64,000 nt of DNA. It comes from Micromonospora echinospora. Its GTDB lineage: Bacteria > Actinomycetota > Actinomycetes > Mycobacteriales > Micromonosporaceae. A model generated the notes under the pieces. It had not been told where the DNA came from and did no database searches. It saw only the letters and a list, made by a program, of their open reading frames with translations. The position numbers were made by a program, and so were the translations under genes. Positions 1-64,000 of this stretch are shown here, piece after piece. Within the stretch, counting starts at the first letter, position 1, and each line of letters starts with the position of its first letter. The DNA is taken from contig NZ_JACHJC010000001.1 of assembly GCF_014203425.1 (NCBI RefSeq), positions 1,116,001 through 1,180,000 on the forward strand. The letters run 5' to 3'.

Positions 1-596
1 CGATCGGCTACGACCTGCCGCCCAGCCCCGGCTACCCGTGGGCGCTGCGGGTGCGGGCCCGGTGGAGCGTCGGCCCGGACGGGCTGCGGGCCGAGCACGA
101 GGCGACGAACCTGTCCGGCGAGCCCGCGCCGTTCGGCTTCTCCGTGCACCCCTACCTGCAACTGCCGAAGGTCGGCGTGGACGGGCTGCGGCTGCACCTG
201 CCGGCCCGGCGGCGGGTGCTGGTGGACGGCCGGCTGCTGCCCGTCGGGGCGACCGAGGTGACCGGCTCCGAGTTCGACTTCACCAGCCCACGCCCGATCG
301 GCGACCTGGTCCTCGACACCGCCTTCGGTGACGTCGAGCGGGACGCCGACGGCGGTTCGGCGGTGACGCTCAGCGCGCCGGACGGCTCGTCCGGGCTGCG
401 GATCTGGGCGGACCGCGAGTTCGGCTGGTGGCAGGTGTTCACCGGCGACACGCTCGGCGGGGAACGGCACCGCCGGTCGGTGGCGGTGGAGCCGATGACC
501 TGCCCGCCGGATGCGTTCCGTTCCGGCCGGGACGTCATCACGCTGGAGCCGGGGCAGACCTGGCGGGGCGCCTGGGGCGTCCGGCCGGAGGTCTGA
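1..596 (+). CDS. Aldose 1-epimerase family protein, 5' truncated by the window edge
   Basis: The visible part is the C-terminal 198 codons or so of a galactose mutarotase-like protein, read in the frame open from base 3. GalM-family proteins interconvert alpha and beta anomers of free sugars in the cytoplasm. The sequence shows the family strand with HPYLQLP and, near the C-terminus, AVEPMTCPPDAF, which carries the glutamate that acts as catalytic base in GalM enzymes. The N-terminus lies outside the window, so neither full length nor promoter can be judged. The next gene begins two bases after the stop, so the two are probably co-transcribed. The family call is solid; the sugar is unknown. 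Confidence 0.85.
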   Translation, partial: IGYDLPPSPGYPWALRVRARWSVGPDGLRAEHEATNLSGEPAPFGFSVHPYLQLPKVGVDGLRLHLPARRRVLVDGRLLPVGATEVTGSEFDFTSPRPIGDLVLDTAFGDVERDADGGSAVTLSAPDGSSGLRIWADREFGWWQVFTGDTLGGERHRRSVAVEPMTCPPDAFRSGRDVITLEPGQTWRGAWGVRPEV

Positions 597-598
597 GC

Positions 599-1201
599 GT
601 GGAGTTCGCCGAGGTCGTCCGCCGCCGCCGGATGGTGCGCAACTACGACCCCGACCGGCCGGTGCCGCCGGAGGTGGTGGACCGGCTGCTGGACCACGCC
701 GTCCGGGCGCCGTCGGCCGGGTTCGCCCAGGGCTGGGGCTTCCTGGTGCTGGAGGAACCCGAGGACCGGGAACGGTTCTGGGCGGCGACCACGCCTGGTG
801 GCGGCGGCCGGGAACGCTGGCTGGCCGGGATGCGCCGGGCGCCGCTGATCGTGGTGCCGCACGCCAACCGCGACGCCTACCTGGACCGCTACGCCGAGCC
901 GGACAAGGGCTGGGCGGACCGTGCCGAGGACCGCTGGCCGGTGCCCTACTGGTACGTGGACACCGGCTTCGCCGCTCTGCTGATGCTGCTCACCGCCGTG
1001 GACGAAGGGCTGGGCGCCTGCTTCTTCGGCATTGCGTCGCAGCGGATCGAGGCGTACCGGGAGGCGTTCGGGGTACCGCCGGAACTCAGCCCCGTCGGTG
1101 CCATCACTGTGGGTTACCGGGCTGCCGACCATCGGTCACCGTCGCTGCGCCGAGGGCGGCGTCCGGTGCAGGATGTGGTGCGGCGGGGACGGTGGACCTG
1201 A
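599..1201 (+). CDS. Nitroreductase family protein (FMN-dependent oxidoreductase)
   Basis: 200-aa nitroreductase-fold protein. The N-terminus (FAEVVRRRRMVRNYDPD) is the usual arginine-rich FMN-phosphate-binding start, followed by the APSAGFAQGW segment of the flavin pocket and, near residue 140, GLGACFFGI of the dimer interface. Such enzymes reduce nitro compounds, quinones or small cofactors with NAD(P)H or F420H2; nothing here fixes the substrate. The GTG start was chosen because an in-frame extension would run back into the upstream epimerase and because homologues begin at this motif. It starts two bases after the epimerase stop, suggesting translational coupling. Confidence 0.85.
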   Translation: MEFAEVVRRRRMVRNYDPDRPVPPEVVDRLLDHAVRAPSAGFAQGWGFLVLEEPEDRERFWAATTPGGGGRERWLAGMRRAPLIVVPHANRDAYLDRYAEPDKGWADRAEDRWPVPYWYVDTGFAALLMLLTAVDEGLGACFFGIASQRIEAYREAFGVPPELSPVGAITVGYRAADHRSPSLRRGRRPVQDVVRRGRWT

Positions 1202-1255
1202 GCGGTTAGGCTGACATCCACATCGTCAGCCGGGCCTGGGGGAGGAGAGCACGCC

Positions 1256-1561
1256 GTGATCTTCAGGGCGGTCCGGGACGGGCGTCCCTACCCGGAGCAC
1301 AACCTCACGCTGAAGCAGTGGGCCGAGATCCCGCCGCGCCCGCTGCGGCTGGACCAGCTCATCACCACCAAGCGCGAACTGGCGCTGGACAAGCTGCTCG
1401 CGGAGGACTCCACCTTCTACGGCGACCTCTTCCCGCACGTGGTCCAGTGGAACGGCGGCCTCTACCTGGAGGACGGCCTGCACCGGGCGCTGCGCGCGGC
1501 GCTGCAGCAGCGCAACCAGATCCACGCGCGCGTGCTGGTCCTCGGCGACCAGGGCGAGTGA
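1256..1561 (+). CDS. Small conserved actinobacterial protein, VapB-antitoxin-like annotation family, DGLHR motif
   Basis: 101-aa soluble protein with a GTG start behind a good GGGGGAGGAG ribosome site. The conserved block runs from RPYPEHNLT through LAEDSTFYGDLF to YLEDGLHRALRAAL. I recall very similar actinobacterial proteins carrying the automatic label 'VapB family antitoxin', but no toxin gene lies next to it. The EDGLHR segment resembles the DGxHR motif of ParB/sulfiredoxin-fold proteins, so a nucleotide-binding role is an alternative. The gene stands alone between the nitroreductase and the acyl-CoA dehydrogenase, whose promoter -35 overlaps its stop codon. Function is unproven. Confidence 0.7.
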   Translation: MIFRAVRDGRPYPEHNLTLKQWAEIPPRPLRLDQLITTKRELALDKLLAEDSTFYGDLFPHVVQWNGGLYLEDGLHRALRAALQQRNQIHARVLVLGDQGE

Positions 1562-1586
1562 CGCCCGGCTGAGCCTTGGTTAAGGT
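1558..1586 (+). promoter_or_regulatory. Leaderless-type promoter of the acyl-CoA dehydrogenase gene
   Basis: GTGACG (1558-1563) and TAAGGT (1581-1586) are separated by 17 bp, matching the actinobacterial HrdB consensus. The ATG at 1593 lies exactly where transcription would start, seven bases after the -10, and no Shine-Dalgarno precedes it. The mRNA is probably leaderless. The -35 overlaps the stop codon of the upstream small gene. Confidence 0.6.
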
Positions 1587-1592
1587 GACGCC

Positions 1593-2753
1593 ATGACTCC
1601 TCTGGACCTGCTCGACATCGATGCGTCGCTCAGCGAGGAGGAGCGGCAGATCCGCGCCGTCGTGCGCCAGCTCGTGACCGACCGGGTACGCCCCCACGTC
1701 GCCGGCTGGTACGAGGACGGCCAGGTCCCGGCGCGCGAGCTGGCCCGCGAGTTCGGCAAGCTCGGTCTGCTCGGCATGCATCTGACCGGGTACGGCTGCG
1801 CCGGCGCGTCCGCCGTCGCGTACGGGCTGGCCTGCCTGGAACTGGAGGCCGGCGACTCGGGCGTCCGCTCGCTGGTGTCGGTGCAGGGATCGCTGGCCAT
1901 GTACGCCATCTGGCGCTTCGGCAGCGAGGAGCAGAAGCAGCGCTGGCTGCCCGCCATGGCGACCGGCGAGGCGATCGGCTGCTTCGGGCTCACCGAACCC
2001 GACCACGGCTCCGATCCAGGGTCGATGGCCACCCGTGCCCGCCGCGACGGCGACGACTGGATCCTCAACGGCAGCAAACTGTGGATCACCAACGCCCCGA
2101 TCGCCGACGTGGGCGTGATCTGGGCGCGCACCGACGAGGGCGTGCGCGGCTTCGCCGTACCCATGGACACGCCGGGGGTGACGGCGCGCGAGATCCGGCA
2201 CAAGATGTCGCTGCGCGCGTCCCTGACCGGCGAGATCGCGCTCGACGACGTCCGGCTGCCGGCGGACGCGCGACTGCCCGAGGCGATCGGGCTGAAGGCG
2301 CCGCTGGGGTGCCTGACCGAGGCCCGGCACGGCATCGTCTGGGGCGCGCTCGGCGCGGCCCGCGACTGCCTGGAGACCGCCCTGGAGTACGCGACCACGC
2401 GCACCCAGTTCGGCCGCCCGCTCGCCGGTTTCCAGCTCACCCAGGCCAAGCTGGCCGACATGGCGGTGGAGTGGAACAAGGGGATGCTGCTCGCGCTGCA
2501 CCTGGGCCGCCTCGCCGACGCGGGCACGCTGCGGCCCGATCAGGTGAGCGTGGGCAAGCTGAACAACGTGCGGGAGGCGCTCGCCATCGCCCGGCAGTGC
2601 CGCACGATCCTGGGCGCGAACGGCGTCTCCGGCGAGTACCCGGTGATGCGGCACGCCAACAACCTGGAGAGCGTGCTCACCTACGAGGGCACCTCCGAGA
2701 TCCACCAGCTCGTCATCGGCCAGCGGCTCACCGGCCTGTCCGCGTTCGCCTGA
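1593..2753 (+). CDS. Acyl-CoA dehydrogenase (glutaryl-CoA dehydrogenase-like)
   Basis: 386-aa flavoprotein of the acyl-CoA dehydrogenase family, full family length. It oxidises an acyl-CoA at the alpha-beta bond and passes electrons to ETF. The sequence shows CFGLTEPDHGSDP and the KLWITNAP FAD-binding strand around residues 130-170. Near the C-terminus is YEGTSEIHQ, with Glu365 in the position of the catalytic base of glutaryl- and short-chain-type dehydrogenases. The HGSDP context and overall pattern resemble glutaryl-CoA dehydrogenases, so lysine/tryptophan or dicarboxylate catabolism is possible, but the substrate cannot be set from sequence alone. Monocistronic by spacing. Confidence 0.88.
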   Translation: MTPLDLLDIDASLSEEERQIRAVVRQLVTDRVRPHVAGWYEDGQVPARELAREFGKLGLLGMHLTGYGCAGASAVAYGLACLELEAGDSGVRSLVSVQGSLAMYAIWRFGSEEQKQRWLPAMATGEAIGCFGLTEPDHGSDPGSMATRARRDGDDWILNGSKLWITNAPIADVGVIWARTDEGVRGFAVPMDTPGVTAREIRHKMSLRASLTGEIALDDVRLPADARLPEAIGLKAPLGCLTEARHGIVWGALGAARDCLETALEYATTRTQFGRPLAGFQLTQAKLADMAVEWNKGMLLALHLGRLADAGTLRPDQVSVGKLNNVREALAIARQCRTILGANGVSGEYPVMRHANNLESVLTYEGTSEIHQLVIGQRLTGLSAFA

Positions 2754-2852
2754 CCTGCGGTTTCACCCGATCGGGGCGCTCGGCGAGCGACTGTCGCACG
2801 GTGGCCGTACCGTCATTGTCAGTCGATGTGTCGGACGAGGACGGTGAGGGCG

Positions 2853-3629
2853 ATGGCCCGCGACGGTGACATCAACGAGCCCACCCGGGAGTTCCCGGAC
2901 TACCCCACCAGCGAGTCCCTTCGCGACCGGGCGGAGGGCTCGCCCGACCCGGACCGCGAGCCCGGTCCGGGAGTCCCGCCGTCGGGCGGCGGCGCGGCAC
3001 GTGGCCTGCTCTGGGTGCTCGGCGCGGCGGCTCTGGCGGTGGTGGTGCTGCTCGGCGTGCAGGCCACCGGTCTGCTGCCCGACTTCCGCAATCCGTTCGC
3101 CAAGGAGCAGACCGACCGCAGCCAGCCGCCACTGCTCAAGTCGATCCGTGACCTGAGCCGCTACGTCGCCGCCGAGGGCAACTTCCAGGTCGTGGTCGAC
3201 GTGCAGAACGACAGGCGCAACGTGCCCGACTTCCTGCTCAACGAGCGCACGCTGTTCGTCGGGGCGGGCCGCGTCGAGGCGTACGTCGACTTCGCGAAGA
3301 TCGCCGACGGCGCCGTGGTCGTCTCCGAGGACGGCAAGTCCGCCGAGATCAAGCTGCCCGCGCCGCAGCTCGGCGAGACCGACCTGGACATGGACAAGAG
3401 CTACGTGTTCGCCGAGCAGCGCGGCCTGATCAACCGGCTCAACGACCTGGTGGCCGGCGACCCCAACCGGCAGCAGCAGGTATACAAGCTCGCCGAGGAC
3501 CGGATCACCGCGGCGGCCCGGGACAGCGGGCTCGCCGCCCGCGCCGAGGAGAACACCCGCAAGATGCTGGAAGGGCTGCTGCGGTCCCTCGGCTACGAGA
3601 AGGTGACAGTCACCTACACGGCTCCCTGA
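2853..3629 (+). CDS. DUF4230 domain-containing membrane-anchored protein
   Basis: 258-aa protein: an acidic, proline-rich cytoplasmic N-terminus (residues 1-50), one transmembrane helix (LLWVLGAAALAVVVLLGVQA, about 53-72), then an extracellular DUF4230 domain from LLKSIRDLSRYVAAEGNFQV onward. DUF4230 proteins are widespread in Gram-positive bacteria and have no established biochemical role. I chose the ATG at 2853 because GAGGACGGTGAGGG lies just upstream; an in-frame ATG 27 bases earlier would add nine unconserved residues. A strong hairpin follows within 25 bp, so the gene ends its own transcript. Confidence 0.8.
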   Translation: MARDGDINEPTREFPDYPTSESLRDRAEGSPDPDREPGPGVPPSGGGAARGLLWVLGAAALAVVVLLGVQATGLLPDFRNPFAKEQTDRSQPPLLKSIRDLSRYVAAEGNFQVVVDVQNDRRNVPDFLLNERTLFVGAGRVEAYVDFAKIADGAVVVSEDGKSAEIKLPAPQLGETDLDMDKSYVFAEQRGLINRLNDLVAGDPNRQQQVYKLAEDRITAAARDSGLAARAEENTRKMLEGLLRSLGYEKVTVTYTAP

Positions 3630-3648
3630 TCTTCATGCGCTGACGCCG

Positions 3649-3680
3649 CGCGCCCGCCCCGATCGTCCGGGGCGGGCGCG
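3649..3680 (+). terminator. Hairpin terminator after the DUF4230 gene
   Basis: A perfect 12-bp GC stem (CGCGCCCGCCCC at 3649-3660 with its complement at 3669-3680) encloses an 8-nt loop. It lies between convergent genes (DUF4230 on plus, PspC on minus) and can serve both. There is no strong U-tract, as is usual for GC-rich actinomycetes. Confidence 0.75.
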
Positions 3681-3712
3681 TTCGCGTGCCGGTGTGCCGG
3701 CTTCGTGTCGCG

Positions 3713-3916
3713 TCAGCGGGTGGCGAGGTAGCGGTCCTCGTTCGGCATCAGAACCCACAGGATCAGGTAGATGATCACCTGCGTGCCGGGCAGCAGCAGC
3801 GACAGCAGGAACAGCAGCCGGACCATGCCGGCCGACATGCCGAACCGCTGCCCCAGGCCGGCGCAGACACCGGCGATCATGCGCCCCTGGCGGGGCCGGA
3901 CCAGTTTGCGACTCAT
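3713..3916 (-). CDS. PspC domain-containing small membrane protein
   Basis: 67-aa protein with the whole PspC fold: a basic N-terminus (MSRKLVRPRQGRMIAGVCAG), the GLGQRFGMSAGMVRLLF amphipathic segment, then one hydrophobic helix ending in LILWVLMPNED. PspC-domain proteins of Actinobacteria are small membrane proteins linked to envelope stress, sometimes as anti-sigma-like or sensor elements. The ATG at 3916 was taken because the longer upstream frame has no conserved residues and the family starts exactly here. Convergent with the DUF4230 gene across the shared hairpin. Confidence 0.85.
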   Translation of the reverse strand: MSRKLVRPRQGRMIAGVCAGLGQRFGMSAGMVRLLFLLSLLLPGTQVIIYLILWVLMPNEDRYLATR

Positions 3917-4110
3917 CGTCGTCTCCCACTTCTGCGGCGATCCGCCGCGCTGATTCCACGGTAGAAAGGGGTGCGCGCCGCGCCCTCGGCCCCGAGGATG
4001 ATCGGCGACCCGGGCACCCGTAGGTGCATACCCCGGACCATCCCCATCGACTCGCCCGCGAAGATTCCCCGCCCGCCGCCGCGCGGCGTCTACGGTCACG
4101 CCGCTCCTGC

Positions 4111-4190
4111 TCCTGCGATCTTGCACTTGAGGCCCCGGCCGCGCCCCATTTGCGGTGGATTGACGGGGCCGGAAGTGCAAGATCGCGGGA
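4111..4190. repeat. Palindromic element 1 (GATCTTGCACTT family)
   Basis: Arms CGATCTTGCACTT (4116-4128) and AAGTGCAAGATCG (4173-4185) are perfect over 13 bp and extend to about 27 bp with three mismatches. A GC-rich centre separates them. Transcribed from either strand it would fold into a long hairpin. It shares the GATCTTG core with the two following palindromes. Confidence 0.8.
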
Positions 4191-4290
4191 GTGGTGGGGG
4201 TGGTGGGCGGCCGGGAGCATCGTTCGGTCGGGTGTTGCTTCGGGTGCGTTTCGTGTGGCGAGACAGGTGTTCCGGTTGGTGGGATTGGTC

Positions 4291-4342
4291 GAGATCTTGG
4301 TAGGAGAGGGCCCCTGTGGGGGCCGTTTGGTTCCAAGATCTC
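4291..4342. repeat. Palindromic element 2 (GAGATCTTGG arms)
   Basis: Perfect 10-bp arms GAGATCTTGG (4291-4300) and CCAAGATCTC (4333-4342) enclose a second inner GC hairpin (GGCCCC with GGGGCC). The outer GATCTTG core is shared with the neighbouring elements although the centres differ. Confidence 0.7.
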
Positions 4343-4364
4343 TCGGGGTCGGTCGCGGGTGCGG

Positions 4365-4435
4365 CGATCTTGGAGTTGTGGCAGTTCGCGAAAGCCGTAA
4401 ACCTGTCCATCCTGGGTGCCACAACTCCAAGATCG
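4365..4435. repeat. Palindromic element 3 (19-bp perfect arms)
   Basis: CGATCTTGGAGTTGTGGCA (4365-4383) is an exact reverse complement of 4417-4435, separated by a 33-bp centre of noticeably lower GC. It is the longest perfect inverted repeat in this region and ends with the same CGATCTTG as element 1. Confidence 0.85.
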
Positions 4436-4628
4436 ACGGGGAGGAGGGCGGGCGGTTGCTGCGGGGTGGGCATGCGGCGGAGTGGGGGCGGGTATTCATG
4501 AGGGCGGGGTAGGCTCGCCGGTCGGGCGCCCCCACCCCGGGCGCCGGCCGTCCACCCGCCTGGCGGGCGCGGCAACCCACGCACCGGCTCGGATCCGCAC
4601 AACGGGGACGACGGCGAGGAAGCAGCAC

Positions 4629-5999
4629 ATGATCAGTGTTTTCGATCTTTTCAGCGTCGGTATCGGGCCGTCCAGCTCGCACACCGTCGGGCCGATGCGG
4701 GCCGCCCGTACGTTCGTGGCGGGCCTGAAGGCCGACGGGCAGCTCGCCGACGTGGCGCGCGTACGGGCGGAGCTGTTCGGCTCGCTCGGCGCGACCGGGC
4801 ACGGGCACGGCAGCGGCCGGGCGGTGCTGCTGGGGCTGGAGGGCGAGGTCCCGGAGACTGTCGACACCGACTCGGTGGGGCCGCGTGTGGAGCGGATCCG
4901 CACGCAGCGGCGGCTCGACCTGTTCGGCAGCCAGGGGATCGACTTCGACCCGGACGCCGACCTGGTGCTGCACCGCCGGCGCTCGTTGCCGTACCACCCG
5001 AACGGGATGACGTTCGCGGCGTACGACGCGGCCGGGAACGAGGTGCGGTCACGCACGTACTACTCGGTCGGCGGCGGCTTCGTGGTGGACGAGGAGGCGG
5101 CCGGGGCGGACCGGATCAAGCCGGACGCCACCCGGGTACGGCACCCGTTCCTCACCGGCGCGGAGCTGCTCAAGGTCACCACCGACACCGGGCTGTCGAT
5201 CAGCGAGGTGATGCTCGCCAACGAGCTGTCCTGGCGCAGCGAGGCGGATGTCCGCGCGGGGCTGCTGGAGATCTGGCGCGTGATGCGCGAGTGCGTGGAG
5301 AGCGGCTGCACGCGTGACGGCGTACTCCCGGGTGGGTTGAAGGTCCGGCGGCGCGCGGCCGAGATGCGGCGCAGCCTGGAGGCGGAGACCGGCAGCCAGG
5401 ACCCGCTGCGCGCGATGGACTGGGTGACGTTGTTCGCGCTGGCGGTCAACGAGGAGAACGCGGCCGGTGGACGGGTGGTCACCGCGCCGACGAACGGCGC
5501 CGCCGGGATCATTCCGGCCGTGCTGCACTACTACACCCGGTTCGTGCCCGGCGCCTCCGAGGAAGGCGTGGTCCGGTTCCTGCTGGCCGCGGGCGCGATC
5601 GGCGTGCTGTTCAAGGAGAACGCCTCGATCTCCGGCGCCGAGGTGGGCTGCCAGGGCGAGGTGGGGTCGGCGTGTTCGATGGCGGCGGCCGGGCTGGCCG
5701 AGGCGCTCGGCGGTACGCCGGAGCAGGTGGAGAACGCCGCCGAGATCGGCATGGAGCACAACCTGGGGCTGACCTGCGACCCGGTGGGTGGCCTGGTGCA
5801 GATCCCGTGCATCGAGCGCAACGCGGTGGCCAGCATCAAGGCGATCACCGCGGCCCGGCTGGCGTTGCGTGGCGACGGGGTGCACCACGTGTCGCTGGAC
5901 AAGGTCATCAAGACCATGCGGGAGACCGGCGCGGACATGAAGGTCAAGTACAAGGAGACCGCGCGGGGCGGGCTCGCCGTCAACGTGATCGAGTGCTGA
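4629..5999 (+). CDS. sdaA: L-serine ammonia-lyase (iron-sulfur L-serine dehydratase)
   Basis: 456-aa single-chain SdaA that converts L-serine to pyruvate and ammonia in the cytoplasm. The N-terminus ([25 protein letters not shown]) is the classical beta-domain motif. The C-terminal alpha domain carries the cysteines expected to hold the oxygen-labile 4Fe-4S cluster: GCQGEVG (Cys341), LTCDPVGG (Cys383) and IPCIERN (Cys394). The ATG at 4629 is preceded by GAGGAAGC, and the longer frame upstream is unconserved and runs into the palindrome region. Single gene by spacing. The call is firm. Confidence 0.95.
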
Positions 6000-6064
6000 C
6001 TCCGTTGGAGTGACCCGGCGCGGACAGCAGTCGCGCGGGTACGAGAAGGCGCGACCATGATGCG

Positions 6065-6892
6065 GTGACGTCAGGCGTCGCGGCGCTCTGGTCCGCCCGC
6101 ACCTCGCTGCGCATCCTGGTCCGGCGGGATCTCGCGGTGAAGTACCAGCAGTCGGTGCTGGGCTACTTCTGGTCGCTGATCGAGCCGCTCGGCATGGGCC
6201 TGATCTACTGGTTCGTCTTCGGCGTGCTCTACTCCGGCGCGACCCGGCGGCACCTGGGCGAGGCGGCCGGCTCGTACCCGCTGTTCCTGATCACCGGGAT
6301 CTTCGCCTGGATGTGGGCGAGTTCGGCGCTGACCGAGGCGGCGAACGCGCTGACCGGGCAGTCCCGGCTGATCACCACGATGAACCTGCCCCGGCCGATC
6401 TTCCCGATCGGGCGGGTCACCGGTCGCTTCGCCGAGTACCTGGCCGGGCTGCCGATCCTGGTCGCCGTGGCGGCGATCTACGCGAGCCAGGGGAGGATCC
6501 GGCCCGGGTGGAGCCTGCTCGCCCTGCCGCTCGCGGTGGCGGTGCAGTTCGTGCTGCTGGTGGGCCTGGCGCTGCTGCTGTCGGCGGGCAACGTGCTGAT
6601 GCGCGACATCGAGCGCACCATGCGGTTGATCATCCGGCTGTTGTTCTACGCCACGCCGATCATCTATCCGCTCGACCTGGTCCGGGAGTCGGGCATGCCG
6701 GGCTGGCTCAAGATCGGGTACGAGCTGAACCCGCTGGTCGGGATCTTCCAGCTGCACCACGCGGTCTGGTACCCGGACGAGTTCCCGGACGCCCGGCTGC
6801 TCATCATCACGGTGTCCGGCAGCGTGGCGGTGCTGGCGCTCGGCTGGTGGGCGTTCCACCGCCTCGAACCGGCAGTGCTGAAGGAACTCTGA
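6065..6892 (+). CDS. ABC transporter permease, TagG/Wzm type (polysaccharide or teichoic acid export)
   Basis: 275-aa ABC-2 permease with six predicted membrane spans. The N-terminus has the family signature LVRRDLAVKYQQSVLGYFWSL, which marks exporters of lipid-linked polysaccharides and teichoic acids; the conserved FYATPIIYPLD and NPLVGIFQLH segments lie between residues 195 and 235. It should pair with the ATPase encoded next, whose ATG overlaps this stop by one base. The downstream phosphotransferase and glycerophosphotransferase suggest the cargo is a polyol-phosphate polymer. The GTG start is inferred; a short ATG-containing stretch lies just upstream in another frame. Confidence 0.9.
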   Translation: MTSGVAALWSARTSLRILVRRDLAVKYQQSVLGYFWSLIEPLGMGLIYWFVFGVLYSGATRRHLGEAAGSYPLFLITGIFAWMWASSALTEAANALTGQSRLITTMNLPRPIFPIGRVTGRFAEYLAGLPILVAVAAIYASQGRIRPGWSLLALPLAVAVQFVLLVGLALLLSAGNVLMRDIERTMRLIIRLLFYATPIIYPLDLVRESGMPGWLKIGYELNPLVGIFQLHHAVWYPDEFPDARLLIITVSGSVAVLALGWWAFHRLEPAVLKEL

Positions 6893-7635
6893 TGGCCCCG
6901 ATCATCGAGGCGGACGGGCTCGGCATCCGGTTCGTCCGCAACCGGCGCCGTCAGCTGCGGCTGCGGGAGCTGATCGTGCACCGGGGCGCCCGCGACCCGG
7001 ACGCCGGCCGGTTCTGGCCGTTGCGCGACCTGTCGTTCCGGGTCGAGCCGGGCGAGACGGTGGGCGTGGTGGGGCGCAACGGCACCGGCAAGAGCACGCT
7101 GCTGCGGCTGATCGCCGGCGTGCTCATCCCGGACGAGGGCTCGATCCGGGTGCACGGCCGGGTGGCGCCGCTGCTCGAACTGTCCGCCGGGTTCTCCGGT
7201 GACCTGACCGGCCGGGAGAACCTGTACCTGGTGGGTGGGCTGCACGGACTGTCGTCGGCGTACCTACGGGAACACTTCGACGAGATCGTCTCGTTCGCCG
7301 GTGAGCAGGTGGAACGCGCCATCGACACGTCGGTGCGGCACTACTCGTCGGGGATGAAGGTGCGGCTGGGCTTCGCGGTGATCGCGCACCTGCCGCACCC
7401 GGTGCTGCTTGTGGACGAGGTGACAGCGGTCGGGGACGCGGAGTTCCGCGCGAAGTGCTATGCGACCATCGAGCGACTTCTCGCGGAAGGGCGCACGCTG
7501 GTGCTGGTGTCACACAACGACAAGGACCTCACTCGGTTCTGCCGTCGGGGGCTCTACCTCGACGCCGGACGGCTGATCGTCGACGGGACGATCGACGAGG
7601 CGCTGGCGGCCTACGCCGACGCGGCGAAGCGGTGA
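6892..7635 (+). CDS. ABC transporter ATP-binding protein, TagH/Wzt type
   Basis: 247-aa ATPase partner of the preceding permease. Walker A is GRNGTGKST (about residues 62-70), the signature is YSSGMKVRLGFAV with the SSGM form typical of polysaccharide exporters, and Walker B is VLLVDEVTAVGD. The N-terminus has the extra LIVHRGARD insertion seen in TagH/Wzt proteins. It stops soon after the H-loop region, so it lacks the C-terminal carbohydrate-binding domain of some Wzt proteins. Translational coupling on both sides (one-base overlap upstream, GTGA overlap downstream) shows one operon. Confidence 0.92.
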   Translation: MAPIIEADGLGIRFVRNRRRQLRLRELIVHRGARDPDAGRFWPLRDLSFRVEPGETVGVVGRNGTGKSTLLRLIAGVLIPDEGSIRVHGRVAPLLELSAGFSGDLTGRENLYLVGGLHGLSSAYLREHFDEIVSFAGEQVERAIDTSVRHYSSGMKVRLGFAVIAHLPHPVLLVDEVTAVGDAEFRAKCYATIERLLAEGRTLVLVSHNDKDLTRFCRRGLYLDAGRLIVDGTIDEALAAYADAAKR

Positions 7636-9566
7636 CGCTCGCGATCGTGCTCGCGGCCGACCCGGCGGCGGGCCACCCCACCGAACCCGGCCGAGCCGCC
7701 GGGGAATCGCTCACCGAGCGCCTGGCGGCGCAGTGGCGTCGGGCCGGGGCGGACGACGTGCGTATCGCCGCCGACCTGACCGAGCTGGCCGACCTGGTGG
7801 CCGCCGCGACCGGCCCGGTGCTGGTGAGCGGCGCGGACCTGGTGGCGCACACGGCCGTACTCAGGCATCTCGCGACCAGCCCGGTCGGGCCGACGGTGGC
7901 GCTGGTGCTCACCGATCCACCCGCTCCCGGGCAGGCGACGGTGCGCGAGGAACGCGGGCAGGTGGTCGAGGTCGACGCCGACGACGCGAGCGGCGTGTTC
8001 GGCGGCGCGCTGCGGGTGGGCGCGGCCGACCTTCCGGCGCTCGCCGACGCCGCCCGCCGCGCCGCAGACGGCGGGCCGCTGGGCGCGGTGGACCGGCTCG
8101 TGGCCGACCTCGCCGCGCGGGGCACGCTGATCTTCGCCCAGAGGGTACGTCTGCTCGTGGCGCACCGGGTCGGCGACGAGACGCAGCGGGTGGCGGCCGA
8201 GGCGGCGGTGGCCGCCGTCGACGAGGACCGCGCCGAGTTGAAGCTGTCGGTGAAGGAGCGGGACGACTTCTTCACCACGTTCTTCGTCAGTACCTGGTCC
8301 CCGTACGTCACGAAGGCGGCGGCGCGGATCGGGATCGGGCCGACCGGGGTCACCATGGTCTCGGTGGCGTTCGCGGTGGCCGCGGCGGTGCTGTTCGGCG
8401 CCGGGGGACGGCCCGCGCTGGTGGCCGGGGCGGTTCTGCTCTACCTGGGGTTCGTGCTGGACTGCGTGGACGGGCAGCTCGCCCGCTACACCCGGCACTT
8501 CAGCGCCTGGGGCGGCTGGCTGGACACGATGGCCGACCGGTTCAAGGAGTACGTGGTCTACGCCGGTCTCGGTTTCGGGGCCACGCACGCCGGGTTCCGG
8601 TACGGCTGGGCGCTGGCGCTGGCAGCGATGACGTTGCAGACCGTGCGGCACATGACCGACACCTGGTACGGGGCGCTGCACGACGAGGCGGCCCGGCGGC
8701 CGAAGGTGGTGACCGCTGACGCGGGCGGCATCGGCGGAAAGCTGAACGCCGCGTCGACGCGGGTGCAGGCGGACACCGGCTCGGTGTCGTACTGGCTGAA
8801 GCGCACAGTGGTGTTCCCGATCGGGGAGCGGTGGGCGCTGATCGCGATCGCCGCCGCGCTGTTCGGTCAGCTGGTGGCGCTGGTCGCGGTACTGGTCTGG
8901 GGTGCGCTGGCGTTCGCGTACACCGGGGGGTTGCGGACCTTGCGGGCGCGGTGGATGCGGGTGCCGGTGATGGCCACTGTGGACGCGGCTCTGCACCGCG
9001 ACGACGGCGTGCTGGCGCGGACGCTGCCGACCACGCGGCGGCCGCTGCTGCTGGCGGTGCTCGGCGCGCTCGGCTCGGCGGGGACGCTGGTGTGGGCGCT
9101 GCTCGCGGTGCACGGCGGCGGCGACCTGCCGGTCTTCGTGCCGGTGCTCGCGCTGGTGCTGCTGCTGGGCGCCGCGCAGGCTTCGCGGGCGCCGCACGAC
9201 GGGTCGCTGGACTGGCTGGTGCCGGCCGCGTTGCGGGCCGCCGAGTACCTGTTCGCCATCGCGGTCGGGGTGGCGGGCCGGGCGCCCGCGTGGCTGATCT
9301 TCGGGTACGTCCTGGTGCTGACGCTGCACCACTACGACCTGACCGCCCGGCTGGAGAAGCGGCAGTCGGCGCCGCCGCTGCACGCCGCCACGCTGGGCTG
9401 GCCGGGGCGTTCCCTGCTGCTGGCAATCGGGCTGATCGCCGGATATGCGAGTATCGCTCTGGCTACACTCGGTGCGTACCTTCTCGTGGTTTTTGTCGCG
9501 AGCGTGGTCCTCGCCTGGGTGGTCCTGCCGGCCCGCGCCCATGGGGGTGTGCGCTCGCCGGGCTGA
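7632..9566 (+). CDS. CDP-alcohol phosphatidyltransferase with degenerate nucleotidyltransferase-like N-terminal domain
   Basis: 644-aa membrane protein. Residues 280-302 match the CDP-alcohol phosphotransferase motif DGxxARx8GxxxDxxxD completely (DGQLARYTRHFSAWGGWLDTMAD), so the catalytic site looks intact; it joins a CDP-activated alcohol to a second alcohol with release of CMP. About ten hydrophobic helices follow. The first 200 residues begin AIVLAAD and keep the LTERLAAQWRRAGADDVRI pattern of sugar-nucleotide cytidylyltransferases, but the glycine-rich GxGxR loop and its lysine are gone. The layout resembles the bifunctional inositol-phosphate cytidylyltransferase/DIPP synthase. Starts in a GTGA overlap with the ATPase gene. 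Confidence 0.85.
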   Translation: MTLAIVLAADPAAGHPTEPGRAAGESLTERLAAQWRRAGADDVRIAADLTELADLVAAATGPVLVSGADLVAHTAVLRHLATSPVGPTVALVLTDPPAPGQATVREERGQVVEVDADDASGVFGGALRVGAADLPALADAARRAADGGPLGAVDRLVADLAARGTLIFAQRVRLLVAHRVGDETQRVAAEAAVAAVDEDRAELKLSVKERDDFFTTFFVSTWSPYVTKAAARIGIGPTGVTMVSVAFAVAAAVLFGAGGRPALVAGAVLLYLGFVLDCVDGQLARYTRHFSAWGGWLDTMADRFKEYVVYAGLGFGATHAGFRYGWALALAAMTLQTVRHMTDTWYGALHDEAARRPKVVTADAGGIGGKLNAASTRVQADTGSVSYWLKRTVVFPIGERWALIAIAAALFGQLVALVAVLVWGALAFAYTGGLRTLRARWMRVPVMATVDAALHRDDGVLARTLPTTRRPLLLAVLGALGSAGTLVWALLAVHGGGDLPVFVPVLALVLLLGAAQASRAPHDGSLDWLVPAALRAAEYLFAIAVGVAGRAPAWLIFGYVLVLTLHHYDLTARLEKRQSAPPLHAATLGWPGRSLLLAIGLIAGYASIALATLGAYLLVVFVASVVLAWVVLPARAHGGVRSPG

Positions 9567-9582
9567 CGGAGGGCGGGCCGGG

Positions 9583-11766
9583 GTGACCTTGATCAGCTTC
9601 GTCGTACCGGCCTTCAAGGTGCAGGGCTACCTGCGGGAATGTCTCGACTCGATCCTCGACCAGCCGTTCGGCGACATCGAGGTCATCGGTGTCGACGACG
9701 CCTCCCCTGACGACAGCGGCGAGATCCTGGCCGAGTACGCGCTGCGCGACCCCCGCGTGCGCCCGGTCCGGCTCGCCGAGAACGTCGGGCTCGGTCCGGC
9801 CCGCAACATCGGGCTGGACCGGGCCGTCGGCGAGTACGTGTGGTTCGTCGACGGGGACGACTGGCTGGTGCCCGGCTGCCTGCCGCACGTCGCCGACCGG
9901 CTCCGCGACACCGCGCCGGACGTGCTGATCGTGGACCACGTCCGGGCGCACTGGAACAACATCGGCACCCGCAGCGCGATGCGCGACGTGTTCCCGGTGC
10001 CGCCGGGCGCGACGACGTTCGCGCTGCGGGACCGGCCGGAGACGCTGAAGCTGCTGCACACCGCGTGGAACCGGGTGGTGCGGCGGGAGTTCCTGATCGA
10101 GCGCGGGCTGCGCTTCGAGCCGGGCTGGTACGAGGACGTCTCGTTCAGCTATCCGGCGCTGATGGCCGCCGGGCGGATCGGCGTACTCGATCGGATCTGC
10201 CTGAACTACCGGCAACGCCGCACCGGCGCGATCACGAAGACCCGGGGGGACCGGCACTTCGAGGTCTTCGCGCAGTGGCACCGGGTGTTCGGGCTGATGG
10301 ACCGCTGGAAGGTGACCGGGCTGCGCCCGGCGGTCTTCGAGCGGATGATCTGGCACTACCTCACGGTGCTCGGCAACGGCGACCGGATCGCGCCCGAGCT
10401 GCGGGCGCCGTTCTTCGCCCAGATGCACGCCGACTACGTGCGGTTCCTGCCGCCCGAGGGCTATCCGGTCCCGCCCGGCCCGGAAGGGCTCAAGCACCGG
10501 CTGGTGGCGGCCGGCCGATGGCGGACGTTCAGCGCGTTGCGCGAGGCGCACCAGGCGGGAGAGACGGCCCGGCGGACCGCCCGGCGGGCCCGGCGGCGGG
10601 TCGCACCCGTGGTGCGGCGTACCGCCCGGAGGGCCCGTGACCTGGCGCTGGGCGAGTACTACCGGGCCGAGCTGCACCGGCCGGTCGACCCGACGCTCGC
10701 CGTCTACGCGGCCTACTGGTACCGGGGTTACTCGTGCAACCCGGCCGCGATCTACGAGGCGGCCCGCCGGCTCGCGCCGCAGGTGCGTGGCGTGTGGATC
10801 GTCCGCCGCGACCGGGTGGCCACGTTGCCGCCCGGCGTCGAGTACGTGGTGGCCGGCACCCGCGAGTACCACCGCGTCCTGGCCCGTGCCCGCTGGCTCG
10901 TCAACAACGTCAACTTCCCGGACTTCGTCCGCAAGCGGCCCGGTTCGGTGCACGTGCAGACCCACCACGGCACGCCGGTCAAGGTGATGGGCCTGGATCA
11001 GCAGCGCTACCCGGTGGGCGCGGTGGGGATGAACTTCGCCGGCCTGCTGCGCCGGGTGGACCGCTGGGACTACAGCATCACGTCGAACAGCTTCTCGACG
11101 CAGATGTGGGAGCGGGCGTACCCGGCGGACTACACCACGCTGGAGGTCGGCTACCCGCGCAACGACCGGCTGGCGCTGGCCACCGCCGAGGACCGCGGCC
11201 AGGTCCGCGCCGCGCTGGGCATCGCACCCGACGAGTACGTGGTGCTGTACGCGCCGACGCACCGGGAGCACCTGCCCGGGTGGCGGCCGCCGTTCGACCC
11301 GGACCGGATGCTCGACGTCCTCGGGCCCCGGGGCCGGCTGCTGATGCGCAGCCACTACTTCCACGACCGGGAGCGGCGCCCCGGGGGACCGGCGGCGGAC
11401 GGCGTGCTGGACGTGAGCGCGTACGACCGGGTGGAGGACCTCTACCTGGCGGCGGACGTGCTGATCACCGACTATTCCTCGGCGATGTTCGACTACGCGG
11501 TGCTGGACCGGCCGATAGTGGTCTACGCGCCGGACTGGGACGCCTACCGGGTGGCCCGTGGTGTCTACTTCGACCTGCTGGCCGAGCCGCCGGGCGCTGT
11601 CGCGCTGGACTTCCCCGGGCTGCTCGACGTGTTCCGTTCCGGCGCTGTCGACGACGAGGCGGCCGAGCGGGCCCGGACGGCGTTCCGGTCGCGGTTCTGC
11701 GCCCTGGACGACGGGCACGCCGCCGAGCGCGTGGTGCGCCGCGTGTTCCTCGGCGAAACGCCGTAA
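9583..11766 (+). CDS. Bifunctional GT2 glycosyltransferase–CDP-glycerol glycerophosphotransferase (TagF-like)
   Basis: 727-aa fusion. Residues 1 to about 330 are a GT-A glycosyltransferase (SFVVPAFKVQGYLRECLDSI, DDASPDDSGEI, then FVDGDDWLVP with the DxD). A strongly basic Arg-rich linker (about 325-355) follows. The C-terminal half is a CDP-glycerol glycerophosphotransferase domain with THHGTPVKVMG, SNSFSTQMWERAYP, LYAPTHRE and LITDYSSAMFDYAVLDRPIVVY. Together they suggest priming and polymerising steps of a polyol-phosphate polymer at the inner membrane face. Seventeen bases downstream of the phosphotransferase gene, same operon. The polymer is not identified. Confidence 0.9.
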   Translation: MTLISFVVPAFKVQGYLRECLDSILDQPFGDIEVIGVDDASPDDSGEILAEYALRDPRVRPVRLAENVGLGPARNIGLDRAVGEYVWFVDGDDWLVPGCLPHVADRLRDTAPDVLIVDHVRAHWNNIGTRSAMRDVFPVPPGATTFALRDRPETLKLLHTAWNRVVRREFLIERGLRFEPGWYEDVSFSYPALMAAGRIGVLDRICLNYRQRRTGAITKTRGDRHFEVFAQWHRVFGLMDRWKVTGLRPAVFERMIWHYLTVLGNGDRIAPELRAPFFAQMHADYVRFLPPEGYPVPPGPEGLKHRLVAAGRWRTFSALREAHQAGETARRTARRARRRVAPVVRRTARRARDLALGEYYRAELHRPVDPTLAVYAAYWYRGYSCNPAAIYEAARRLAPQVRGVWIVRRDRVATLPPGVEYVVAGTREYHRVLARARWLVNNVNFPDFVRKRPGSVHVQTHHGTPVKVMGLDQQRYPVGAVGMNFAGLLRRVDRWDYSITSNSFSTQMWERAYPADYTTLEVGYPRNDRLALATAEDRGQVRAALGIAPDEYVVLYAPTHREHLPGWRPPFDPDRMLDVLGPRGRLLMRSHYFHDRERRPGGPAADGVLDVSAYDRVEDLYLAADVLITDYSSAMFDYAVLDRPIVVYAPDWDAYRVARGVYFDLLAEPPGAVALDFPGLLDVFRSGAVDDEAAERARTAFRSRFCALDDGHAAERVVRRVFLGETP

Positions 11767-11787
11767 AAGCGGCTACTCGCTGGTCAC

Positions 11788-11818
11788 TTAAGCGTGGAGT
11801 CCGGCGAACACCGCTTAA
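11788..11818. promoter_or_regulatory. Inverted repeat TTAAGCG/CGCTTAA before the sugar-import ATPase gene
   Basis: TTAAGCG (11788-11794) and CGCTTAA (11812-11818) form a 7-bp inverted repeat with a 17-bp spacer, AT-richer than its surroundings. It sits between the polymer operon end and the ATPase gene start. It could be a regulator site; the arms are too short to be a good terminator. Confidence 0.35.
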
Positions 11819-11924
11819 TAGGACTGTCACGAGCCGAACATGGCACGTTTACCCGATGTGCGGATCAGATGATCCTGGTCACAGTCATTCCCGGGTTTGG
11901 GGAGAGAAAACTGGGGAGGTGGCG

Positions 11925-13238
11925 GTGGCGACCGTCGCGCTCAAGGATGTCACCAAGGTGTTCCCGGATGGAACAGTCGCGGTCGACACCATCAATCTGG
12001 ACGTCAACGACGGCGAGTTCATGGTGCTGCTCGGCCCGTCGGGCTGCGGGAAGTCGACGGTGCTGCGCATGGTCGCCGGGCTGGAGGACCCGTCCTCCGG
12101 CGCGATCATGCTCGGCGGTGAGCTGGCGAACGACCTGCCGCCACGCGACCGAAAGATCGCCATGGTCTTCCAGGACTTCGCGCTCTATCCGCACATGACA
12201 GTCGGCGACAACATCGGCTTCCCGCTGCGGCTCTCCGGCGTCGAGCCCGGCCCGCGCGGTGAGCGGATCCAGGACGTGGCGAGCGCGCTCGGCATCGGCG
12301 ACGTACTCGCGCGTAAGCCAAGCCAGCTCTCCGGCGGCCAGCGGCAGCGGGTCGCCATGGGGCGGGCGATAGTGCGCCGGCCCGGCCTGTTCCTGATGGA
12401 CGAGCCGCTGTCGAACCTGGACAGCGGACTGCGCGCCGAGCTGCGCGCCGAGATCTCCGGCCTCACCCGCGAACTCGGCGTCACCACCATCTACGTCACC
12501 CACGACCAGGCCGAGGCGCTGACCATGGCCGATCGGGTGGCGATCATGCGCAAGGGCGTGCTCCAGGACGTGGGCACCCCCACCCAGGTGTACGGCCGTC
12601 CGGCCACGCTCTACGTCGCCGCGTTCCTCGGCAGCCCTCGGATGAACCTGCTGGAGGCGTCGGTCTACGTCCACCTCGACCGGTACGTCGCGCTGAACCT
12701 CGGTGAGCAGTCGCTCTACCTGCCCTGGGACGACATCCGCAGCCGGGCGGTGGCGCACTACCACGGCGAGCGGATCGTGGTCGGTATGCGTGCCGAGGCG
12801 CTCACCCCGGTCGCCCCGGACACCGCCGGTGACGTGCTGCACGGGCGCATCCGCTTCCTGGAGCACCACGGGCACGAGTCGCTCGCGTTCCTCGACATCG
12901 GCGCCACCGCGATCGTGGTCGACGAGATGGGCACCGCTGTCGAGCAGGCCGCACCGGGCCAGCGCGGCCTGCGCCGGTTCAACCAGGTGATGCAGCGGCT
13001 CACCGGGCGTGCGACGGAGTCTTCCGCGCCCGCCCCGGAAGCCGGCGGGGGCGGCGGCAACCGGACGAGCGTGCTGCCCGACCCGGGCCGCCACCACCGC
13101 CGTCCGGCGGAACTGGCGGTACGGCTGGCGCCGTACCCGCAGGTGTCGCCCGGGCACCCGCTCGCCGTGCAGGTGCGGATGGACGCGCTGCACTTCTTCG
13201 ACGAGCGAGGCGACCGCATCGACGTCGGCTGGCGGTGA
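11925..13238 (+). CDS. Carbohydrate ABC importer ATP-binding protein (MsmX/UgpC type)
   Basis: 437-aa ATPase of the MalK/UgpC/MsmX class. Walker A is GPSGCGKST (residue 38 on), the Q-loop is VFQDFALYPHMTV, the signature is LSGGQRQRVAMGRA, Walker B is LFLMDEPLSNLD, and the switch histidine sits in YVTHDQAEALTMADR. A C-terminal TOBE-like regulatory region follows, then about 90 extra residues that are proline- and glycine-rich. No permease or binding-protein gene is nearby, consistent with a shared ATPase serving several sugar importers. GTG at 11925 was chosen five bases after GGGGAGGT; GTG at 11919 lies inside that site. Confidence 0.9.
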   Translation: MATVALKDVTKVFPDGTVAVDTINLDVNDGEFMVLLGPSGCGKSTVLRMVAGLEDPSSGAIMLGGELANDLPPRDRKIAMVFQDFALYPHMTVGDNIGFPLRLSGVEPGPRGERIQDVASALGIGDVLARKPSQLSGGQRQRVAMGRAIVRRPGLFLMDEPLSNLDSGLRAELRAEISGLTRELGVTTIYVTHDQAEALTMADRVAIMRKGVLQDVGTPTQVYGRPATLYVAAFLGSPRMNLLEASVYVHLDRYVALNLGEQSLYLPWDDIRSRAVAHYHGERIVVGMRAEALTPVAPDTAGDVLHGRIRFLEHHGHESLAFLDIGATAIVVDEMGTAVEQAAPGQRGLRRFNQVMQRLTGRATESSAPAPEAGGGGGNRTSVLPDPGRHHRRPAELAVRLAPYPQVSPGHPLAVQVRMDALHFFDERGDRIDVGWR

Positions 13239-13239
13239 A

Positions 13240-13290
13240 AGGAGGGGCACCCTGTTAACGCCTCCGGTAGAGGAAGGGCCCCTTATTAAC
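13240..13290. repeat. Pair of 20-bp direct repeats ending in TTAAC
   Basis: AGGAGGGGCACCCTGTTAAC (13240-13259) and AGGAAGGGCCCCTTATTAAC (13271-13290) differ at five positions and are spaced 31 bp start to start. The second unit holds a short AAGGGCCCCTT palindrome. I recall similar AGGAAGGGCCCCTTNTTAAC units scattered in Micromonospora intergenic regions; a genome search would confirm that. It lies between converging genes. Confidence 0.65.
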
Positions 13291-13633
13291 AACCGCCGCC
13301 CGGAGGGACGGGCCGGTGACGGCGGTACGGGCCCCAGCCGACGAAGCGGGCGAACATGTCGGCCGGGGCGGGCGCGTCGTTCGGGTTCAGCCGGTAGAGG
13401 TCGCGCGTCGCCTCGTACAGCAGGCCGCACAGGTAGATGGACAGCCCGATCCGGTTGTCCTCGTACTCGCTGCGCAGCAGCAGACGGGCCGTCGGGCACG
13501 GCCACGGCTGGCCGCACGCCCGGCAGCACCACATCGGACGCAGCGGCGTGTGCGGGGTGGCGTGCAACGGGTACGGGCGGGGGCGATCCGGCGTCGGCCC
13601 GTCCGGCGGCTGCCCGAGCTGGTGGCTGATCAT
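13286..13633 (-). CDS. Conserved small protein with WCCRACGQPWPC zinc-ribbon-like motif
   Basis: 115-aa protein. After a proline-rich start it has MWCCRACGQPWPCPTARLLL (about residues 34-53), four cysteines spaced like a small metal site, then a helical region (YEDNRIGLSIYLCGLLYEATRDLYRL) and FARFVGWGPYRR. I know this pattern from small uncharacterised actinobacterial proteins found beside XRE/DUF397 genes, but no function is established. Its ATG overlaps the stop of the upstream gene (ATGA), so the two are co-translated. The C-terminal tail reaches into the second repeat unit. Confidence 0.75.
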   Translation of the reverse strand: MISHQLGQPPDGPTPDRPRPYPLHATPHTPLRPMWCCRACGQPWPCPTARLLLRSEYEDNRIGLSIYLCGLLYEATRDLYRLNPNDAPAPADMFARFVGWGPYRRHRPVPPGGGC

Positions 13634-13878
13634 CGAGGCTCCTCGTGGTGGCCGTCTCGCCGGTTGCCGGCGTCGCCGCCGCGCTGCTCCGGGGCGGACC
13701 AGCGACCGCCGTTCGCCCGCCACTGCTGGGCCGGGGTGAGGTTGCCGACCCGGCCGGGGCCCATCGTCGGGAGTGGACGGGTAGGTTGCCGCATCCACTC
13801 CGGCAGGTTGTCGCCCCGTACCCGCTGGGGCAGTGTCGGTGCCGACGCACCCCGGCAGCGGAACCAGCGCAGTCGCAC
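13630..13878 (-). CDS. Hypothetical 82-aa protein, first gene of a coupled pair
   Basis: Arginine-, proline- and glycine-rich 82-aa product with no recognised domain; the middle (LTPAQQWRANGGRW) is the only ordered-looking part. Support comes from context: it has a GTG start near GAGAGGAG, ends in an ATGA overlap with the zinc-motif gene, and is divergent from the XRE regulator across a promoter-bearing gap. It may be a cofactor of the adjacent regulatory module. Moderate confidence that it is translated. Confidence 0.5.
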   Translation of the reverse strand: MRLRWFRCRGASAPTLPQRVRGDNLPEWMRQPTRPLPTMGPGRVGNLTPAQQWRANGGRWSAPEQRGGDAGNRRDGHHEEPR

Positions 13879-13927
13879 GGCGCAACTCCTCTCGGTAGCG
13901 GGAACCGGACGAATTCGGCTCCACTGC

Positions 13928-13957
13928 GTGACAGTCTCGTCACCGCGCCGCTAGGGT
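13928..13957 (+). promoter_or_regulatory. HrdB-type promoter of the XRE regulator gene
   Basis: GTGACA (13928-13933) and TAGGGT (13952-13957) are 18 bp apart. Transcription would begin near 13964, leaving a leader of about 70 nt that contains the triple GTGTGCAG repeat just before the start codon. Confidence 0.6.
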
Positions 13958-14007
13958 CGGAAGGCGTTCCACCCCCACCTTCCTGGCCGTCCGACCGGCC
14001 GATTTCC

Positions 14008-14035
14008 GTGTGCAGCCGTGTGCAGAGGTGTGCAG
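14008..14035. repeat. Three GTGTGCAG units with 10-bp period abutting a start codon
   Basis: GTGTGCAG occurs at 14008-14015, 14018-14025 and 14028-14035, each separated by two bases, and the last unit touches the ATG of the XRE regulator. A one-helical-turn period places all units on one DNA face, which suits cooperative binding by a regulator. The repeat also replaces the normal ribosome-binding site. Confidence 0.8.
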
Positions 14036-14836
14036 ATGATCCGTGTGCCGTTGTGGGAACTGTTCGCCGGTGAGCTGCGCCGGTTACGTACCGATGCGGG
14101 GCTGACCCAGGAGGCCCTCGGCGAGCGGGTGAGCTATTCGGCGTCGCTGGTGGCGGCCGTCGAGCAGTGCCGCCGCGCGCCGCGCGCCGAGTTCACCGAG
14201 CGCTGCGACGAGGTGCTGAACGGCGGCGGCCTGCTGGTGCGGATCCGGGACGCGCTGATGCAGGAGGCGCTGATGCCGTGGTTCCGCGAGTGGGTGAGCA
14301 TCGAGCAGGAGGCGACGGCGTTACGCAGCTTCCAACCGCTGGTGGTCCCCGGTCTGTTGCAGACCGAGGAGTACGCACGCGCGCTGCACGAGGGCGCGAG
14401 CCCACTTGTCGGCGACGCCATGGAGCAGCAGGTGGCCGCGCGGATGGCGCGGCAAGTGGTGCTGGACCGCCCGGCGCCCCCGCAGTTCGTGGCGGTGCTC
14501 GACCATTCGGTGCTCACTCGCGCCGTCGGCGGCCCGAAGGTGATGCGGGAGCAGTTGTCGCACCTGGTCGAGGTGGGTCGTCGGCCTCGCGTGCACCTGC
14601 ACCTGGTGCCGGAAACGGTCGGTGCCTATCCAGGGCTCAACGGTGCTTTCGTGCTCGCCACCCCGGCCGACGGTGACGACGTGGGCTACCTGGACAACCA
14701 GTTGCACGGCACGATTGTGGAGCGACACGCGGACGTAAAATCACTGCGGCAAACCTGGGAGTCGGTGCGCGCGGAGGCTATGCCGCACGGGGCGACTCTG
14801 GCGGCGATCACGGAGGCGGCGAAGCGATGGAGTTGA
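14036..14836 (+). CDS. XRE-family transcriptional regulator with DUF5753 (Scr1-type) domain
   Basis: 266-aa regulator. An N-terminal helix-turn-helix (LRRLRTDAGLTQEALGERVSYSASLVAAVEQCRRAP) is followed by the DUF5753 sensor-like domain starting at WFREWVSIEQEATALRSFQPLVVPGLLQT and containing RQVVLDRPAPPQFVAVLDHSVLTR. These proteins form regulator/partner pairs with DUF397 proteins in Actinobacteria, as in the WhiJ-type developmental systems of Streptomyces. The downstream DUF397 gene overlaps by 10 bp. ATG at 14036 was preferred; an in-frame GTG at 14018 lies inside the repeat. Confidence 0.92.
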   Translation: MIRVPLWELFAGELRRLRTDAGLTQEALGERVSYSASLVAAVEQCRRAPRAEFTERCDEVLNGGGLLVRIRDALMQEALMPWFREWVSIEQEATALRSFQPLVVPGLLQTEEYARALHEGASPLVGDAMEQQVAARMARQVVLDRPAPPQFVAVLDHSVLTRAVGGPKVMREQLSHLVEVGRRPRVHLHLVPETVGAYPGLNGAFVLATPADGDDVGYLDNQLHGTIVERHADVKSLRQTWESVRAEAMPHGATLAAITEAAKRWS

Positions 14837-15015
14837 CCGGCGCGATCTGGCGCAAGAGCACCCGCAGCAGCGGCAACTCCGGCGACTGTGTCGAGGTGGC
14901 GGACAATCTGCCCGGCGTGGTGGGGGTGCGGGACAGCAAGGACCGGCCGGGGCCGGCGCTGACGTTCACGCCGTCGAGCTGGGCGGCGTTCGTCGCGTAC
15001 GCCAAGCGGGGTTAG
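14827..15015 (+). CDS. DUF397 domain-containing protein
   Basis: 62-aa protein that is all domain: WRKSTRSSGNSGDCVEVAD at the start, then VVGVRDSKDRPGPALTFTPSSW and AFVAYAKRG at the end. DUF397 proteins act with the XRE/DUF5753 regulator encoded just upstream, probably relieving or tuning its repression; the pair behaves somewhat like an antitoxin–toxin couple in some reports. The 10-bp overlap with the regulator gene ensures coupled synthesis. Very typical length and composition. Confidence 0.93.
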   Translation: MELTGAIWRKSTRSSGNSGDCVEVADNLPGVVGVRDSKDRPGPALTFTPSSWAAFVAYAKRG

Positions 15016-15045
15016 GCAGCGACCGCCGTCGTCGGCGGTCCGCCG

Positions 15046-16137
15046 TCACGGCGCGAACGGCCACTCCTCGAACGACAGGCACCGGCCGTCCTCGGCGAAC
15101 CGCATGATCCAGAGGTCGCGCCACTCCTGATGGACGGGGTCGCCGTACCGGACATGCACCCGTGCCACAGCGGTGTCGCCGTCGACCGCGACGACCTCCG
15201 AGGTCATCTGGAAGACCTCGTCGGGTCCGTCGCGCTCGCTGTCCCACATGCGGACGATGGCGGGCAGGCCGACGACCGGCTCCCGGTACGGGCCCTGCTG
15301 GTAGGTCGCGTCGGGCGTGAACATCGTGCCGAGCGCCGCCGTGCCCGGTGTGCGCCACGCCTGCTCGTACGCCTCGATCCAGGCCGCCACCCGATTCCTG
15401 TCCATGGTTGCCAGCCTGCCATCCAAGGCCGTCCGGATCTCCCACATCGGCCGCCCGGGGTCGTCGTTGTGCACGACGACGTCGGCGTGCTCGGCCGGGC
15501 GGGCAGTGGCGAAGTAGAGCCGCTGGGCGGGAAGGTAACGCTCGCGCCAGCGCCGTTCGACGTCGGCCCGGGACGACACCGGGCTCTCCCGGACCACCGC
15601 CCGCTCCACGGTACGGTCCAGCGCTGTCGACACGAAGACGCGCAGCTCCCACCGGTCGACCAGTTCCGGGCGCAGGAGGAAGACCCCGTCGAACACCAGC
15701 ACGGCGTCGGCGGGGGCGGTCGTGGGCGACCGGGACAGCACCGTATCGGTGGCGTGGTCGTAGACCGCGTGCCGGAAGCGCCTGTCGCCGCCCGGGCCGA
15801 GCGGGTCGAGCAGCACCCGGTTCAGCGACTGGTGATCGTGGGTGTCGACGTAGCAGCCCTCGGCCGAGTACTCGCCGCGCCGGTAGCGCTGGGCGCGGGG
15901 GAAGAGGAAATCGTCGACTGTCGCGCGGATGACGTACCGGCCCTGGGCGCGCAGGACGGCGGCCAGCTCGTCGGCGAGCGTCGTCTTGCCGGCGGCGGGC
16001 GGCCCGTCGACGGCGACCCGGGTCGGGTGCGCCACTGTGACGGACCCGACCGCGTCGGCCAGGAGGCCGATCAGCTGATCGCGGCGGGGATAAATGGATT
16101 GCCCCTGCGCCGGGCCGGGAGTTTGACTGCCGTCCAT
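15046..16137 (-). CDS. Uridine-kinase-like P-loop protein fused to a SnoaL/NTF2-like domain
   Basis: 363-aa two-domain protein. Residues 20 to about 230 form a P-loop kinase of the uridine kinase/phosphoribulokinase kind: Walker A GPPAAGKTT (45-53), a VDDFLFPRAQRY substrate segment, VLVFDGVFLLRPEL, and a lid with RWRERYLPAQRLYF. Residues 245-363 look like a SnoaL/NTF2 fold (AAWIEAYEQAW, FTPDATYQQGP, VHVRYGDPVHQEWRDLWIMRF). The frame is continuous. The second part is unusual for this family and may bind a small ligand. The ATG start overlaps the oppositely oriented ATG of the sulfotransferase gene; no Shine-Dalgarno is visible. Confidence 0.75.
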   Translation of the reverse strand: MDGSQTPGPAQGQSIYPRRDQLIGLLADAVGSVTVAHPTRVAVDGPPAAGKTTLADELAAVLRAQGRYVIRATVDDFLFPRAQRYRRGEYSAEGCYVDTHDHQSLNRVLLDPLGPGGDRRFRHAVYDHATDTVLSRSPTTAPADAVLVFDGVFLLRPELVDRWELRVFVSTALDRTVERAVVRESPVSSRADVERRWRERYLPAQRLYFATARPAEHADVVVHNDDPGRPMWEIRTALDGRLATMDRNRVAAWIEAYEQAWRTPGTAALGTMFTPDATYQQGPYREPVVGLPAIVRMWDSERDGPDEVFQMTSEVVAVDGDTAVARVHVRYGDPVHQEWRDLWIMRFAEDGRCLSFEEWPFAP

Positions 16138-17092
16138 GCCGTCCCCCTCACCGGTCTTCGTCGCGGGCACTGGCCGTTCCGGCACGTCGCGGATCGCCGA
16201 CGTCATCGGCCAGCACCCGCTGATCCACCGGATCCCGATGGAGACCAAGTTCCTCGTCGAACCGGGTGGCCTGCGGGACCTGGCCGACGCGCTCACCGAA
16301 CGGTACGACCCCATCGTCGGTGAGGACGCCCTGCACCGGCTGAGCGACTTCCTCACCGTACGGGTGCCCGGACGGCGTGACGATCGTGGCAAGACCGTGC
16401 CCGAGCTGGTCGGCGAACGGCGCTACCGGGACGCCGTACACCAGCTCTGGCCGCAGGTGATCGCGCACGCCTTCGAGGAGCCCGCGCCCGCGGCGGGCTT
16501 CGGCGACGGCGACCGGCCCGCCGGGCCGTTCGGGCCGGTCAGCCGCCGACGGGTCGTCCCGAGGTATTTCCGTGACCGGGCCGAGTTGATCGCCGTTCTG
16601 CGCGGCCTGGTCGAGACGCTGTTCGGCGGGGCGGCGGCCGACGCGGGCAAGCCGACCTGGTGCGAGAAGACGCCGTTCAACCTCTTCGCCATGGACTTCC
16701 TCTGGGAGTTGGTCCCCGAGGCGACGATCGTGCACATCAAGCGTCACCCGGTCTCGGTGCTCGCCTCCCACCTCGCCCAGTCATGGGCGCCGTCCGCCGT
16801 CGACGGTGCGCTGGCCTACCTCGTGCCTATCTACGACCGGTGGCTGACCTGGAGGAACGCGACCGACCTGACGAGCAGGCGGTACGTCGAGGTGAAGGCG
16901 GAGGACCTGGCGGCCGACTGGGCCGGGCAGCGGCGCGCCCTGTTCGAACGGCTCGGCGTCGAGGACGCCGTCACTGCGTTGACGTTCCAGGCGGACAAGC
17001 TGGCGCACCGCGACGACCAGTTCGACGCCGGCACCCGCGCTTACGTCGAGCGGGAACTGGGCGAGATCATCCCCGCGATGGGATACGAGTGA
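16136..17092 (+). CDS. Sulfotransferase family protein
   Basis: 318-aa protein with the PAPS 5'-phosphosulfate loop GTGRSGTS at residues 11-18 directly after the start and the 3'-phosphate-binding segment IKRHPVSVLASHLAQSW near residue 200. It should transfer sulfate from PAPS to a hydroxyl or amine of an unknown acceptor. The start is constrained: the loop begins ten residues in, so the ATG at 16136 is the only sensible choice, and it overlaps the ATG of the divergent kinase gene by two bases. No Shine-Dalgarno is visible, so leaderless translation is possible. Confidence 0.85.
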   Translation: MPSPSPVFVAGTGRSGTSRIADVIGQHPLIHRIPMETKFLVEPGGLRDLADALTERYDPIVGEDALHRLSDFLTVRVPGRRDDRGKTVPELVGERRYRDAVHQLWPQVIAHAFEEPAPAAGFGDGDRPAGPFGPVSRRRVVPRYFRDRAELIAVLRGLVETLFGGAAADAGKPTWCEKTPFNLFAMDFLWELVPEATIVHIKRHPVSVLASHLAQSWAPSAVDGALAYLVPIYDRWLTWRNATDLTSRRYVEVKAEDLAADWAGQRRALFERLGVEDAVTALTFQADKLAHRDDQFDAGTRAYVERELGEIIPAMGYE

Positions 17093-17162
17093 CGGCCGCG
17101 ATGTCGAGGGCCGGCCGCGCTGTCCGGAGCTGACCGGCTCGATCAGGTGATGCGGCTCCGGA

Positions 17163-17687
17163 TCACGCCTTGCGGCGCAACTCGCGGAGCACGCCGTGCC
17201 GGCGGAGCGCCCACGCCAGGCGCCGCGCGCCGGGGTGCCGGACGAACAGCACCGCCGCCCGGCGGATCAGCCCGAACCGGTTGTCGCTCACCTGGTCGTC
17301 GACCGCCCGCCAGATCAGCTCGCGGACGTGGGCGCTGTCCAGCATCGCGCGCACCTCGTGGCGTACCCGGGGGTCCTCGGCCGCGGACGTGACGGCGGTG
17401 ACCAGACCGGGCCGGTCGGCGAGCGGTTCCACCGCCGCGGCGACGAGCGGCCGGCGTACGGTGTCCCGCTCCAGCAGCAGCAACACCGCCTCCCGGACCT
17501 CGGTGCTGTCGAGCCCGGACCGCAGCAGGCCCAGCGCGCTCCGCTCGACCTCGCGGTCGCGGTCCGGAAGGGACAGCGCGGCCAGCAGCACTGTCACCTC
17601 GTCGAGGTCGACGAGGTGACGCAGCCCTTCGCGGAACTCCGGCAGCGCCCACGCCACCGTCAGCCCGCGTGCGAGATCGCGGTTCAT
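17163..17687 (-). CDS. Hypothetical helical repeat-like protein
   Basis: 174-aa soluble, mostly helical protein with no family I can name. The pattern of LLxAALSLPDRDREVERSALGLLRSGLDSTEVREAVLLLLERD and later LVTAVTSAAEDPRVRHEVRAMLDS resembles short HEAT-like repeats, which suggests a protein-binding scaffold. The C-terminus is very basic (LAWALRRHGVLRELRRKA). It stands alone, divergent from the GntR operon. The ORF has typical GC-rich codon structure. Function unknown. Confidence 0.65.
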   Translation of the reverse strand: MNRDLARGLTVAWALPEFREGLRHLVDLDEVTVLLAALSLPDRDREVERSALGLLRSGLDSTEVREAVLLLLERDTVRRPLVAAAVEPLADRPGLVTAVTSAAEDPRVRHEVRAMLDSAHVRELIWRAVDDQVSDNRFGLIRRAAVLFVRHPGARRLAWALRRHGVLRELRRKA

Positions 17688-17746
17688 GGGCCACTCGCTA
17701 CCCGGAGTCGGCAGCCGTCGAAACGCCGTCAGTCGTTGCCATGTCG

Positions 17747-17770
17747 CTTAACTGGTGTTCTACTTAACCA
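17747..17770. promoter_or_regulatory. Candidate GntR operator/promoter region
   Basis: Two CTTAAC units (17747-17752 and 17763-17768) lie 16 bp apart in an AT-rich patch, with TGGT and ACCA as outer arms (17753-17756, 17767-17770). The patch sits 27 bp before the GntR start and includes likely -10 sequence. YtrA-type GntR proteins usually repress their own ABC operon from such a site. Confidence 0.45.
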
Positions 17771-17796
17771 TAACAATCTGACGGAGGGTCACCAGG

Positions 17797-18210
17797 GTGA
17801 TCAACTTTCATGTCGACCGGTCCAGCAGCGTCCCCGCGTACGCCCAGCTGGTGCGGCAGGTCCGTGAGGCGCTGCGGATCGGGACGCTGCGGCCCGGAGA
17901 CCAGCTCCCCACCGTGCGCAGCGTGGTGACCTCGTGCACCGTCAACCCGACCACAGTGCTCAAGGCCTACCGGGAGCTGGAGCTGTCCGGCCTGGTGGAG
18001 GCGAGGCAGGGGGCGGGCACGTTCGTCAGCGGAACGCTCGGGCACGCCGATCCCCACGTCATGGCCCGCCTGCGCGGCAGCCTGGCCCGGTGGCTCGGCC
18101 AGGCCCGCGAGGCCGGTCTGGAGGACGAGGACGTCCAGGCGCTGCTCGCCTCGGTGATCGCGGAGAACGCGACACCCGCGAAGAGAGAGAACGCGGAGGG
18201 CGCGGCGTGA
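17797..18210 (+). CDS. GntR-family transcriptional regulator, YtrA subfamily
   Basis: 137-aa repressor. The winged helix spans residues 10-75 (AYAQLVRQVREALRIGTLRPGDQLPTVRSV, NPTTVLKAYRELELSGLVEARQGAGTFV), followed by a short C-terminal helical segment rather than an FCD or UTRA domain. That is diagnostic for YtrA-type regulators, which control ABC transporter operons. The ABC ATPase gene follows in a GTGA overlap, so it almost surely autoregulates this operon. ACGGAGGG precedes the GTG start. Confidence 0.92.
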   Translation: MINFHVDRSSSVPAYAQLVRQVREALRIGTLRPGDQLPTVRSVVTSCTVNPTTVLKAYRELELSGLVEARQGAGTFVSGTLGHADPHVMARLRGSLARWLGQAREAGLEDEDVQALLASVIAENATPAKRENAEGAA

Positions 18211-19115
18211 GCGGCGAGCCGGCCGCCGTCGAGGCGCGTGACCTGAGCCGGCGCTACGGCGCCGTGTGGGCGCTCCGGGAGTGCTCGTTCGCACTGCCCG
18301 CCAACCGGGTCGTCGCGCTGGTCGGCGCGAACGGCGCGGGCAAGTCCACGCTGCTGAGCATCATCGCCGGCACCCTGGCGGCCACCAGCGGCACGGTGCT
18401 TGTGCATGGCCGGCCGATGGTGCGGGGCGGATCCGTCGACGGCGGCAGCCGGGTGGCGATCCTGGCCCAGGACAAGCCGCTCTACCGCGACTTCACCGTG
18501 TCGGACATGCTCCGCTTCGGCCGCTCGACGAACCGCGTGTGGGACCAGCGGCGGGCGCTGTCGTGGCTCGACCGCTTCGCCGTCCCGCTGGACCGGCGCT
18601 GCGGCAAGCTGTCCGGCGGGCAGCGGGCGCAGGTCGCGCTGGCGGTCGCGCTCGGCTCCCGCCCCGCGGTGCTGCTCCTGGACGAACCCCTCGCGAACCT
18701 GGATCCGCTGGCCCGCGTCGAGGTGACAGGCGAGCTGCTGGCGGAGGTCGCCGACGACGACATGACAGTCGTGCTGTCGACCCACATCGTCGCCGAGCTG
18801 AGCGGCGTCGGTGACCACCTGCTGCTGCTCGACGCCGGTCGGCCCGTCCTCACCGGCGACGTCGAGGAGCTGCTCGACAGTCACGTCCGGCTGACCGGGC
18901 CCCGGGCCGACCAGCCACCCGGGCCGGGCGTGGTCGTCCAGGCGCAGCACACCGGCCGCCAGTCCACCTTCGTCCTCAGGCGGCCGGCGGCACCGGCGGC
19001 GCACGCGGTAGTGGCGCCCGGCTGGACCGCCCGGCCCATCACCCTGGACGAGCTGATCCTGACCCACCTCAGAGCGTCGGCCGCCGCGCCGCACGAGCGG
19101 AAGGCAGTCGCATGA
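18207..19115 (+). CDS. ABC transporter ATP-binding protein (YtrB-like)
   Basis: 302-aa ATPase: Walker A GANGAGKST (residues 40-48), Q-loop ILAQDKPLYRDFTV, signature LSGGQRAQVALAVAL, Walker B VLLLDEPLANLD, and the H-loop in STHIVAEL. The C-terminal 80 residues form the extra domain common to ATPases paired with large exporter permeases. It partners with the permease encoded next (ATGA overlap) under the GntR regulator upstream. The exported compound is unknown; such operons often answer cell-wall antibiotics or envelope stress. Confidence 0.92.
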   Translation: MSGEPAAVEARDLSRRYGAVWALRECSFALPANRVVALVGANGAGKSTLLSIIAGTLAATSGTVLVHGRPMVRGGSVDGGSRVAILAQDKPLYRDFTVSDMLRFGRSTNRVWDQRRALSWLDRFAVPLDRRCGKLSGGQRAQVALAVALGSRPAVLLLDEPLANLDPLARVEVTGELLAEVADDDMTVVLSTHIVAELSGVGDHLLLLDAGRPVLTGDVEELLDSHVRLTGPRADQPPGPGVVVQAQHTGRQSTFVLRRPAAPAAHAVVAPGWTARPITLDELILTHLRASAAAPHERKAVA

Positions 19116-20176
19116 GCCCGGTCGGCCAGCTGTCCGCACCCACGAACCGACGGAACGACCCCGGGTACGCCGGGGGCGTACGCGGTCTGCTCTGGCTGAC
19201 CTGGCGTCAGCACCGCTGGACGGTGATCGGCACGCTGGTCCTGGCCGCGGTCCTGGTGGGCTGGATGACCTACCTGTCCGTGGAGCTGACGAGCCTGTGG
19301 CACCAGTGTCACGAGACCTTCTGCGCGGAGGAGTCGCCACAGGGCCGGCGGCTCGGCGGCTCCTCCAGCCTGGTTCTCACCCTGGCCGTCCTGTCGCAGG
19401 TGGTGCAGTGGATGCCGCTGCTGATCGGCGTGTTCGTCGGCGTCCCGGTGCTGACCAGGGAACACGAGCAGCGCACCCTGCTGCTGGCCTGGAGCCAGGA
19501 CGTCTCCCCGCAGCGGTGGCTCTGGACCCGGCTGGCCCTGCTCGGCCTGTTCGTGGCGGCGGTGACCTCGGCCGTCGCCGGTGTCAGCGACCACCTGGAG
19601 CGGCTCCAGGCCCGGGTCGCCCCGGTGAGCCTGTTCGAGTACGGGCCGTTCCTCAACACCGCGATGCTTCCGGCCGTGATCAGCCTCTGCTGGTTCGCGG
19701 TCGGCGTCGCGCTCGGCGCTGCGATCAAACGCACGCTCCCGGCCGTGTTCGGCGTGGTCGTGGGCTTCGTCGGCCTGACCTATCTCGTCCGGTGGCGCTA
19801 CCCCACGCTGATGGAGCCGCTGACCGTGCACCGCGTCATCGGCGGGCCGGGCGTGGGTGTGCTGCGTGACAACGCCCTGGTCGTCGACGGCGGCATGATC
19901 GACTACGGAATCGACGGGCCGTCCGGCGCGTTCGACCCCTCCGGGCGTGAGCTCAGCGGAGTCGAGCTGCAACGCCTCTGCCCGCCCGACAACGGCAGTG
20001 GCCGGACGATCGCATGCTTCGCCGAGCACAACCTTCAGCAGCACCTCCAGTACCAGCCGGGCAGCCGGATCCCCGAGTTCCACCTGATCGTCGCCGGCGG
20101 CTATCTGGGTCTCACCGCGCTGGCGCTTCTCGTCGTCTGGTGGATCGTCCGCCGCACCGACCTCAGCGCGGGCTGA
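19112..20176 (+). CDS. ABC transporter permease
   Basis: 354-aa membrane protein with about six hydrophobic helices. The N-terminal WLTWRQHRWTVIGTLVLAAVLVGW marks the actinobacterial family whose members pair with YtrB-like ATPases. A long extracellular loop between helices 1 and 2 holds two cysteines (LWHQCHETFCAEE), and a second large loop (residues 250-315) holds LCPPDN and IACFAEHN, so disulfides are possible. Last gene of the GntR operon; the following gene has its own promoter. Confidence 0.88.
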   Translation: MSPVGQLSAPTNRRNDPGYAGGVRGLLWLTWRQHRWTVIGTLVLAAVLVGWMTYLSVELTSLWHQCHETFCAEESPQGRRLGGSSSLVLTLAVLSQVVQWMPLLIGVFVGVPVLTREHEQRTLLLAWSQDVSPQRWLWTRLALLGLFVAAVTSAVAGVSDHLERLQARVAPVSLFEYGPFLNTAMLPAVISLCWFAVGVALGAAIKRTLPAVFGVVVGFVGLTYLVRWRYPTLMEPLTVHRVIGGPGVGVLRDNALVVDGGMIDYGIDGPSGAFDPSGRELSGVELQRLCPPDNGSGRTIACFAEHNLQQHLQYQPGSRIPEFHLIVAGGYLGLTALALLVVWWIVRRTDLSAG

Positions 20177-20190
20177 CCAGGGAATCGGCC

Positions 20191-20219
20191 TTGCCGGTGT
20201 TGTTACCGGCGAGTAGCGT
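20191..20219 (+). promoter_or_regulatory. Leaderless-type promoter of the thioesterase gene
   Basis: TTGCCG (20191-20196) and TAGCGT (20214-20219) are 17 bp apart. The ATG at 20226 is exactly seven bases beyond the -10, where transcription should begin. No Shine-Dalgarno is present. This is the clearest leaderless arrangement in the window. Confidence 0.7.
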
Positions 20220-20225
20220 TCGGGC

Positions 20226-20693
20226 ATGAGCATCGACTCTCGCCAGGTGGCGGCCGGTCTCCTCGACGCCGTGCCGTTCGCCCGCACGCTCGGGATCGAG
20301 TTCGTCGAGGTGGCGCCCGAGGCCGAGGGCGGGGTCCGTGTCGTGGCCCGGCTCCCCGACATCGCGGCGCACCACAACCACCTCGGCGGCCCGCACGCCG
20401 GGGCCATGTTCACGCTGGGGGAGAGCGCCTCGGGCGCGGTCGTCCTGGTCGCATTCGGGCACGTCCTCGACCGGGCCGTACCCCTGCCGGTGACCGCTTC
20501 CGTGCACTTCCGCAAGATCGCGATGGGGCCGGTGCTGGCGACCGCGCGACTCGGCGGCGTACCCGCCGAAGTGCTGGCCGAGCTGGACGCCGGGCAGCGG
20601 CCCGAGTTCCCGGTCGAGGTCGAGGTGCACACCGAGGACGGCACGCTCACCTCCTCGCTCACCGTGATCTGGACGCTGCGTCCGAACCGCTGA
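20226..20693 (+). CDS. Hotdog-fold thioesterase-like protein (DUF4442/PaaI type)
   Basis: 155-aa hotdog-fold protein. The core has LGIEFVEVAP, then HHNHLGGPHAGAMFTLGESASG, the region that in PaaI and DUF4442 proteins holds the active-site helix, followed by LPVTASVHFRKIAMGPVLATARL. Members hydrolyse acyl-CoA or acyl-carrier thioesters; the substrate here is unknown. It is a single gene between the ABC operon and the phosphoglucomutase/GH65 operon. Start supported by the promoter spacing. Confidence 0.82.
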   Translation: MSIDSRQVAAGLLDAVPFARTLGIEFVEVAPEAEGGVRVVARLPDIAAHHNHLGGPHAGAMFTLGESASGAVVLVAFGHVLDRAVPLPVTASVHFRKIAMGPVLATARLGGVPAEVLAELDAGQRPEFPVEVEVHTEDGTLTSSLTVIWTLRPNR

Positions 20694-20707
20694 CCCGCGA
20701 AGTGTGG

Positions 20708-20734
20708 TTGCCCGGCGTGGGGCCTGGATAGATT
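20708..20734 (+). promoter_or_regulatory. Leaderless-type promoter of the phosphoglucomutase–GH65 operon
   Basis: TAGATT (20729-20734) ends six bases before the ATG at 20741, so the A of ATG is the expected transcription start. TTGCCC at 20708-20713 gives a short 15-bp spacing, so the -35 is less certain. No Shine-Dalgarno is visible. Confidence 0.5.
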
Positions 20735-20740
20735 CAAACG

Positions 20741-21493
20741 ATGCTGGGCCTCCCCGCGCACGTGAGCGCGTGTCTCTTCGATCTGGACGGTGTGCTGACG
20801 CAGACCGCCAAAGTGCACAACGCCGCCTGGGCGGAGACGTTCGACGCGTACCTGCGGCGACGGTCCGTCGAAACCGGCGAGCCGTTCCAACCGTTCGACC
20901 CCGGACCGGACTACAACCGTTACGTGGACGGCAGACCGCGCGCCGACGGGGTGCGCACATTCCTGACCTCGCGCGGCATCACCCTGCCCGAGGGCTCGCC
21001 CGACGACCCGCCCGAGGCGGACACCGTCAACGGCCTCGGCAACCGCAAGAACGTCGTCCTGCTCCAGCACATCGAGCAGCACGGCGTCGAGGCGTACGAG
21101 GGCTCGGTGCGCTACCTGGAGGCAGCCACCGCGGCCGGGCTGCGGCGCGCGGTCGTCTCGGCCAGCGCCAACTGCGCCGCCGTGGTGCACGCCGCCGGGC
21201 TGGACCACTGGCTGGAGGCGCGGGTCGACGGCGTGATCGCCCGCGCGAACGGGCTGCGCGGCAAACCGGACCCGGACACCTTCCTGGAAGGCGCGCGGCT
21301 GCTCGGCGTCGAACCGTCGCAGGCCGCCGTCTTCGAGGACGCCCTCGCCGGCGTGGCCGCCGGACGGGCCGGCGGATTCGGGTACGTGATCGGCGTCGAC
21401 CGCGTCGGCCAGGCCGACGAGCTGCTGGCGCACGGCGCCGACGTGGTGGTCACCGACCTCGCCGAACTGCTCGCAGCGGAGCCGGCCGCGTGA
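20741..21493 (+). CDS. Beta-phosphoglucomutase family hydrolase
   Basis: 250-aa HAD-superfamily enzyme. The nucleophile and acid/base aspartates are in [14 protein letters not shown] (Asp14, Asp16), and motif 4 is [16 protein letters not shown]; the cap has NGLGNRKN. Beta-phosphoglucomutases convert beta-glucose 1-phosphate to glucose 6-phosphate. The partner gene downstream is a GH65 disaccharide phosphorylase, whose product is beta-glucose 1-phosphate, so the pair forms a complete salvage step. The two genes overlap in GTGA. Confidence 0.9.
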
Positions 21494-23859
21494 TCCGGGA
21501 ACGGGCGTACCCGGTCGAGCCCTGGCACGTCCGGGAGGTACGGCTCGACATGGACGTGCTGGCCCAGTCCGAGTCGGTGTTCGCACTCTCCAACGGGCAC
21601 ATCGGGCTGCGCGGCAACCTCGACGAGGGCGAGCCGCACGGCCTGCCCGGCACCTACCTGAACTCCTTCTACGAGCTGCGCCCGCTGCCGTACGCGGAAG
21701 CCGGCTTCGGCTTCCCCGAGTCCGGGCAGACCATCGTCAACGTCACGAACGGCAAGCTGATCCGGCTGCTCGTGGACGACGAACCACTCGACGTCCGCTA
21801 CGGCGAGGTGCTCGCCCACGAGCGGGTCCTCGACCTGCGCGCCGGGACGCTCCAGCGGGACCTGCACTGGCGCTCCCCGGCCGGGCAAGAGGTCAAGGTC
21901 CGCACCACCCGGCTGGTGTCGTTCACCCAGCGTTCGGTCGCCGCCATCCACTACGAGGTGGAGCCGGTCAACGGGCCGCTGCGGCTGATCCTCCAGTCCG
22001 AGCTGGTCGCCAACGAGTCGCTGCCGCCGCAGAGCCGCGACCCCCGGGTGGCAGCCGTGCTGGAGTCGCCGTTGCAGGCCGAGGAGGAGCTGACCACCGA
22101 CGACGGCGGCCTGCTCATCCACCGGACCAAGGTCAGCGGCCTGCGGGTCGCCGCCGCCATGGGCCACGACGTGCACGGCCCCGAACGCACCACGATCGAG
22201 AGCGAGGGGTACGAGGACTGGGTCCGCACCACCATCGGCTGCGTGCTCAAGCCCGGCGAGAAGCTGCACGTGATCAAGTACCTGACGTACGGCTGGTCCA
22301 GCCGCCGGTCGCTGCCGGCGCTGCGCGACCAGGTCGGCGCGGCGCTGGCCGCGGCCCGGCTCGACGGCTGGGACGGGCTGCGCCGGGCCCAGCGGGAATA
22401 CCTGGACGCGTTCTGGGACGCCGCCGACGTGCGGGTCGAGGGCGACCCGGAGGTGCAGCAGGCCGTTCGCTTCGGCCTCTTCCACGTGCTCCAGGCCGGC
22501 GCCCGCGCGGAACGGCGGCCGATCTCGGCCAAGGGCCTCACCGGTCCCGGGTACGACGGCCACGCGTTCTGGGACACCGAGATGTTCGTGCTGCCGGTGC
22601 TCACGTACACCCAGCCCGGCGCGGTGCGCGACGCGCTGCAGTGGCGGTACGCCACGCTCGCCCAGGCCCAGGAGCGGGCCCGCACGCTGAACCTCGACGG
22701 TGCCGCCTTCCCGTGGCGCACCATCGAAGGGCCGGAGTCGTCGGCGTACTGGCCGGCCGGGACCGCCGCGTTCCACATCGCCGCCGACGTCGCCGACGCG
22801 CTGCGCCGCTACGTGCTGGTGACCGGCGACGAGACGCTGGAACGCGAGATCGGGCTGGAACTGCTTGTCGAAACCGCCCGGCTGTGGCGCTCGCTCGGCC
22901 ACCACGACCGCGCCGGACGGTTCCACATCGACGGCGTGACCGGCCCCGACGAGTACACGGCGGTGAAGAACGACAACGTCTACACCAACCTGATGGCGCA
23001 GCGGAACCTGCGTACCGCCGCGGACTGCGCGATGCGCTACCGGGACCAGGCCCTCGACCTCGGCGTCACCGAGGAGGAGGCCGCCGCCTGGCGGGACGCC
23101 GCGAACGACATGCACGTGCCGTACGACGCCGAGACCGAGGTGCACGAGCAGGTCGAGGGGTTCACCCGGTTCCAGGAGTGGGACTTCCAGCACACGCCGC
23201 CGGAGAAGTACCCGCTGCTGCTGCACTACCCGTACTTCGACCTCTACCGCAAGCAGGTCGTCAAGCAGGCCGACCTGGTGCTCGCCATGCACTGGCGGGG
23301 CGACGCCTTCAGCACCGCCGAGAAGCTGCGCAACTTCGTCTACTACGAGCGGCGCACCGTACGCGACTCGTCGTTGAGCGCCTGCACCCAGGCGGTGCTC
23401 GCCGCCGAGGTCGGCTTCCTCGAACTGGCCCACCGCTACCTGCGCGAGGCCGCGCTGATGGACCTGCACGACCTGAACGAGAACACCCGCGACGGCGTGC
23501 ACATGGCATCCCTGGCCGGCGCCTGGATCGCGCTCGTCGCCGGATTCGGCGGGCTGCGGGACCACGACGGGACGCTCTCCTTCGCGCCCCGGCTCTCCAG
23601 CCGCCTCAGCCGGCTGGAGTTCTCGCTCCAGTGGCGCGGGATGCGACTACGCGTCGACGTGCGGCCGCACCAGACGACGTACTCGCTGCGCAACGGCGGC
23701 CCGGACACGGTGGTGGAGCTGCGGCATCACGGCGAGCCGCTGCGGATCACCTCGGCGCAGCCGGTCACCGTGCCGATCCCGCCCGAGCACCCGAGCGAGC
23801 CGCAGCCGGAGCAGCCGCAGGGCCGCGCGCCGCTGATGCACCTGCCGGAACGCATGTAG
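21490..23859 (+). CDS. Glycoside hydrolase family 65 protein (inverting disaccharide phosphorylase)
   Basis: 789-aa protein of normal GH65 length: N-terminal beta-sandwich, linker, (alpha/alpha)6 catalytic barrel, and a small C-terminal domain. The catalytic acid is Glu488 in [18 protein letters not shown], and the barrel start [21 protein letters not shown] is typical. The family phosphorolyses maltose, trehalose, kojibiose or nigerose to beta-glucose 1-phosphate; the exact disaccharide cannot be told from motifs. The upstream phosphoglucomutase gene supports phosphorolysis rather than hydrolysis. A GTG start lies in the overlap with that gene. Confidence 0.92.
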
Positions 23860-23889
23860 CGGTCCCGCCACGACGGGCGGGACCGCTAC
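23856..23889. terminator. Bidirectional hairpin terminator
   Basis: A perfect 14-bp stem (23856-23869 with 23876-23889, outer GTAGCGGTCCCGCC) encloses a 6-nt loop. It overlaps the GH65 stop codon and lies just beyond the stop of the convergent small gene, so it can serve both transcripts. Confidence 0.85.
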
Positions 23890-23900
23890 GTACGCGTACC

Positions 23901-24080
23901 TCAGAACTGGCGGCCGTTCGACGGACGCCCGCCGGCGTCGCGCGGCGCCGTGGCCCGCGCGTCGTCGGCGGTACGCGCCGTCGCGGCGCGGTCGGCCCAC
24001 TCCGGCGAGCCCTCAAGCTCCTGCTTGCGGCGCTCCTGGTCGGTGAGTTCCTGTTCCCGGGACCTGTCCTGTTTCGCCAT
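23901..24080 (-). CDS. Small charged hypothetical protein (59 aa)
   Basis: 59-aa, very hydrophilic product beginning MAKQDRSREQELTDQERRKQ and continuing ELEGSPEWADRAATARTADD, probably a short helical or disordered polypeptide. Support comes from a clean ATG start, a charged helical N-terminus unlike random GC-rich translation, and its tight position against the shared terminator. It is shorter than usual ORF cut-offs and easily missed. No family recognised; thioredoxin lies upstream on the same strand. Confidence 0.6.
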   Translation of the reverse strand: MAKQDRSREQELTDQERRKQELEGSPEWADRAATARTADDARATAPRDAGGRPSNGRQF

Positions 24081-24141
24081 GACGATCCTCGCGATCCGTC
24101 GGGGTCCGTGGTCACCCCGCGCGTTCCCGCCCGGCGGCGGA

Positions 24142-24489
24142 TCAACCGTCCAGGTGGCGGGCGAAACTGCGCCGCAGGTGGTCCTTGGGGCGGGAGCCGA
24201 CGATCGAACCGACCACCTCGCCGTCCCGGAACACCAGCATCGTCGGCGCGGACATGATCCGGTGGGCGCGGGTGGTCGCCGGGTTCTCGTCGGTGTTGAG
24301 GGTGACGAAGCGCAGCGCGTCGCCGAACTCGTCGGCCAGCTCGACCAGGTGCTTCGACACCACCCGGCACGGCGGGCACCACTCGGCCCAGAAGTCGACC
24401 ACCACCGGCCGGTCGGCGGCCAGCACGGTGGCCGCGAAGGTGTCGTCGGTGACCGGGGTCAGTCGGCCGGTCCCCGTGTCCTGAGGCAT
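24142..24489 (-). CDS. Thioredoxin
   Basis: 115-aa thioredoxin fold with the strand VVVDFWAEWCPPCRVVSKHL. The active site is WCPPC (residues 37-41) rather than the commoner WCGPC, which should alter redox potential. The cis-proline is in SAPTMLVF. It reduces protein disulfides in the cytoplasm. Its start lies inside the 3' end of the MerR gene (31-bp overlap) behind GGGAGGAAAC, so the regulator and thioredoxin are made together. The pairing suggests redox-responsive control. Confidence 0.93.
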   Translation of the reverse strand: MPQDTGTGRLTPVTDDTFAATVLAADRPVVVDFWAEWCPPCRVVSKHLVELADEFGDALRFVTLNTDENPATTRAHRIMSAPTMLVFRDGEVVGSIVGSRPKDHLRRSFARHLDG

Positions 24490-24851
24490 GTTTCCTCCCG
24501 TTGGGCGATCGCGTGGGCGAGCTGGTCGTGCAGCCGGCGGCGGACGTCGCCGAGCCGGTCGAGGTAGTCGTCCACCTCGGCGAGCTTGCGCCGCAGCACC
24601 GCCACCGAATCGGGGCAGACGTCACCGGAGTCGTTACCGGCACGCAGGCAGGCGACGAACGGACGGATGTCGTCCAGGCCGAAACCGATCGCCAGCAGGG
24701 ACCGGATCTCGCGGACGACGCGCAGTTCCGCCTCGTCGTAGACCCGGTACCCGTTGGCGGACCGGCCCGACCGGACCAGGCCGTGAGTTTCGTAGTAGCG
24801 CAGGGTGCGGGTGCTCGTACCGGCCCGCCGCGCCAGCTCCCCGATCCGCAT
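24459..24851 (-). CDS. MerR-family transcriptional regulator
   Basis: 130-aa regulator: the winged helix occupies residues 1-70 (MRIGELARRAGTSTRTLRYYETHGLV, NGYRVYDEAELRVV), followed by the coiled dimerisation helix (LRRKLAEVDDYLDRLGDVRRRLHDQ). Cys68, Cys79 and Cys122 could sense metals or oxidants, but the spacing is not that of SoxR (CxxCxC). It overlaps the thioredoxin gene and likely controls it. Its promoter lies next to the first of two ATCATGAAGTTG palindromes. Confidence 0.9.
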   Translation of the reverse strand: MRIGELARRAGTSTRTLRYYETHGLVRSGRSANGYRVYDEAELRVVREIRSLLAIGFGLDDIRPFVACLRAGNDSGDVCPDSVAVLRRKLAEVDDYLDRLGDVRRRLHDQLAHAIAQREETCLRTRGPAD

Positions 24852-24946
24852 CCGCCGCCCCCGTCCCTGCCTGTAGGTCGACGCTAAACCTTGCCGCCGA
24901 CGTCAACGCAACCCCGCACGCGTCGGCCTCCCCGCTGGCTGTCCCC

Positions 24947-25007
24947 GTCGATCATGAAGTTGACGGCGTTGTGGATCTCCAAATCTGCCGCCAACTTCAT
25001 GATCGAC
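24947..25007. repeat. Palindromic element A (GTCGATCATGAAGTTG family)
   Basis: 21-bp arms at 24947-24967 and 24987-25007 match with a single mismatch (outer GTCGATCATGAAGTTGACGGC), around a 19-bp AT-richer centre. It would form a stable hairpin on either strand. Confidence 0.85.
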
Positions 25008-25060
25008 CCTGTAGCGGCGGGGCTGGGGTGGCGTCCCCCGTGGTTTTGCCCGGATGGCGT

Positions 25061-25115
25061 GATCATGAAGTTGGCGGGGTGGGGGAGCGCTTTCTGGGCC
25101 GTCAACTTCATGATC
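25061..25115. repeat. Palindromic element B (GATCATGAAGTTG family)
   Basis: 17-bp arms at 25061-25077 and 25099-25115 match with one mismatch and share GATCATGAAGTTG with element A, while the centre is unrelated. Two copies 114 bp apart with conserved arms and variable centres look like members of a dispersed family. Confidence 0.85.
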
Positions 25116-25155
25116 GTGCGGCTGGGGGGTATCGGGTGGGCGGGGGTGGAGGGAT

Positions 25156-25809
25156 ATGCGTGAGGTTTCGGTGCCTGTGGTGGACGGAGGGCTCGTCGGG
25201 GATGTCAGCGTGCCCGGCAACGCCGGTGGGATGGTGCTGTTCGCGCACGGGAGCGGCAGCTCGCGGCACAGCCCGCGCAACATGGCCGTCGGGCGCGCGC
25301 TCAACGAGCGTGGGCTGGCCACCGTGCTGGTCGACCTGCTGACCGCCGACGAGGAGGCGCGGGACGAGGTCACCGCCGAGCTGCGCTTCGACATCGGCAT
25401 GCTGGCCGAGCGCCTGGCCGGGATCGTCGACTGGATGGGCGCCGACCCGGAGCTGGGGCAGCTCCCGGTCGGGCTGTTCGGGGCCAGCACCGGCGCCGCC
25501 GCCGCCCTGGTCGCCGCGGCGACCCGGCCGGACCGGGTGGGCGCGGTGGTCTCCCGGGGCGGCCGGCCCGACCTGGCCGGCAGCTCACTGACCGGGGTAC
25601 GCGCACCGACGCTGCTGCTCGTCGGCGGCCTGGACGAGCAGGTGATCGTGCTCAACGAGCAGGCCCGGGACGCGCTCGGCGAGGTGGCGGAGCTGCGGAT
25701 CGTGCCCGGCGCCACGCACCTGTTCGAGGAGCCCGGCACGCTGGAGCAGGTGGCCGAACAGGCCGGCACCTGGTTCACCACCCACCTGCGCCAGCCGCAC
25801 CCTGCCTGA
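25156..25809 (+). CDS. Dienelactone hydrolase-like alpha/beta hydrolase
   Basis: 217-aa alpha/beta hydrolase. The oxyanion region is FAHGSGSSRHSPRN, the nucleophile elbow is GLFGASTGAAAAL (Ser111), and the C-terminal histidine is in PGATHLFEEPGTLE. GASTGA hydrolases of this kind are often fused to or neighbours of phosphoribosyltransferases in Actinobacteria; here it is alone. Substrate unknown. The start is an ATG 40 bp after palindrome B. Confidence 0.85.
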   Translation: MREVSVPVVDGGLVGDVSVPGNAGGMVLFAHGSGSSRHSPRNMAVGRALNERGLATVLVDLLTADEEARDEVTAELRFDIGMLAERLAGIVDWMGADPELGQLPVGLFGASTGAAAALVAAATRPDRVGAVVSRGGRPDLAGSSLTGVRAPTLLLVGGLDEQVIVLNEQARDALGEVAELRIVPGATHLFEEPGTLEQVAEQAGTWFTTHLRQPHPA

Positions 25810-25930
25810 GCGCTGTGCCGCCCGCACCACCGGCGGCCGGCCGGCCCTCGTCCAGCGGCTTCGGCGGCCCGGCTCAGCTCGCGGCCTCGACGGCGCGGCT
25901 GTCATGCCGCGGCTTTCGACGGCCCGGCTG

Positions 25931-27085
25931 TCAGCCGGTGGCTTCGGCGGTGCGGCCGGGTTCGGCAGCCGGGCCGGGACCGATTGCGCGCTTCGCCGCG
26001 GCGGCGCGGTGTTGCTGCACGGTGTCCAGCACCCGCCAGAGCACCGCCGCGATCGGCACCGACACGAACGCACCGGCCACCCCGGCTACCAACGTGCCGG
26101 CGGTGACCACCACCAGGATGACGGCCGGGTGCAGCTGCACCTGCCGCCGCATCACCAGTGGTTCCAGCAGGTTGCCCTCGATCTGCTGGACGGCGATCAC
26201 GGCGGCGAGCGTGAGCAGGGCGGTAGTGGGGCCGTTCGCGGCCAGCGCGACCAGTACCGCCACCGCGCCGGCCACCGTGGCGCCGATGATCGGCACGAAG
26301 CCGCCGAGGAACGTGATCAGGGCGAGCGGCAGGGCCAGCGGGACACGCAACACGACCAGCGCCAGCCCGATGCCGAGGGCGTCGATCGCCGCGATGATCA
26401 TCGTGCCCCGGCTGTATGCGCCGAGCGTCCGCCAGCCTGCGCGGCCCGCCTCGGCGGTCAGCTCCCGGCGCGGGCCGGTCAGCCGGCGCAACACCCAATG
26501 CCACATCGAGCGGCCGTCCTTGAGCAGGAAGAACAGCAGCACCAGCGCGAGCAGGATCGCGCCGGCCACCTCGGCGACCTTGCGCGCACCGGCCACCGGG
26601 TCGGGAGTGCCGCTGCTCAGGCCCTGCCGGATCTGCTCCACCAGCCGGTCGAGCTGCTGGTCGGTGACCGGCAGGCTGGAGGTGACGAAGTCGCGGGTGC
26701 GCTGCAGCCCTTCGTCGAGCTGCTGGCTCAGCTCGCTGAACTGGCTCGCGGTGAGATTCCAGACCAGGACACCGGCACCGCCCAGGATGCCGAGCAACAG
26801 CAGGATGCTGAACAGGGCGGCGAGCCCGGCCGGCACCCGCAGCCGGCGCAGGCGTACCAGCACCGGGTCGAGCAGCGCGGCGAGGAACAGCGTGCCGGCC
26901 AGCGCAACCGCCAGCGGCGCGAGCAGCACCGCGATCTGCCCGAGCAGCCACAGCCCGGCGGTCACCACCAGGAGGCAGGCGCTCCAGGTGACAGCGGTCC
27001 GCACCGGCCAGGGCAGTCCCGCCCAGGTCTGCCGCGGGCCGGTCGTCGGTGCCGGCCGCGTCGGCTCGGATCCATCAGCGTCCAC
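25931..27085 (-). CDS. AI-2E family transporter (PerM/YdiK-type membrane protein)
   Basis: 384-aa membrane protein with about eight hydrophobic helices in the family order: two N-terminal pairs, a soluble loop (residues 100-160, ELSQQLDEGLQRTRDFV), then LVLLFFLLKDGRSMWHWV and the C-terminal block with ALITFLGGFVPIIGATVAG and VQQIEGNLLEPLVMRRQVQLHP. Despite the family name, most members are not proven AI-2 exporters; some are Na+/H+ antiporters or general permeases. GTG at 27085 follows GAGGAGGCGAC; longer frames overlap the stress-protein gene on the other strand. Confidence 0.9.
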   Translation of the reverse strand: MDADGSEPTRPAPTTGPRQTWAGLPWPVRTAVTWSACLLVVTAGLWLLGQIAVLLAPLAVALAGTLFLAALLDPVLVRLRRLRVPAGLAALFSILLLLGILGGAGVLVWNLTASQFSELSQQLDEGLQRTRDFVTSSLPVTDQQLDRLVEQIRQGLSSGTPDPVAGARKVAEVAGAILLALVLLFFLLKDGRSMWHWVLRRLTGPRRELTAEAGRAGWRTLGAYSRGTMIIAAIDALGIGLALVVLRVPLALPLALITFLGGFVPIIGATVAGAVAVLVALAANGPTTALLTLAAVIAVQQIEGNLLEPLVMRRQVQLHPAVILVVVTAGTLVAGVAGAFVSVPIAAVLWRVLDTVQQHRAAAAKRAIGPGPAAEPGRTAEATG

Positions 27086-27160
27086 GTCGCCTCCTCGATC
27101 GTGGCCGTTGGTACCCGACGGACGTCGATCCGACACCAGGGCGGTAATGGCCCACCCGGT

Positions 27161-27185
27161 GTTTGTGCCCCCAGCCCCAGGGAAG
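27161..27185 (+). promoter_or_regulatory. Stress-sigma (SigB/SigH-like) promoter of the MT0933-like gene
   Basis: GTTT (27161-27164) and GGGAAG (27180-27185) are 15 bp apart, close to the GNNT-N14-16-GGGTAY consensus of actinobacterial general-stress sigma factors. The gene start lies 30 bp downstream. Confidence 0.45.
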
Positions 27186-27214
27186 GCTTCCAACGTATCG
27201 AAGGGAGATCCGAC

Positions 27215-27397
27215 ATGAGTGACTTCATGGACAAGGCGAAGGACTTCGCCGACAAGCATGACAAGCAGGTCGACCAGGGCATCGAGAAGGCTGGCGACGC
27301 GGCCGACAAGCGCACCGGCGGCAAGTACGACAACCAGATCGACAAGGGCGTCGACGCGGCGCAGCAGCGGACCGGCGACGGCGACACCGGCCGCTGA
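27215..27397 (+). CDS. MT0933-like antitoxin-family protein (CsbD-like stress protein)
   Basis: 60-aa, highly charged helical protein: DKAKDFADKHDKQVDQGIEK, then RTGGKYDNQIDKGVDAAQQR. It matches the MT0933-like family named after a mycobacterial protein, and resembles CsbD in its repeated K-x-x-D pattern. The antitoxin label is tentative and no toxin is adjacent. AAGGGAGATC precedes the ATG. A second protein of similar character (CsbD) occurs near 55 kb, also behind a stress-type promoter. Confidence 0.8.
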   Translation: MSDFMDKAKDFADKHDKQVDQGIEKAGDAADKRTGGKYDNQIDKGVDAAQQRTGDGDTGR

Positions 27398-27410
27398 CCG
27401 CACCTGGCGA

Positions 27411-27449
27411 TCCCGGGCCGTCCCACTGAGGGCGGCCGGGACCGTCGTT
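27411..27449 (+). terminator. Imperfect hairpin after the MT0933-like gene
   Basis: GATCCCGGGCCGTCCC pairs with GGGCGGCCGGGACC with two bulged bases, around a short CACTGA loop. Located 14 bp past the stop; likely terminator though imperfect. Confidence 0.5.
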
Positions 27450-27656
27450 TCGGGCCCCGAACACCCTCTGGTTCCAGCGACGGATCTCGCTGCCGCCCGC
27501 AGGCGGGAGATGGCTCAGGGTCGAGCGTGCGGAGTCGACCGCCCGGGGTGCCGAGAGCCAGCCGGTGACCGACACTTCCAGGTCCTGCCCGTTGGAGGCG
27601 ATCGGCGTATCCGACCTGGACAACCTTCGGCCGGAACGCCCTGCAGGGCCGACCGG

Positions 27657-28571
27657 TCACCAGCCGGGGTAGCGCGCCCCGTTCACGTTGATCCGCAGGC
27701 TGAACAGCGAGCTGGAGGCGCAGATGTAGAGCTGGTTGCGCCTCGGGCCGCCGAAGGTGAAGTTTGCGACCACCTCCGGCAGGTGCAGCTTTCCGAGCAG
27801 CGTGCCGTCCGGGTCGAAGCAGTGCAGCCCGTCGTGGGCGGCCACCCAGACCCGGCCGGCGTCGTCGAGGCGTACCCCGTCGAAGGAGGCGGCGTCGCAG
27901 GTGGCGAAGACCTCGCCACCGCGCAGGGTGCCCTCGTTGACAGCGAACCGGCGCAGGTGCTTCGCCCGGGTGTCGACCACGTAGAGCAGCGACTCGTCGG
28001 GGCTGAACGCCAGACCGTTCGGCTGCCCGAAGTCGTCGGCGACGCGGCGCACCTCGCCGTCGTGCGGGTCGACCCGGTAGACGTGGTTGCCGCCGATCTC
28101 GCTCTCGGCCCGGTGGCCCTCGTAGTCGCTGTCGATGCCGTAGCTCGGGTCGGTGAACCAGATCGAGCCGTCGGAGTGCTCGACCACATCGTTCGGGCTG
28201 TTCAGCCGCTTGCCGCGCCAGCGCTCGGCGAGCACCGTATCGGTGCCGTCGGCCTCGGTCCGGGTGACCCGTCGCCGGCCTTGCTCGCAGCTCACCAGCC
28301 GCCCCCGTCGATCGACGGTGTGCCCGTTGGCGTAGCCGGCCGGCTGGCGGAACGCCCCGACCGCGCCGGTGGTCTCGTCCCAGCGCAGCAGCCGGTCGTT
28401 GGGGATGTCGCTGAAGACCAGGTAGCGCCCGGCGGCGAACCAGGCCGGGCCCTCCAACCAGCGGCCCCCGGTCCAGAGACACTCCGTCCACTCGTCGCCG
28501 TTCACCCGGCGGAACCGCTCGTCCCGCACCTCGAAACGCGTCCTGAACCGATCCACGCCGACCGCCTCCAC
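27657..28571 (-). CDS. SMP-30/gluconolactonase/LRE family protein
   Basis: 304-aa six-bladed beta-propeller lactonase-like protein. Metal-site and signature segments are visible: GRWLEGPAWFA with the first-blade glutamate, SPNDVVEHSDGSIWFTDPSYG with the Asn and Asp ligands, and PNGLAFSPDESLLYVVDT. The family hydrolyses sugar lactones. Its gene is divergent from a Lrp/AsnC regulator, sharing a short promoter region with an inverted repeat, so that regulator probably controls it. The GTG start gives a normal family length; an in-frame GTG 15 bases on is also possible. Confidence 0.88.
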   Translation of the reverse strand: MEAVGVDRFRTRFEVRDERFRRVNGDEWTECLWTGGRWLEGPAWFAAGRYLVFSDIPNDRLLRWDETTGAVGAFRQPAGYANGHTVDRRGRLVSCEQGRRRVTRTEADGTDTVLAERWRGKRLNSPNDVVEHSDGSIWFTDPSYGIDSDYEGHRAESEIGGNHVYRVDPHDGEVRRVADDFGQPNGLAFSPDESLLYVVDTRAKHLRRFAVNEGTLRGGEVFATCDAASFDGVRLDDAGRVWVAAHDGLHCFDPDGTLLGKLHLPEVVANFTFGGPRRNQLYICASSSLFSLRINVNGARYPGW

Positions 28572-28582
28572 CCGTGACTGAT

Positions 28583-28610
28583 GTTCGGCAAGAAGCTAAT
28601 ATTACCGAAC
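28583..28610. promoter_or_regulatory. Inverted repeat GTTCGG-N16-CCGAAC over overlapping divergent promoters
   Basis: GTTCGG (28583-28588) and CCGAAC (28605-28610) flank the AT-rich TAATATTA core, which gives a TAATAT -10 on both strands (28597-28602 plus, 28599-28604 minus). A dimeric Lrp bound here would block both promoters. Confidence 0.6.
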
Positions 28611-28652
28611 GAGGATCACCTGTGAGGCTAGACGCCGAACGGAGGCACGGTG

Positions 28653-29099
28653 ATGGATGACGTCGATCGGACGCTGCTGGCGGCGCTGCAACACGACGCC
28701 ACCCAGTCGTACGCGGCGCTGGCCGGGCAGGTCAGGCTCTCCACGGGGGCGGTCCACGAGCGGGTGCGCAAGCTGCGCGAGCAGGGTGTGGTTCGCCGGA
28801 CCACGGTGGACGTCGAGCCGGCCGCAGTCGGCCGGGGTGTGCTCGCCTTCGTGCTGGTGGAGGCGAACGCCTGGATGGGTGACCACCCCACCCGAGACGC
28901 GCTCGCGGCGCTGCCCGAGGTGATGGAGGCGCACGTCATCGCCGGCCCCGCCTCGCTGCTCGTGAAGATCCGCGTAGGCACCCCGGAGCAGCTCCAGGCC
29001 AGCCTGCGCCGGCTATTCCAGGTGGAGGGCGTGACCGGGACGCAGACCGTGGTGGTGCTGGAGAGCTTCTTCGAGCGCCCACTCGACCCGTACCCGTAG
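28653..29099 (+). CDS. Lrp/AsnC family transcriptional regulator
   Basis: 148-aa regulator. Residues 1-60 form the HTH (DDVDRTLLAALQHDATQSYAAL, STGAVHERVRKLREQGVV), the rest is the RAM ligand-binding domain (GVLAFVLVEANAW, VMEAHVIAGPASLLVKIRV, VTGTQTVVVL). Lrp proteins respond to amino acids or related small molecules. Divergent gene arrangement makes the SMP-30 gene its most likely target along with itself. ATG at 28653 was preferred over GTG at 28650 for spacing to GGAGG. Confidence 0.93.
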   Translation: MDDVDRTLLAALQHDATQSYAALAGQVRLSTGAVHERVRKLREQGVVRRTTVDVEPAAVGRGVLAFVLVEANAWMGDHPTRDALAALPEVMEAHVIAGPASLLVKIRVGTPEQLQASLRRLFQVEGVTGTQTVVVLESFFERPLDPYP

Positions 29100-29161
29100 A
29101 CTTCCTGACACGCGACGACCTCTTGGCGGCCCGCGAATTCACCGCGGGCGGACTGATGCCG

Positions 29162-29193
29162 ACGGGCCGGCCTCACAGCGGAGACCGGCCCGT
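29162..29193. terminator. Bidirectional hairpin between lrp and the C39 peptidase gene
   Basis: ACGGGCCGGCCTC (29162-29174) pairs with GAGACCGGCCCGT (29181-29193) with one mismatch around an ACAGCG loop. Convergent genes end on either side. Confidence 0.8.
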
Positions 29194-29213
29194 GCGTCAA
29201 GCAGTTGTGCGGT

Positions 29214-29822
29214 TCAGGAGCTGTAGCCGCGTCCGGCGATCCAGTTGGCCAGCTCGGTCACGTCCATCCAGTACGTCGGCGCGTCCGGCCGGGCCGGGTC
29301 GGCGATGAGGACGGTGTCGACGTCGCCCTCGTACCGCACCACTGTCAGGTAGTGGCCGGGGTAGCTGTGCTCCACGCCGTCGACGTCCCGGGCGCCGCCC
29401 AGGATGTTCGCTACCACCGGCCGGTCGTCGTCCACTGCGGCCCGGATGTCCGCGCGTAGGCGTGCGACCTGCTCCGGCGTGGCCACGTCGTCGCGGATCT
29501 CGGTGGTCCGGTACTTGCCTCCGGTGTACTCGTTGAGGACCCGGGTGATGTCGATGGCGGAGTCGGTGCCGTTCTGGGTGGTGCCCAGCTTCACGGCCAG
29601 CTCGTCCTGGCTCACGTCCTTGCCCTCGGCCGAGAGCGCGATGCGGGCCGAGGCGGGGCCACAGTAGAAGAAGTTCGGCTGGGCCTGGTACTCGTAATCG
29701 GCGGTGCGGTCACCCTTGCCCTTGACCGGGGCCGCGTGGGCGGCGGCCGGACCGGCCACAGCCCCGCCGGCAGCGGCGAGGCCGGCGACGGAGAGCACGC
29801 ACTTGCGGATGATCGGGTTCAT
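29214..29822 (-). CDS. Secreted C39 family peptidase
   Basis: 202-aa protein with a signal peptide (basic start, hydrophobic core VLSVAGLAAAGGAVAGPAAA, cleavage near AHAA-PV) and a C39-like papain-fold domain. The catalytic triad candidates are Cys54 in NFFYCGPASARIAL, His157 in YPGHYLTVV, and Asp175 in LIADPA. Export and lack of an ABC transporter fusion suggest a stand-alone extracellular protease rather than a bacteriocin processor. Single gene; substrate unknown. Confidence 0.9.
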   Translation of the reverse strand: MNPIIRKCVLSVAGLAAAGGAVAGPAAAHAAPVKGKGDRTADYEYQAQPNFFYCGPASARIALSAEGKDVSQDELAVKLGTTQNGTDSAIDITRVLNEYTGGKYRTTEIRDDVATPEQVARLRADIRAAVDDDRPVVANILGGARDVDGVEHSYPGHYLTVVRYEGDVDTVLIADPARPDAPTYWMDVTELANWIAGRGYSS

Positions 29823-29966
29823 GTCGAGGCTCCATTCGGGGGTCGGCGCTCCGTGCGGAGACGCGGCACCAGGAGTGGCGCTCGGCGTACGGAGAGTTCA
29901 ACCGCCCTGCTTCCGGGCCTCATTTCCGGGCGTGACCGGGGCCACCGCGAAACCGGACAGACCGGC

Positions 29967-30380
29967 TCAGTCGGGCAGGCTACCCAGAAGCCGGGTGACC
30001 GCGATCTCGATGACCACCCGCTCCGGATTCGGACGCGGCGTGCGATAGCGCCCGGCGTACCACCGCTCGGCCTCGGCCACCGAATCCGGGTCCCGGCGCA
30101 GCACGGCCCGGCCCTCCACGGTCAGCCACCAGCGGCCGTCGACCTGGCACACGGCCACCGGAGTGCCGTCCGGCCCGGCCGCCGCGACGTGCCGGGCCTT
30201 GGCGGACCCCGCGGAGGTGATCACCCGGGCCACTCCGGCCTCCGGGTCGAAGGTCACCCCCACCGGTACGACGTGCGGTGTGCCGTCGGCGCGCAGGGTG
30301 GTCAGCGTGGCGAGATGCCGGTCCGCGAAGAAACGGGCCACCCGCCCGTCGTGCGGGTCCAACCGGTGCCGTCCCGCCAT
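29967..30380 (-). CDS. PPOX-class (F420- or FMN-dependent) split-barrel protein
   Basis: 137-aa split beta-barrel flavin/F420-binding protein: [29 protein letters not shown] is the typical first strand pair, followed by [11 protein letters not shown] and [30 protein letters not shown]. Actinobacterial members use F420 to reduce biliverdin, aflatoxin-like or unknown substrates. Not an ordinary pyridoxamine oxidase. It stands just upstream of the DUF1232 gene on the minus strand only in coordinates; transcription order is DUF1232 then this gene. Confidence 0.85.
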
Positions 30381-30402
30381 GCCGTCTCCTCGCTCGCGTG
30401 CC

Positions 30403-30738
30403 TCATCGACGGGGTGCCGCGCCGGGCGGCAACGCCGGGGCCGGGGACTCCCCGGTGGCCCGCTGCGCGGCGCGGTGCTTGACGGCCAGCCGGCCCAGGT
30501 AGAACAGCGCGCCGGCCAGCACGCCCATGTCGTCCAGGTAGATCGGGTCGGGCAGCAGGTCCACCGGCATGATCGTGTAGATCAGCGCGCCGTAGAACGC
30601 GACCTTGCCACCGGCGCCGAGCGCGCCGAGCATGCGGCGGGTGCGGACCAGCCGGACGGCGAGCACGACCGCCCCGGCCAACATGGCCGCCGCGACGACG
30701 GCGGCGAGTACGACGAGCACCCAGGATTCGCGGGACAC
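30403..30738 (-). CDS. YkvA-like DUF1232 membrane protein
   Basis: 111-aa small membrane protein. One N-terminal helix ([20 protein letters not shown]) precedes the DUF1232 motif, [26 protein letters not shown], which is the family hallmark (PVDLxPD). Function is unknown. The GTG start precedes the first helix directly. Only 22 bp separate it from the PPOX gene, so they likely share a transcript. Confidence 0.87.
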
Positions 30739-30819
30739 GCCACCACGCTAGCTGAGCCGGGTCGATGCCGCCCGCGGGCGCGGCCGTGGCGCGCTGGGTC
30801 GTGGCCCGGGGCAACCGGA

Positions 30820-30913
30820 CCGCCACTTCGCCGAAGTGGTGGCAACGAAGTGGTGCCGACCCAGCCACCGCCCCGAACTGGCGAACCGGGCCACCACTAC
30901 CCCGAAGTGGCGG
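30820..30913. repeat. Cluster of CCACTTCG palindromic repeats
   Basis: CCACTTC-GCC-GAAGTGG (30823-30839) is a perfect 7-bp-arm palindrome. CCGCCACTTCG (30820-30830) recurs in inverse at 30903-30913, and CCGAAGTGG(T/C)GGCAACG occurs twice. The nested direct and inverted copies fill much of the 200-bp gap between two minus-strand genes. Confidence 0.65.
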
Positions 30914-30937
30914 CAACGGCTCGGGACGGCGGGGCGC

Positions 30938-31771
30938 TCAGGCCGCGACGGCCGCCCGTCCCCGGGCCACCGGGCTCAGCTCGCGGGTGATGTCGGCGCC
31001 GGCCGTCCCGGTCGGCAGCTCCCGGGTGGTGTCCGGCCCGGCGAACCCGACGATGGACAGCTCCGCCTGCGGCTCGACGACCGGGTGCAGTGCCGCGAAC
31101 ACCTCGTCACGCAGGCTCTGCGCCGCCGCCGCGGCCCGCTCGGCGGCCTGCCAGGCGGCCTGCTCCCGTTGCGTGGCGGCCCGGTGCCGCGCGGCGAGGT
31201 TGTCCCGGACCAGCCGGCGCAGCAGCAGTTCCTGCTCCACCGGGTGCCGGCTCGGGTCCCAGCCGTTCCCGCCGAGGATGTCGCTGAGCTGCCGCACCGT
31301 GATCTCGTTACGCCACTGGGCGTCCATCGCCGCCCGGTGCAGCCAGCGCTCCCGGTCCGCGTACTCGGCCGGGGTCCGGGCGGTCCGGGGCAGCGGCAGC
31401 GCCGCGGCGGCGGCCAGGCGCCGCACGTCGTCCTCGGCCGCCTGGTACGTCTGCCAGGCCACCTCGGCCTCCTCCTGAGCGGTCAGCCACTCCGCCCGGC
31501 TCCGCTCGGCGGTCGCTGCCGCGCGGGCGGCGGCCACCGCCACCTCGTCGGCGTACCGGTCCCGCTCCCGATCCTGTACGCGGGCCCGCTCGGCCTGGTC
31601 GATGCTGCTCGGCCGGGCGGCGTCACTGATCCGGTCGACGAGTTCCGAGCGGAACCGGGACGGGCGGACGATCAGGGCGGCGACCACTGTCGCGGCCACG
31701 GCGAGCAGAGCCAGCCAGATCACGGCGGCCGCGGGGATGTCGGGCAGGACGGTGGAGAAGACGGTCTGCAT
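30938..31771 (-). CDS. Hypothetical membrane-anchored coiled-coil protein
   Basis: 277-aa protein with one N-terminal transmembrane helix (AAVIWLALLAVAATVVAALIV, about 15-35), followed by a long, Ala/Arg/Glu-rich coiled coil (RVQDRERDRYADEVAVAAAR; EAEVAWQTYQAAEDDVRRLA) that would sit in the cytoplasm, and a threonine-containing C-terminal tail. No family is recognised. ATG at 31771 follows GAGGTG; a GTG nine bases earlier is possible. The shape suggests a scaffold or division/secretion accessory, but that is a guess. Confidence 0.65.
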   Translation of the reverse strand: MQTVFSTVLPDIPAAAVIWLALLAVAATVVAALIVRPSRFRSELVDRISDAARPSSIDQAERARVQDRERDRYADEVAVAAARAAATAERSRAEWLTAQEEAEVAWQTYQAAEDDVRRLAAAAALPLPRTARTPAEYADRERWLHRAAMDAQWRNEITVRQLSDILGGNGWDPSRHPVEQELLLRRLVRDNLAARHRAATQREQAAWQAAERAAAAAQSLRDEVFAALHPVVEPQAELSIVGFAGPDTTRELPTGTAGADITRELSPVARGRAAVAA

Positions 31772-31927
31772 TACCAGCACCTCAAGGTGGAACGACTGAC
31801 GAACAAACGGTTGTGGCCCGGTCGTCCGGGCGGGTGCGCCTCGTGCGGAGGCGCGACTCGACGCGCGGCAGGGCGCGCGGGGTGCGGCTCATCGGGCCGC
31901 TTCGGGGCGTACCGGAAAGTGGTCCGG

Positions 31928-32335
31928 TCAGGCGCGCGGCGGACCGCGGCGGGCGATGGCCGCCCGAGCCGGGTCGGCGACGGCCACGGCCTCGACGCCG
32001 GGCATGCGCCCGGCGGAGGCGGAATCGGTGACGGCCGCGTCGGCGGCGGGACCGGTGGCGGTCCGTGGCGCGCCGTCGGCCGTCGTGGTGCCTGCCGCGA
32101 CCGGAGACGCGATCGCGCTGGGCGCGAATTCGGTGGATGTCGCTCGGGCGTCGGTCGCCCCGAACCCGGCGGTACGAACCGTCGTGGCGTCGGCCTGCCC
32201 GGCCACGGCGGCGTGGGCGGGTGCGGCGGCGATGCCCTGGAGGCCGGCGATCAGCACCAGGCTGGCCACGGCCGTGCGGGCGATCCGGCGCAGCGTCGCC
32301 GTCCAGGTGGACGGGGTGAACGCTACGGGCAGCAC
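31928..32335 (-). CDS. Hypothetical small secreted protein
   Basis: 135-aa Ala/Thr-rich product. A signal peptide is clear: RRIARTAVASLVLIAGLQGI with an AHA-AV-type cleavage site around residue 42. The mature part is low-complexity (TTVRTAGFGATDARATSTEF; GTTTADGAPRTATG) without cysteines or domains. It begins with a GTG and lies downstream of the ESX-locus terminator, so it is a separate transcript. Real translation is likely given the signal peptide, but function is unknown. Confidence 0.55.
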   Translation of the reverse strand: MLPVAFTPSTWTATLRRIARTAVASLVLIAGLQGIAAAPAHAAVAGQADATTVRTAGFGATDARATSTEFAPSAIASPVAAGTTTADGAPRTATGPAADAAVTDSASAGRMPGVEAVAVADPARAAIARRGPPRA

Positions 32336-32460
32336 TGTTTCAACCTATCGGCCGGCGAACGATTTCGCAGCTCAAAGATCTTGCGGGTTACGTGAGCCGT
32401 CCCACGGGTCGCTGTGGACGGACCGAGTCGTCGGGGCGGGCGAGCGGACTCCACCCGACG

Positions 32461-32500
32461 CGAAACGGCGCGGAGCCCGCCGGGGCGCCGCGCCGTTTCG
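32461..32500 (-). terminator. Hairpin terminator of the ESX substrate-pair operon
   Basis: Perfect 13-bp stem (CGAAACGGCGCGG at 32461-32473 with its complement at 32488-32500) and a 14-nt loop, 11 bp past the stop of the WXG100-domain gene on the minus strand. Confidence 0.75.
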
Positions 32501-32510
32501 GATGTCGCTG

Positions 32511-33791
32511 TCAGTTGCCGCCGAGCACCGGCGGCGGGGCGCCGTCGCCGTCGCCCCAGACCATCTCGTCCTCGGTGAGCCAGGTCAGCCGGCCGTCGGA
32601 CTCGTCGTCGCCGTGGCTGCCGCGACCACCGAGCACGCCGCCACGGCCGGCCATCGCGGGCCGCCCGGTGCCGCCGGCGCGCTCGCCGGCCTTGCCTCCG
32701 GACTCGACCACCAGGCCGCGACCGGAGGTGAGCCGGCCGGTGCCGGCCGCCGCGCGGTTTTCCGCGCCGGGCACTCCGCCGAACCGGGCCGCGGACGCCG
32801 AGTTGGGACCGGTGCCCGCGAGCGCCCCGGTGCTGAGCACGCCGGGGGCGCCGTAGAGCGCGCCGCCGCCTCCGCCGGCCGTCATCGTCGCCGGGCCGCC
32901 GCCGGAGCCGAGGCCCGGGCCGCCGCCGATCGTCGGGCCGCCGGTGGTGCTGGTCAGCGGGCCGGCGCCGGCCAGCGAGGTGCCGGCCGGGTCGACAGTG
33001 CCGCCGGTGGTGACCGAACCCGGGACGCCCGCGCCGGGGTTGCCGCCCGGGGCGCCGGCGCCCGGGGTGCCCTCACCCGGCGTGCCGCTGGTGGGTGCCG
33101 TGTGGTGCACGCCCGACGTGGTGGCGGTGGCGCTCGCCCCCGGGCCGAAACTGCCCAGGTTCGGGCCGGACGACGGCGTCTTGACCGAGGGGCCGTTCTG
33201 CAACGTCGGGTCACCGTTGCTGGTGTTGCCCGGCAGCTCGACCTCGGGCGGGTCCGGCACGACGATCCGGCCGTACGCCGAGAAGTCGTAGCCCTCGGCG
33301 AGCTTCGCCACGACCTGCACCATCCGCTGGTGCGCCTTCTCCTGCTCGGCCTTGTCCTGCTGGTGGCCGACGATCCCACCGATCACCGCGCCGGGGGCGC
33401 CGCCGAGCAGGAAGCCCTTGCCGGCGCTGGAGAGCAGCTTGTCGTTGTCGTCGGTCTTCTCCGGGCTCTCCGCCTTGGTCTGCGCGGCCCGCAGCTCGCT
33501 GGACATCATGTCGAGGCCCTGCCGGATGCCGGTCATGCCCTCGGCGAGGTTGCCGGAGTAGCGCACGACCATGTCGAGCCGCCTGGTGAACTCGCGCGCG
33601 GCGTCGCCCGTCCAGCTCTTGGACAGCGCCTCCAGGTCGGCGGTGAGGTCGCGGCTGAGGTCGTCGAGCGTGCCCTTGAGGGAGGTCCACTGGGCGCTGA
33701 GCGCCTCGACCTGCCTCGGGTCGCCGGCGTTGACGCCCTGGTAGAGCTCCTCGTGGCTGACGTGCTCGTAGCGCCGGGTGTACTCAGACAC
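32511..33791 (-). CDS. WXG100-domain protein with long Gly/Pro/Thr-rich tail (predicted ESX substrate)
   Basis: 426-aa protein. Residues 30-110 form a WXG100-like helical hairpin with the turn SKSWTGDAAREF (Trp60–Gly62). A glycine-zipper-like hydrophobic segment (KGFLLGGAPGAVIGGIVGHQQ) follows. The rest is a low-complexity Gly/Ala/Pro/Thr region, ending in an acidic Trp-containing tail (LTWLTEDEMVWGDGDGAPPP) that recurs in actinobacterial ESX-associated proteins. It resembles PPE-like or EspB-like substrates in layout. Overlaps the upstream gene by 8 bp, implying co-secretion as a pair. GTG start. Confidence 0.82.
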   Translation of the reverse strand: MSEYTRRYEHVSHEELYQGVNAGDPRQVEALSAQWTSLKGTLDDLSRDLTADLEALSKSWTGDAAREFTRRLDMVVRYSGNLAEGMTGIRQGLDMMSSELRAAQTKAESPEKTDDNDKLLSSAGKGFLLGGAPGAVIGGIVGHQQDKAEQEKAHQRMVQVVAKLAEGYDFSAYGRIVVPDPPEVELPGNTSNGDPTLQNGPSVKTPSSGPNLGSFGPGASATATTSGVHHTAPTSGTPGEGTPGAGAPGGNPGAGVPGSVTTGGTVDPAGTSLAGAGPLTSTTGGPTIGGGPGLGSGGGPATMTAGGGGGALYGAPGVLSTGALAGTGPNSASAARFGGVPGAENRAAAGTGRLTSGRGLVVESGGKAGERAGGTGRPAMAGRGGVLGGRGSHGDDESDGRLTWLTEDEMVWGDGDGAPPPVLGGN

Positions 33792-34155
33792 GCGGGTCCT
33801 CCTTCGGCTGCTTCATCGCCTCGTTCAGCCCCGAGAGGGCGGCGGCGATGTCGGCCGCGGCGGCGGCGTTGCGGGCCTCGGCGGTCTTGTAGTTCGTCAT
33901 GATCTTGTGGGTCGCCTCGCGGGCGGCCAGGATCGCCCGGCGCAGCCGGTCGACGTGGTTGACGTAGCTCTGGTGCGTCTCGGAGTAGCGACGTGCGTTG
34001 TCGGTCGCGTCGGTGAACGTGCCGAGCGCAGGCGGGCGGCACTGCATCTGGGTGTTGAGCTTGCGCAACACCGACTCCGCATCGTGCAGGCGCCGCTCAA
34101 GTCGCTGGTGGAAGTCCTCCAGGGACAGTACGTCTACTGTCGTGCGACCCGTCAT
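33784..34155 (-). CDS. Small helical ESX partner protein with YxxxE secretion signal
   Basis: 123-aa all-helical protein. Two long helices (DFHQRLERRLHDAESVLRKL and the region around YVNHVDRLRRAILAAREATH) are joined by a loop with LGTFTDATDNARRY instead of WxG. After helix 2 comes NYKTAEARN, with Tyr89 and Glu93 matching the YxxxD/E export signal of ESX substrates. Its gene overlaps the WXG100-tail gene by 8 bp. I infer that the two products form a heterodimer exported through the system encoded here. Not a family I can name. Confidence 0.75.
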   Translation of the reverse strand: MTGRTTVDVLSLEDFHQRLERRLHDAESVLRKLNTQMQCRPPALGTFTDATDNARRYSETHQSYVNHVDRLRRAILAAREATHKIMTNYKTAEARNAAAAADIAAALSGLNEAMKQPKEDPRV

Positions 34156-34270
34156 GGCTGTATCCCCGTAGTCATCGTCGATAACCTTCGCCGCACTCAG
34201 GTTAGTCGAAACGCGCCAACCCGGGCGACCCGTGACAGCTTCCATCCACATCGGATCCCGGAAGGGCCGG

Positions 34271-35740
34271 TCAACCGCCCTGGACCTGGGCCGCCGCGCC
34301 GCCGGTGGAGGGGCTCGCGGTGGGCGCCGGCGGGGACGAGGCATCGAAGTACGCCATCGCGTCGCCCCGGGACAGCGTCGGCCCGGTCGGCACCAGCGCC
34401 AGCAGCGAGGCGGGTACGGCCACCGGCGTGACTTCGCCGTACCCGAGGGCGCTCTTCGCGTCGCCACCGGCGGTGCCGAGCGGATAGCGGATGCCCTGGG
34501 CGGTGATCAGGTAGACCGTCGACCCGGCCGCAGGCTTGCCGCTCTCCCCGGCGGTGGCCTGTGCCAGCACGCCCTTGCCGCCGGGCAGCAGCACGTTCTC
34601 GGCGGTGCGTACCGCGTCCCGGCCGCCCTGCCGCGACGGCATCGCGGTCGCCCCGGTCAGCTCGGCCGGCGGGGAGTCGAAGACCTCCAGCGTGGTGGTC
34701 GGCGGCTGGCCGGCCGGGCCGGGCCGGTAGGTGGCGCAGAGCACGGTGCGCCCCGGGCGGACCTCGTGCGGCGTCGGCAGCCGGGCGGGCAGGCCGTCCG
34801 GCTCCAGCCGCTGGTCGGTGAGGAGTCGGCCCGCCTCGTCGGGAGTGATCTGCGTCACCTCGCCGCCCCGGCCGAGCAGCAGCAACGCGGTGACCTCCCG
34901 GACCGTTGCCAGGCCCTGCCGGGTGAGCACGTAGTACTGGCCGGCCGCCTGGTAGACCTGGCCGATCCGGGCCGGCCGGCCGGCGACGGCGAGCCCGCTC
35001 GGGCCGCCGTCCCCGTCGATAGTGGGCTTGCGCAGCACCGGGCCCACCGGCACCGCGTTCAGCAGCTGCTGCCCGACGGTGAGGTTCGTGACGCCGGCCA
35101 TCTTCAACGCCACGAGCGCCTGGTCGTCGCCGGCGACGCGCAGCCGCGAGCCGCCGGTGAGCAGGTAGCGGGCCTCGCCGGTGCGCACCACGACGGCCCG
35201 GTCGGTGAGCGCGGTGCCACCGGGCAGCGTCCGGTCGATCACCAGGTGCGTGGTGGAGCGCTGCGTGTCGTTCGGGTCGGGCACGTCGCACACCGACCAG
35301 GGGAGCCCGACCAGGGACTTGCGGTCCGGCAGGTCGTCCGGGGCGCCCACGATGCCGACCAGCCGGCCGCGCGGCCGGTCCTTGATGGACGCCTGGGACA
35401 TGGTGCGCGGCTTCGCCGCCGCGTCGTTGACGATCAGCCGGGCCGAGGCGTAGTTGAGCGTCGGGCGCAGCACCCGGTCCTCGCCGAAGTAGTACGTCGC
35501 GCCGGTCTCCCGCTCGATCACCAGCGTGTTCGGCTCCAGCGGCGCCGAGTTGCTGGTGAGCTGCCCGTACGCGCCCACCCCGCCGAGCACCACGGCCGCC
35601 GCGATCACGCTGCCGAACACCGCCATGCCGAGGCGGCGCATCGGCAGGTCGTTGGTCTCCGGATCACCCGACAGCAACGCCGAGACGATGCGGCGGGTGA
35701 CGAAGCGGTACGCCTGCACCTGATCGCGGCGGGTCCGCAT
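34271..35740 (-). CDS. eccB: Type VII secretion protein EccB
   Basis: 489-aa core component of the ESX inner-membrane complex. The N-terminus RRDQVQAYRFVTRRIVSALL is the diagnostic EccB start, followed by one transmembrane helix (MAVFGSVIAAAVVLGGVGAY, about residues 39-58) and a large extracytoplasmic part with repeat-like segments (TLVIERETGATYYF; GIVGAPDDLP). Cys in WSVCDVPD and a second in VLCATYRPG may form the conserved disulfide. It ends in an extended Pro/Ser tail. It is divergent from eccE and upstream, in transcription, of the substrate-pair genes only after a 115-bp gap. Confidence 0.95.
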   Translation of the reverse strand: MRTRRDQVQAYRFVTRRIVSALLSGDPETNDLPMRRLGMAVFGSVIAAAVVLGGVGAYGQLTSNSAPLEPNTLVIERETGATYYFGEDRVLRPTLNYASARLIVNDAAAKPRTMSQASIKDRPRGRLVGIVGAPDDLPDRKSLVGLPWSVCDVPDPNDTQRSTTHLVIDRTLPGGTALTDRAVVVRTGEARYLLTGGSRLRVAGDDQALVALKMAGVTNLTVGQQLLNAVPVGPVLRKPTIDGDGGPSGLAVAGRPARIGQVYQAAGQYYVLTRQGLATVREVTALLLLGRGGEVTQITPDEAGRLLTDQRLEPDGLPARLPTPHEVRPGRTVLCATYRPGPAGQPPTTTLEVFDSPPAELTGATAMPSRQGGRDAVRTAENVLLPGGKGVLAQATAGESGKPAAGSTVYLITAQGIRYPLGTAGGDAKSALGYGEVTPVAVPASLLALVPTGPTLSRGDAMAYFDASSPPAPTASPSTGGAAAQVQGG

Positions 35741-35901
35741 GACTAACCTCCGGCGGGGGTGGGTCCACGACGACAGGGCCGAGCGGCGCCGCGGGCTTCC
35801 CTACGATAAGGGGCCGCCGGGGGTGCGCCGGACCCCGTCCACCGCCCGAACGCCGCACCCCGCCGGCGGACGCCCAGGATGTCCAGAAGGGACGCTCACC
35901 G

Positions 35902-37074
35902 ATGACGCAGCTGCAGGCGCCACCCGGTCGTACGGCCACCGCCCCCGCCGTACCGGCGGACCGGCCGGTCACCCCGGCCGACAAGCGCCGCCGGGGCCGG
36001 CTCGGCCCGGTCGTGGTCGGCCAGCTCGTCGTGGTGGAGTGCGCCGCGCTCGCGGTCTGGTTCGCCACCGCCGGCCCGGCCTGGCTGCTCGGGATGGTGG
36101 GCGTACTGGCGCTGCTCGCCGTGACTGCCGCGTTCGCCCGTCGGGGCGGTCGCTGGTGGTACGAGGACCTGATGCTCCGCCGCCGGCTGCGCCGCCGCCG
36201 CGACCGGGCCCGGGGCGCGACGCCCGGCGGCGACCCCCGGCTGGCCGCGCTCGCCCCGGAACTGACCGTGGTGGAGCTGACCGAGCGCGGCACCCGCCTC
36301 GGCATCGGGCAGGACGACAGGGGATGGTTCGCCGCGCTGGCGCTCACCGGCCGGCCCGGCGCGCCCGCGGGCTCGATCGAGGCCGCCGTGGTGGACCGCG
36401 CGCTCGCCGTGCTCGCCGACTTCTCCGGCCCGGTCACCCAGACCCAGGTCGTCTCGCACACCCTGGTCTGGTACCCGGCCCCCGGTGCGCCGCCGTCGGC
36501 GCACCGGACCGTGTGGGTGGCGCTGCGCCTGTCGGTGGCCGACGCGCGGGCCGAGACGGTGAGCCGGGGCGGCGGCCTGCGCGGCGTGCACCGGACGGTG
36601 GCGGCCGGGGTGGGCCGGCTCGGCAAGGCGCTCAACGCCGCCGGTCTCGGCCACCGCGTGCTCGGCCGGGACGAGCTGCACGCGGCGGTGGTGTCCGGGG
36701 CCGGGCTCGACCTGGCGCCGGAGTCCCCGGTGGAGACGTGGACAAGCGTGCGCGGGGGCGGCTGGACGCAGCGCTGCCTGGCCCTGCGGGTACGCCCCAA
36801 CGGCTCGCTCGGCGCGCTCGTGGACGCGGTCACCGCCACCTCCGCGCCCTCGCACACGGTCGCCGCGGTGGTGCTCCCGGGCGGCCGGCGGGTGCCGCCG
36901 CTGCTGCGGGTGGCGGCCATGGACGGGCACGCCGAGGCGCTGGTGAAGGCGGTCCGGGACATGGCCGGGCGCGTCGGTGTGCCGGCCCGCCCGCTGGACG
37001 GCCAGCACGGTCCCGGCGTCTACGCGACCGCGCCGGTCGGCACCGCGATGGGTACCGTCACGGTCGAAGGTTGA
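35902..37074 (+). CDS. eccE: Type VII secretion protein EccE
   Basis: 390-aa membrane component at the edge of the ESX complex. Two adjacent transmembrane helices (VVGQLVVVECAALAVWFATA; WLLGMVGVLALLAVTAAFA) lie between residues 38 and 80, followed by a basic segment (RRRLRRRRDRARG) and a cytoplasmic domain with ELTERGTRLGIGQDDRGWFA, the EccE core. It is transcribed toward eccD and their 3' ends overlap by 17 bp. Start ATG at 35902 follows GAAGGGACG. Confidence 0.9.
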   Translation: MTQLQAPPGRTATAPAVPADRPVTPADKRRRGRLGPVVVGQLVVVECAALAVWFATAGPAWLLGMVGVLALLAVTAAFARRGGRWWYEDLMLRRRLRRRRDRARGATPGGDPRLAALAPELTVVELTERGTRLGIGQDDRGWFAALALTGRPGAPAGSIEAAVVDRALAVLADFSGPVTQTQVVSHTLVWYPAPGAPPSAHRTVWVALRLSVADARAETVSRGGGLRGVHRTVAAGVGRLGKALNAAGLGHRVLGRDELHAAVVSGAGLDLAPESPVETWTSVRGGGWTQRCLALRVRPNGSLGALVDAVTATSAPSHTVAAVVLPGGRRVPPLLRVAAMDGHAEALVKAVRDMAGRVGVPARPLDGQHGPGVYATAPVGTAMGTVTVEG

Positions 37075-38455
37075 CGATCCAGCCGTACATGCCGCACACC
37101 CAGACGGCGAGCGGCACCAACGCGATGATCAGCAGGATCTCCACGATGTCCAGGACCCGGCCCCAGACCGGCGAGATCCGCTTGCCGGCCACGGTCAGGC
37201 CGTAGACCAGGCTGATCACGGCCACCACGGCCAGGCCGCCGAGGATCAGACCGAGCCGTACCGCCAGCGAGCCGGCGGCGAACACTGCGGCGGCGACCAG
37301 CCCCAGGCCGACGGTGCCGGACAACAGCACCGGCGTGCGCTGCCCGCGGCTGAGGAACGGGCGCGCCCGCAGCAGCGACAGCAGCGCCAGCACCATGCAG
37401 AGCAGGACCGCCGGCAGGCGGCCGTCCTCGGCCAGCACCACCTCGCCGCCGAGCACCAGCAGCGAGACGGTCCAGAGCAGGCCGGTGAGGAACCCGTCGG
37501 CGCGCTCGCTGTTGCGCAGCACCGACGGCCCGTCCACCGACTCGGTGTCCGTCTTCAGGTCGTCCGGTCCGGTGGGAATGGACGGCACCGGCAGCCGGGC
37601 GAGGCGGTAGGCGAGCATCGGCAGCGCCGGCAGCGCGCCGAAGGCGACGGTCGCCACCACGGCCGCCGAGGCCGCCGCGTCGATGTCGAAGGCCAGGCTG
37701 AGCACCGCGCCGAGGCCGACCGCCGCCCCCACGCCGACCGCGCCGAGGAACAGCGGCAGGCGGTCGCCGACGGCGAGCGCGGCGATCGCGCCGAACACCA
37801 CCACGGCGGTGCCGGCGAGCAGGACGTGCGGGCTGGCCAGCTCGCCGAGCGTGCGGTCCCCGGCGAGCACGAGCAGGCCGCCGACGCCCGCGTAACCGAC
37901 CCCGACCAGGGCCAGCACCGCGCCGGTGCGACTGTCGCCGGCCGCCCGGGACAGCACCGCGGCGCCGACCAGCAGCGCCACCGCGACCACGAACGCGGCG
38001 GCCGCGCCGGGTAGCTGTGGCGGACCGGTGAGCAGCGCCGCCACCGCTCCGGCGGCCAGCGCGGAGGCCGCCAGGAGGACCGCGAACGTCCGGGTGGTGC
38101 CCACCTGCCAGGCGCCCGCCCGCTGCGTGGTGGAGGTGGCGACCGCGTCCACCACGTCGTCGAAGACGATCTCCGGGGCGGTGGCCGCCCGGGGGTTGAA
38201 GTAGAGCACCTCGCCGTCGCGGACCCCGAGCTGCGCGGCGGTACGGCCACCGTCGAGCGGCTGGCCGCCGAGCCGGGACAGGCTCCAGCCGCCGTGGCGC
38301 ACACCCTCGTCGGCCAGATCCTCGCCCGCGTAGCGCAGCAGCGTGGGCAGCAGGTCGGCGAGCGGAACGTCGGACGGCAGCGCCAGATCCATCCTGGTAC
38401 GCGGCGCCACGATGGTGATCCGGCTCAGCCCGCCGGTCGCCGTCTTCGTCGCCAC
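37058..38455 (-). CDS. eccD: Type VII secretion integral membrane protein EccD
   Basis: 465-aa channel-like component. Residues 10-95 form a ubiquitin-like cytoplasmic domain (RITIVAPRTRMDLALPSDVP, DEGVRHGGWSLSRLGGQPLD, REGxVLYF-like DGEVLYFNPR), followed by eleven hydrophobic helices to the C-terminus. In mycobacterial ESX, EccD dimers form the membrane vestibule. GTG start, divergent from eccC across a 168-bp promoter region. The stop codon lies inside the 3' end of eccE. Confidence 0.93.
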   Translation of the reverse strand: MATKTATGGLSRITIVAPRTRMDLALPSDVPLADLLPTLLRYAGEDLADEGVRHGGWSLSRLGGQPLDGGRTAAQLGVRDGEVLYFNPRAATAPEIVFDDVVDAVATSTTQRAGAWQVGTTRTFAVLLAASALAAGAVAALLTGPPQLPGAAAAFVVAVALLVGAAVLSRAAGDSRTGAVLALVGVGYAGVGGLLVLAGDRTLGELASPHVLLAGTAVVVFGAIAALAVGDRLPLFLGAVGVGAAVGLGAVLSLAFDIDAAASAAVVATVAFGALPALPMLAYRLARLPVPSIPTGPDDLKTDTESVDGPSVLRNSERADGFLTGLLWTVSLLVLGGEVVLAEDGRLPAVLLCMVLALLSLLRARPFLSRGQRTPVLLSGTVGLGLVAAAVFAAGSLAVRLGLILGGLAVVAVISLVYGLTVAGKRISPVWGRVLDIVEILLIIALVPLAVWVCGMYGWIVNLRP

Positions 38456-38623
38456 AGTGGCCTCCTCGTTGCTCGCAGACGATCCGCTCGGCCGTCGGCG
38501 TCGCCCTACGGGTCCACGACGCCTCCGGGAGATTACCTACGATGGCGGTCGCACAGGTTGCCCACCCGACGCTCACCGGCGGTGGCAGACCACGATCAGG
38601 GCCGCTTCTGAGAGGGGAGAGCC

Positions 38624-41600
38624 GTGAGTACGGTGGTGTTCCGCCGACTTCCGCGTCAACAGGGGCCCGCGCTGCCGCGCGGCGAGGTGCTGCTGGAGTC
38701 CCCGCCCGAGCTGCCGGAGCCGAAGGCCAAGGGCATGGGGCAGGTGCTGATGATCCTGCCGATGCTCTGCGGCGTCGGCGCGATGGCGTTCCTCTACGCC
38801 GGCCGCGGCGGCGGCATGATGACGTACGTCGCGGGTGGCCTGTTCGGTGTGTCCATGTTGGGCATGGCGATCGGCACGCTCGGCAACGGCGGCAACGACA
38901 AGGCCGAGCTGAACGCGCAGCGCCGCGACTACATGCGCTACCTCGCGCAGATGCGCAAGCGCACCCGCCGGGCCGCCGAGCAGCAGCGCGCCGCGATGAC
39001 CTGGCGGCACCCGGAGCCGGACGCGCTCTGGTCGATCGCCGCCTCCCGCCGGCTGTGGGAGCGGCGGATCACCGAGGACGACTTCGGCGAGGTGCGGATC
39101 GCGCTCGGCCCGCAGCGGCTGGCGGTGGAGATCGTGCCGCCGGAGACCAAGCCGGTGGAGGACCTGGAGCCGATGAGCGCGATCGCGCTGCGCCGGTTCG
39201 TCCGGGCCCACTCCAGCGTGCCGGACCTGCCCACCGCGCTGTCGCTGCGCGCGTTCAGCCGGATCGCGTTGCGCGGCGACCGGGAGCCGGTGCTCGACCT
39301 GGCGCGGGCCGCGCTGGGCCAGCTCGTCACGTTCCACGCCCCGGAGGACCTGCTGGTGGTCGTGGTGGCCGCGCCGGACCGGCAGCCGGCCTGGGACTGG
39401 GTGAAGTGGCTGCCGCACGCCCAGCACCCGGGGCGTACCGACGCGGCGGGCGCGCGCCGGATGGTGTTCGCCGCGCTCGACGAGGCGGAGACCGCGCTCG
39501 CCCAGGACCTGGGCGGCCGGCCCCGGTTCGCGCCGGAGGCGAAGCCCCTGACCACCGCGCCGCACGTGGTGGTCGTGCTGGACGGCGGCGAGGTCTCGGC
39601 GACCTGCGCGCTGACCGGCGCGGGCCTGCTCGGCACCACCGTGGTCGACCTGTCCGGCACGGTGCCGCGCGACGCCGGGCGCTGGCTGCTCTGCCTGGAC
39701 GCCGGCGACGGCACCGGGCTCGACCTGGTCCGCGGCACCGCCACGTCCCGGCTCGGCAGCCCGGACCGGCTGTCCCTGTCCGCCGCCGAAGGGCTGGCCC
39801 GGCAGATCGCCCCGTTCCGGCTCTCCCAGCAGCAGGGCGCCAGCACGGAGGAGCCGCTGGCCCGCAGCATGGAGCTGCCCGACCTGCTCGGCGTCGGCGA
39901 CGCGGCCACTGTGGACGTCCGGCAGACCTGGCGGCCGCGCAGCCACCGCGACCGGCTGCGCATCCCGCTCGGCCTGGGCCCGGACGGCAACGTGGTCGAG
40001 CTGGACTTCAAGGAGTCCGCGCACGAGGGCATGGGCCCGCACGGCCTGGTGATCGGCGCGACCGGCTCGGGCAAGAGCGAACTGCTGCGTACGGTGGTCG
40101 CCGCGCTGGGCGTGACGCACTCCTCGGAGGAGCTGAACTTCGTCCTGGTCGACTTCAAGGGCGGCGCCACGTTCGCCTCGCTGGACGCGCTGCCGCACAC
40201 CAGCGCGGTGATCACCAACCTCTCGGACGAGCTGCCGCTGGTGGACCGCATGCGGGACGCGCTCGCCGGTGAGATGAACCGCCGGCAGGAGGTGCTGCGG
40301 GCGGCCGGAAACTACGTCTCCCGTTACGACTACGAGAAGGCGCGGGCGGCCGGTGAGCCACTGGAGCCGATGCCGAGCCTGCTGATCATCTGTGACGAGT
40401 TCTCCGAGCTGCTGGCCGCCAAGCCGGACTTCATCGACCTGTTCGTGATGATCGGCCGCCTCGGCCGGTCGCTCGGCGTGCACCTGCTGCTCGCCTCGCA
40501 GCGGCTGGAGGAGGGCAAGCTGCGTGGCCTGGACACGCACCTGTCGTACCGGATCGGCCTGCGCACGTTCTCGGCGGTGGAGAGCCGGATCGTGCTCGGC
40601 GTGCCGGACGCGTACGAGCTGCCCAGCGCGCCGGGCCACGGCTACCTGAAGACCGACACCGCCACCATGCTGCGGTTCCGTGCCGCCTACGTGTCCGGCC
40701 CGTACCAGGCGCCGGGGCAGGTGCAGCGCTCCACCCGGGCGCAGGTGCAGCGGCGGATCGTCCCGTACGGCATCGACTACGTACCGGCGCCGGCGTTGCC
40801 GAGCCCGGCGGAGGCCACGCCGGAGCCGGAGCAGTCGGGCGACGGCAAGGCGGTGGCCATGCTGGACGTGCTGATCGACCAGCTCAAGGGTCGCGGCAAG
40901 CCGGCGCACCAGGTCTGGCTGCCGCCGCTCGCCGAGCCGTCCGGGCTGGCCGAGATGCTGCCGAAGCTGAGCGTGCACCCGACGTTCGGCCTGACCACCG
41001 CCGACTGGCCGGGCCGCGGCCGGCTCGCCGTGCCGGTCGGGATCGTGGACCGCCCGTACGAGCAGCGCCGCGACCCGATGATGGTCGACCTGGCCGGGGC
41101 CGGCGGCAACGTGGTGATCGTCGGCGCGTCGCTGAGCGGCAAGAGCACCATGCTGCGCTCGATGCTGGCCTCGCTGGCGCTCACCCACACGCCGCGTGAG
41201 GTGCAGTTCTTCTGCCTCGACTTCGGTGGTGGCGCGCTGCGTAGCCTGGACGGGCTGCCGCACACCTCGGGCGTGGCGGGGCGGCGGGACACCGAGGCGG
41301 TCCGGCGGACGGTGGCCGAGGTGGTCGCCGTCATCGACGAGCGGGAGAACCGGTTCACCCAGCACGGCATCGACTCGGTGGCCAGTTACCGGCGCCGCCG
41401 CGCGGCCGGTGAGTTCGCCGACGACCCGTTCGGTGACGTCTTCCTCGTGGTGGACGGCTGGAACACGCTGCGCCAGGAGTACGAGGAGCTGGAACAGACC
41501 ATCACCAACCTGGCGAACCGGGGCCTCGGCTTCGGTGTCCACGTGGTGATCACGGCCGTGCGCTGGGCGGAGATCCGGATCAACATGCGGGACCTGCTCG

Positions 41601-42589
41601 GCACCAAGCTGGAGCTGCGGCTGGGTGACCCGTCCGAGTCGGAGATCGACCGGCGGGCCGCGCAGAACGTGCCGGTCGGCGCGCCGGGTCGCGGCCTGAC
41701 CCGCGACAAGCTGCACTTCCTGACCGCGATCTCGCGGATCGACGGCAAGCGCGATATCGAGGACCTGACCGAGGCGTCGGTGGCGCTCGCCGGCCACGTC
41801 GCGGCGAACTGGCCGGGCCGCCCGGCGCCGAAGGTCCGGCTGCTGCCGCGCAAGCTGACGGTCACCGAGCTGGCGAAGGTGGTCGACCGCTCCGCGCCGG
41901 GCATCCCGATCGGCGTCAACGAGTCGGCGCTCGCCCCGGTCTACCTGGACCTGGCGAGCGAGCCACACCTGACCGTGTTCGGCGACGCCGAGTGCGGCAA
42001 GACCAACCTGCTGCGGCTGATCGCCCGAGGGATCGCCGAGCGGTACACCCCGGCCCAGGCGCGGCTGGTCATCGCCGACTACCGGCGCGGCCTGCTCGGC
42101 GCGGTCGAGGGTGACCACCTGCTCGACTACGCGCCGTCGAACCAGGTGTTCAGCCAGGGCCTCGGCTCGATCCGCAGCGCGTTGCAGAACCGGCTGCCCG
42201 GCCCGGACGTGACCACCGCGCAGCTGCGCGACCGGAGCTGGTGGAAGGGGCCGGACCTCTACATCCTGGTGGACGACTACGACCTGGTCGCCTCCGGCGG
42301 GAACAACCCGCTCAGCGCGCTGCACGAGCTGCTGCCGCAGGCGCGGGACATCGGCCTGCACCTGATCGTCACGCGGCGCGTGGGTGGTGTGGCCCGGGCG
42401 CTGTACGAGCCGGTGCTGCAACGCCTGCGTGAGCTGGACTCACCGGGCCTGCTCATGTCCGGCAGCCGGGAGGAGGGCGCGGTCTTCGGCAACCTGCGGC
42501 CGACTCCGCAGCCGCCGGGCCGGGGCACGCTGGTGCGCCGCCGCGACGGTCAGCAGCTGATCCAGACGGCGTGGACGGAACCGGCCTGA
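38624..42589 (+). CDS. eccC: Type VII secretion protein EccC (fused EccCa/EccCb ATPase)
   Basis: 1321-aa FtsK/SpoIIIE-type motor that powers ESX export and recognises the C-terminal signal of WXG100 dimers. Two membrane helices lie near residues 40-85, then a DUF domain and three ATPase modules. Walker A sequences are GATGSGKSE (478-486), GASLSGKST (834-842) and GDAECGKTN (1120-1128). The first has a full Walker B ([12 protein letters not shown]); the second has VFLVVDGW and the third ILVDDYDLV, lacking the catalytic glutamate. This fits the known pattern of one active and two degenerate, substrate-binding modules. GTG start behind GAGAGGGGAGA. Confidence 0.96.
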
Positions 42590-42618
42590 CGGGACGGACG
42601 ACCGGCGCGGGCTTCCGG

Positions 42619-42624
42619 TAGCGT
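42619..42624 (+). promoter_or_regulatory. Candidate -10 (TAGCGT) for the ESX accessory operon
   Basis: TAGCGT 41 bp before the TTG start of the YbaB-like gene suggests a separate promoter in the 75-bp gap after eccC. No convincing -35 was found, so the call is tentative. Confidence 0.35.
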
Positions 42625-42664
42625 CGGCCCGATCGATCGTCGCGATTACGGGGAGGGCCCGGAG

Positions 42665-43075
42665 TTGAGCAGCCCGTCGGGTATCGGTGGAGCCCTGGAA
42701 GGCCTGCTGCGGCAGGCGCAGGAGCAGCAGCGGCGGCTGGCCGAGCTCCAGCGCCAGCGTGCGGAGCTGCGCGTCACCGGGGCGAGCCCGGACGGGCTGG
42801 TGCGGGTGACAGTCGACGGCGACATGAAGGTCGGCGACGTCGAGCTGAACGCGCGGGCCATGCGGCTGGACAGCTTCTCGCTGGCCGAGTCGATCCAGGC
42901 CGCTGTCGACGCCGCGTACGCGGCGTTCGAGGAGCGGCAGCGGGAGATGCTGGGCGAGATGCTCGGCGACTCCGAGATGGTCCGCCGGGCGCAGGACGGC
43001 ACGCTGACCCCGGAGGACTGGTTCCGCCAGTTCGGGGTGGATCTGTCCAACCCGACCCGCAATCTGCGGCGCTGA
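42665..43075 (+). CDS. YbaB/EbfC DNA-binding-family-like protein (ESX-associated)
   Basis: 136-aa protein with the YbaB/EbfC layout: N-terminal coiled helix (LEGLLRQAQEQQRRLAELQR), central beta sheet (VRVTVDGDMKVGDVELN), and C-terminal helix (AESIQAAVDAAYAAFEERQR). Similar small YbaB-like proteins recur inside actinobacterial ESX loci, where their role is unknown; nucleoid-binding or chaperone functions have been suggested. A TTG start follows GGGGAGGGCCCGGAG. First gene of a four-gene plus-strand run ending before the WXG100 pair. Confidence 0.8.
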   Translation: MSSPSGIGGALEGLLRQAQEQQRRLAELQRQRAELRVTGASPDGLVRVTVDGDMKVGDVELNARAMRLDSFSLAESIQAAVDAAYAAFEERQREMLGEMLGDSEMVRRAQDGTLTPEDWFRQFGVDLSNPTRNLRR

Positions 43076-43091
43076 GCGAGAGGGGGCGACG

Positions 43092-43385
43092 ATGCCGAAC
43101 ACCGTCGACGTCGACGCGATCCGGAAGGCGAGCCGGATGCTCGACGCCCCGGACGGCCCGATCCAGTACCTGCGCAACGTCGAGGCGCTGCTGGCCGAGG
43201 TGAAGCTGCCCGGCAGCGCGCTGAGCTGGTTCGGCACCGGCGCTGTGGAGCGGCACAACGCGGCGGTGGACGGGCACCTCGACAACGTCCGGACCGGCGT
43301 GGAGCATCTGCGCAAGGCCGCCGCGCAGCTCGAACAGAGCGCGAAGAACTGGGAGAAGTCGGATCAGCCCTGGGTGGTCAAGTGA
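43092..43385 (+). CDS. Small helical ESX-associated protein
   Basis: 97-aa, mostly helical protein with no WxG turn. It has VDVDAIRKASRMLDAPDGPI, SALSWFGTGAVERHN in the inter-helix position, and ends AQLEQSAKNWEKSDQPWVVK. Length and helical-hairpin character suggest a WXG100-superfamily relative acting with the following membrane protein. Seventeen bases downstream of the YbaB-like gene, with GAGAGGGGG before the ATG. No name available. Confidence 0.72.
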   Translation: MPNTVDVDAIRKASRMLDAPDGPIQYLRNVEALLAEVKLPGSALSWFGTGAVERHNAAVDGHLDNVRTGVEHLRKAAAQLEQSAKNWEKSDQPWVVK

Positions 43386-43416
43386 CCGGCCGGGCCAGCC
43401 AGGGGAAGGACGCCTG

Positions 43417-44145
43417 ATGCCACCGGAGATCCTCATCGCCAACGCCTCGGGGACGGTGACCGGCTCGGTGTCGGTCGCCCAGACCACGGCGCCGGTACGG
43501 TCGGCCGCGGCCATCGCCAGGGGAAACCTGGTCTGGATCGCCGCCTCGGCGGCGCTGATCGGCACCATCCTCTACCTGGAGTCGTTCGACAACCAGCAGG
43601 TGAACGAGTCCATCAAGAAGTGGGACGAGGCGGCCCGTCTGCTCGGGGCGGACCAGTTCGGCGCGGCGATGGCGGCGGTCCCGCCGGAGGCGTCGGAGTG
43701 GGACTTCGACGACCGGGACGCGTTCGACCAGTTCATGCGCAAGCTCGGCGCGGAGATCAACTCGCTGGCCGAGGCGTTCGCCGCCAACCGGGACACGCTC
43801 ACCGCGGCCCGGGACGCGTACAACGACGCGGTCTCCGGCCTGGCTCAGGCGCTCATGCCGATCCTGGTCGCGGTGATCGCCTCGATCGCGCTCCAGTTCT
43901 TCCCCGCGACCACCGCTCTGGCCCAGGCCATCGGCATCGCCGGCCTGGCCGCCACCGCCGCGATCCTGGTCCTGGTCTTCGGGGAGATCAGCGCGTTGCT
44001 GCACGCGTTGCTCTCCGCGTTCCACACCGACAGCCGATTCACGTTCACCGCGGACTCCCGGCCCGGCTGGGCGCCCGCCGGCTCCGACCCGGACATCAAG
44101 GACATCAAAATCGACTGGGTTCAGGACTCCGCGTTCTACAGGTGA
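43417..44145 (+). CDS. ESX-associated membrane protein of unknown function
   Basis: 242-aa protein with one helix near residues 33-55 (GNLVWIAASAALIGTILYLE), a helical, acidic ectodomain or cytodomain (residues 60-145, WDEAARLLGADQFGAAMAAV), and a tight pair of hydrophobic helices at 148-205 (ILVAVIASIALQFFPATTAL; LAATAAILVLVFGEISALLH). The central part resembles a WXG-like helical hairpin. The C-terminus is soluble (PDIKDIKIDWVQDSAFYR). I know no family for it; its position between EccC and the WXG100 pair makes it a candidate substrate or chaperone. Confidence 0.72.
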   Translation: MPPEILIANASGTVTGSVSVAQTTAPVRSAAAIARGNLVWIAASAALIGTILYLESFDNQQVNESIKKWDEAARLLGADQFGAAMAAVPPEASEWDFDDRDAFDQFMRKLGAEINSLAEAFAANRDTLTAARDAYNDAVSGLAQALMPILVAVIASIALQFFPATTALAQAIGIAGLAATAAILVLVFGEISALLHALLSAFHTDSRFTFTADSRPGWAPAGSDPDIKDIKIDWVQDSAFYR

Positions 44146-44157
44146 CGGGAGCGGGCC

Positions 44158-44436
44158 ATGGACACTCTGATCTTCGTGCTGTTTCTGTACGTCCTGCTGA
44201 CCATCCCGGTCTTCGTGGTCCTGATGCTGTTCGCCGCGCTGACCCGTTCGGCGCGGCTGCGGCGGGCCGCCGAGGTGGTCTCGCTGAGCACCTGCGCGGC
44301 GTTGCTGGTGCTGACGTTCCAGCGCGCGTTCGAGAAGCCGCTGCTGTGGGTCGTGGTGGTGTTGCTGATCGCGGTGCTGGCCTTCGGCGTGTCGACGATC
44401 GTCAGACGTGTCGATGATCGCCAGAGCGGCACCTGA
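44158..44436 (+). CDS. Small three-helix membrane protein
   Basis: 92-aa integral membrane protein with three hydrophobic helices: FVLFLYVLLTIPVFVVLMLF, VVSLSTCAALLVLTFQ and LLWVVVVLLIAVLAFGVSTI. A short basic stretch (TRSARLRRAAE) separates helix one from two. No family recognised. It begins 12 bases after the larger membrane protein and is the last gene of this run, so it is probably part of the same ESX accessory unit. Confidence 0.7.
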   Translation: MDTLIFVLFLYVLLTIPVFVVLMLFAALTRSARLRRAAEVVSLSTCAALLVLTFQRAFEKPLLWVVVVLLIAVLAFGVSTIVRRVDDRQSGT

Positions 44437-44659
44437 ACGGTCCTGACCTCGGGATGGACCGTCCAACTCGTACGGACAGCGCCGGATCGCCTTGTCGATC
44501 CTGGGCTGTCGGAATACATCGATGGGACAGCAGGGCTGCGCGGGTTGGACATCGTCCGCTACGGTTCGGATGAAGTGTCCGTCGGTGGGGTGTGTTCGCC
44601 TTGCCGCGGGGGAGGGCGCGGCGGAACCGCCGCCACAAGATGACGGAAGGGTGTGAAGC
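44437..44659. other. Leader region of the WXG100 pair
   Basis: A 223-bp region without a gene. It ends in a GCGGCGG-AA-CCGCCGC hairpin (44618-44633) followed by GGAAGGG before the first WXG100 start. The hairpin is close enough to influence ribosome access or mRNA stability; promoter hexamers were not obvious. Confidence 0.5.
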
Positions 44660-44968
44660 ATGGCGTTCGAGGTCAGTGCAGCGACTCTGCACACCGCCGC
44701 GAGTGACGTGCGGTCCACGCGCAGCGAGGTTGACGGCGAGCTGAAGAAGCTGTGGAACGTGGTCGACGACCTCGCGATGGCCTGGAAGGGCCAGGCGTCC
44801 ATGGGCTTCCAGGGCCTGATGAACCGCTGGACCGAGGACACGACCAAGCTGCTGACCGCGATGGACAACATCGCGGACCTGCTCGACAAGTCGGGCACCA
44901 CGCACCAGGTCAACGACGAAGAGCAGCAGCAGATGCTGGACAAGTTCCACTCTGCTCTGAACCCGTGA
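44660..44968 (+). CDS. WXG100 family protein (EsxB-like)
   Basis: 102-aa helical-hairpin protein. The turn is AWKGQASMGF (Trp42–Gly44), flanked by helix 1 (TAASDVRSTRSEVDGELKKL) and helix 2 (FQGLMNRWTEDTTKLLTAMD). It has no YxxxD/E signal at the C-terminus. By analogy with EsxA/EsxB, it should pair with the next gene product and leave through the ESX machinery. A clear GGAAGGG ribosome site 10 bases upstream and separate leader suggest high expression. Confidence 0.95.
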   Translation: MAFEVSAATLHTAASDVRSTRSEVDGELKKLWNVVDDLAMAWKGQASMGFQGLMNRWTEDTTKLLTAMDNIADLLDKSGTTHQVNDEEQQQMLDKFHSALNP

Positions 44969-44996
44969 TCCGCGAAGACAGGCAGAGGAGGAACTG

Positions 44997-45278
44997 ATGA
45001 GCATCAAGGTTGACTACGCTGTTCTGGAGAGCAGCAACCAGCAGATGCAGGCCATCTCGCGGATCATCGACGAGAAGCTCGACACGCTGCGGGCGATGCT
45101 GACCAAGCTCGAGTGGGAGGGCCAGGACCGGGCCGCCTACCAGCAGCACCAGGCCCAGTGGGACGCCGCCGTGCGGGACATCAACAAGGTCCTGAACGAG
45201 ATCGGCGGCGCGGTGGGCATCGCGCGCGAGAACTACATGACCACGGAGATGAGCAACTCCAAGGTCTGGGGCAGCTGA
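44997..45278 (+). CDS. WXG100 family protein with YxxxE export signal (EsxA-like)
   Basis: 93-aa helical hairpin with the turn KLEWEGQDRAAY (Trp40–Gly42). After helix 2 comes ENYMTTEM, with Tyr80 and Glu84 making the YxxxE signal that EccC recognises. The partner encoded 28 bases upstream lacks this signal, so the two form the expected complementary pair. AGAGGAGGAACTG precedes the ATG. A hairpin follows, ending the two-gene transcript. Confidence 0.95.
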   Translation: MSIKVDYAVLESSNQQMQAISRIIDEKLDTLRAMLTKLEWEGQDRAAYQQHQAQWDAAVRDINKVLNEIGGAVGIARENYMTTEMSNSKVWGS

Positions 45279-45295
45279 CCCCGGACCGGTCCACA

Positions 45296-45330
45296 ACGGC
45301 TCCGCTCCGGCTCGTGCCGGGCGGAGCCGT
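45296..45330 (+). terminator. Hairpin terminator after the WXG100 pair
   Basis: ACGGCTCCGC (45296-45305) pairs perfectly with 45321-45330, with an inner CCGG/CCGG extension and a short CTCGTG loop. It starts 18 bp after the stop codon. Confidence 0.75.
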
Positions 45331-45362
45331 CGTGTATTCCGGCATCGTCGTGTATTCCGGCA
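45329..45362. repeat. Two 16-bp direct repeats (18-bp period)
   Basis: GTCGTGTATTCCGGCA occurs at 45329-45344 and 45347-45362, exact copies. The first overlaps the last bases of the WXG100 terminator. A third partial GTCGT follows. Probably a small slippage duplication in the intergenic space. Confidence 0.7.
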
Positions 45363-45399
45363 CCGTCGTCGCGCCTCGCGTCGACGGCGCGGCGGCCGG

Positions 45400-46638
45400 T
45401 CAGGCGTCCTGCGGGACGTCCCGTCGGCCGGGGCGCCAGCCGCGTCGCCGGCCGCGTACCAGGATCGGCCGCAGCGTCAGCAGGACGCCGGCGAGCAGCC
45501 CGCCGACGACGGCGACCCAGATCGCGACGGTGCGCTGCCACGCCAGCGGGTCGGTGGGCGGCGCCGGCGGCGGCATGGCGCCCAGCGGCGGGTCAGCACG
45601 GGTGCCGAGCAGGCTGGTCACCGCCCGGTAGGGGTTGACCATCCCGTAGCCGACGTCGGCGTTGTGCCCGTCGGGCGGGTTGTCGGCGGTGCGGGTCAGC
45701 CGGTGGGCGACCTCGGCGGCGCTGATGTCGGGGTGCGCGGCCCGTACCAGCGCGGCGACCCCGGAGACGTACGCGGTGGCGAAGCTCGTCCCGCCCTGCG
45801 GCTCGGCCCGGTAGCCGGACCCCTGCGGCGCGGGCCCGACGATGTTCAGCCCTGGGCCGGCGATGTCCACATAGTCCCCGCTGACCGAGCTGCCCACGTG
45901 CCCGCCCTGCTCGTCCAGGCCGGCGACGGCGATGACCCCCGGGTACGCCGCCGGATAGGCCGGCCGGTCCTCCCGGTTCTCCTGCCGGTTGCCGGCGGAG
46001 GCGACGACCACCACGTCCTTGTCGAGCGCGTACTGCACCGCCGACTTCAGCGCCGGGTCGTCGAGCGTGACCAGGGACAGGTTGATCACGCCGGCGTCGT
46101 TGTCGACCGCCCAGCGGATCGCCTTGCCGATCTCGCCCGGCACGTCCGGGTCGAAGTTCTCCTTGTTCTCGGCCAGCACGCGCAGCGGCAGGATGCGGGC
46201 CTCCGGCGCGATGCCGGTGTACGGCGAGCCGGTGCCCTCCCGCCCCGCGATGATGCCGGCGACCATGGTGCCGTGACCGACCAGGTCGCACTGGCCCTGG
46301 AGCCGGACGAGCTGGTTGAAGTCCTCACCGGGCAGCACCCGCCCGCGCAGCAGGGGATGGGACGGCGAGACCCCGGAGTCGATCACCGCGACGGTGGTCC
46401 CCGCGCCCTTGCCGACGCGCCACGCGGCGGCCGGGTCGAGGCGGCTCAGCGCCCACGGCGTCTCGGTGGGCGCGGGACCGCCGGTGGGCCCGCACTTCGG
46501 GGCGGCCACCGCGGGCGAGGGCACCGTCAGCGCGCCGCCGAGCAGGGCGGCCACCGCCGTTCCGGAGAGGACGGCCCTGATCCGGTGTCCGGCCCGGACG
46601 CGTCGCTCTGTCGCGCCCGGCCGCAAGCTGTCGCGCAC
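45400..46638 (-). CDS. mycP: Type VII secretion-associated serine protease mycosin
   Basis: 412-aa subtilisin-family protease of the ESX complex. It has a signal sequence (residues 20-46), catalytic triad Asp87 (AVIDSGV), His122 (VGHGTMVAGI) and Ser285 (GGTSFATAYVSG), and a single C-terminal transmembrane helix (VAIWVAVVGGLLAGVLLTL) with a basic cytoplasmic tail. Mycosins sit on the outer face and stabilise the ESX complex in addition to cleaving substrates. It is convergent with the WXG100 pair. GTG start. Confidence 0.95.
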   Translation of the reverse strand: MRDSLRPGATERRVRAGHRIRAVLSGTAVAALLGGALTVPSPAVAAPKCGPTGGPAPTETPWALSRLDPAAAWRVGKGAGTTVAVIDSGVSPSHPLLRGRVLPGEDFNQLVRLQGQCDLVGHGTMVAGIIAGREGTGSPYTGIAPEARILPLRVLAENKENFDPDVPGEIGKAIRWAVDNDAGVINLSLVTLDDPALKSAVQYALDKDVVVVASAGNRQENREDRPAYPAAYPGVIAVAGLDEQGGHVGSSVSGDYVDIAGPGLNIVGPAPQGSGYRAEPQGGTSFATAYVSGVAALVRAAHPDISAAEVAHRLTRTADNPPDGHNADVGYGMVNPYRAVTSLLGTRADPPLGAMPPPAPPTDPLAWQRTVAIWVAVVGGLLAGVLLTLRPILVRGRRRGWRPGRRDVPQDA

Positions 46639-46694
46639 GCGGTGAGATTACCGTCGCGCGCGCTCGCGCGGGCGCACGCGGTCGCGGGAACCGG

Positions 46695-47036
46695 TCACCG
46701 GTCGGCGGTGACGTCGCCGGCCGGCTCGGCGGCGAAGAGGGCCAGCAGGGCCCCCACCTGCTGGTCGGCCTCCGCCGGGTGCCGGAAGCGCCCCTTCGAG
46801 TTGATCGTGTACTCGTTGCGCCGCCCCACCCGGGTGCGCCGCAGGTAACCCCCGGCCTCCAGATCGGCGACGATGGCCTGGGCCGCCCGTTCGGTCACGC
46901 CCACCTCGTCGGCCACGTCCCGCAGCCGCGCGGTGGGGTTACGCGCGATCGCCAGCAGCACATGCCCGTGATTGGTGAGGAAGGTCCAGTTACGGCGGCT
47001 CCCGTCCTCACCTGGTGTCGTCGCCATGGTGGTCAT
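46695..47036 (-). CDS. Winged-helix transcriptional regulator (MarR/ArsR-like)
   Basis: 113-aa regulator: NWTFLTNHGHVLLAIARNPT begins the winged-helix domain, LRDVADEVGVTERAAQAIVADLEAGGYLRRTRVGRRNEYTIN is the HTH plus wing, and a helical tail (QVGALLALFAAEP) follows. No cysteine or metal site is present. It is divergent from the carbonic anhydrase gene, so regulation of that gene is a fair guess. Start is uncertain: ATG at 47036 or 47027, neither with a ribosome site, which suggests a leaderless or weakly translated message. Confidence 0.82.
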   Translation of the reverse strand: MTTMATTPGEDGSRRNWTFLTNHGHVLLAIARNPTARLRDVADEVGVTERAAQAIVADLEAGGYLRRTRVGRRNEYTINSKGRFRHPAEADQQVGALLALFAAEPAGDVTADR

Positions 47037-47195
47037 GCTATGGCCATTGCGGCGGTCCCCCGAATCGGGACGGGGCCCGGCACGGGAAAGTATGAAATGC
47101 GTATCACGAATCTTGACGTGCCCCAGACGTCGTGTGACCGTGAAGTCGCGAGGCCGTACGGCCTGGTCGTTCCCCAGGTAGGCGAGGTGAGGCAG

Positions 47196-47855
47196 ATGAC
47201 GCCGAGAAGCCCGGAGCAGGCGCTCGCGGAACTGCGCGCCGGTAACCTCCGGTTCGTCACCGGTGTGCCGCAGCATCCGAATCAGGACGCCGGGCACCGG
47301 GCGGCCGTGGCCGACGGCCAGCACCCCTTCGCGGTGATCGTCGGCTGCTCCGACTCGCGGCTCGCGGCGGAGATCATCTTCGACCGGGGTCTCGGCGACC
47401 TCTTCGTGGTGCGTACCGCCGGGCACACCGCCGGGCCCGAGGTGCTCGGCAGCGTCGAGTACGCGGTCACCGTGCTGGGCACGCCGCTCGTGGTGGTGCT
47501 CGGGCACGACTCCTGCGGCGCGGTCCAGGCCGCCCGGGAGGGGGTCCGGACCGGCGCCGCGCCGGCCGGGCACCTGGGCGCGGTGGTGGACGCGGTCTCG
47601 CCCAGCCTGCTGCGGGCCGCCCGGCAGGGGATCGAAGACCTCGACGGCATCGTCGACGTCCACATCGCGCAGACCGTGGAGACGCTGCTGGCCCGGTCCG
47701 GCGTGCTGGCCGAGCGGGTCGCGGCGGGCCGGTGCGCGGTGGTGGGAATGTCGTACCGGCTCTCCGGCGGCGAGGTGCGGACAGTGGCGCAGGTCCCGGC
47801 GCCACTGCCCGCTCCCTCGGCGCCGGCGGACGCGGACGCGGCGCTGGCCAGCTGA
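47196..47855 (+). CDS. Beta-class carbonic anhydrase
   Basis: 219-aa enzyme that interconverts CO2 and bicarbonate. Zinc ligands are Cys51, His104 and Cys107 in VGCSDSR and LGHDSCGAV, and the Asp53–Arg55 dyad completes the site, all at normal spacing. Length matches actinobacterial beta-carbonic anhydrases except for a Pro/Ala-rich tail. The ATG lies after GAGGTGAGGC. Convergent with the coiled-coil secreted-protein gene across a long perfect hairpin. Confidence 0.93.
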   Translation: MTPRSPEQALAELRAGNLRFVTGVPQHPNQDAGHRAAVADGQHPFAVIVGCSDSRLAAEIIFDRGLGDLFVVRTAGHTAGPEVLGSVEYAVTVLGTPLVVVLGHDSCGAVQAAREGVRTGAAPAGHLGAVVDAVSPSLLRAARQGIEDLDGIVDVHIAQTVETLLARSGVLAERVAAGRCAVVGMSYRLSGGEVRTVAQVPAPLPAPSAPADADAALAS

Positions 47856-47869
47856 CCGCGGCGCCGGAC

Positions 47870-47905
47870 GACAGAAGGGGCCGCCCACGGGCGGCCCCTT
47901 CTGTC
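47870..47905. terminator. Bidirectional 17-bp hairpin terminator
   Basis: Perfect 17-bp stem (47870-47886 with 47889-47905, GACAGAAGGGGCCGCCC) with a minimal loop. Between convergent genes; the A/U-containing outer pairs supply a modest U-run in both directions. Strongest terminator in the window. Confidence 0.9.
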
Positions 47906-47915
47906 TGCGTCCAGG

Positions 47916-48944
47916 TCAGAGCATCGACATGTGGACGTGGTCGGTGTGGTTCGACGGTCCGCTGTACGAACTCCAGCCGGTGGCCGGGAACCAGATCTGC
48001 CGGTTCCAGATGACGTAGTAGATGCCCAGCCGGTCGGCGTTGCGGATGAGGAAGGCGGCCACGTCGTTGCCGTACTTGCGGGTGTCGTTGTTGTGCCAGG
48101 GCGCGAACCCGCTGCTCTGCAGCGACCAGTCGCACGCCTTGCCCTTGGGGTGCTCCCACGGCCCGCCCGGCCGGTAACAGCCCACGAAGCGCGTATAGCC
48201 GGCGCGCCGGACCTCCTTGTAGGCGTGCAGCGTCCGCGGCGTGACGCAGCCCGAGGTGGTCGGGTCTTTCTCGCTGCACGACTCGGCCTTCCAGCCGCCG
48301 TCGCCGGTGCGGCCGGGGCCGATCTTGGCGACCGGTGAGGTGGCGTCGACCAGGCCGCCGGTGAAGCCGAGGCCGCCGACGAGCTTGAGGGCGCGCTCGG
48401 CCTGCACCTTCTCGCGCTCCATCGCGTTCTTCTGCTTCTCCTGCTCGCGCACCTCGGCGTCGAGCGCGATCTTGGCCTGCTCGGCGCGGGTCTTGACCGC
48501 GTTGATGGCGGCCAGGCGCTGCGCGTTGAGCAGGTTCAGCTCGTCCAGGGCGTTGACGCGGCGGACGAACGAGTCGGGCGAGTTGCTCTCCAGCAACATC
48601 GCCATCGCGCCCATCCGGCCGGTCCGGTAGGACTGGGCGGCGAGTTGGTTGACCTGCGGGCTGAGCGCCTCGAGTTCGGCCTGTGCCGTCTGCACCTCGG
48701 CGGCCAGCCGACGCTGGCGGTCCTGCGACTTGGCCAGCTTCGCCTTCGCCTGGAGGAAGGCGCGGTTGGCGGTGTCGATCGCCTCGGTGATGAGCGGTGG
48801 TTCGCCGTCCTCCTCGTGCCCGGACGGCTTGTTCGGGGCCGCCGCGGCGGGGGCCGCCGTCGCCGCGTTCGGCCCGGCCAGCACTGCCAGCGAGGCCAGC
48901 ACGGCCACCAGGGGTGTCAGCCAGCGGCGCAGGGGTGGCGTCAC
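47916..48944 (-). CDS. Secreted coiled-coil cell-wall protein with C-terminal peptidase-like (ARB_07466) domain
   Basis: 342-aa exported protein. The signal peptide (PLRRWLTPLVAVLASLAVLA) ends near residue 31. Residues 50-180 are a long coiled coil (AKAKLAKSQDRQRRLAAEVQ; AQIALDAEVREQEKQ-like helices), as in NlpC/P60 hydrolases. The C-terminal domain (about 220-342) has GCVTPRTLHAYKEVRR, KGKACDWS and NHTDHVHMSML with clustered His/Asp, resembling the D-Ala-D-Ala peptidase-like ARB_07466 domain. The leader contains a c-di-AMP riboswitch, fitting a role in cell-wall remodelling. GTG start follows GGAAGGGAA. Confidence 0.85.
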   Translation of the reverse strand: MTPPLRRWLTPLVAVLASLAVLAGPNAATAAPAAAAPNKPSGHEEDGEPPLITEAIDTANRAFLQAKAKLAKSQDRQRRLAAEVQTAQAELEALSPQVNQLAAQSYRTGRMGAMAMLLESNSPDSFVRRVNALDELNLLNAQRLAAINAVKTRAEQAKIALDAEVREQEKQKNAMEREKVQAERALKLVGGLGFTGGLVDATSPVAKIGPGRTGDGGWKAESCSEKDPTTSGCVTPRTLHAYKEVRRAGYTRFVGCYRPGGPWEHPKGKACDWSLQSSGFAPWHNNDTRKYGNDVAAFLIRNADRLGIYYVIWNRQIWFPATGWSSYSGPSNHTDHVHMSML

Positions 48945-48960
48945 AGTGTTCCCTTCCGTC

Positions 48961-49075
48961 GGCCGCCGACCGGGTTAGCTGACGGGTTCGGGACGGAAGT
49001 GGCCCCTACCGCTCGCGCGGATTCACCCCATGTACCTGGTTCCCCGGCTCGCCCGCAGGCGATTGGGCGGCGGCA
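48961..49075 (-). ncRNA. Cyclic di-AMP (ydaO/yuaA-type) riboswitch
   Basis: Read on the minus strand, the leader contains the conserved ydaO blocks in order: GGGCGAGCCGGGGAACC, then GGGGTGAATCCGCG, GGTAGGGGCCACTTCCG, and the near-invariant CCCGAACCCGTCAGCTAACC. The terminal P1 helix is formed by GCCGCCG (minus strand of 49068-49074) and CGGCGGC (48962-48968). It ends about 17 bp before the cell-wall gene start. In Actinobacteria this class commonly precedes secreted cell-wall hydrolases and turns them off when c-di-AMP is high. I am confident in the class; exact ends are approximate. Confidence 0.9.
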
Positions 49076-49233
49076 CCGCTGGCGCCGGTGCGCGCCTTCG
49101 GCGGTGACCGGCAGCGAGGTTACCCGACAGCACTCCTGCGGATCTACGTCCGGAAGCCGACCAATAGCGAGATTTCGCCGTGGCCCGCCGTGACCAGCAT
49201 CGCGTTTGAAATCGATGGTCACCGTGCGGAGTT

Positions 49234-50508
49234 TCACCATGTCGCCTCCGTACTCCTTCCGCCGCCGAGCGCCTCCAGCGCGTCGTCGCGTCCGGCCGGC
49301 GGACGGGGCGCGGGGGCCGCCGGCTCCGCGCCGGTCGCACGCCGTCCGGCGGTGGTCACGATCGCGGCGAGTGCGGTCGTCAGCGGTACGGCCGCGATCA
49401 GGCCGAGCGTGGCCACCGCGCTGCGGACGATCTCCTGGGCGAGGAACTCGCTCGTGAGGATCTGGCTCACCGGGCGGGAGTCGGCGACCAGCAGGAGCAG
49501 GAGCGGCAGCGAGGCGCCCGCGTACGCCAGCACGATGGTGTTGACGGTGGACGCGATGTGGGCCCGGCCGACGCGGGTCGCCGCCCGGTAGAGCTGCCGC
49601 CGGGACAGTCCCGGGTTGGCGTGCGCGAGTTCGGTGACGGTGGCCGCCTGGGTGACGGTGACGTCGTCCAGCACGCCCAGCGAGCCGATGATGATGCCCG
49701 CCAGCAGCAGCCCGTGCAGGTCCACGTCGGCCCGGAACATGGACAGGGTGGTGGCGTCCTCGCTGCCGAAGCCGGTCAGGTGGGTGGCGGACGTGGCGAG
49801 CAGGCCGAGCACGCCGGTGATCACCAGGCTGCCCAGCGTGCCGAGCACCGCCACCGACGTCTGCGCGGTGATCCCGTGCGTCAAATAGAGCACCACGAAC
49901 ATGATCAACGCGGCGCCCACGATCGCCACCAGCAGCGGCGGCTGGCCGCCGCCGATGCCGGGAAGCACGAAGCCGAGCAGGATCGCGAAGCTGGCCACCA
50001 GGCCGCCGAGCGCGGCGAGTCCGCGCCAGCGCCCGAATGCCACGATCGCGGCGGCGAAGAGCACCAGCAGCCAGATCAGCGGGGTGCCGCGCTGGTGCTC
50101 GGCGATGTTGTAGGACTTCACCGACGGGTCGGCCGGGTCGATCAGCTCGACCAGGACGATCTTGTCGCCGACCTCGACCCGTGGTGCCCCCGGCCCGGCC
50201 GGCAGCGGCGTCTCGACCTGCCGGCCCGTGTCCGGGCCCTGCTCGGCGGTGACCGTCGCGGTGCCGCAGGGGCCGCCCGCGCCCTCCGGGGCCTCCGGGG
50301 TCGGCGGGCAGGGTTCGGTGACCACCCGGGTCACGGTGCCGTGGTAGCGGGGGACGTCCGCGCCGCCGACCGGCTCCCGGTCCTGCCGGGGCCAGAGCAC
50401 CAGCGCCGCGATCACGGTGAGCGCGAACAGCGGTACCACCACGGCGACGAGCAGCCGCCGTACGCCCGGTGGCGTGGGCGGTGCGGGGCGGGTGTGGTCG
50501 GCACCCAA
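49234..50508 (-). CDS. YibE/F family integral membrane protein
   Basis: 424-aa membrane protein. One helix near residue 20 (LLVAVVVPLFALTVIAALVL) and an extracellular domain with an OB-like VEVGDKIVLVELIDPAD precede seven or so helices bearing the YibE/F core: GLLLAGIIIGSLGVLDDVTV, AATRVGRAHIASTVNTIVLAYAGASLPLL and FLAQEIVRSAVATLGLIAAVPLTT. Function is not established. A TTG start follows GGGAGAG. A 99-codon ORF begins at its stop (ATGGTGA) and runs through the riboswitch region. Confidence 0.92.
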   Translation of the reverse strand: MGADHTRPAPPTPPGVRRLLVAVVVPLFALTVIAALVLWPRQDREPVGGADVPRYHGTVTRVVTEPCPPTPEAPEGAGGPCGTATVTAEQGPDTGRQVETPLPAGPGAPRVEVGDKIVLVELIDPADPSVKSYNIAEHQRGTPLIWLLVLFAAAIVAFGRWRGLAALGGLVASFAILLGFVLPGIGGGQPPLLVAIVGAALIMFVVLYLTHGITAQTSVAVLGTLGSLVITGVLGLLATSATHLTGFGSEDATTLSMFRADVDLHGLLLAGIIIGSLGVLDDVTVTQAATVTELAHANPGLSRRQLYRAATRVGRAHIASTVNTIVLAYAGASLPLLLLLVADSRPVSQILTSEFLAQEIVRSAVATLGLIAAVPLTTALAAIVTTAGRRATGAEPAAPAPRPPAGRDDALEALGGGRSTEATW

Positions 50509-50671
50509 GGCGTCTCTCCCAACGGTCGCGGCGACGCCTGGTCCGCCGGACCGGTCTGGTCACCGGGCCGGCGCGGACGTGTCGACCACGTCCGGGTCGT
50601 CGCCCCGACATGGTAGGCAGCCCGGCTGGGCGCTCCCGGGCACCGTGGCCGGGGACGCGCGGCCCGCGCGG

Positions 50672-50881
50672 TCAGGCCAGGCCGGCCCGGCGTCGCCGGT
50701 ACTCGTCCTCGTCGATCTCGCCGCGCGCGTACCGCTCGTCGAGGATGCGCCGGGCCGTGGTCGGCCCGGACTGCTGCGGGCCGGTCCACCGCACGGCCAG
50801 CCAGAGGAGCCCTGCCAGCACCACCAGCACCGCCAGGGACCAGATCCACATCCAGCCCATCATCGGGCTCTGCCACATCAT
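50672..50881 (-). CDS. SHOCT domain-containing small membrane protein
   Basis: 69-aa protein: one transmembrane helix (MWIWSLAVLVVLAGLLWLAV) and a C-terminal SHOCT motif (ARRILDERYARGEIDEDEYRRRRAGL). SHOCT segments are short helical oligomerisation or regulatory units attached to many membrane proteins. A Met-rich N-terminus (MMWQSPMMGWMW) could bind copper, and the copper module lies just downstream, but that link is speculative. Confidence 0.85.
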   Translation of the reverse strand: MMWQSPMMGWMWIWSLAVLVVLAGLLWLAVRWTGPQQSGPTTARRILDERYARGEIDEDEYRRRRAGLA

Positions 50882-51005
50882 CGGGCCGCCCTCCGTCCGT
50901 CACCGCGGGTCCGCCGGGCCGGCCTGCCCGCCACTTCGACGGTACGGCCGCGCGGGCGTGTCGGGTCGGGCCGGCGGGCCCGGTCCGGTGGGCCGGAGGT
51001 CCCGC

Positions 51006-51305
51006 TCAGCCGCGCTTCATCAGGCGACCGACGGCGGCCATCATCTCGGTCGCCATCTCGTCGGCCCGGCCCTCGGCGGCGCCCTCGTGCATGCAGTGCC
51101 GCGCGTGCCCGTCGAGCAGGCCGAGGCCGACCTTGTCCAGCGCCGCCTGGATGGCCGAGATCTGGGTCAGCACGTCGATGCAGTAACGGTCGTCCTCGAC
51201 CATCTTCTCGATGCCCCGGACCTGACCCTCGATGCGGCGGAGCCGGGCGAGGAGTTGGTCCTTGCTGGCGGTGTAGCCCCGGGTCGGGCTGGACGGCGCG
51301 GTCAT
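51006..51305 (-). CDS. csoR: Copper-sensing repressor CsoR
   Basis: 99-aa four-helix-bundle repressor of the CsoR/RcnR family. Metal ligands Cys42, His67 and Cys71 (RYCIDVLTQ; GHARHCMH) have the Cu(I) C-H-C spacing of CsoR. Copper binding releases the operator. It is divergent from copZ over an 80-bp region with two palindromic boxes, so it should control both itself and the copper genes. The ATG at 51305 is 7 bases after a TATCCT -10 on the minus strand and may be nearly leaderless. Confidence 0.93.
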   Translation of the reverse strand: MTAPSSPTRGYTASKDQLLARLRRIEGQVRGIEKMVEDDRYCIDVLTQISAIQAALDKVGLGLLDGHARHCMHEGAAEGRADEMATEMMAAVGRLMKRG

Positions 51306-51321
51306 GAAAACGAGGATACCG

Positions 51322-51336
51322 TACCCCTCGGGGGTA
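51322..51336. promoter_or_regulatory. CsoR box 1
   Basis: TACCCCTCGGGGGTA, near-perfect palindrome of the GTACCCC/GGGGTA kind bound by CsoR. It overlaps the presumed promoter of csoR itself. Confidence 0.7.
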
Positions 51337-51353
51337 TGCTAACGTGTCGACAG

Positions 51354-51371
51354 TACCCCCAGGGGGTATAA
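51354..51371. promoter_or_regulatory. CsoR box 2 overlapping the copZ promoter
   Basis: TACCCCCAGGGGGTA (51354-51368) is perfect apart from its central base and overlaps a TATAAG -10 (51366-51371). A repressor here would occlude RNA polymerase at the copZ–copA operon. Confidence 0.8.
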
Positions 51372-51385
51372 GATCGGAGGGCGAC

Positions 51386-51592
51386 ATGGAGAGCACCTAC
51401 CAGGTGAGCGGCATGACCTGCGGCCACTGCGTCAACTCGGTGAGCACCGAGCTGAACGCGCTTCCGGGCGTCAGCGACGTCCAGGTCGACCTGGCCACCG
51501 GCCGGGTCACCGTCACCAGTCAGAACCCGCTGGACGCGGACGCCGTCCGGGCGGCGGTCGACGAGGCCGGCTACGACCTCGTCGGTGCGTGA
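51386..51592 (+). CDS. Copper chaperone, heavy-metal-associated domain (CopZ-like)
   Basis: 68-aa HMA fold. The Cu(I) site is SGMTCGHCVNSV with Cys12 and Cys15; the C-terminus AVDEAGYDLVG is typical. It should deliver cytoplasmic Cu(I) to the CopA ATPase encoded two genes on. ATG at 51386 lies after CGGAGGG; an earlier in-frame GTG would overlap the CsoR box. First gene of the copper operon. Confidence 0.93.
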   Translation: MESTYQVSGMTCGHCVNSVSTELNALPGVSDVQVDLATGRVTVTSQNPLDADAVRAAVDEAGYDLVGA

Positions 51593-51626
51593 CGGGTCCA
51601 CGGACCCGCGGGAACGAGGAGAAACC

Positions 51627-52607
51627 ATGAACACGGCGACGAAGCTCAGCGGCTTCGCGCTCGGCCTCGTGGCGGTCTTCGGCGCGGCGTACGGGATCGG
51701 CAACCTGGCCGACCCCGTCGCCCCGGCCGCCGAGACCCGCCACGACGACAGCGACAGCGACCACGGGACCGGCGACACCGGTCACGGAGACGAGAGCCAG
51801 GCGGGCGGCGCCGCCGCGCACCTGCCCGGCGGGCTGCTCGTCTCCGAACGCGGCTACACGCTCCAGCCCGCCACCGCGGCGGCCGGACAGTTCGCCTTCC
51901 GGATCACCGGCCCGGACGGCGCGCCGGTCACCCGCTTCGAGGTGGCCCACGACAAGCGCATGCACCTGATCGTCGCCCGCCGAGACCTCTCCGGGTTCCG
52001 GCACGTCCACCCGGAGATGACCGGCGACGGCACCTGGCGGGTCGCCTCCCCGCTCGACGGCCCCGGGGTCTGGCGGGCGTTCGCCGACTTCACGCCCGAA
52101 GGCGGCGAGCCGCTGACGCTCGGCCTGGACGTCACGGTCCCCGGTGAGCTGGCCGCCCGGCCGCTGCCGGCGCCGGCCACCAGCACCACAGTCGACGGCT
52201 ACACCGTCACCCTGACCGGCACGCCGGAGCCGGGCCGGACCAGCCGGCTCACGCTCTCCGTCAGCCGCGACGGGCGGCCGGTCACCGACCTGCAGCCCTA
52301 CCTCGGCGCGTACGGGCACCTGGTGGCGCTGCGGCAGGGCGACCTGGCGTACCTGCACGTGCACCCGGAGGGCACGCCCGGCGACGGGCGCACACCGGCC
52401 GGTCCGGCGATCACGTTCGCCGCGGAGGTGCCCTCGGCCGGGGCGTACCGTCTCTACCTGGACTTCCGGCACGGCGACGCGGTGCACACGGCCGAGTTCA
52501 CAGTCCTGGCCGGCGACCGGACCGCGCCGGTGCCCACCGCGCCGGCACCCACCACCGCACCGACCCCGGACGCCGGACACGGCACGCCGGGGCACGGGCA
52601 CAGTTGA
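51627..52607 (+). CDS. Secreted or membrane-anchored His-rich protein of the copper operon
   Basis: 326-aa exported protein. The N-terminus is a signal or anchor ([20 protein letters not shown]), followed by a His/Asp-rich linker ([20 protein letters not shown]). Two beta-sandwich-like halves share the pattern [20 protein letters not shown] and [19 protein letters not shown], each with an HVHP motif. The tail is Pro/Thr-rich and ends [10 protein letters not shown]. The paired HVHP sites and position between copZ and copA suggest extracellular copper binding. No function has been established as far as I know. Confidence 0.82.
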
Positions 52608-52624
52608 GCGCCGGAGGTGCCGCG

Positions 52625-54877
52625 ATGACTGCCACGGGAAAGGCGCTGCCCACCGCGCCGAACCTGATCGAGCTGGCGATCGGCGGGATGACCTGCGCGT
52701 CCTGTGCCGCCCGGATCGAGAAGAAACTCAACCGGATGGACGGCGTCGAGGCGACTGTGAACTACGCCACCGAGAAGGCCACCGTCCGGTACGCCGACGA
52801 CATCGCGCCGGCCGACCTGATCGCCACCGTCGAGAAGACCGGCTACACCGCCGTGGTGCCGCCCCCGCCCGAGCAGGCGGCCGCAGCGGCCGGGGAGCCG
52901 GTGGACGAGCTGCGCACCGCGCGTACGCGGCTCTGGGTCTCCGCCGTGCTCACCGTGCCGGTGATCGTGCTCGCCATGGTTCCGGCCTGGCAGTTCGACT
53001 ACTGGCAGTGGGCCTCGCTCACGCTGGCCGCGCCGGTCGTGGTCTGGGGCGGGCTGCCGTTCCACCGCGCCGCCCTGGTCAACCTGCGGCACGGCGCGGC
53101 GACCATGGACACGCTCGTCTCGCTCGGCACGCTCGCCGCGTTCGGCTGGTCGCTCTGGGCGCTGTTCCTCGGCGACGCCGGCATGCCCGGGATGAAGCAC
53201 CCGTTCAGCCTCGACATCACCCGGGGCGACGGCGCCGGCAACATCTACCTGGAGGCCGCCGCCGGGGTGACCGTGTTCATCCTGGCCGGGCGGTACTTCG
53301 AGGCCCGTTCCAAGCGCACCGCCGGGTCGGCGCTGCGCGCCCTGCTCGAACTCGGGGCCAAGGACGTCGCGGTGCTGCGCGACGGCCAGGAGGTCCGGGT
53401 CCCGGTCGACCGGCTCGCGGTCGGCGACCGGTTCGTGGTCCGGCCCGGCGAGAAGGTCGCCACCGACGGCGTGGTCGAGGAGGGCACCTCGGCCGTCGAC
53501 GCCAGCATGCTCACCGGCGAGTCGGTGCCGGTCGAGGTGGGGCCGGGCGACACGGTGGTCGGCGCGACGGTGAACGCCGGCGGCCGGCTGGTCGTCCGGG
53601 CCACCCGGGTCGGCGGCGACACCCAGCTCGCCCAGATGGCGCGGCTGGTGGAGCAGGCGCAGACCGGCAAGGCGGCCGTGCAGCGGCTCGCCGACCGGAT
53701 CTCCGGCGTCTTCGTGCCGATCGTGATCGCGCTGGCTGCCGGCACGCTCGGCTGGTGGCTCGGCACCGGCTCGGGTACGACCCCCGCGTTCACCGCCGCG
53801 GTGGCCGTGCTGATCATCGCCTGCCCGTGCGCGCTCGGCCTGGCCACGCCGACCGCGCTGCTCGTCGGTACCGGACGCGGCGCGCAGCTCGGGGTGCTGA
53901 TCAAGGGGCCGGAGATGCTGGAGTCCACCCGCCGGGTGGACACCGTGGTGCTGGACAAGACCGGCACCGTCACCACCGGCCGGATGGCGCTGGCCGAGGT
54001 GCTGCCCGCCGACGGCGAGGACGCCGCCGAGCTGCTCCGGGTGGCCGGCGCGCTGGAGGCCGCCTCCGAGCACCCGATCGCCCGGGCCGTCGCCGAGGGC
54101 GCGGCCGAGGCCGGGCCGCTGCCGCCGGTCGGCGAGTTCGCCAACGCCGAAGGGCTCGGCGTGACCGGCACGGTCGAGGGCCGGACCGTGGTGGTCGGCC
54201 GGGCGCGGCTGCTGCGCGAGCGGGGTCTCGACGTACCCGAGGAGGTCGCGCGGGCCGCGACCGGCGCGGAGGCGGCGGGCCGGACGGCGATCCTGGCCGG
54301 CTGGGACGGGCGGGCCCGGGGCGTGCTCGCGGTGGCCGACGCGGTGAAGCCGACCAGCCGGACGGCCGTCGCCCGGCTGCGTGAGCTGGGGCTCACACCG
54401 GTGCTGCTCACCGGCGACAACGCCACGGTGGCGAAGGCGGTGGCCGCCGAGGTCGGCATCGACGAGGTGATCGCGGAGGTGCTACCCGCCGAGAAGGTCG
54501 CGGTGATCGAGCGGCTGCAGGGCGAGGGCCGGGTGGTCGCGATGGTCGGCGACGGGGTCAACGACGCCGCCGCGCTGGCCCGGGCCGACCTCGGGCTGGC
54601 CATGGGCACCGGCACCGACGCGGCCATCGAGGCCGCCGACCTGACGCTGGTCCGGGGTGACCTGACCGCGGCCGTGGACGCGATCCGGCTCTCCCGGCGC
54701 ACGCTGGCGATCATCAAGGGAAACCTGTTCTGGGCGTTCGCCTACAACGTGGCGGCGTTGCCGCTCGCGGCGGCCGGGCTGCTCAACCCGATGCTGGCCG
54801 GGGCGGCGATGGCCTTCTCGTCGGTCTTCGTGGTGGGCAACAGCCTGCGGCTGCGGCGTTTCCGCCCGATCGGGTGA
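52625..54877 (+). CDS. copA: Copper-translocating P-type ATPase
   Basis: 750-aa P1B-type ATPase that exports Cu(I). One N-terminal HMA domain with GMTCASC (Cys24, Cys27), eight membrane helices, the transport motif [13 protein letters not shown] (Cys400, Cys402), phosphorylation loop DKTGTVTTG (Asp444), SEHPIA of the nucleotide domain, and [16 protein letters not shown] of the hinge. CPC plus the CsoR/CopZ context supports copper rather than zinc. CCGGAGG precedes ATG 52625; a TTG 21 bases earlier overlaps the previous gene. Confidence 0.95.
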
Positions 54878-54880
54878 GGG

Positions 54881-54906
54881 GATTGGGCGGGCGGCCGACG
54901 GGGTAA
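54881..54906 (+). promoter_or_regulatory. Stress-sigma (SigB-like) promoter of csbD
   Basis: GATT (54881-54884) and GGGTAA (54901-54906) are 16 bp apart and match GNNT-N14-16-GGGTAY well. The csbD start follows 39 bp downstream. Confidence 0.55.
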
Positions 54907-54944
54907 CCAGTTGTCGTCAGGCAATCGCATCAGTGGAGGTCATG

Positions 54945-55118
54945 ATGGGTCTCGACGACAAGATCGACAACACTTCCCAGGACGCCGCGGGCAAGGTCAA
55001 GGAGGGCGTCGGCCGGGCCACGGACAACGAGCGCCTGGAGGCCGAGGGCCGCAACGACCAGGCCGGCGCCAAGCTCAAGCAGGCCGGCGAGAAGATCAAG
55101 GACGCCTTCAAGAGCTGA
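54945..55118 (+). CDS. CsbD family stress protein
   Basis: 57-aa hydrophilic protein with the full CsbD pattern: DKIDNTSQDAAGKVKEGVGR, then ERLEAEGRNDQAGAKLKQAG and EKIKDAF. CsbD in Bacillus belongs to the general-stress regulon; function unknown. The GGAGGT site is closest to the ATG pair at 54942/54945; I chose the second because the conserved part begins MGLDDK. Its own SigB-like promoter and terminator make it independent of copA. Confidence 0.9.
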   Translation: MGLDDKIDNTSQDAAGKVKEGVGRATDNERLEAEGRNDQAGAKLKQAGEKIKDAFKS

Positions 55119-55136
55119 CGTACGCGCAGTGCACGT

Positions 55137-55168
55137 CGCCGGGCCGGCCCTTTCGGGCCGGCCCGGCG
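55137..55168. terminator. Hairpin terminator between csbD and the reductase gene
   Basis: Perfect 14-bp stem (CGCCGGGCCGGCCC at 55137-55150 with 55155-55168) and a TTTC tetraloop. Convergent genes lie on both sides, so it works in both directions. Confidence 0.85.
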
Positions 55169-55179
55169 TGCCGTACCGG

Positions 55180-55815
55180 TCAGTGCCGCACCCGGTAGCG
55201 GACGTGCGTGACAGCGGGTGACGCCACCACCTTCTCCGGCTCCAGCACCACGTCGAGCGGCCCGTCGAACAGCGGTGTGCCGCCGCCCAGCACGATCGGC
55301 ACCACGTGCAGCCAGAGCGAGTCGAGCTGCCCGTCGGTCAGGTACCGGCGTACCGTGGCGCCGCCACCGGCCACGCAGACCCGCCCGTCGCCGGCCGCCG
55401 ACCGGGCCCGCTCCAGCGCCGCCCCGGGGCCGTCGGTGACGAAGTGGAACTCCGTGCCGCCGTTCATGACCAGCGGTTCCCGTGGGTGGTGGGTCAGCAC
55501 GAACACCGGGGTCCGGAACGGCGGATCGTCGCCCCACCAGCCGGTCCACCCGAGGTCCCACGGACCCTCGCCGCCGCCGAACATGCGCCGGCCCATCACG
55601 TACGCGCCGACGCCCCCGGTCATCTCCTCGATCACCTCGGCGTCCGGGTTGCGCTCCCCGCCCTCCTGGCCGTGCTGCGCGCGCCAGCTCTCGGTGGCGA
55701 ACGCCCACTCGTGCAACCGCAGGCCACCACGGCCCAGCGGGTCCGCCAGGCTCTGGCCCGGCGCCGCCACATAGCCGTCCAGCGACACCGACATCTGACT
55801 GGTCACCTCTCCCAT
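55180..55815 (-). CDS. Dihydrofolate reductase family protein (RibD-like reductase)
   Basis: 211-aa protein of the RibD C-terminal/DHFR-like fold: SQMSVSLDGYVAAPGQSLAD at the start, AYVMGRRMFGGGEGPWD, PVFVLTHHPREPL, and VCVAGGGATVRRYL for the NADPH loop. Such stand-alone reductases have unknown substrates. Start choice is uncertain: ATG at 55815 (chosen), or Met a few codons later behind GGAGAGGTGAC. Downstream in transcription from the ECF42 gene but only 37 bp away, so possibly co-transcribed. Confidence 0.85.
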   Translation of the reverse strand: MGEVTSQMSVSLDGYVAAPGQSLADPLGRGGLRLHEWAFATESWRAQHGQEGGERNPDAEVIEEMTGGVGAYVMGRRMFGGGEGPWDLGWTGWWGDDPPFRTPVFVLTHHPREPLVMNGGTEFHFVTDGPGAALERARSAAGDGRVCVAGGGATVRRYLTDGQLDSLWLHVVPIVLGGGTPLFDGPLDVVLEPEKVVASPAVTHVRYRVRH

Positions 55816-55851
55816 GGAGGGTGGACCGCAGTGCGCGCGGCAACTCATCGG

Positions 55852-57087
55852 TCAGGCCAGGCGGGCGGCGCGGGCCTGGAGGTAACGGCGCTCCGGCAGG
55901 CTGGTGGTGGCCCGCGCGGCGGCCAGGTACGCGGCCCGCGCGTCCGACCGGTCCCCGGCCAGGTCGAGCAGATGCGCGCGGACGGCGGCGAGCCGGTGGT
56001 GGCCGGCGGTGCGGCCGTCGGCGTCGAGCGGCTCCAGCAGCGCGAGCCCGGCGCGCGGGCCGTCCACCATGGCCACCGCGACCGCCTGGTTGAGCGTGAC
56101 CATCGGATTCGGCGCGATGTGGGCCAGCACCCGGTAGAGCGCGACGATCTGCGGCCAGTCAGTGGTCTCGGCGGAGGGGGCCTCCGCGTGCACCGCCGCG
56201 ATGGCCGCCTGCACCTGGTACGGCCCCGGCGACGACCAGGTCAGCGCCTCGGTCACCAGCGCCACCCCCTGCGCGACGGCGTCCCGGTCCCACCGGCCGC
56301 GATCCTGCTCGGCCAGCGGCACCAGTTCGCCGTCCGGGCCGGTACGCGCCGCCCGGTGCGCGTCGGTGAGCAGCATCAGCGCCAGCAACCCGGCCACCTC
56401 GCCGTCGTCCGGGAGCAGCCGGCGCAGTTCCCGGGCCAGCCGGATCGCCTCGGCGGTCAGCTCCGCCCGGTGCAGCGCCTCGCCGCTCGACGCCGCGTAC
56501 CCCTCGTTGAACACCAGGTAGAGCACGCGCAGCACAGCGCCCAGCCGCTCGTCGCGGTCGGCCGGCGAGGGCAGCGTGAAACGCGCGCCGGCCGCCTCGA
56601 TCCGCTGCTTCGCGCGGCGGATCCGCTGGCTCATGGTCGCCTCCGGCACCAGGTACGCGCGGGCGATCTCGGCAGTGCTCAACCCGCCCACCGCACGCAG
56701 CGTGAGCGCGATCTGCGCGCTGACCGGCAGCGCCGGATGGCAGCAGAGGAACAGCAGCTTCAGCGTGTCGTCCCCGCTCGGCGGCTCCTCGTCGGGGGGC
56801 GGCGCGACAGTCGCGTACGCCGGCTGCCGGACCGCCACCGCGACCTCGCGTGCCCGGCGGGCGTGCTCACGGCGCCACTCGTCGGTGAGCCGGCGGGTGG
56901 CCACTATGACCAGCCACGAGCGGGGGTGGTTTGGCAGGCCCTGCTCGGGCCACTGGACGGCGGCGGCGAGCAGCGCCTCCTGGACGGCGTCCTCGCAGGC
57001 GTAGAACTGGCCGTGCCGGCGCACGAGCACGCCGAGGACCTGCGGTGCGAGTTCGCGTAGCAGGTCCTCGACCGCCCGCGAGGTCAC
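55852..57087 (-). CDS. ECF-type RNA polymerase sigma factor with C-terminal TPR-like domain (ECF42)
   Basis: 411-aa sigma factor. Sigma-2 region: EDAVQEALLAAAVQWPEQGL and NHPRSWLVIVATRRLTDEWR; sigma-4: LRAVGGLSTAEIARAYLVPEATMSQRI (split here by normal spacing). The C-terminal 220 residues form a TPR-like helical extension (AVLRVLYLVFNEGYAASSGE; NPMVTLNQAVAVAMVDGP), which identifies group ECF42. In place of an anti-sigma factor, this group has DGPF-domain partner genes; one precedes it here with an ATGA overlap. Confidence 0.93.
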   Translation of the reverse strand: MTSRAVEDLLRELAPQVLGVLVRRHGQFYACEDAVQEALLAAAVQWPEQGLPNHPRSWLVIVATRRLTDEWRREHARRAREVAVAVRQPAYATVAPPPDEEPPSGDDTLKLLFLCCHPALPVSAQIALTLRAVGGLSTAEIARAYLVPEATMSQRIRRAKQRIEAAGARFTLPSPADRDERLGAVLRVLYLVFNEGYAASSGEALHRAELTAEAIRLARELRRLLPDDGEVAGLLALMLLTDAHRAARTGPDGELVPLAEQDRGRWDRDAVAQGVALVTEALTWSSPGPYQVQAAIAAVHAEAPSAETTDWPQIVALYRVLAHIAPNPMVTLNQAVAVAMVDGPRAGLALLEPLDADGRTAGHHRLAAVRAHLLDLAGDRSDARAAYLAAARATTSLPERRYLQARAARLA

Positions 57088-57455
57088 ATCTCCGTCCCGG
57101 CCTGCTCCATCACCGCGCGCACCTCCAGCACGCCGAAACCGTGCCGCACGTCCGGCCAGCGCGCGGCGATCTCGGCGGCCCGCTCCGGGGTCTCGCAGTC
57201 GACCGTCAGGTAGCCGGCGAACTGCTCCTTGCTCTCCACGAACGGCCCGTCGGTGATTTCAGTGCCGCCGGAGGCCGCCGGTCGTACCGTCCGGGCCTGC
57301 GACGGGTGGGCCAGCGCCTCTCCGCCGACCAGCTCACCGGACTCGGTCAGCTCCTTCATGATCTCGTCGACCTCGCCGAAGATCGCGTTGCGTTCCGCCT
57401 CGGACAGCTCCTCCACGAAGCCGGGCCGGTTCCAGATCAGCAGCATGTACTTCAC
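57084..57455 (-). CDS. DGPF/YCII-related domain protein, ECF42 partner
   Basis: 123-aa ferredoxin-like fold protein of the YCII family. The TEITDGPFVESKEQFAGY motif (Asp69–Phe72) names the DGPF group, and VKYMLLIWNRPG is the usual start. These proteins are invariably next to ECF42 sigma factors and may signal to the TPR extension; the mechanism is unresolved. GTG at 57455 sits after TGAGGAG and is one codon triplet before the in-frame ATG. ATGA overlap with the sigma gene. Confidence 0.9.
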   Translation of the reverse strand: MKYMLLIWNRPGFVEELSEAERNAIFGEVDEIMKELTESGELVGGEALAHPSQARTVRPAASGGTEITDGPFVESKEQFAGYLTVDCETPERAAEIAARWPDVRHGFGVLEVRAVMEQAGTEM

Positions 57456-57546
57456 TGTGCACTCCTCAGGTCCGGGGCCACCCTCGGTGGCGCCTCGCAG
57501 ACGGGTCGGAGCCGGTCCGCCCGAACCGACATCATCGGCCAGGAAG

Positions 57547-58737
57547 TCAGCGGACCCCGCGCACCGGGCGGCGCGCCGCGCGTCCCGGATCGAGTGAGGC
57601 GCGGTCGGCCGCGCTGGTGCCGGAGACCCAGCCCTGTTCGTCGCGCACCTGGAGCCGGTGCCGCGTGGTGCCGGGAAAGAGCTGGTCGACGCGTTCCCGG
57701 ACGGCGTCCGAGCGGGCCGCGAGCACCGGCAGCAGCCGGTCGTCGTCGCTCTCCTCGGCCGCGACCGCGCTCGCCTCGCGCAACCGGTCGCCGATCCGCA
57801 GCGCGAACGCGTTGAGGAACGACTCGTCGTAGCCCTTGGTGCGCCGTCCGCCGGCCTTGCCGCGCTCACCCCGGCCGCGCAGCATCGCGGCGGTGGCCTG
57901 CACCAGCAGCGAGGTGTGCAGCAGCTCTACCGCGGCCAGGTCGGCCGGGAAGCCGAGCACCGTGGCGAAACCCAGGTCGTCGGACCAGACCGACTCGCAC
58001 CGGTTCGCCGCCGCCACCTCCTGGACCAGCAGCGCCTTCGCCGCCGCGTACGGGGCGTCGACGCCGATCCGGACCCCGCCCGGAGCACCGGACCGCTCGG
58101 CGGCGGCGTCGAGCAGCGCCGCGTCGATGCTGTGCCGGGCCATCAGCTCCTGCGCCTTCGCGGTGAACGCCTCCGCCTCGGCCGGATAGGCGGTCGACTC
58201 GGCCTTGGCGAGCAGCGCGCGTACCCGGTCGAGCATCCGGGAACCGCTCGGCGTCGCGGCGGCGCGTGGGACGGCGGCCGAGCCCGGCGGGGGCCGCAGC
58301 ACCGCGATCGGCGGCAGCCCCGCCACCAGGACGAGCGCGTCGACGGCGTCCCGCAGCGCGGTGATCCGGTCGCCGTCGGCGCGCCGGTCCAGCCAGCCCG
58401 CGTCGTCGTCCCAGCGGGCGCCGGCCTCGGTGAGCTGCGCGTCGAACCACTCCGGGACGGGCGCCGGCAGGGTGCGCCGCTGCGCGGCCATGGCGTCGCG
58501 CAGCAGGCGGGCCCCGCGCGGGGTCAGCCGCCGGGTGGCGAGCCGGTCCAGGTCGGCGGGCTGCCAGCCGCGTGGCCAGAGCCGGCCCACGTCCCGGGTC
58601 AGCCGGGCCAGCAGCGCCGCGTCCACCGCGGCGCCGTCGGCCACCACCAGCCCGTCGAGGGCCCGTTCGGCGGCGCGTACGTCGGTGCCGCGCGCCGTCG
58701 CCACGGCGTCGTCGAGCAGTCGGTCGGCTGGTGACAC
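57547..58737 (-). CDS. DUF2786 domain-containing protein
   Basis: 396-aa cytoplasmic protein. The central DUF2786 motif is MLDRVRALLAKAESTAYPAEAEAFTAKAQELMARHSID, a helical segment found in many actinobacterial and phage proteins. Around it lie an N-terminal helical region and a C-terminal domain with GYDESFLNAFALRIGDRLRE. Function unknown. GTG at 58737 follows AGGGAGAGCC; longer frames reach beyond credible starts. Confidence 0.85.
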   Translation of the reverse strand: MSPADRLLDDAVATARGTDVRAAERALDGLVVADGAAVDAALLARLTRDVGRLWPRGWQPADLDRLATRRLTPRGARLLRDAMAAQRRTLPAPVPEWFDAQLTEAGARWDDDAGWLDRRADGDRITALRDAVDALVLVAGLPPIAVLRPPPGSAAVPRAAATPSGSRMLDRVRALLAKAESTAYPAEAEAFTAKAQELMARHSIDAALLDAAAERSGAPGGVRIGVDAPYAAAKALLVQEVAAANRCESVWSDDLGFATVLGFPADLAAVELLHTSLLVQATAAMLRGRGERGKAGGRRTKGYDESFLNAFALRIGDRLREASAVAAEESDDDRLLPVLAARSDAVRERVDQLFPGTTRHRLQVRDEQGWVSGTSAADRASLDPGRAARRPVRGVR

Positions 58738-58876
58738 GGGTGGCTCTCCCTGAACTCCGGCAGGCGGCCTCTCGCTCACCCCGACACCCGACGGTACCCG
58801 GCCCGCCCGTTCAACCTTCCCGGCCCGGCGTCCGTACTCCTGCCCGAGCGGGTGGGGGCGACGGACGGAGACCGAC

Positions 58877-59725
58877 GTGGGCGGGCGTGACCGAGGGCTG
58901 CACCGGCGACGGCGGAGGCCGCGATCCGGGCGGATCCTGGCGGTGGTCCTGGTCGGGGCCGTGCTCGCCGCCGGCGGGTACGCGGCCCGGCACGCGGACC
59001 TGCTGGACCGCGTCGACGTGCGGCGGACCGTGCAGGCGGCGGCGCCGAGCGCGCCCGCGCCGGACGCGCGTCCCTCGCCGACGGCGGTGCCGACGCCGGT
59101 CCCGGCGGCCGGACGGGTGGCCCCCGGCATCGGCTACCCGCCCCGGGGCAGCGGCGCGTTCCGCACCGCCGACACCGTCGGCGCGGTGGCCGGGCGCTCC
59201 GGCGAACTGCTGCGCTACCGGGTCGCCGTCGAGGACGGCATCCGCAACGTGGACGTGGAACGCTTCGCCCGCGAGGTCGCGGCGACGCTCGCCGACCGGC
59301 GGGGCTGGACCGGCGACGGCCGGTGGCGGCTGCAACGGGTGGGCCGCGACGACAGGGCCGACTTCACAGTGCTGCTCACCACGCCGGTGACCCGGGGGCG
59401 GCTCTGCGGCGACCCGAGCGACAGATACACGTCCTGCCGCAACGGCGACCAGGTGGTGATCAACGTGGCCCGCTGGGTGTACGGGGTGCCGCACGTCACC
59501 GACCTCGACCGCTACCGGCAGTACCTGCTCAACCACGAGGTCGGCCACCGGCTGGGCCGGGGACACGAGCGCTGCCCCCGGGCCGGCGGTCCGGCGCCGG
59601 TGATGGTGCAGCAGACGCTCGGGCTGCACGGGTGCACGCCGAACCCGTGGCCGATCGTGGACGGCGAACCGCTCGCCGGGCCGCCCGGCCAGTACGACGA
59701 CCCGATCCCGGCCGGCGACCGCTGA
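58877..59725 (+). CDS. Secreted DUF3152 metallopeptidase-like protein
   Basis: 282-aa exported protein: basic N-terminus and one transmembrane or signal segment (ILAVVLVGAVLAAGGYAARH), a Pro/Ala-rich spacer, and a DUF3152 domain. It carries the zinc motif HEVGHRLGRGH (His220, Glu221, His224, His230), which is the extended HExxHxxGxxH metzincin form. Cysteines in RLCGDPSD, TSCRNGD, ERCPRAG and HGCTPNP likely make disulfides. Proteolytic activity is probable but unproven. Stand-alone gene. Confidence 0.9.
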   Translation: MGGRDRGLHRRRRRPRSGRILAVVLVGAVLAAGGYAARHADLLDRVDVRRTVQAAAPSAPAPDARPSPTAVPTPVPAAGRVAPGIGYPPRGSGAFRTADTVGAVAGRSGELLRYRVAVEDGIRNVDVERFAREVAATLADRRGWTGDGRWRLQRVGRDDRADFTVLLTTPVTRGRLCGDPSDRYTSCRNGDQVVINVARWVYGVPHVTDLDRYRQYLLNHEVGHRLGRGHERCPRAGGPAPVMVQQTLGLHGCTPNPWPIVDGEPLAGPPGQYDDPIPAGDR

Positions 59726-59752
59726 GCCCTCGCCAGGCGGCCGCCCCGGCCG

Positions 59753-60178
59753 TCAGCGGGAGAACGCGGCCCAGATGTTCTTGGTGGACCCGGTGGCGTA
59801 CCAGCCGACGTCGAGCGAGACCGACTGGGCCAGGAACAGTCCGCGCCCGCCCGAGTCCGTCGGGCTGATGTCGGTCAGCTCCGGCACCGAGCTGACGTCG
59901 TGGTCGGCCACGTCGAGCAGGAACCGGTCGTCGGTGGTGAGCAGCGTGATGATGGTGGGCGGGCGGCCGTGCCGCAGCGCGTTGCTGGCCAGTTCGGTGG
60001 CGACCAGCACGACCAGGTGCGGCACCTCGTCCAGGTCCTCACCCTGCACCAGGCCGTGCCGGTTCAGCGCGTCGCGCAGCGAGGCGCGCAGGACGCGCAG
60101 ATCCTCCGGGGAGTCGAGCACCCACCGCTCCAGCTCCGAGGCCTGTGGCGGCGGCGGCGAGGTGCGCAACTGTCCCAT
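59753..60178 (-). CDS. RsbW-like anti-sigma/ATP-binding protein
   Basis: 141-aa GHKL-fold serine kinase/anti-sigma type protein. The N-box is LVATELASNALRHG (Glu62, Asn66), the G1 box DVADHDVSS, and the ATP lid GGRGLFLAQSV. Many actinobacteria carry dozens of such proteins, each acting on a sigma factor or anti-anti-sigma partner. No partner gene is adjacent; the broken STAS segment at 62 kb is only a loose contextual link. ATG at 60178. Confidence 0.88.
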   Translation of the reverse strand: MGQLRTSPPPPQASELERWVLDSPEDLRVLRASLRDALNRHGLVQGEDLDEVPHLVVLVATELASNALRHGRPPTIITLLTTDDRFLLDVADHDVSSVPELTDISPTDSGGRGLFLAQSVSLDVGWYATGSTKNIWAAFSR

Positions 60179-60215
60179 GATCTGGCTTTACCCTGCGTAG
60201 CCGTTCGTTAAGCAG

Positions 60216-60971
60216 TCACCGTCGCAACAGCGCGAACACTCCCCACCCCATGTACTCGCGCTGGAAGCGGAGGTACCGCAGCGGGTCCTCGGTCAGCTCC
60301 CGCCGCAGCTCCGGGGCCAGTTCGTCGTCCGGATTGGCGTCCAGCCAGCGGCGCAGGTTCAGCCAGTGCGCGGCCGCGTACCGGTCCCAGCTGTCCTGGT
60401 CGGCGAGGACCATCTCGACCAGGTCCCAGCCGCACTCGCCGAAGAGCCGCACCAGGCCGGGCAGGTCGTGGAACTCGTCCCGGGACCGGGCGTGCGAGCC
60501 GGTGACCGCCTCCTCGTCCGGCGGGTCCCGCCGCCAGTAGGGCTCGCCGACCAGCGCCATGCCGCCGGGCCGCAGCGCCCGGTCGAGCAGTTCCAGCGTG
60601 CCCGGCACCCCGTCGCCGATCCAGGTCGCCCCGACACAGGCCGCCACGTCGACCGGCCGCTCCGGTGAGTACGCCGCCGCGTCGCCGTGCACGAACCGTA
60701 CGTGCTCGGCCACGCCCAGTTCCGAGGCGCGTTCCCGGGCGGCGGCGGTGAAGGCGCTGCTGATGTCGACGCCGGTGCCGGTGACCCCGTGGTCGCGGGC
60801 CCAGGTGCAGAGCAGCTCGCCCTTGCCGCTGCACAGATCCAGCAGCTCGTCGCCCGGTCGCAGCCGGATCGCGCGGCCCAGCGTGGCCAGCTTGACGTCG
60901 TCGAACGGGTTGAGGATCCGCAGGTCGCCCTCGCGGATGGTGAAGCTGCGCGGCAGGTCCGGTGCTGTCAT
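60216..60971 (-). CDS. SAM-dependent methyltransferase
   Basis: 251-aa class I methyltransferase. Motif I is DELLDLCSGKGELLC (45-51 region), followed by VTGTGVDISSAFTAAARERA, the acidic post-I strand, VRFVHGDAAAY and DVAACVGATWIGDG, and MALVGEPYWRRDP for motif IV. The C-terminal half is helical with several Trp/Tyr residues. Substrate unknown. ATG at 60971; divergent from the small protein that follows. Confidence 0.87.
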   Translation of the reverse strand: MTAPDLPRSFTIREGDLRILNPFDDVKLATLGRAIRLRPGDELLDLCSGKGELLCTWARDHGVTGTGVDISSAFTAAARERASELGVAEHVRFVHGDAAAYSPERPVDVAACVGATWIGDGVPGTLELLDRALRPGGMALVGEPYWRRDPPDEEAVTGSHARSRDEFHDLPGLVRLFGECGWDLVEMVLADQDSWDRYAAAHWLNLRRWLDANPDDELAPELRRELTEDPLRYLRFQREYMGWGVFALLRR

Positions 60972-61042
60972 TCGGGGAGCGTGCGCCGCCCGGCCGACGG
61001 CGGCAACCGATTTGCGTCTGTGCTGCTCCGGGTCTCCTGCGG

Positions 61043-61048
61043 TACGGT
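61043..61048 (+). promoter_or_regulatory. Leaderless-type -10 for the 72-aa protein gene
   Basis: TACGGT ends six bases before the ATG at 61055, the leaderless spacing also seen at two other genes in this window. The -35 is weak. Confidence 0.45.
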
Positions 61049-61054
61049 CACGAC

Positions 61055-61273
61055 ATGGTGGTCGAGGAACACTGGTGGAACGGCGTCAACAACCCTCGCG
61101 GACGGCGTGACGTCTACATCTGCACCGACGGAAGCCAGTGGCAGGTCCAGGCACAGATCGGCGGGGCGTCCGGCCGGTCCAAGATCCAGCAGTGCCCGAG
61201 CCGTGGCTCGGCGAGCATCCTGGCGGGGGCGTGGCGCGCGAGTGGCTCCGGCTGGCGGGCGATGCCCCGCTGA
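61055..61273 (+). CDS. Hypothetical 72-aa protein
   Basis: Small soluble protein with a Trp-rich start (VVEEHWWNGVNNPRGRRDVY) and one pair of cysteines (YICTDGSQW; QQCPSRG). The composition is less GC-biased than spurious frames and the promoter spacing supports translation from this ATG. No family recognised. It ends eight bases before the convergent GAF–ANTAR gene. Confidence 0.6.
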   Translation: MVVEEHWWNGVNNPRGRRDVYICTDGSQWQVQAQIGGASGRSKIQQCPSRGSASILAGAWRASGSGWRAMPR

Positions 61274-61281
61274 GCGGGCGG

Positions 61282-61992
61282 TCAGTCGCGAGGGCCGTGC
61301 ACCGCGCGGTGCACAAGTGACTCGGCGACCTCACGCAGCTTGCGGTTGGAGTCCTGCGACACCCGGGCCAGGATGGCGAACGCCTCGTCGGCCGAGCAGC
61401 GCCGCTGACCCATGATGATGCCCTTGGCCTGTTCGATCACGGCCCGGCTCTGCATGGCCTCCTGCATCTGCTGAGCCAGCGTCGCGGTGCTCTCGTAGAG
61501 GTGGACGTTCGCCAGCGCGATGGCGGCGTATCCGGCCAGCGTCTGCGCCAGTTCGACCTGCTCGTCCAGGACACCGGGCGCCGCGCCGTAGATGTTCAGC
61601 GCGCCGACCATCGCCTCCTGGATGGGCAGGCCGACCGACAGCGAGCTGGCCGCACCCGCCCCGTGCGCCCGGGCCGCCCACTCCGGCCAGCGGCTCTCCG
61701 CCGACATGTCGGGCACCAGCATCGCGGTGCCGGTGGTGGCGGCGTCCAGGCACGGACCGCGGCCGTGCGCGTACTGCCACTCGTCGAGGGTCAGCGCCAG
61801 CTCGCCGGTGTACGCGGCGGTGTGCGCCCGGGTGCCCTGGACCAGGGTCACCGACACCTCGGCGGTGCCGGGGAGGGTGTCCTTGGCGACCTGCGCGATG
61901 GTCGACAGCACCACGTCCAGGTCGACCTCGTCGTACTTGATCCGAGCGAGCCTGATCAAGGCGGCGGCGAGGTCGGGGTGGGCGTGCGGCAT
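61282..61992 (-). CDS. GAF and ANTAR domain-containing regulator
   Basis: 236-aa RNA-binding antiterminator-type regulator. Residues 1-160 form a GAF domain (VAKDTLPGTAEVSVTLV, SSLSVGLPIQEAMVGALNIYG), and 175-232 an ANTAR domain (QSRAVIEQAKGIIMGQRRCS, DEAFAILARVSQDSNRKLRE). ANTAR domains bind paired hairpins in nascent RNA and prevent termination. ATG at 61992 begins the family core. The same frame continues upstream into a STAS-like segment. A second copy, truncated, lies on the other strand. Its last codons contain an 18-bp perfect palindrome. Confidence 0.9.
   Translation of the reverse strand: MPHAHPDLAAALIRLARIKYDEVDLDVVLSTIAQVAKDTLPGTAEVSVTLVQGTRAHTAAYTGELALTLDEWQYAHGRGPCLDAATTGTAMLVPDMSAESRWPEWAARAHGAGAASSLSVGLPIQEAMVGALNIYGAAPGVLDEQVELAQTLAGYAAIALANVHLYESTATLAQQMQEAMQSRAVIEQAKGIIMGQRRCSADEAFAILARVSQDSNRKLREVAESLVHRAVHGPRD
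61297..61314. repeat. 18-bp perfect palindrome in the 3' end of the GAF–ANTAR gene
   Basis: GTGCACCGCGCGGTGCAC is its own reverse complement. It codes for residues near the C-terminus (HRAVH) and lies 24 bp past the stop of the convergent small gene, so it may act as its terminator. Confidence 0.6.
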
Positions 61993-62190
61993 GAGCTGTG
62001 ACGTCCTCGTGGAAGCGGCGCCGGTGGGGGCGACGGGACGTGCCGACCGGTCGTGGGCGGCGGGCAGCGCGGGCCGATCGACGACCTCGAACGCGGCAAG
62101 CTTGCCGGTGACGTCGAGGACGCGTCGGACCACAGGCGAGAGCCGGCGCAGGACCAGGCGGCGACCGTGCTCGGCCAGCAGCCGCCGGGG
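61993..62190 (-). pseudogene. STAS-domain remnant in frame with the GAF–ANTAR gene
   Basis: Read on the minus strand the frame gives PRRLLAEHGRRLVLRRLSPV, then VRRVLDVTGKLAAFEVVDRP, the C-terminal helix and strand of a STAS (anti-sigma antagonist) domain, and then about 35 low-complexity residues up to the GAF–ANTAR start. The N-terminal part of STAS is missing; homology stops near 62187, where the oppositely oriented GAF–ANTAR fragment begins. No stop codon separates it from the regulator, so the ancestor may have been a STAS–GAF–ANTAR fusion. Confidence 0.55.
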
Positions 62191-62552
62191 GCAGTTCGTT
62201 GTCGATCGCGTTGCCGATCCAGGAGGCGGTGACCGGGGCGCTGAACCTCTACGGCAGCTCGGCCCACGCCTTCGACCAGTCGTCGATCGACCTGGCGGAG
62301 GAGTTCGCCGCGTACGCGGCCGTCGCGCTCGCCAACGCGCACCTCTACGAGAGCACCTCGACGCTGGCCCAGCAGATGCGCGAGGCGATGCGCAGCCGGG
62401 CCGTGATCGAGCAGGCCAAGGGCATCATCATGGGCCAGCGGCGCTGCTCGGCCGACGAGGCGTTCACCCTGCTCGCCAAGCTCTCCCAGGACACCAACCG
62501 CAAACTGCGCGACGTCGCCGAGGCGCTTGTCGCCCGCGCCGTCGAGCGCTGA
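62175..62552 (+). pseudogene. Truncated GAF–ANTAR gene (5' part lost)
   Basis: From about 62187 the plus-strand frame reads GGSSLSIALPIQEAVTGALN and continues to the end of an ANTAR domain (RSRAVIEQAKGIIMGQRRCS; LAKLSQDTNRKLRDVAEAL). It aligns with the second half of the intact gene at high identity, including SRAVIEQAKGIIMGQRRCSA, but the first 130 residues of the GAF domain are absent. A TTG at 62199 behind GGGGGCAG could start a 117-aa ANTAR-only protein, so residual function is possible. Confidence 0.75.
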
Positions 62553-62627
62553 GGTCCGCGCCCCTGTCCGGTAGGCATGAAACCGCCGTGAAACCGCGCT
62601 GATCCCCGCCGCCGTCACGGTTGCCGC

Positions 62628-63581
62628 ATGACGACGACAACCTCACCGATGGTCGAGGCGACCGGGTTGCGCAAGGCGTACCGGAAGCAGGTGGTGCTCG
62701 ACGGCGTCGACCTGCGCGTAGCCGAGGCCACGGTCTTCGCCCTGCTCGGCCCGAACGGCGCCGGCAAGACCACCACAGTGCAGATCCTCTCCACGCTGAT
62801 CCCACCGGACGGCGGAACCGTGCGCGTCGCCGGCCACGACCTGGCCGCCGAGCCGGACCGGGTACGCGCCGTGATCGGCGTGACCGGCCAGTTCTCCGCC
62901 GTCGACGCGTTGCTCACCGGCGCGGAGAACCTGCGGCTGATGACCGACCTGCGGCATCTGGGCCGAATCGAGGGACGGCGGGTGGTGGACGACCTGCTGG
63001 CCCGCTTCGACCTGACCGACGCGGCGGACAAGCCGGTGGCGGCGTACTCGGGCGGGATGAAACGGCGGCTGGACCTGGCGATGACGCTTGTCGGCCGCCC
63101 CCGGCTGATCTTCCTGGACGAGCCGACGGCCGGCCTGGACCCGCGCAGCCGGCGGGCCATGTGGCAGATCGTGCGGGAGTTGGTGGCCGAGGGCACCACC
63201 GTCTTCCTGACCACTCAGTACCTGGAGGAGGCCGACCACCTGGCCGACCGGGTCGCGTTGCTCGACGGCGGTCGCCTCGTCGCCGAGGGCAGCCCGGCCG
63301 AGCTGAAGCGGCTGGTGCCCGGCGGTCACGTACGCCTGCACTTCACCGACCCGGCGCAACTGGCCGCGGCGGCCGGGCTGTTCCCGGCGGCCACCCGGCA
63401 CGACGACGACCTCACGCTGCGGGTCCCCGGCGACGGCGGCGTCAGCGGGGTGAAGGCCCTGCTCGACCGGCTCGACGCGGCCGGCGTCGCCGTCGAGTCG
63501 ATGAGCCTGCACACCCCCGACCTGGACGACGTCTTCCTGGCCCTCACCGGCCACCGCACCGAGGAGAAGGTGACCGCATGA
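62628..63581 (+). CDS. DrrA-type ABC transporter ATP-binding protein
   Basis: 317-aa ATPase of the daunorubicin-resistance exporter family: Walker A GPNGAGKTT (41-49), Q-loop VTGQFSAVDALLTG, signature YSGGMKRRLDLA, Walker B LIFLDEPTAGLD, H-loop TTQYLEEADHLAD, and the C-terminal region with SMSLHTPDLDDVFLALTGH that defines DrrA. Exports drugs or lipids with the permease encoded next (ATGA overlap). ATG at 62628 lacks a clear Shine-Dalgarno; the ATG at 62649 is an alternative. Confidence 0.93.
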   Translation: MTTTTSPMVEATGLRKAYRKQVVLDGVDLRVAEATVFALLGPNGAGKTTTVQILSTLIPPDGGTVRVAGHDLAAEPDRVRAVIGVTGQFSAVDALLTGAENLRLMTDLRHLGRIEGRRVVDDLLARFDLTDAADKPVAAYSGGMKRRLDLAMTLVGRPRLIFLDEPTAGLDPRSRRAMWQIVRELVAEGTTVFLTTQYLEEADHLADRVALLDGGRLVAEGSPAELKRLVPGGHVRLHFTDPAQLAAAAGLFPAATRHDDDLTLRVPGDGGVSGVKALLDRLDAAGVAVESMSLHTPDLDDVFLALTGHRTEEKVTA

Positions 63582-64000
63582 GCACGCTCGCCCACACCGT
63601 CGGCGACTCGGCGACGATGCTGCGCCGCAACCTGAAGCACGCGGTGCGCTATCCGTCCCTGACAGCAGTGGTGATCGCCCTGCCGGTGGTCTTCCTGCTG
63701 CTGTTCGTCTACGTCTTCGGCGGCACGCTCGGCAACGGGCTCGGCGGCGTGGCCGGGGGCCGGTCCGCGTACGTCGACTACGTGACCCCCGGCATCCTGC
63801 TGCTCGCCCTGGCCGGCGCGGCGCAGGGCACCGCGATCTCGGTGGCCATGGACATGACCGAGGGCATCGTGGCCCGGTTCCGCACCATGTCCATCGCCCG
63901 CGCGGCGGTGCTCACCGGCCACGTCGTGGGCGCGGTGACGCAGACGCTGATCGGGCTGGCGGTGGTGGTCGCCGTGGCGCTGCTCGTCGGCTTCCGGCCG
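63578..64000 (+). CDS. DrrB-type ABC transporter permease, 3' truncated by the window edge
   Basis: The first 141 codons of an ABC-2 permease: soluble start with MLRRNLKHAVRYPSL, helix 1 (TAVVIALPVVFLLLFVYVFG), YVDYVTPGILLLALAGAAQG and the family block FRTMSIARAAVLTGHVVG. These match DrrB permeases that pair with DrrA. The start overlaps the ATPase stop in ATGA. The remaining helices lie outside the window. Confidence 0.92.
   Translation, partial: MSTLAHTVGDSATMLRRNLKHAVRYPSLTAVVIALPVVFLLLFVYVFGGTLGNGLGGVAGGRSAYVDYVTPGILLLALAGAAQGTAISVAMDMTEGIVARFRTMSIARAAVLTGHVVGAVTQTLIGLAVVVAVALLVGFRP

Follow-up and report, generated by a model that had tools for sequence, protein, structure and literature searches.

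A c-di-AMP riboswitch whose pseudoknot strand overlaps the Shine-Dalgarno sequence of a probable VldE-type endopeptidase gene in Micromonospora echinospora

How might a c-di-AMP riboswitch that ends almost at a start codon control its gene, and what does that gene encode? In Bacillus subtilis, ydaO is a terminator-type switch, with an intrinsic terminator between aptamer and gene. A stretch of 64 kb from the soil bacterium Micromonospora echinospora (the window) carries on its minus strand a leader that a sequence-only reading had assigned to the ydaO class, directly before a secreted coiled-coil cell-wall protein. We propose, at a probability of roughly three in four, that on binding c-di-AMP this aptamer switches off translation of a secreted peptidoglycan L,D-endopeptidase, operating through a loop-tail pseudoknot over the Shine-Dalgarno sequence (SD).

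Results

The covariance-model check bears out the riboswitch assignment. Using cmscan on the 64-kb window, RF00379 matched at 83.3 bits, far above the cut-off of 38 (E 6.6e-18), over its full length (model positions 1-134 of 134), and it was the sole Rfam family to reach its gathering score in the whole window (Table 1). The conserved block that had been quoted for the leader, CCCGAACCCGTCAGCTAACC, lies at 48992-48973. A P1 pairing is also present, in the Rfam register CGCC (49069-49066) / GGCG (48967-48964) and extendable to six pairs; a match of 7 pairs (GCCGCCG/CGGCGGC), the length first described, exists in a register other than Rfam's. The interval first given, 48961-49075, was slightly short: the Rfam match extends as far as 48949, and functionally the element runs up to the start codon, at 48942. 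The placement directly before the gene holds in the window, where 4 nt separate the aptamer match from the GTG of the 342-aa open reading frame (ORF), and is kept in orthologues. The upstream neighbour on the same strand, a YibE/F-like gene, ends at 49234.

Table 1. Features of the riboswitch locus in the window
Feature	Positions	Strand	Basis
Probable -10 box TAACCT	49117-49122	-	Pattern in orthologue loci; inferred
c-di-AMP (ydaO) riboswitch aptamer, RF00379	48949-49079	-	cmscan
Hairpin GGG (49006-49004) / CCC (48992-48990), loop carrying the anti-SD	48990-49006	-	Rfam alignment structure line and sequence
Pseudoknot loop strand CUUCCGU (anti-SD)	48993-48999	-	Complementarity and covariation over 92 leaders
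Pseudoknot tail strand ACGGAAG, overlapping the SD	48953-48959	-	Sequence and covariation
SD GGAAGGG	48951-48957	-	Sequence; 6 nt before GTG, within the last part of the aptamer match
Secreted 342-aa protein, GTG start, RipC-like coiled coil and VldE-type L,D-endopeptidase domain	47916-48944	-	ORF, homologues, PDB matches
Coiled-coil part, residues about 49-188	48381-48800	-	RipC similarity; long helices in structure model
VldE/MT3-type catalytic domain, residues about 227-342	47919-48266	-	R258, H265, D272, H333, H336, H338

Anti-SD sequences are familiar from 16S rRNA, and a similar word occurs within the aptamer. The loop of the hairpin just 5' of CCCGAACCCGTCAGC / CCGAACCCGUCAGC is exactly complementary, over 7 nt, to the tail directly 3' of P1, and this tail contains most of the SD. 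We spotted the complementarity first in the window and then, by eye, in copies preceding several other kinds of gene. Folding of the single leader sequence was uninformative, being no better than shuffles (z 0.48). The pairing as such is known from ydaO aptamers and is not new. A pseudoknot of 5-6 bp in the bound aptamer is stated, after Nelson 2013, in the RNA-Puzzles report (PMC5393176), and the 108-nt construct of puzzle 12, crystallised with c-di-AMP (PDB 4QLM/4QLN), has, as read from its printed sequence, a loop (CUCCUUCG) and a 3' tail (CGAAGGAG) that are complementary at the same places. Unlike in that construct, the tail in the window doubles as the SD of the gene directly behind it.

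Purine-rich tails and pyrimidine loops might complement each other as a mere by-product of composition, leaving the SD unsequestered. The pairing was examined across the class. The core pattern recognised 254 of 279 fetched loci, and many of the remaining 25 are protein loci that lack a riboswitch; the class loci comprised 29 from the search itself and 100 more places among the matches listed. From 225 unique leaders (score up to 3) we took 92 representatives below 85% identity. Of these, 80 belong to the class set, 11 come from the first 149 loci, and L279 derives from a viral-contig record. Only contiguous helices were measured, in place of duplex folding with bulges, whose register was too loose. 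Loops and their own tails averaged -6.23 kcal/mol, against -4.40 (sd 0.21) after re-pairing, and the own pairs were better in 5000 of 5000 trials, with none of the re-pairings as low; the eight shifted controls (four of the loop, four of the tail) all failed to reach significance. The looser duplex measure concurs, with none of 2000 re-pairings as good and no significance for any of nine shifted controls. Related leaders are not independent, and the test corrects for relatedness solely by the 85% cut and the shifted controls. A pattern scan of viral contigs for Bacillota copies, the intended control, returned one locus only.

Seven loops are without an anti-SD-like word. For L267, L270 and L275 no better tail exists among the 91 others, and for the remaining four, 5 to 11 other tails pair better than their own. 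The loop of L275 (UGUCGU) matches a tail that is not SD-like (ACGACA). From the class-wide test we take loop-tail pairing to be real, and for L275, if for no other leader, it does not depend on the SD. On the side of composition, re-paired loops and tails still form some helix in 90% of cases because CUUCC and GGAAG are common. The gene's own orthologues also lack any double compensatory change: across their 66 unique leaders, pairs 1-5 do not vary except at pair 1 in a single leader, and there is fraying at the outer end, where 5 leaders have lost pair 6 and 29 have lost pair 7. The covariation is a class-wide result. Against the unbroken advantage of own pairs, the failure of every shifted control and at least one unusual loop that pairs with a non-SD-like tail, a purely compositional origin appears very improbable.

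The register of SD and tail varies over the 92 leaders. They overlap by at least 3 nt in 29, the group to which the window leader belongs, and by 1-2 nt in 20; the two are separate in 33, where the SD follows the tail at a distance of 0-5 nt in 32 cases and lies upstream of it in one. By the rule applied, 10 leaders had no start codon or SD.

We also considered that c-di-AMP might act on transcription through premature termination, like the B. subtilis switch or, as a review reports (PMC10117811), that of Streptomyces rpfA. Consistent with an effect at this level, the presence of the Corynebacterium glutamicum riboswitch is reported to lower transcript by itself, regardless of c-di-AMP (PMC9960051). 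The B. subtilis type has its intrinsic terminator ahead of the gene, whereas a search of 48850-49350 in the window returned no terminator-like site; the SD falls where the aptamer match ends and the GTG follows closely, which leaves a terminator no room. Rho acting on untranslated mRNA is a conceivable route, though the regulation of rpfA is described as Rho-independent (PMC9960051). The SD is itself part of the covarying pairing. On balance we consider transcriptional control unlikely and favour the translational switch.

The riboswitch is widely kept with this gene. A scan of species genomes gave 99 stretches encoding a relative, and the best 80 of 99 were retained, all of them named loci and nearly all from Micromonospora, with a few from Salinispora and Verrucosispora. 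By core pattern, with substitutions allowed, 76 of these 80 carry the riboswitch; one, the Salinispora locus L138 (5 substitutions), is without an Infernal match, so that 75 of the 80 appear intact by pattern. Of the orthologues tested with Infernal, 8 of 8 were confirmed, as was the copy at L055, which belongs to a neighbouring genus; the 11 loci L056-L066, from other genera and more distantly related, had no Infernal match. Among the five exceptions in the best 80 of 99 (L116, L148, L137, L138 and L141), L137 alone gives an Infernal match, at 27.6 bits and below the cut-off. L116 (Micromonospora sp. RHAY321) is a second copy of the gene in its genome, without a riboswitch, and L148 (M. endophytica) is an orthologue whose aptamer middle is missing. 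The other three are the 3 of 3 Salinispora loci in this set, in which the riboswitch, at about 1366-1496, has decayed; SD and VldE-type gene remain there, and the loop fits the SD poorly. This loss is local, because each of the three genomes retains two further copies that score above the cut-off.

Upstream of the aptamer, one pattern recovered a -10-like box in 72 of the same 80 loci (TAACCT in 71, TAGCCT in one); L117, one of the eight pattern misses, reads TAGTCT. TAACCT fits the actinobacterial -10 consensus TANNNT and, judged by its sequence, is a plausible -10 box. Between this box and the aptamer, the stretch 49117-49080 shows good conservation across the orthologues displayed (GCCGGTCACCGCCGAAGGCGC, small hairpins), and cmscan gave no Rfam match within it. 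A candidate MtrA box upstream of the riboswitch (GGTAACC..GGTCACC) was dropped, its half-sites being 15 apart here, against 11 bp in the motif published for Actinoplanes deccanensis (PMC10714768).

The downstream protein had been described as a coiled-coil wall protein that is neither NlpC/P60 nor Rpf. A Pfam search of the 342-aa protein found no NlpC/P60 or other Pfam domain; PF26571 did not match in that search, but the 120 homologues listed of 1077 all have a precomputed PF26571.1 assignment. The coil resembles that of RipC in sequence, by the NCBIfam RipC model (30.8 bits, E 2e-7) and by PDB 8idc (E 3.8e-4; listed as endopeptidase MT2245), which we take to be RipC; its match to PDB 8i6o, presumably an EnvC-type activator complex, is weak (E 0.026). 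The protein is nevertheless not a RipC member, as the model's cut-off of 425 is not reached and the NlpC/P60 domain that accompanies the coil in RipC was not found. Structure matches for the coil were mostly unrelated helical bundles, some with Z as high as that of the VldE match, and the 50 structure matches listed include no RipC or EnvC entry; the likeness of the coil rests on the sequence matches.

Similarity to VldE spans the C-terminal domain, both in sequence (PDB matches) and in predicted fold (a close structural match). VldE residues H301, D308, H375, R294, H370 and H373 (PMC11667670) align with H265, D272, H338, R258, H333 and H336, the first three being zinc ligands, and all six are invariant in 32 of 32 aligned sequences; the GTG start is common to most aligned close homologues. 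The VldE serine S291 is seemingly not kept, the window protein reading GCYR at that place. VldE (Spr1875) of Streptococcus pneumoniae is described as combining its MT3 domain with a LysM domain and a disordered linker, and spr1875 as belonging to the VicRK regulon (PMC11667670). The window protein agrees with VldE in the sequence and the predicted fold of the catalytic domain and in its zinc ligands and its catalytic histidines; it differs in its RipC-like coil and in a gene that lies behind a riboswitch.

Many homologues carry the name 'coiled-coil domain-containing protein', which, together with the resemblance of the coil to RipC and faintly to 8i6o, would suit a non-catalytic protein that, like EnvC, activates a different hydrolase, or one that binds the wall. 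Such a role seems distinctly unlikely given the invariant residues and the close structural match to VldE. The target is instead probably a VldE-type peptidoglycan L,D-endopeptidase, a cell-wall-cutting enzyme, judging from sequence and structure model; as a member of that type it would cut between L-Ala and D-Glu of cross-linked stems. The coiled-coil description is retained and refined, from merely coiled-coil to probable hydrolase, and the exclusion of NlpC/P60 and Rpf is correct. The further suggestion, that the gene adds a non-NlpC, non-Rpf target, is supported for this gene; such targets as a kind are not new (M23, CHAP, C39-like).

In the M. echinospora genome, a single contig of 7.13 Mb, RF00379 has five matches, each scoring higher than the cut-off, and there is one diadenylate cyclase domain (PF02457). 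Its other copies precede a coil plus NlpC/P60 protein, a VldE-type paralogue, an Rpf protein and, at L003, a short ORF followed by a C39-like peptidase. Elsewhere in the class, the four copies examined have M23, CHAP (two) and NlpC/P60 proteins downstream. No VldE-type target was found outside Micromonospora in the 1.5 kb downstream of the informative loci L150-L178 (29, two of them Micromonospora; a few ORFs unresolved).

At L003 (C1:2874619 region) the SD behind the riboswitch serves the short ORF, of 19-28 codons. This ORF is present in 28 of 28 members of the L003 class (relatives L016, L019, L021, L024, L025, L028, L030, L215, L281-L286 and L288-L300; L287, the other locus among the 29 examined, is of another class) and contains LHG in 26. 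Again in 26 of 28, the aptamer core is followed at a distance of 231-286 nt by a gene whose product begins VKH; in both cases tested this product is a C39-like peptidase (PF13529). Differences in the short ORF fall by codon position as 121/64/122, which weakly supports coding. In L187, L190, L202, L206, L210, L230-L232 and L246 the riboswitch is followed by GGAGAAATCCTGTCTACC or alike, with no ATG, GTG or TTG at normal spacing; from these sequences a CTG start is possible.

Discussion

We suggest that, with c-di-AMP bound, the aptamer would fold together with the pseudoknot between CUUCCGU and ACGGAAG, and that the ribosome would be kept off for as long as the pseudoknot holds the tail, because this tail is most of the gene's SD. 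When c-di-AMP falls, the aptamer would loosen, the SD would be freed and the enzyme made. An OFF switch of this kind would have the pseudoknot form only or mainly with ligand; the loop-tail pairing could also form as a plain hairpin without it.

The nearest experimental parallel is the nlpC riboswitch of C. glutamicum, in which c-di-AMP is reported, with reporter support, to lower translation and not mRNA, and for which the authors propose a CTCC-GGAG pairing with the ribosome-binding site (PMC9960051). The two share an aptamer of the ydaO class, the lack of a canonical terminator, a pyrimidine stretch that can pair with the SD, and a wall hydrolase as target, the target domain being NlpC/P60 there and VldE-type here. 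The anti-SD of C. glutamicum is a proposal from one sequence, whereas the pairing test presented here is class-wide and draws on sequence data. Additionally, a review names ydaO as one of the switches in which the ligand-bound RNA conceals the ribosome-binding site (PMC10907184), and the Streptomyces coelicolor switch is said to seem to block it (PMC8079986, citing Haiser 2009 and Block 2010).

The gene would represent a new target, on the evidence of these genomes, for a known riboswitch class, RF00379. We found no literature joining riboswitch, c-di-AMP and Micromonospora, with the tables of most subscription papers outside reach, and on ydaO riboswitches with an endopeptidase in Actinobacteria only the S. 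lividans reannotation, most subscription papers again lying beyond that search. The finding would add to the wall enzymes under c-di-AMP a protein hitherto annotated only as coiled-coil or hypothetical, which is probably an L,D-endopeptidase of the VldE type, itself described only recently.

It also provides sequence evidence on how actinobacterial ydaO switches that lack a terminator may work. Reports place the control at translation in C. glutamicum and at transcription in Streptomyces. Where the pseudoknot lies with respect to the SD makes the question directly testable, our hypothesis being that this register decides between the two. More tentatively, and with the odds against it, the actinobacterial aptamer may be a plug-in lid whose pseudoknot sits on the SD, as in the window, or just upstream of it. 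The placement would then decide whether control stays purely translational or extends to the transcript, and the conflicting reports from C. glutamicum and Streptomyces would fit together. In Micromonospora such a lid would set several chemically different wall hydrolases together (VldE-type twice, NlpC/P60, Rpf and C39-like), one of them via a conserved short ORF.
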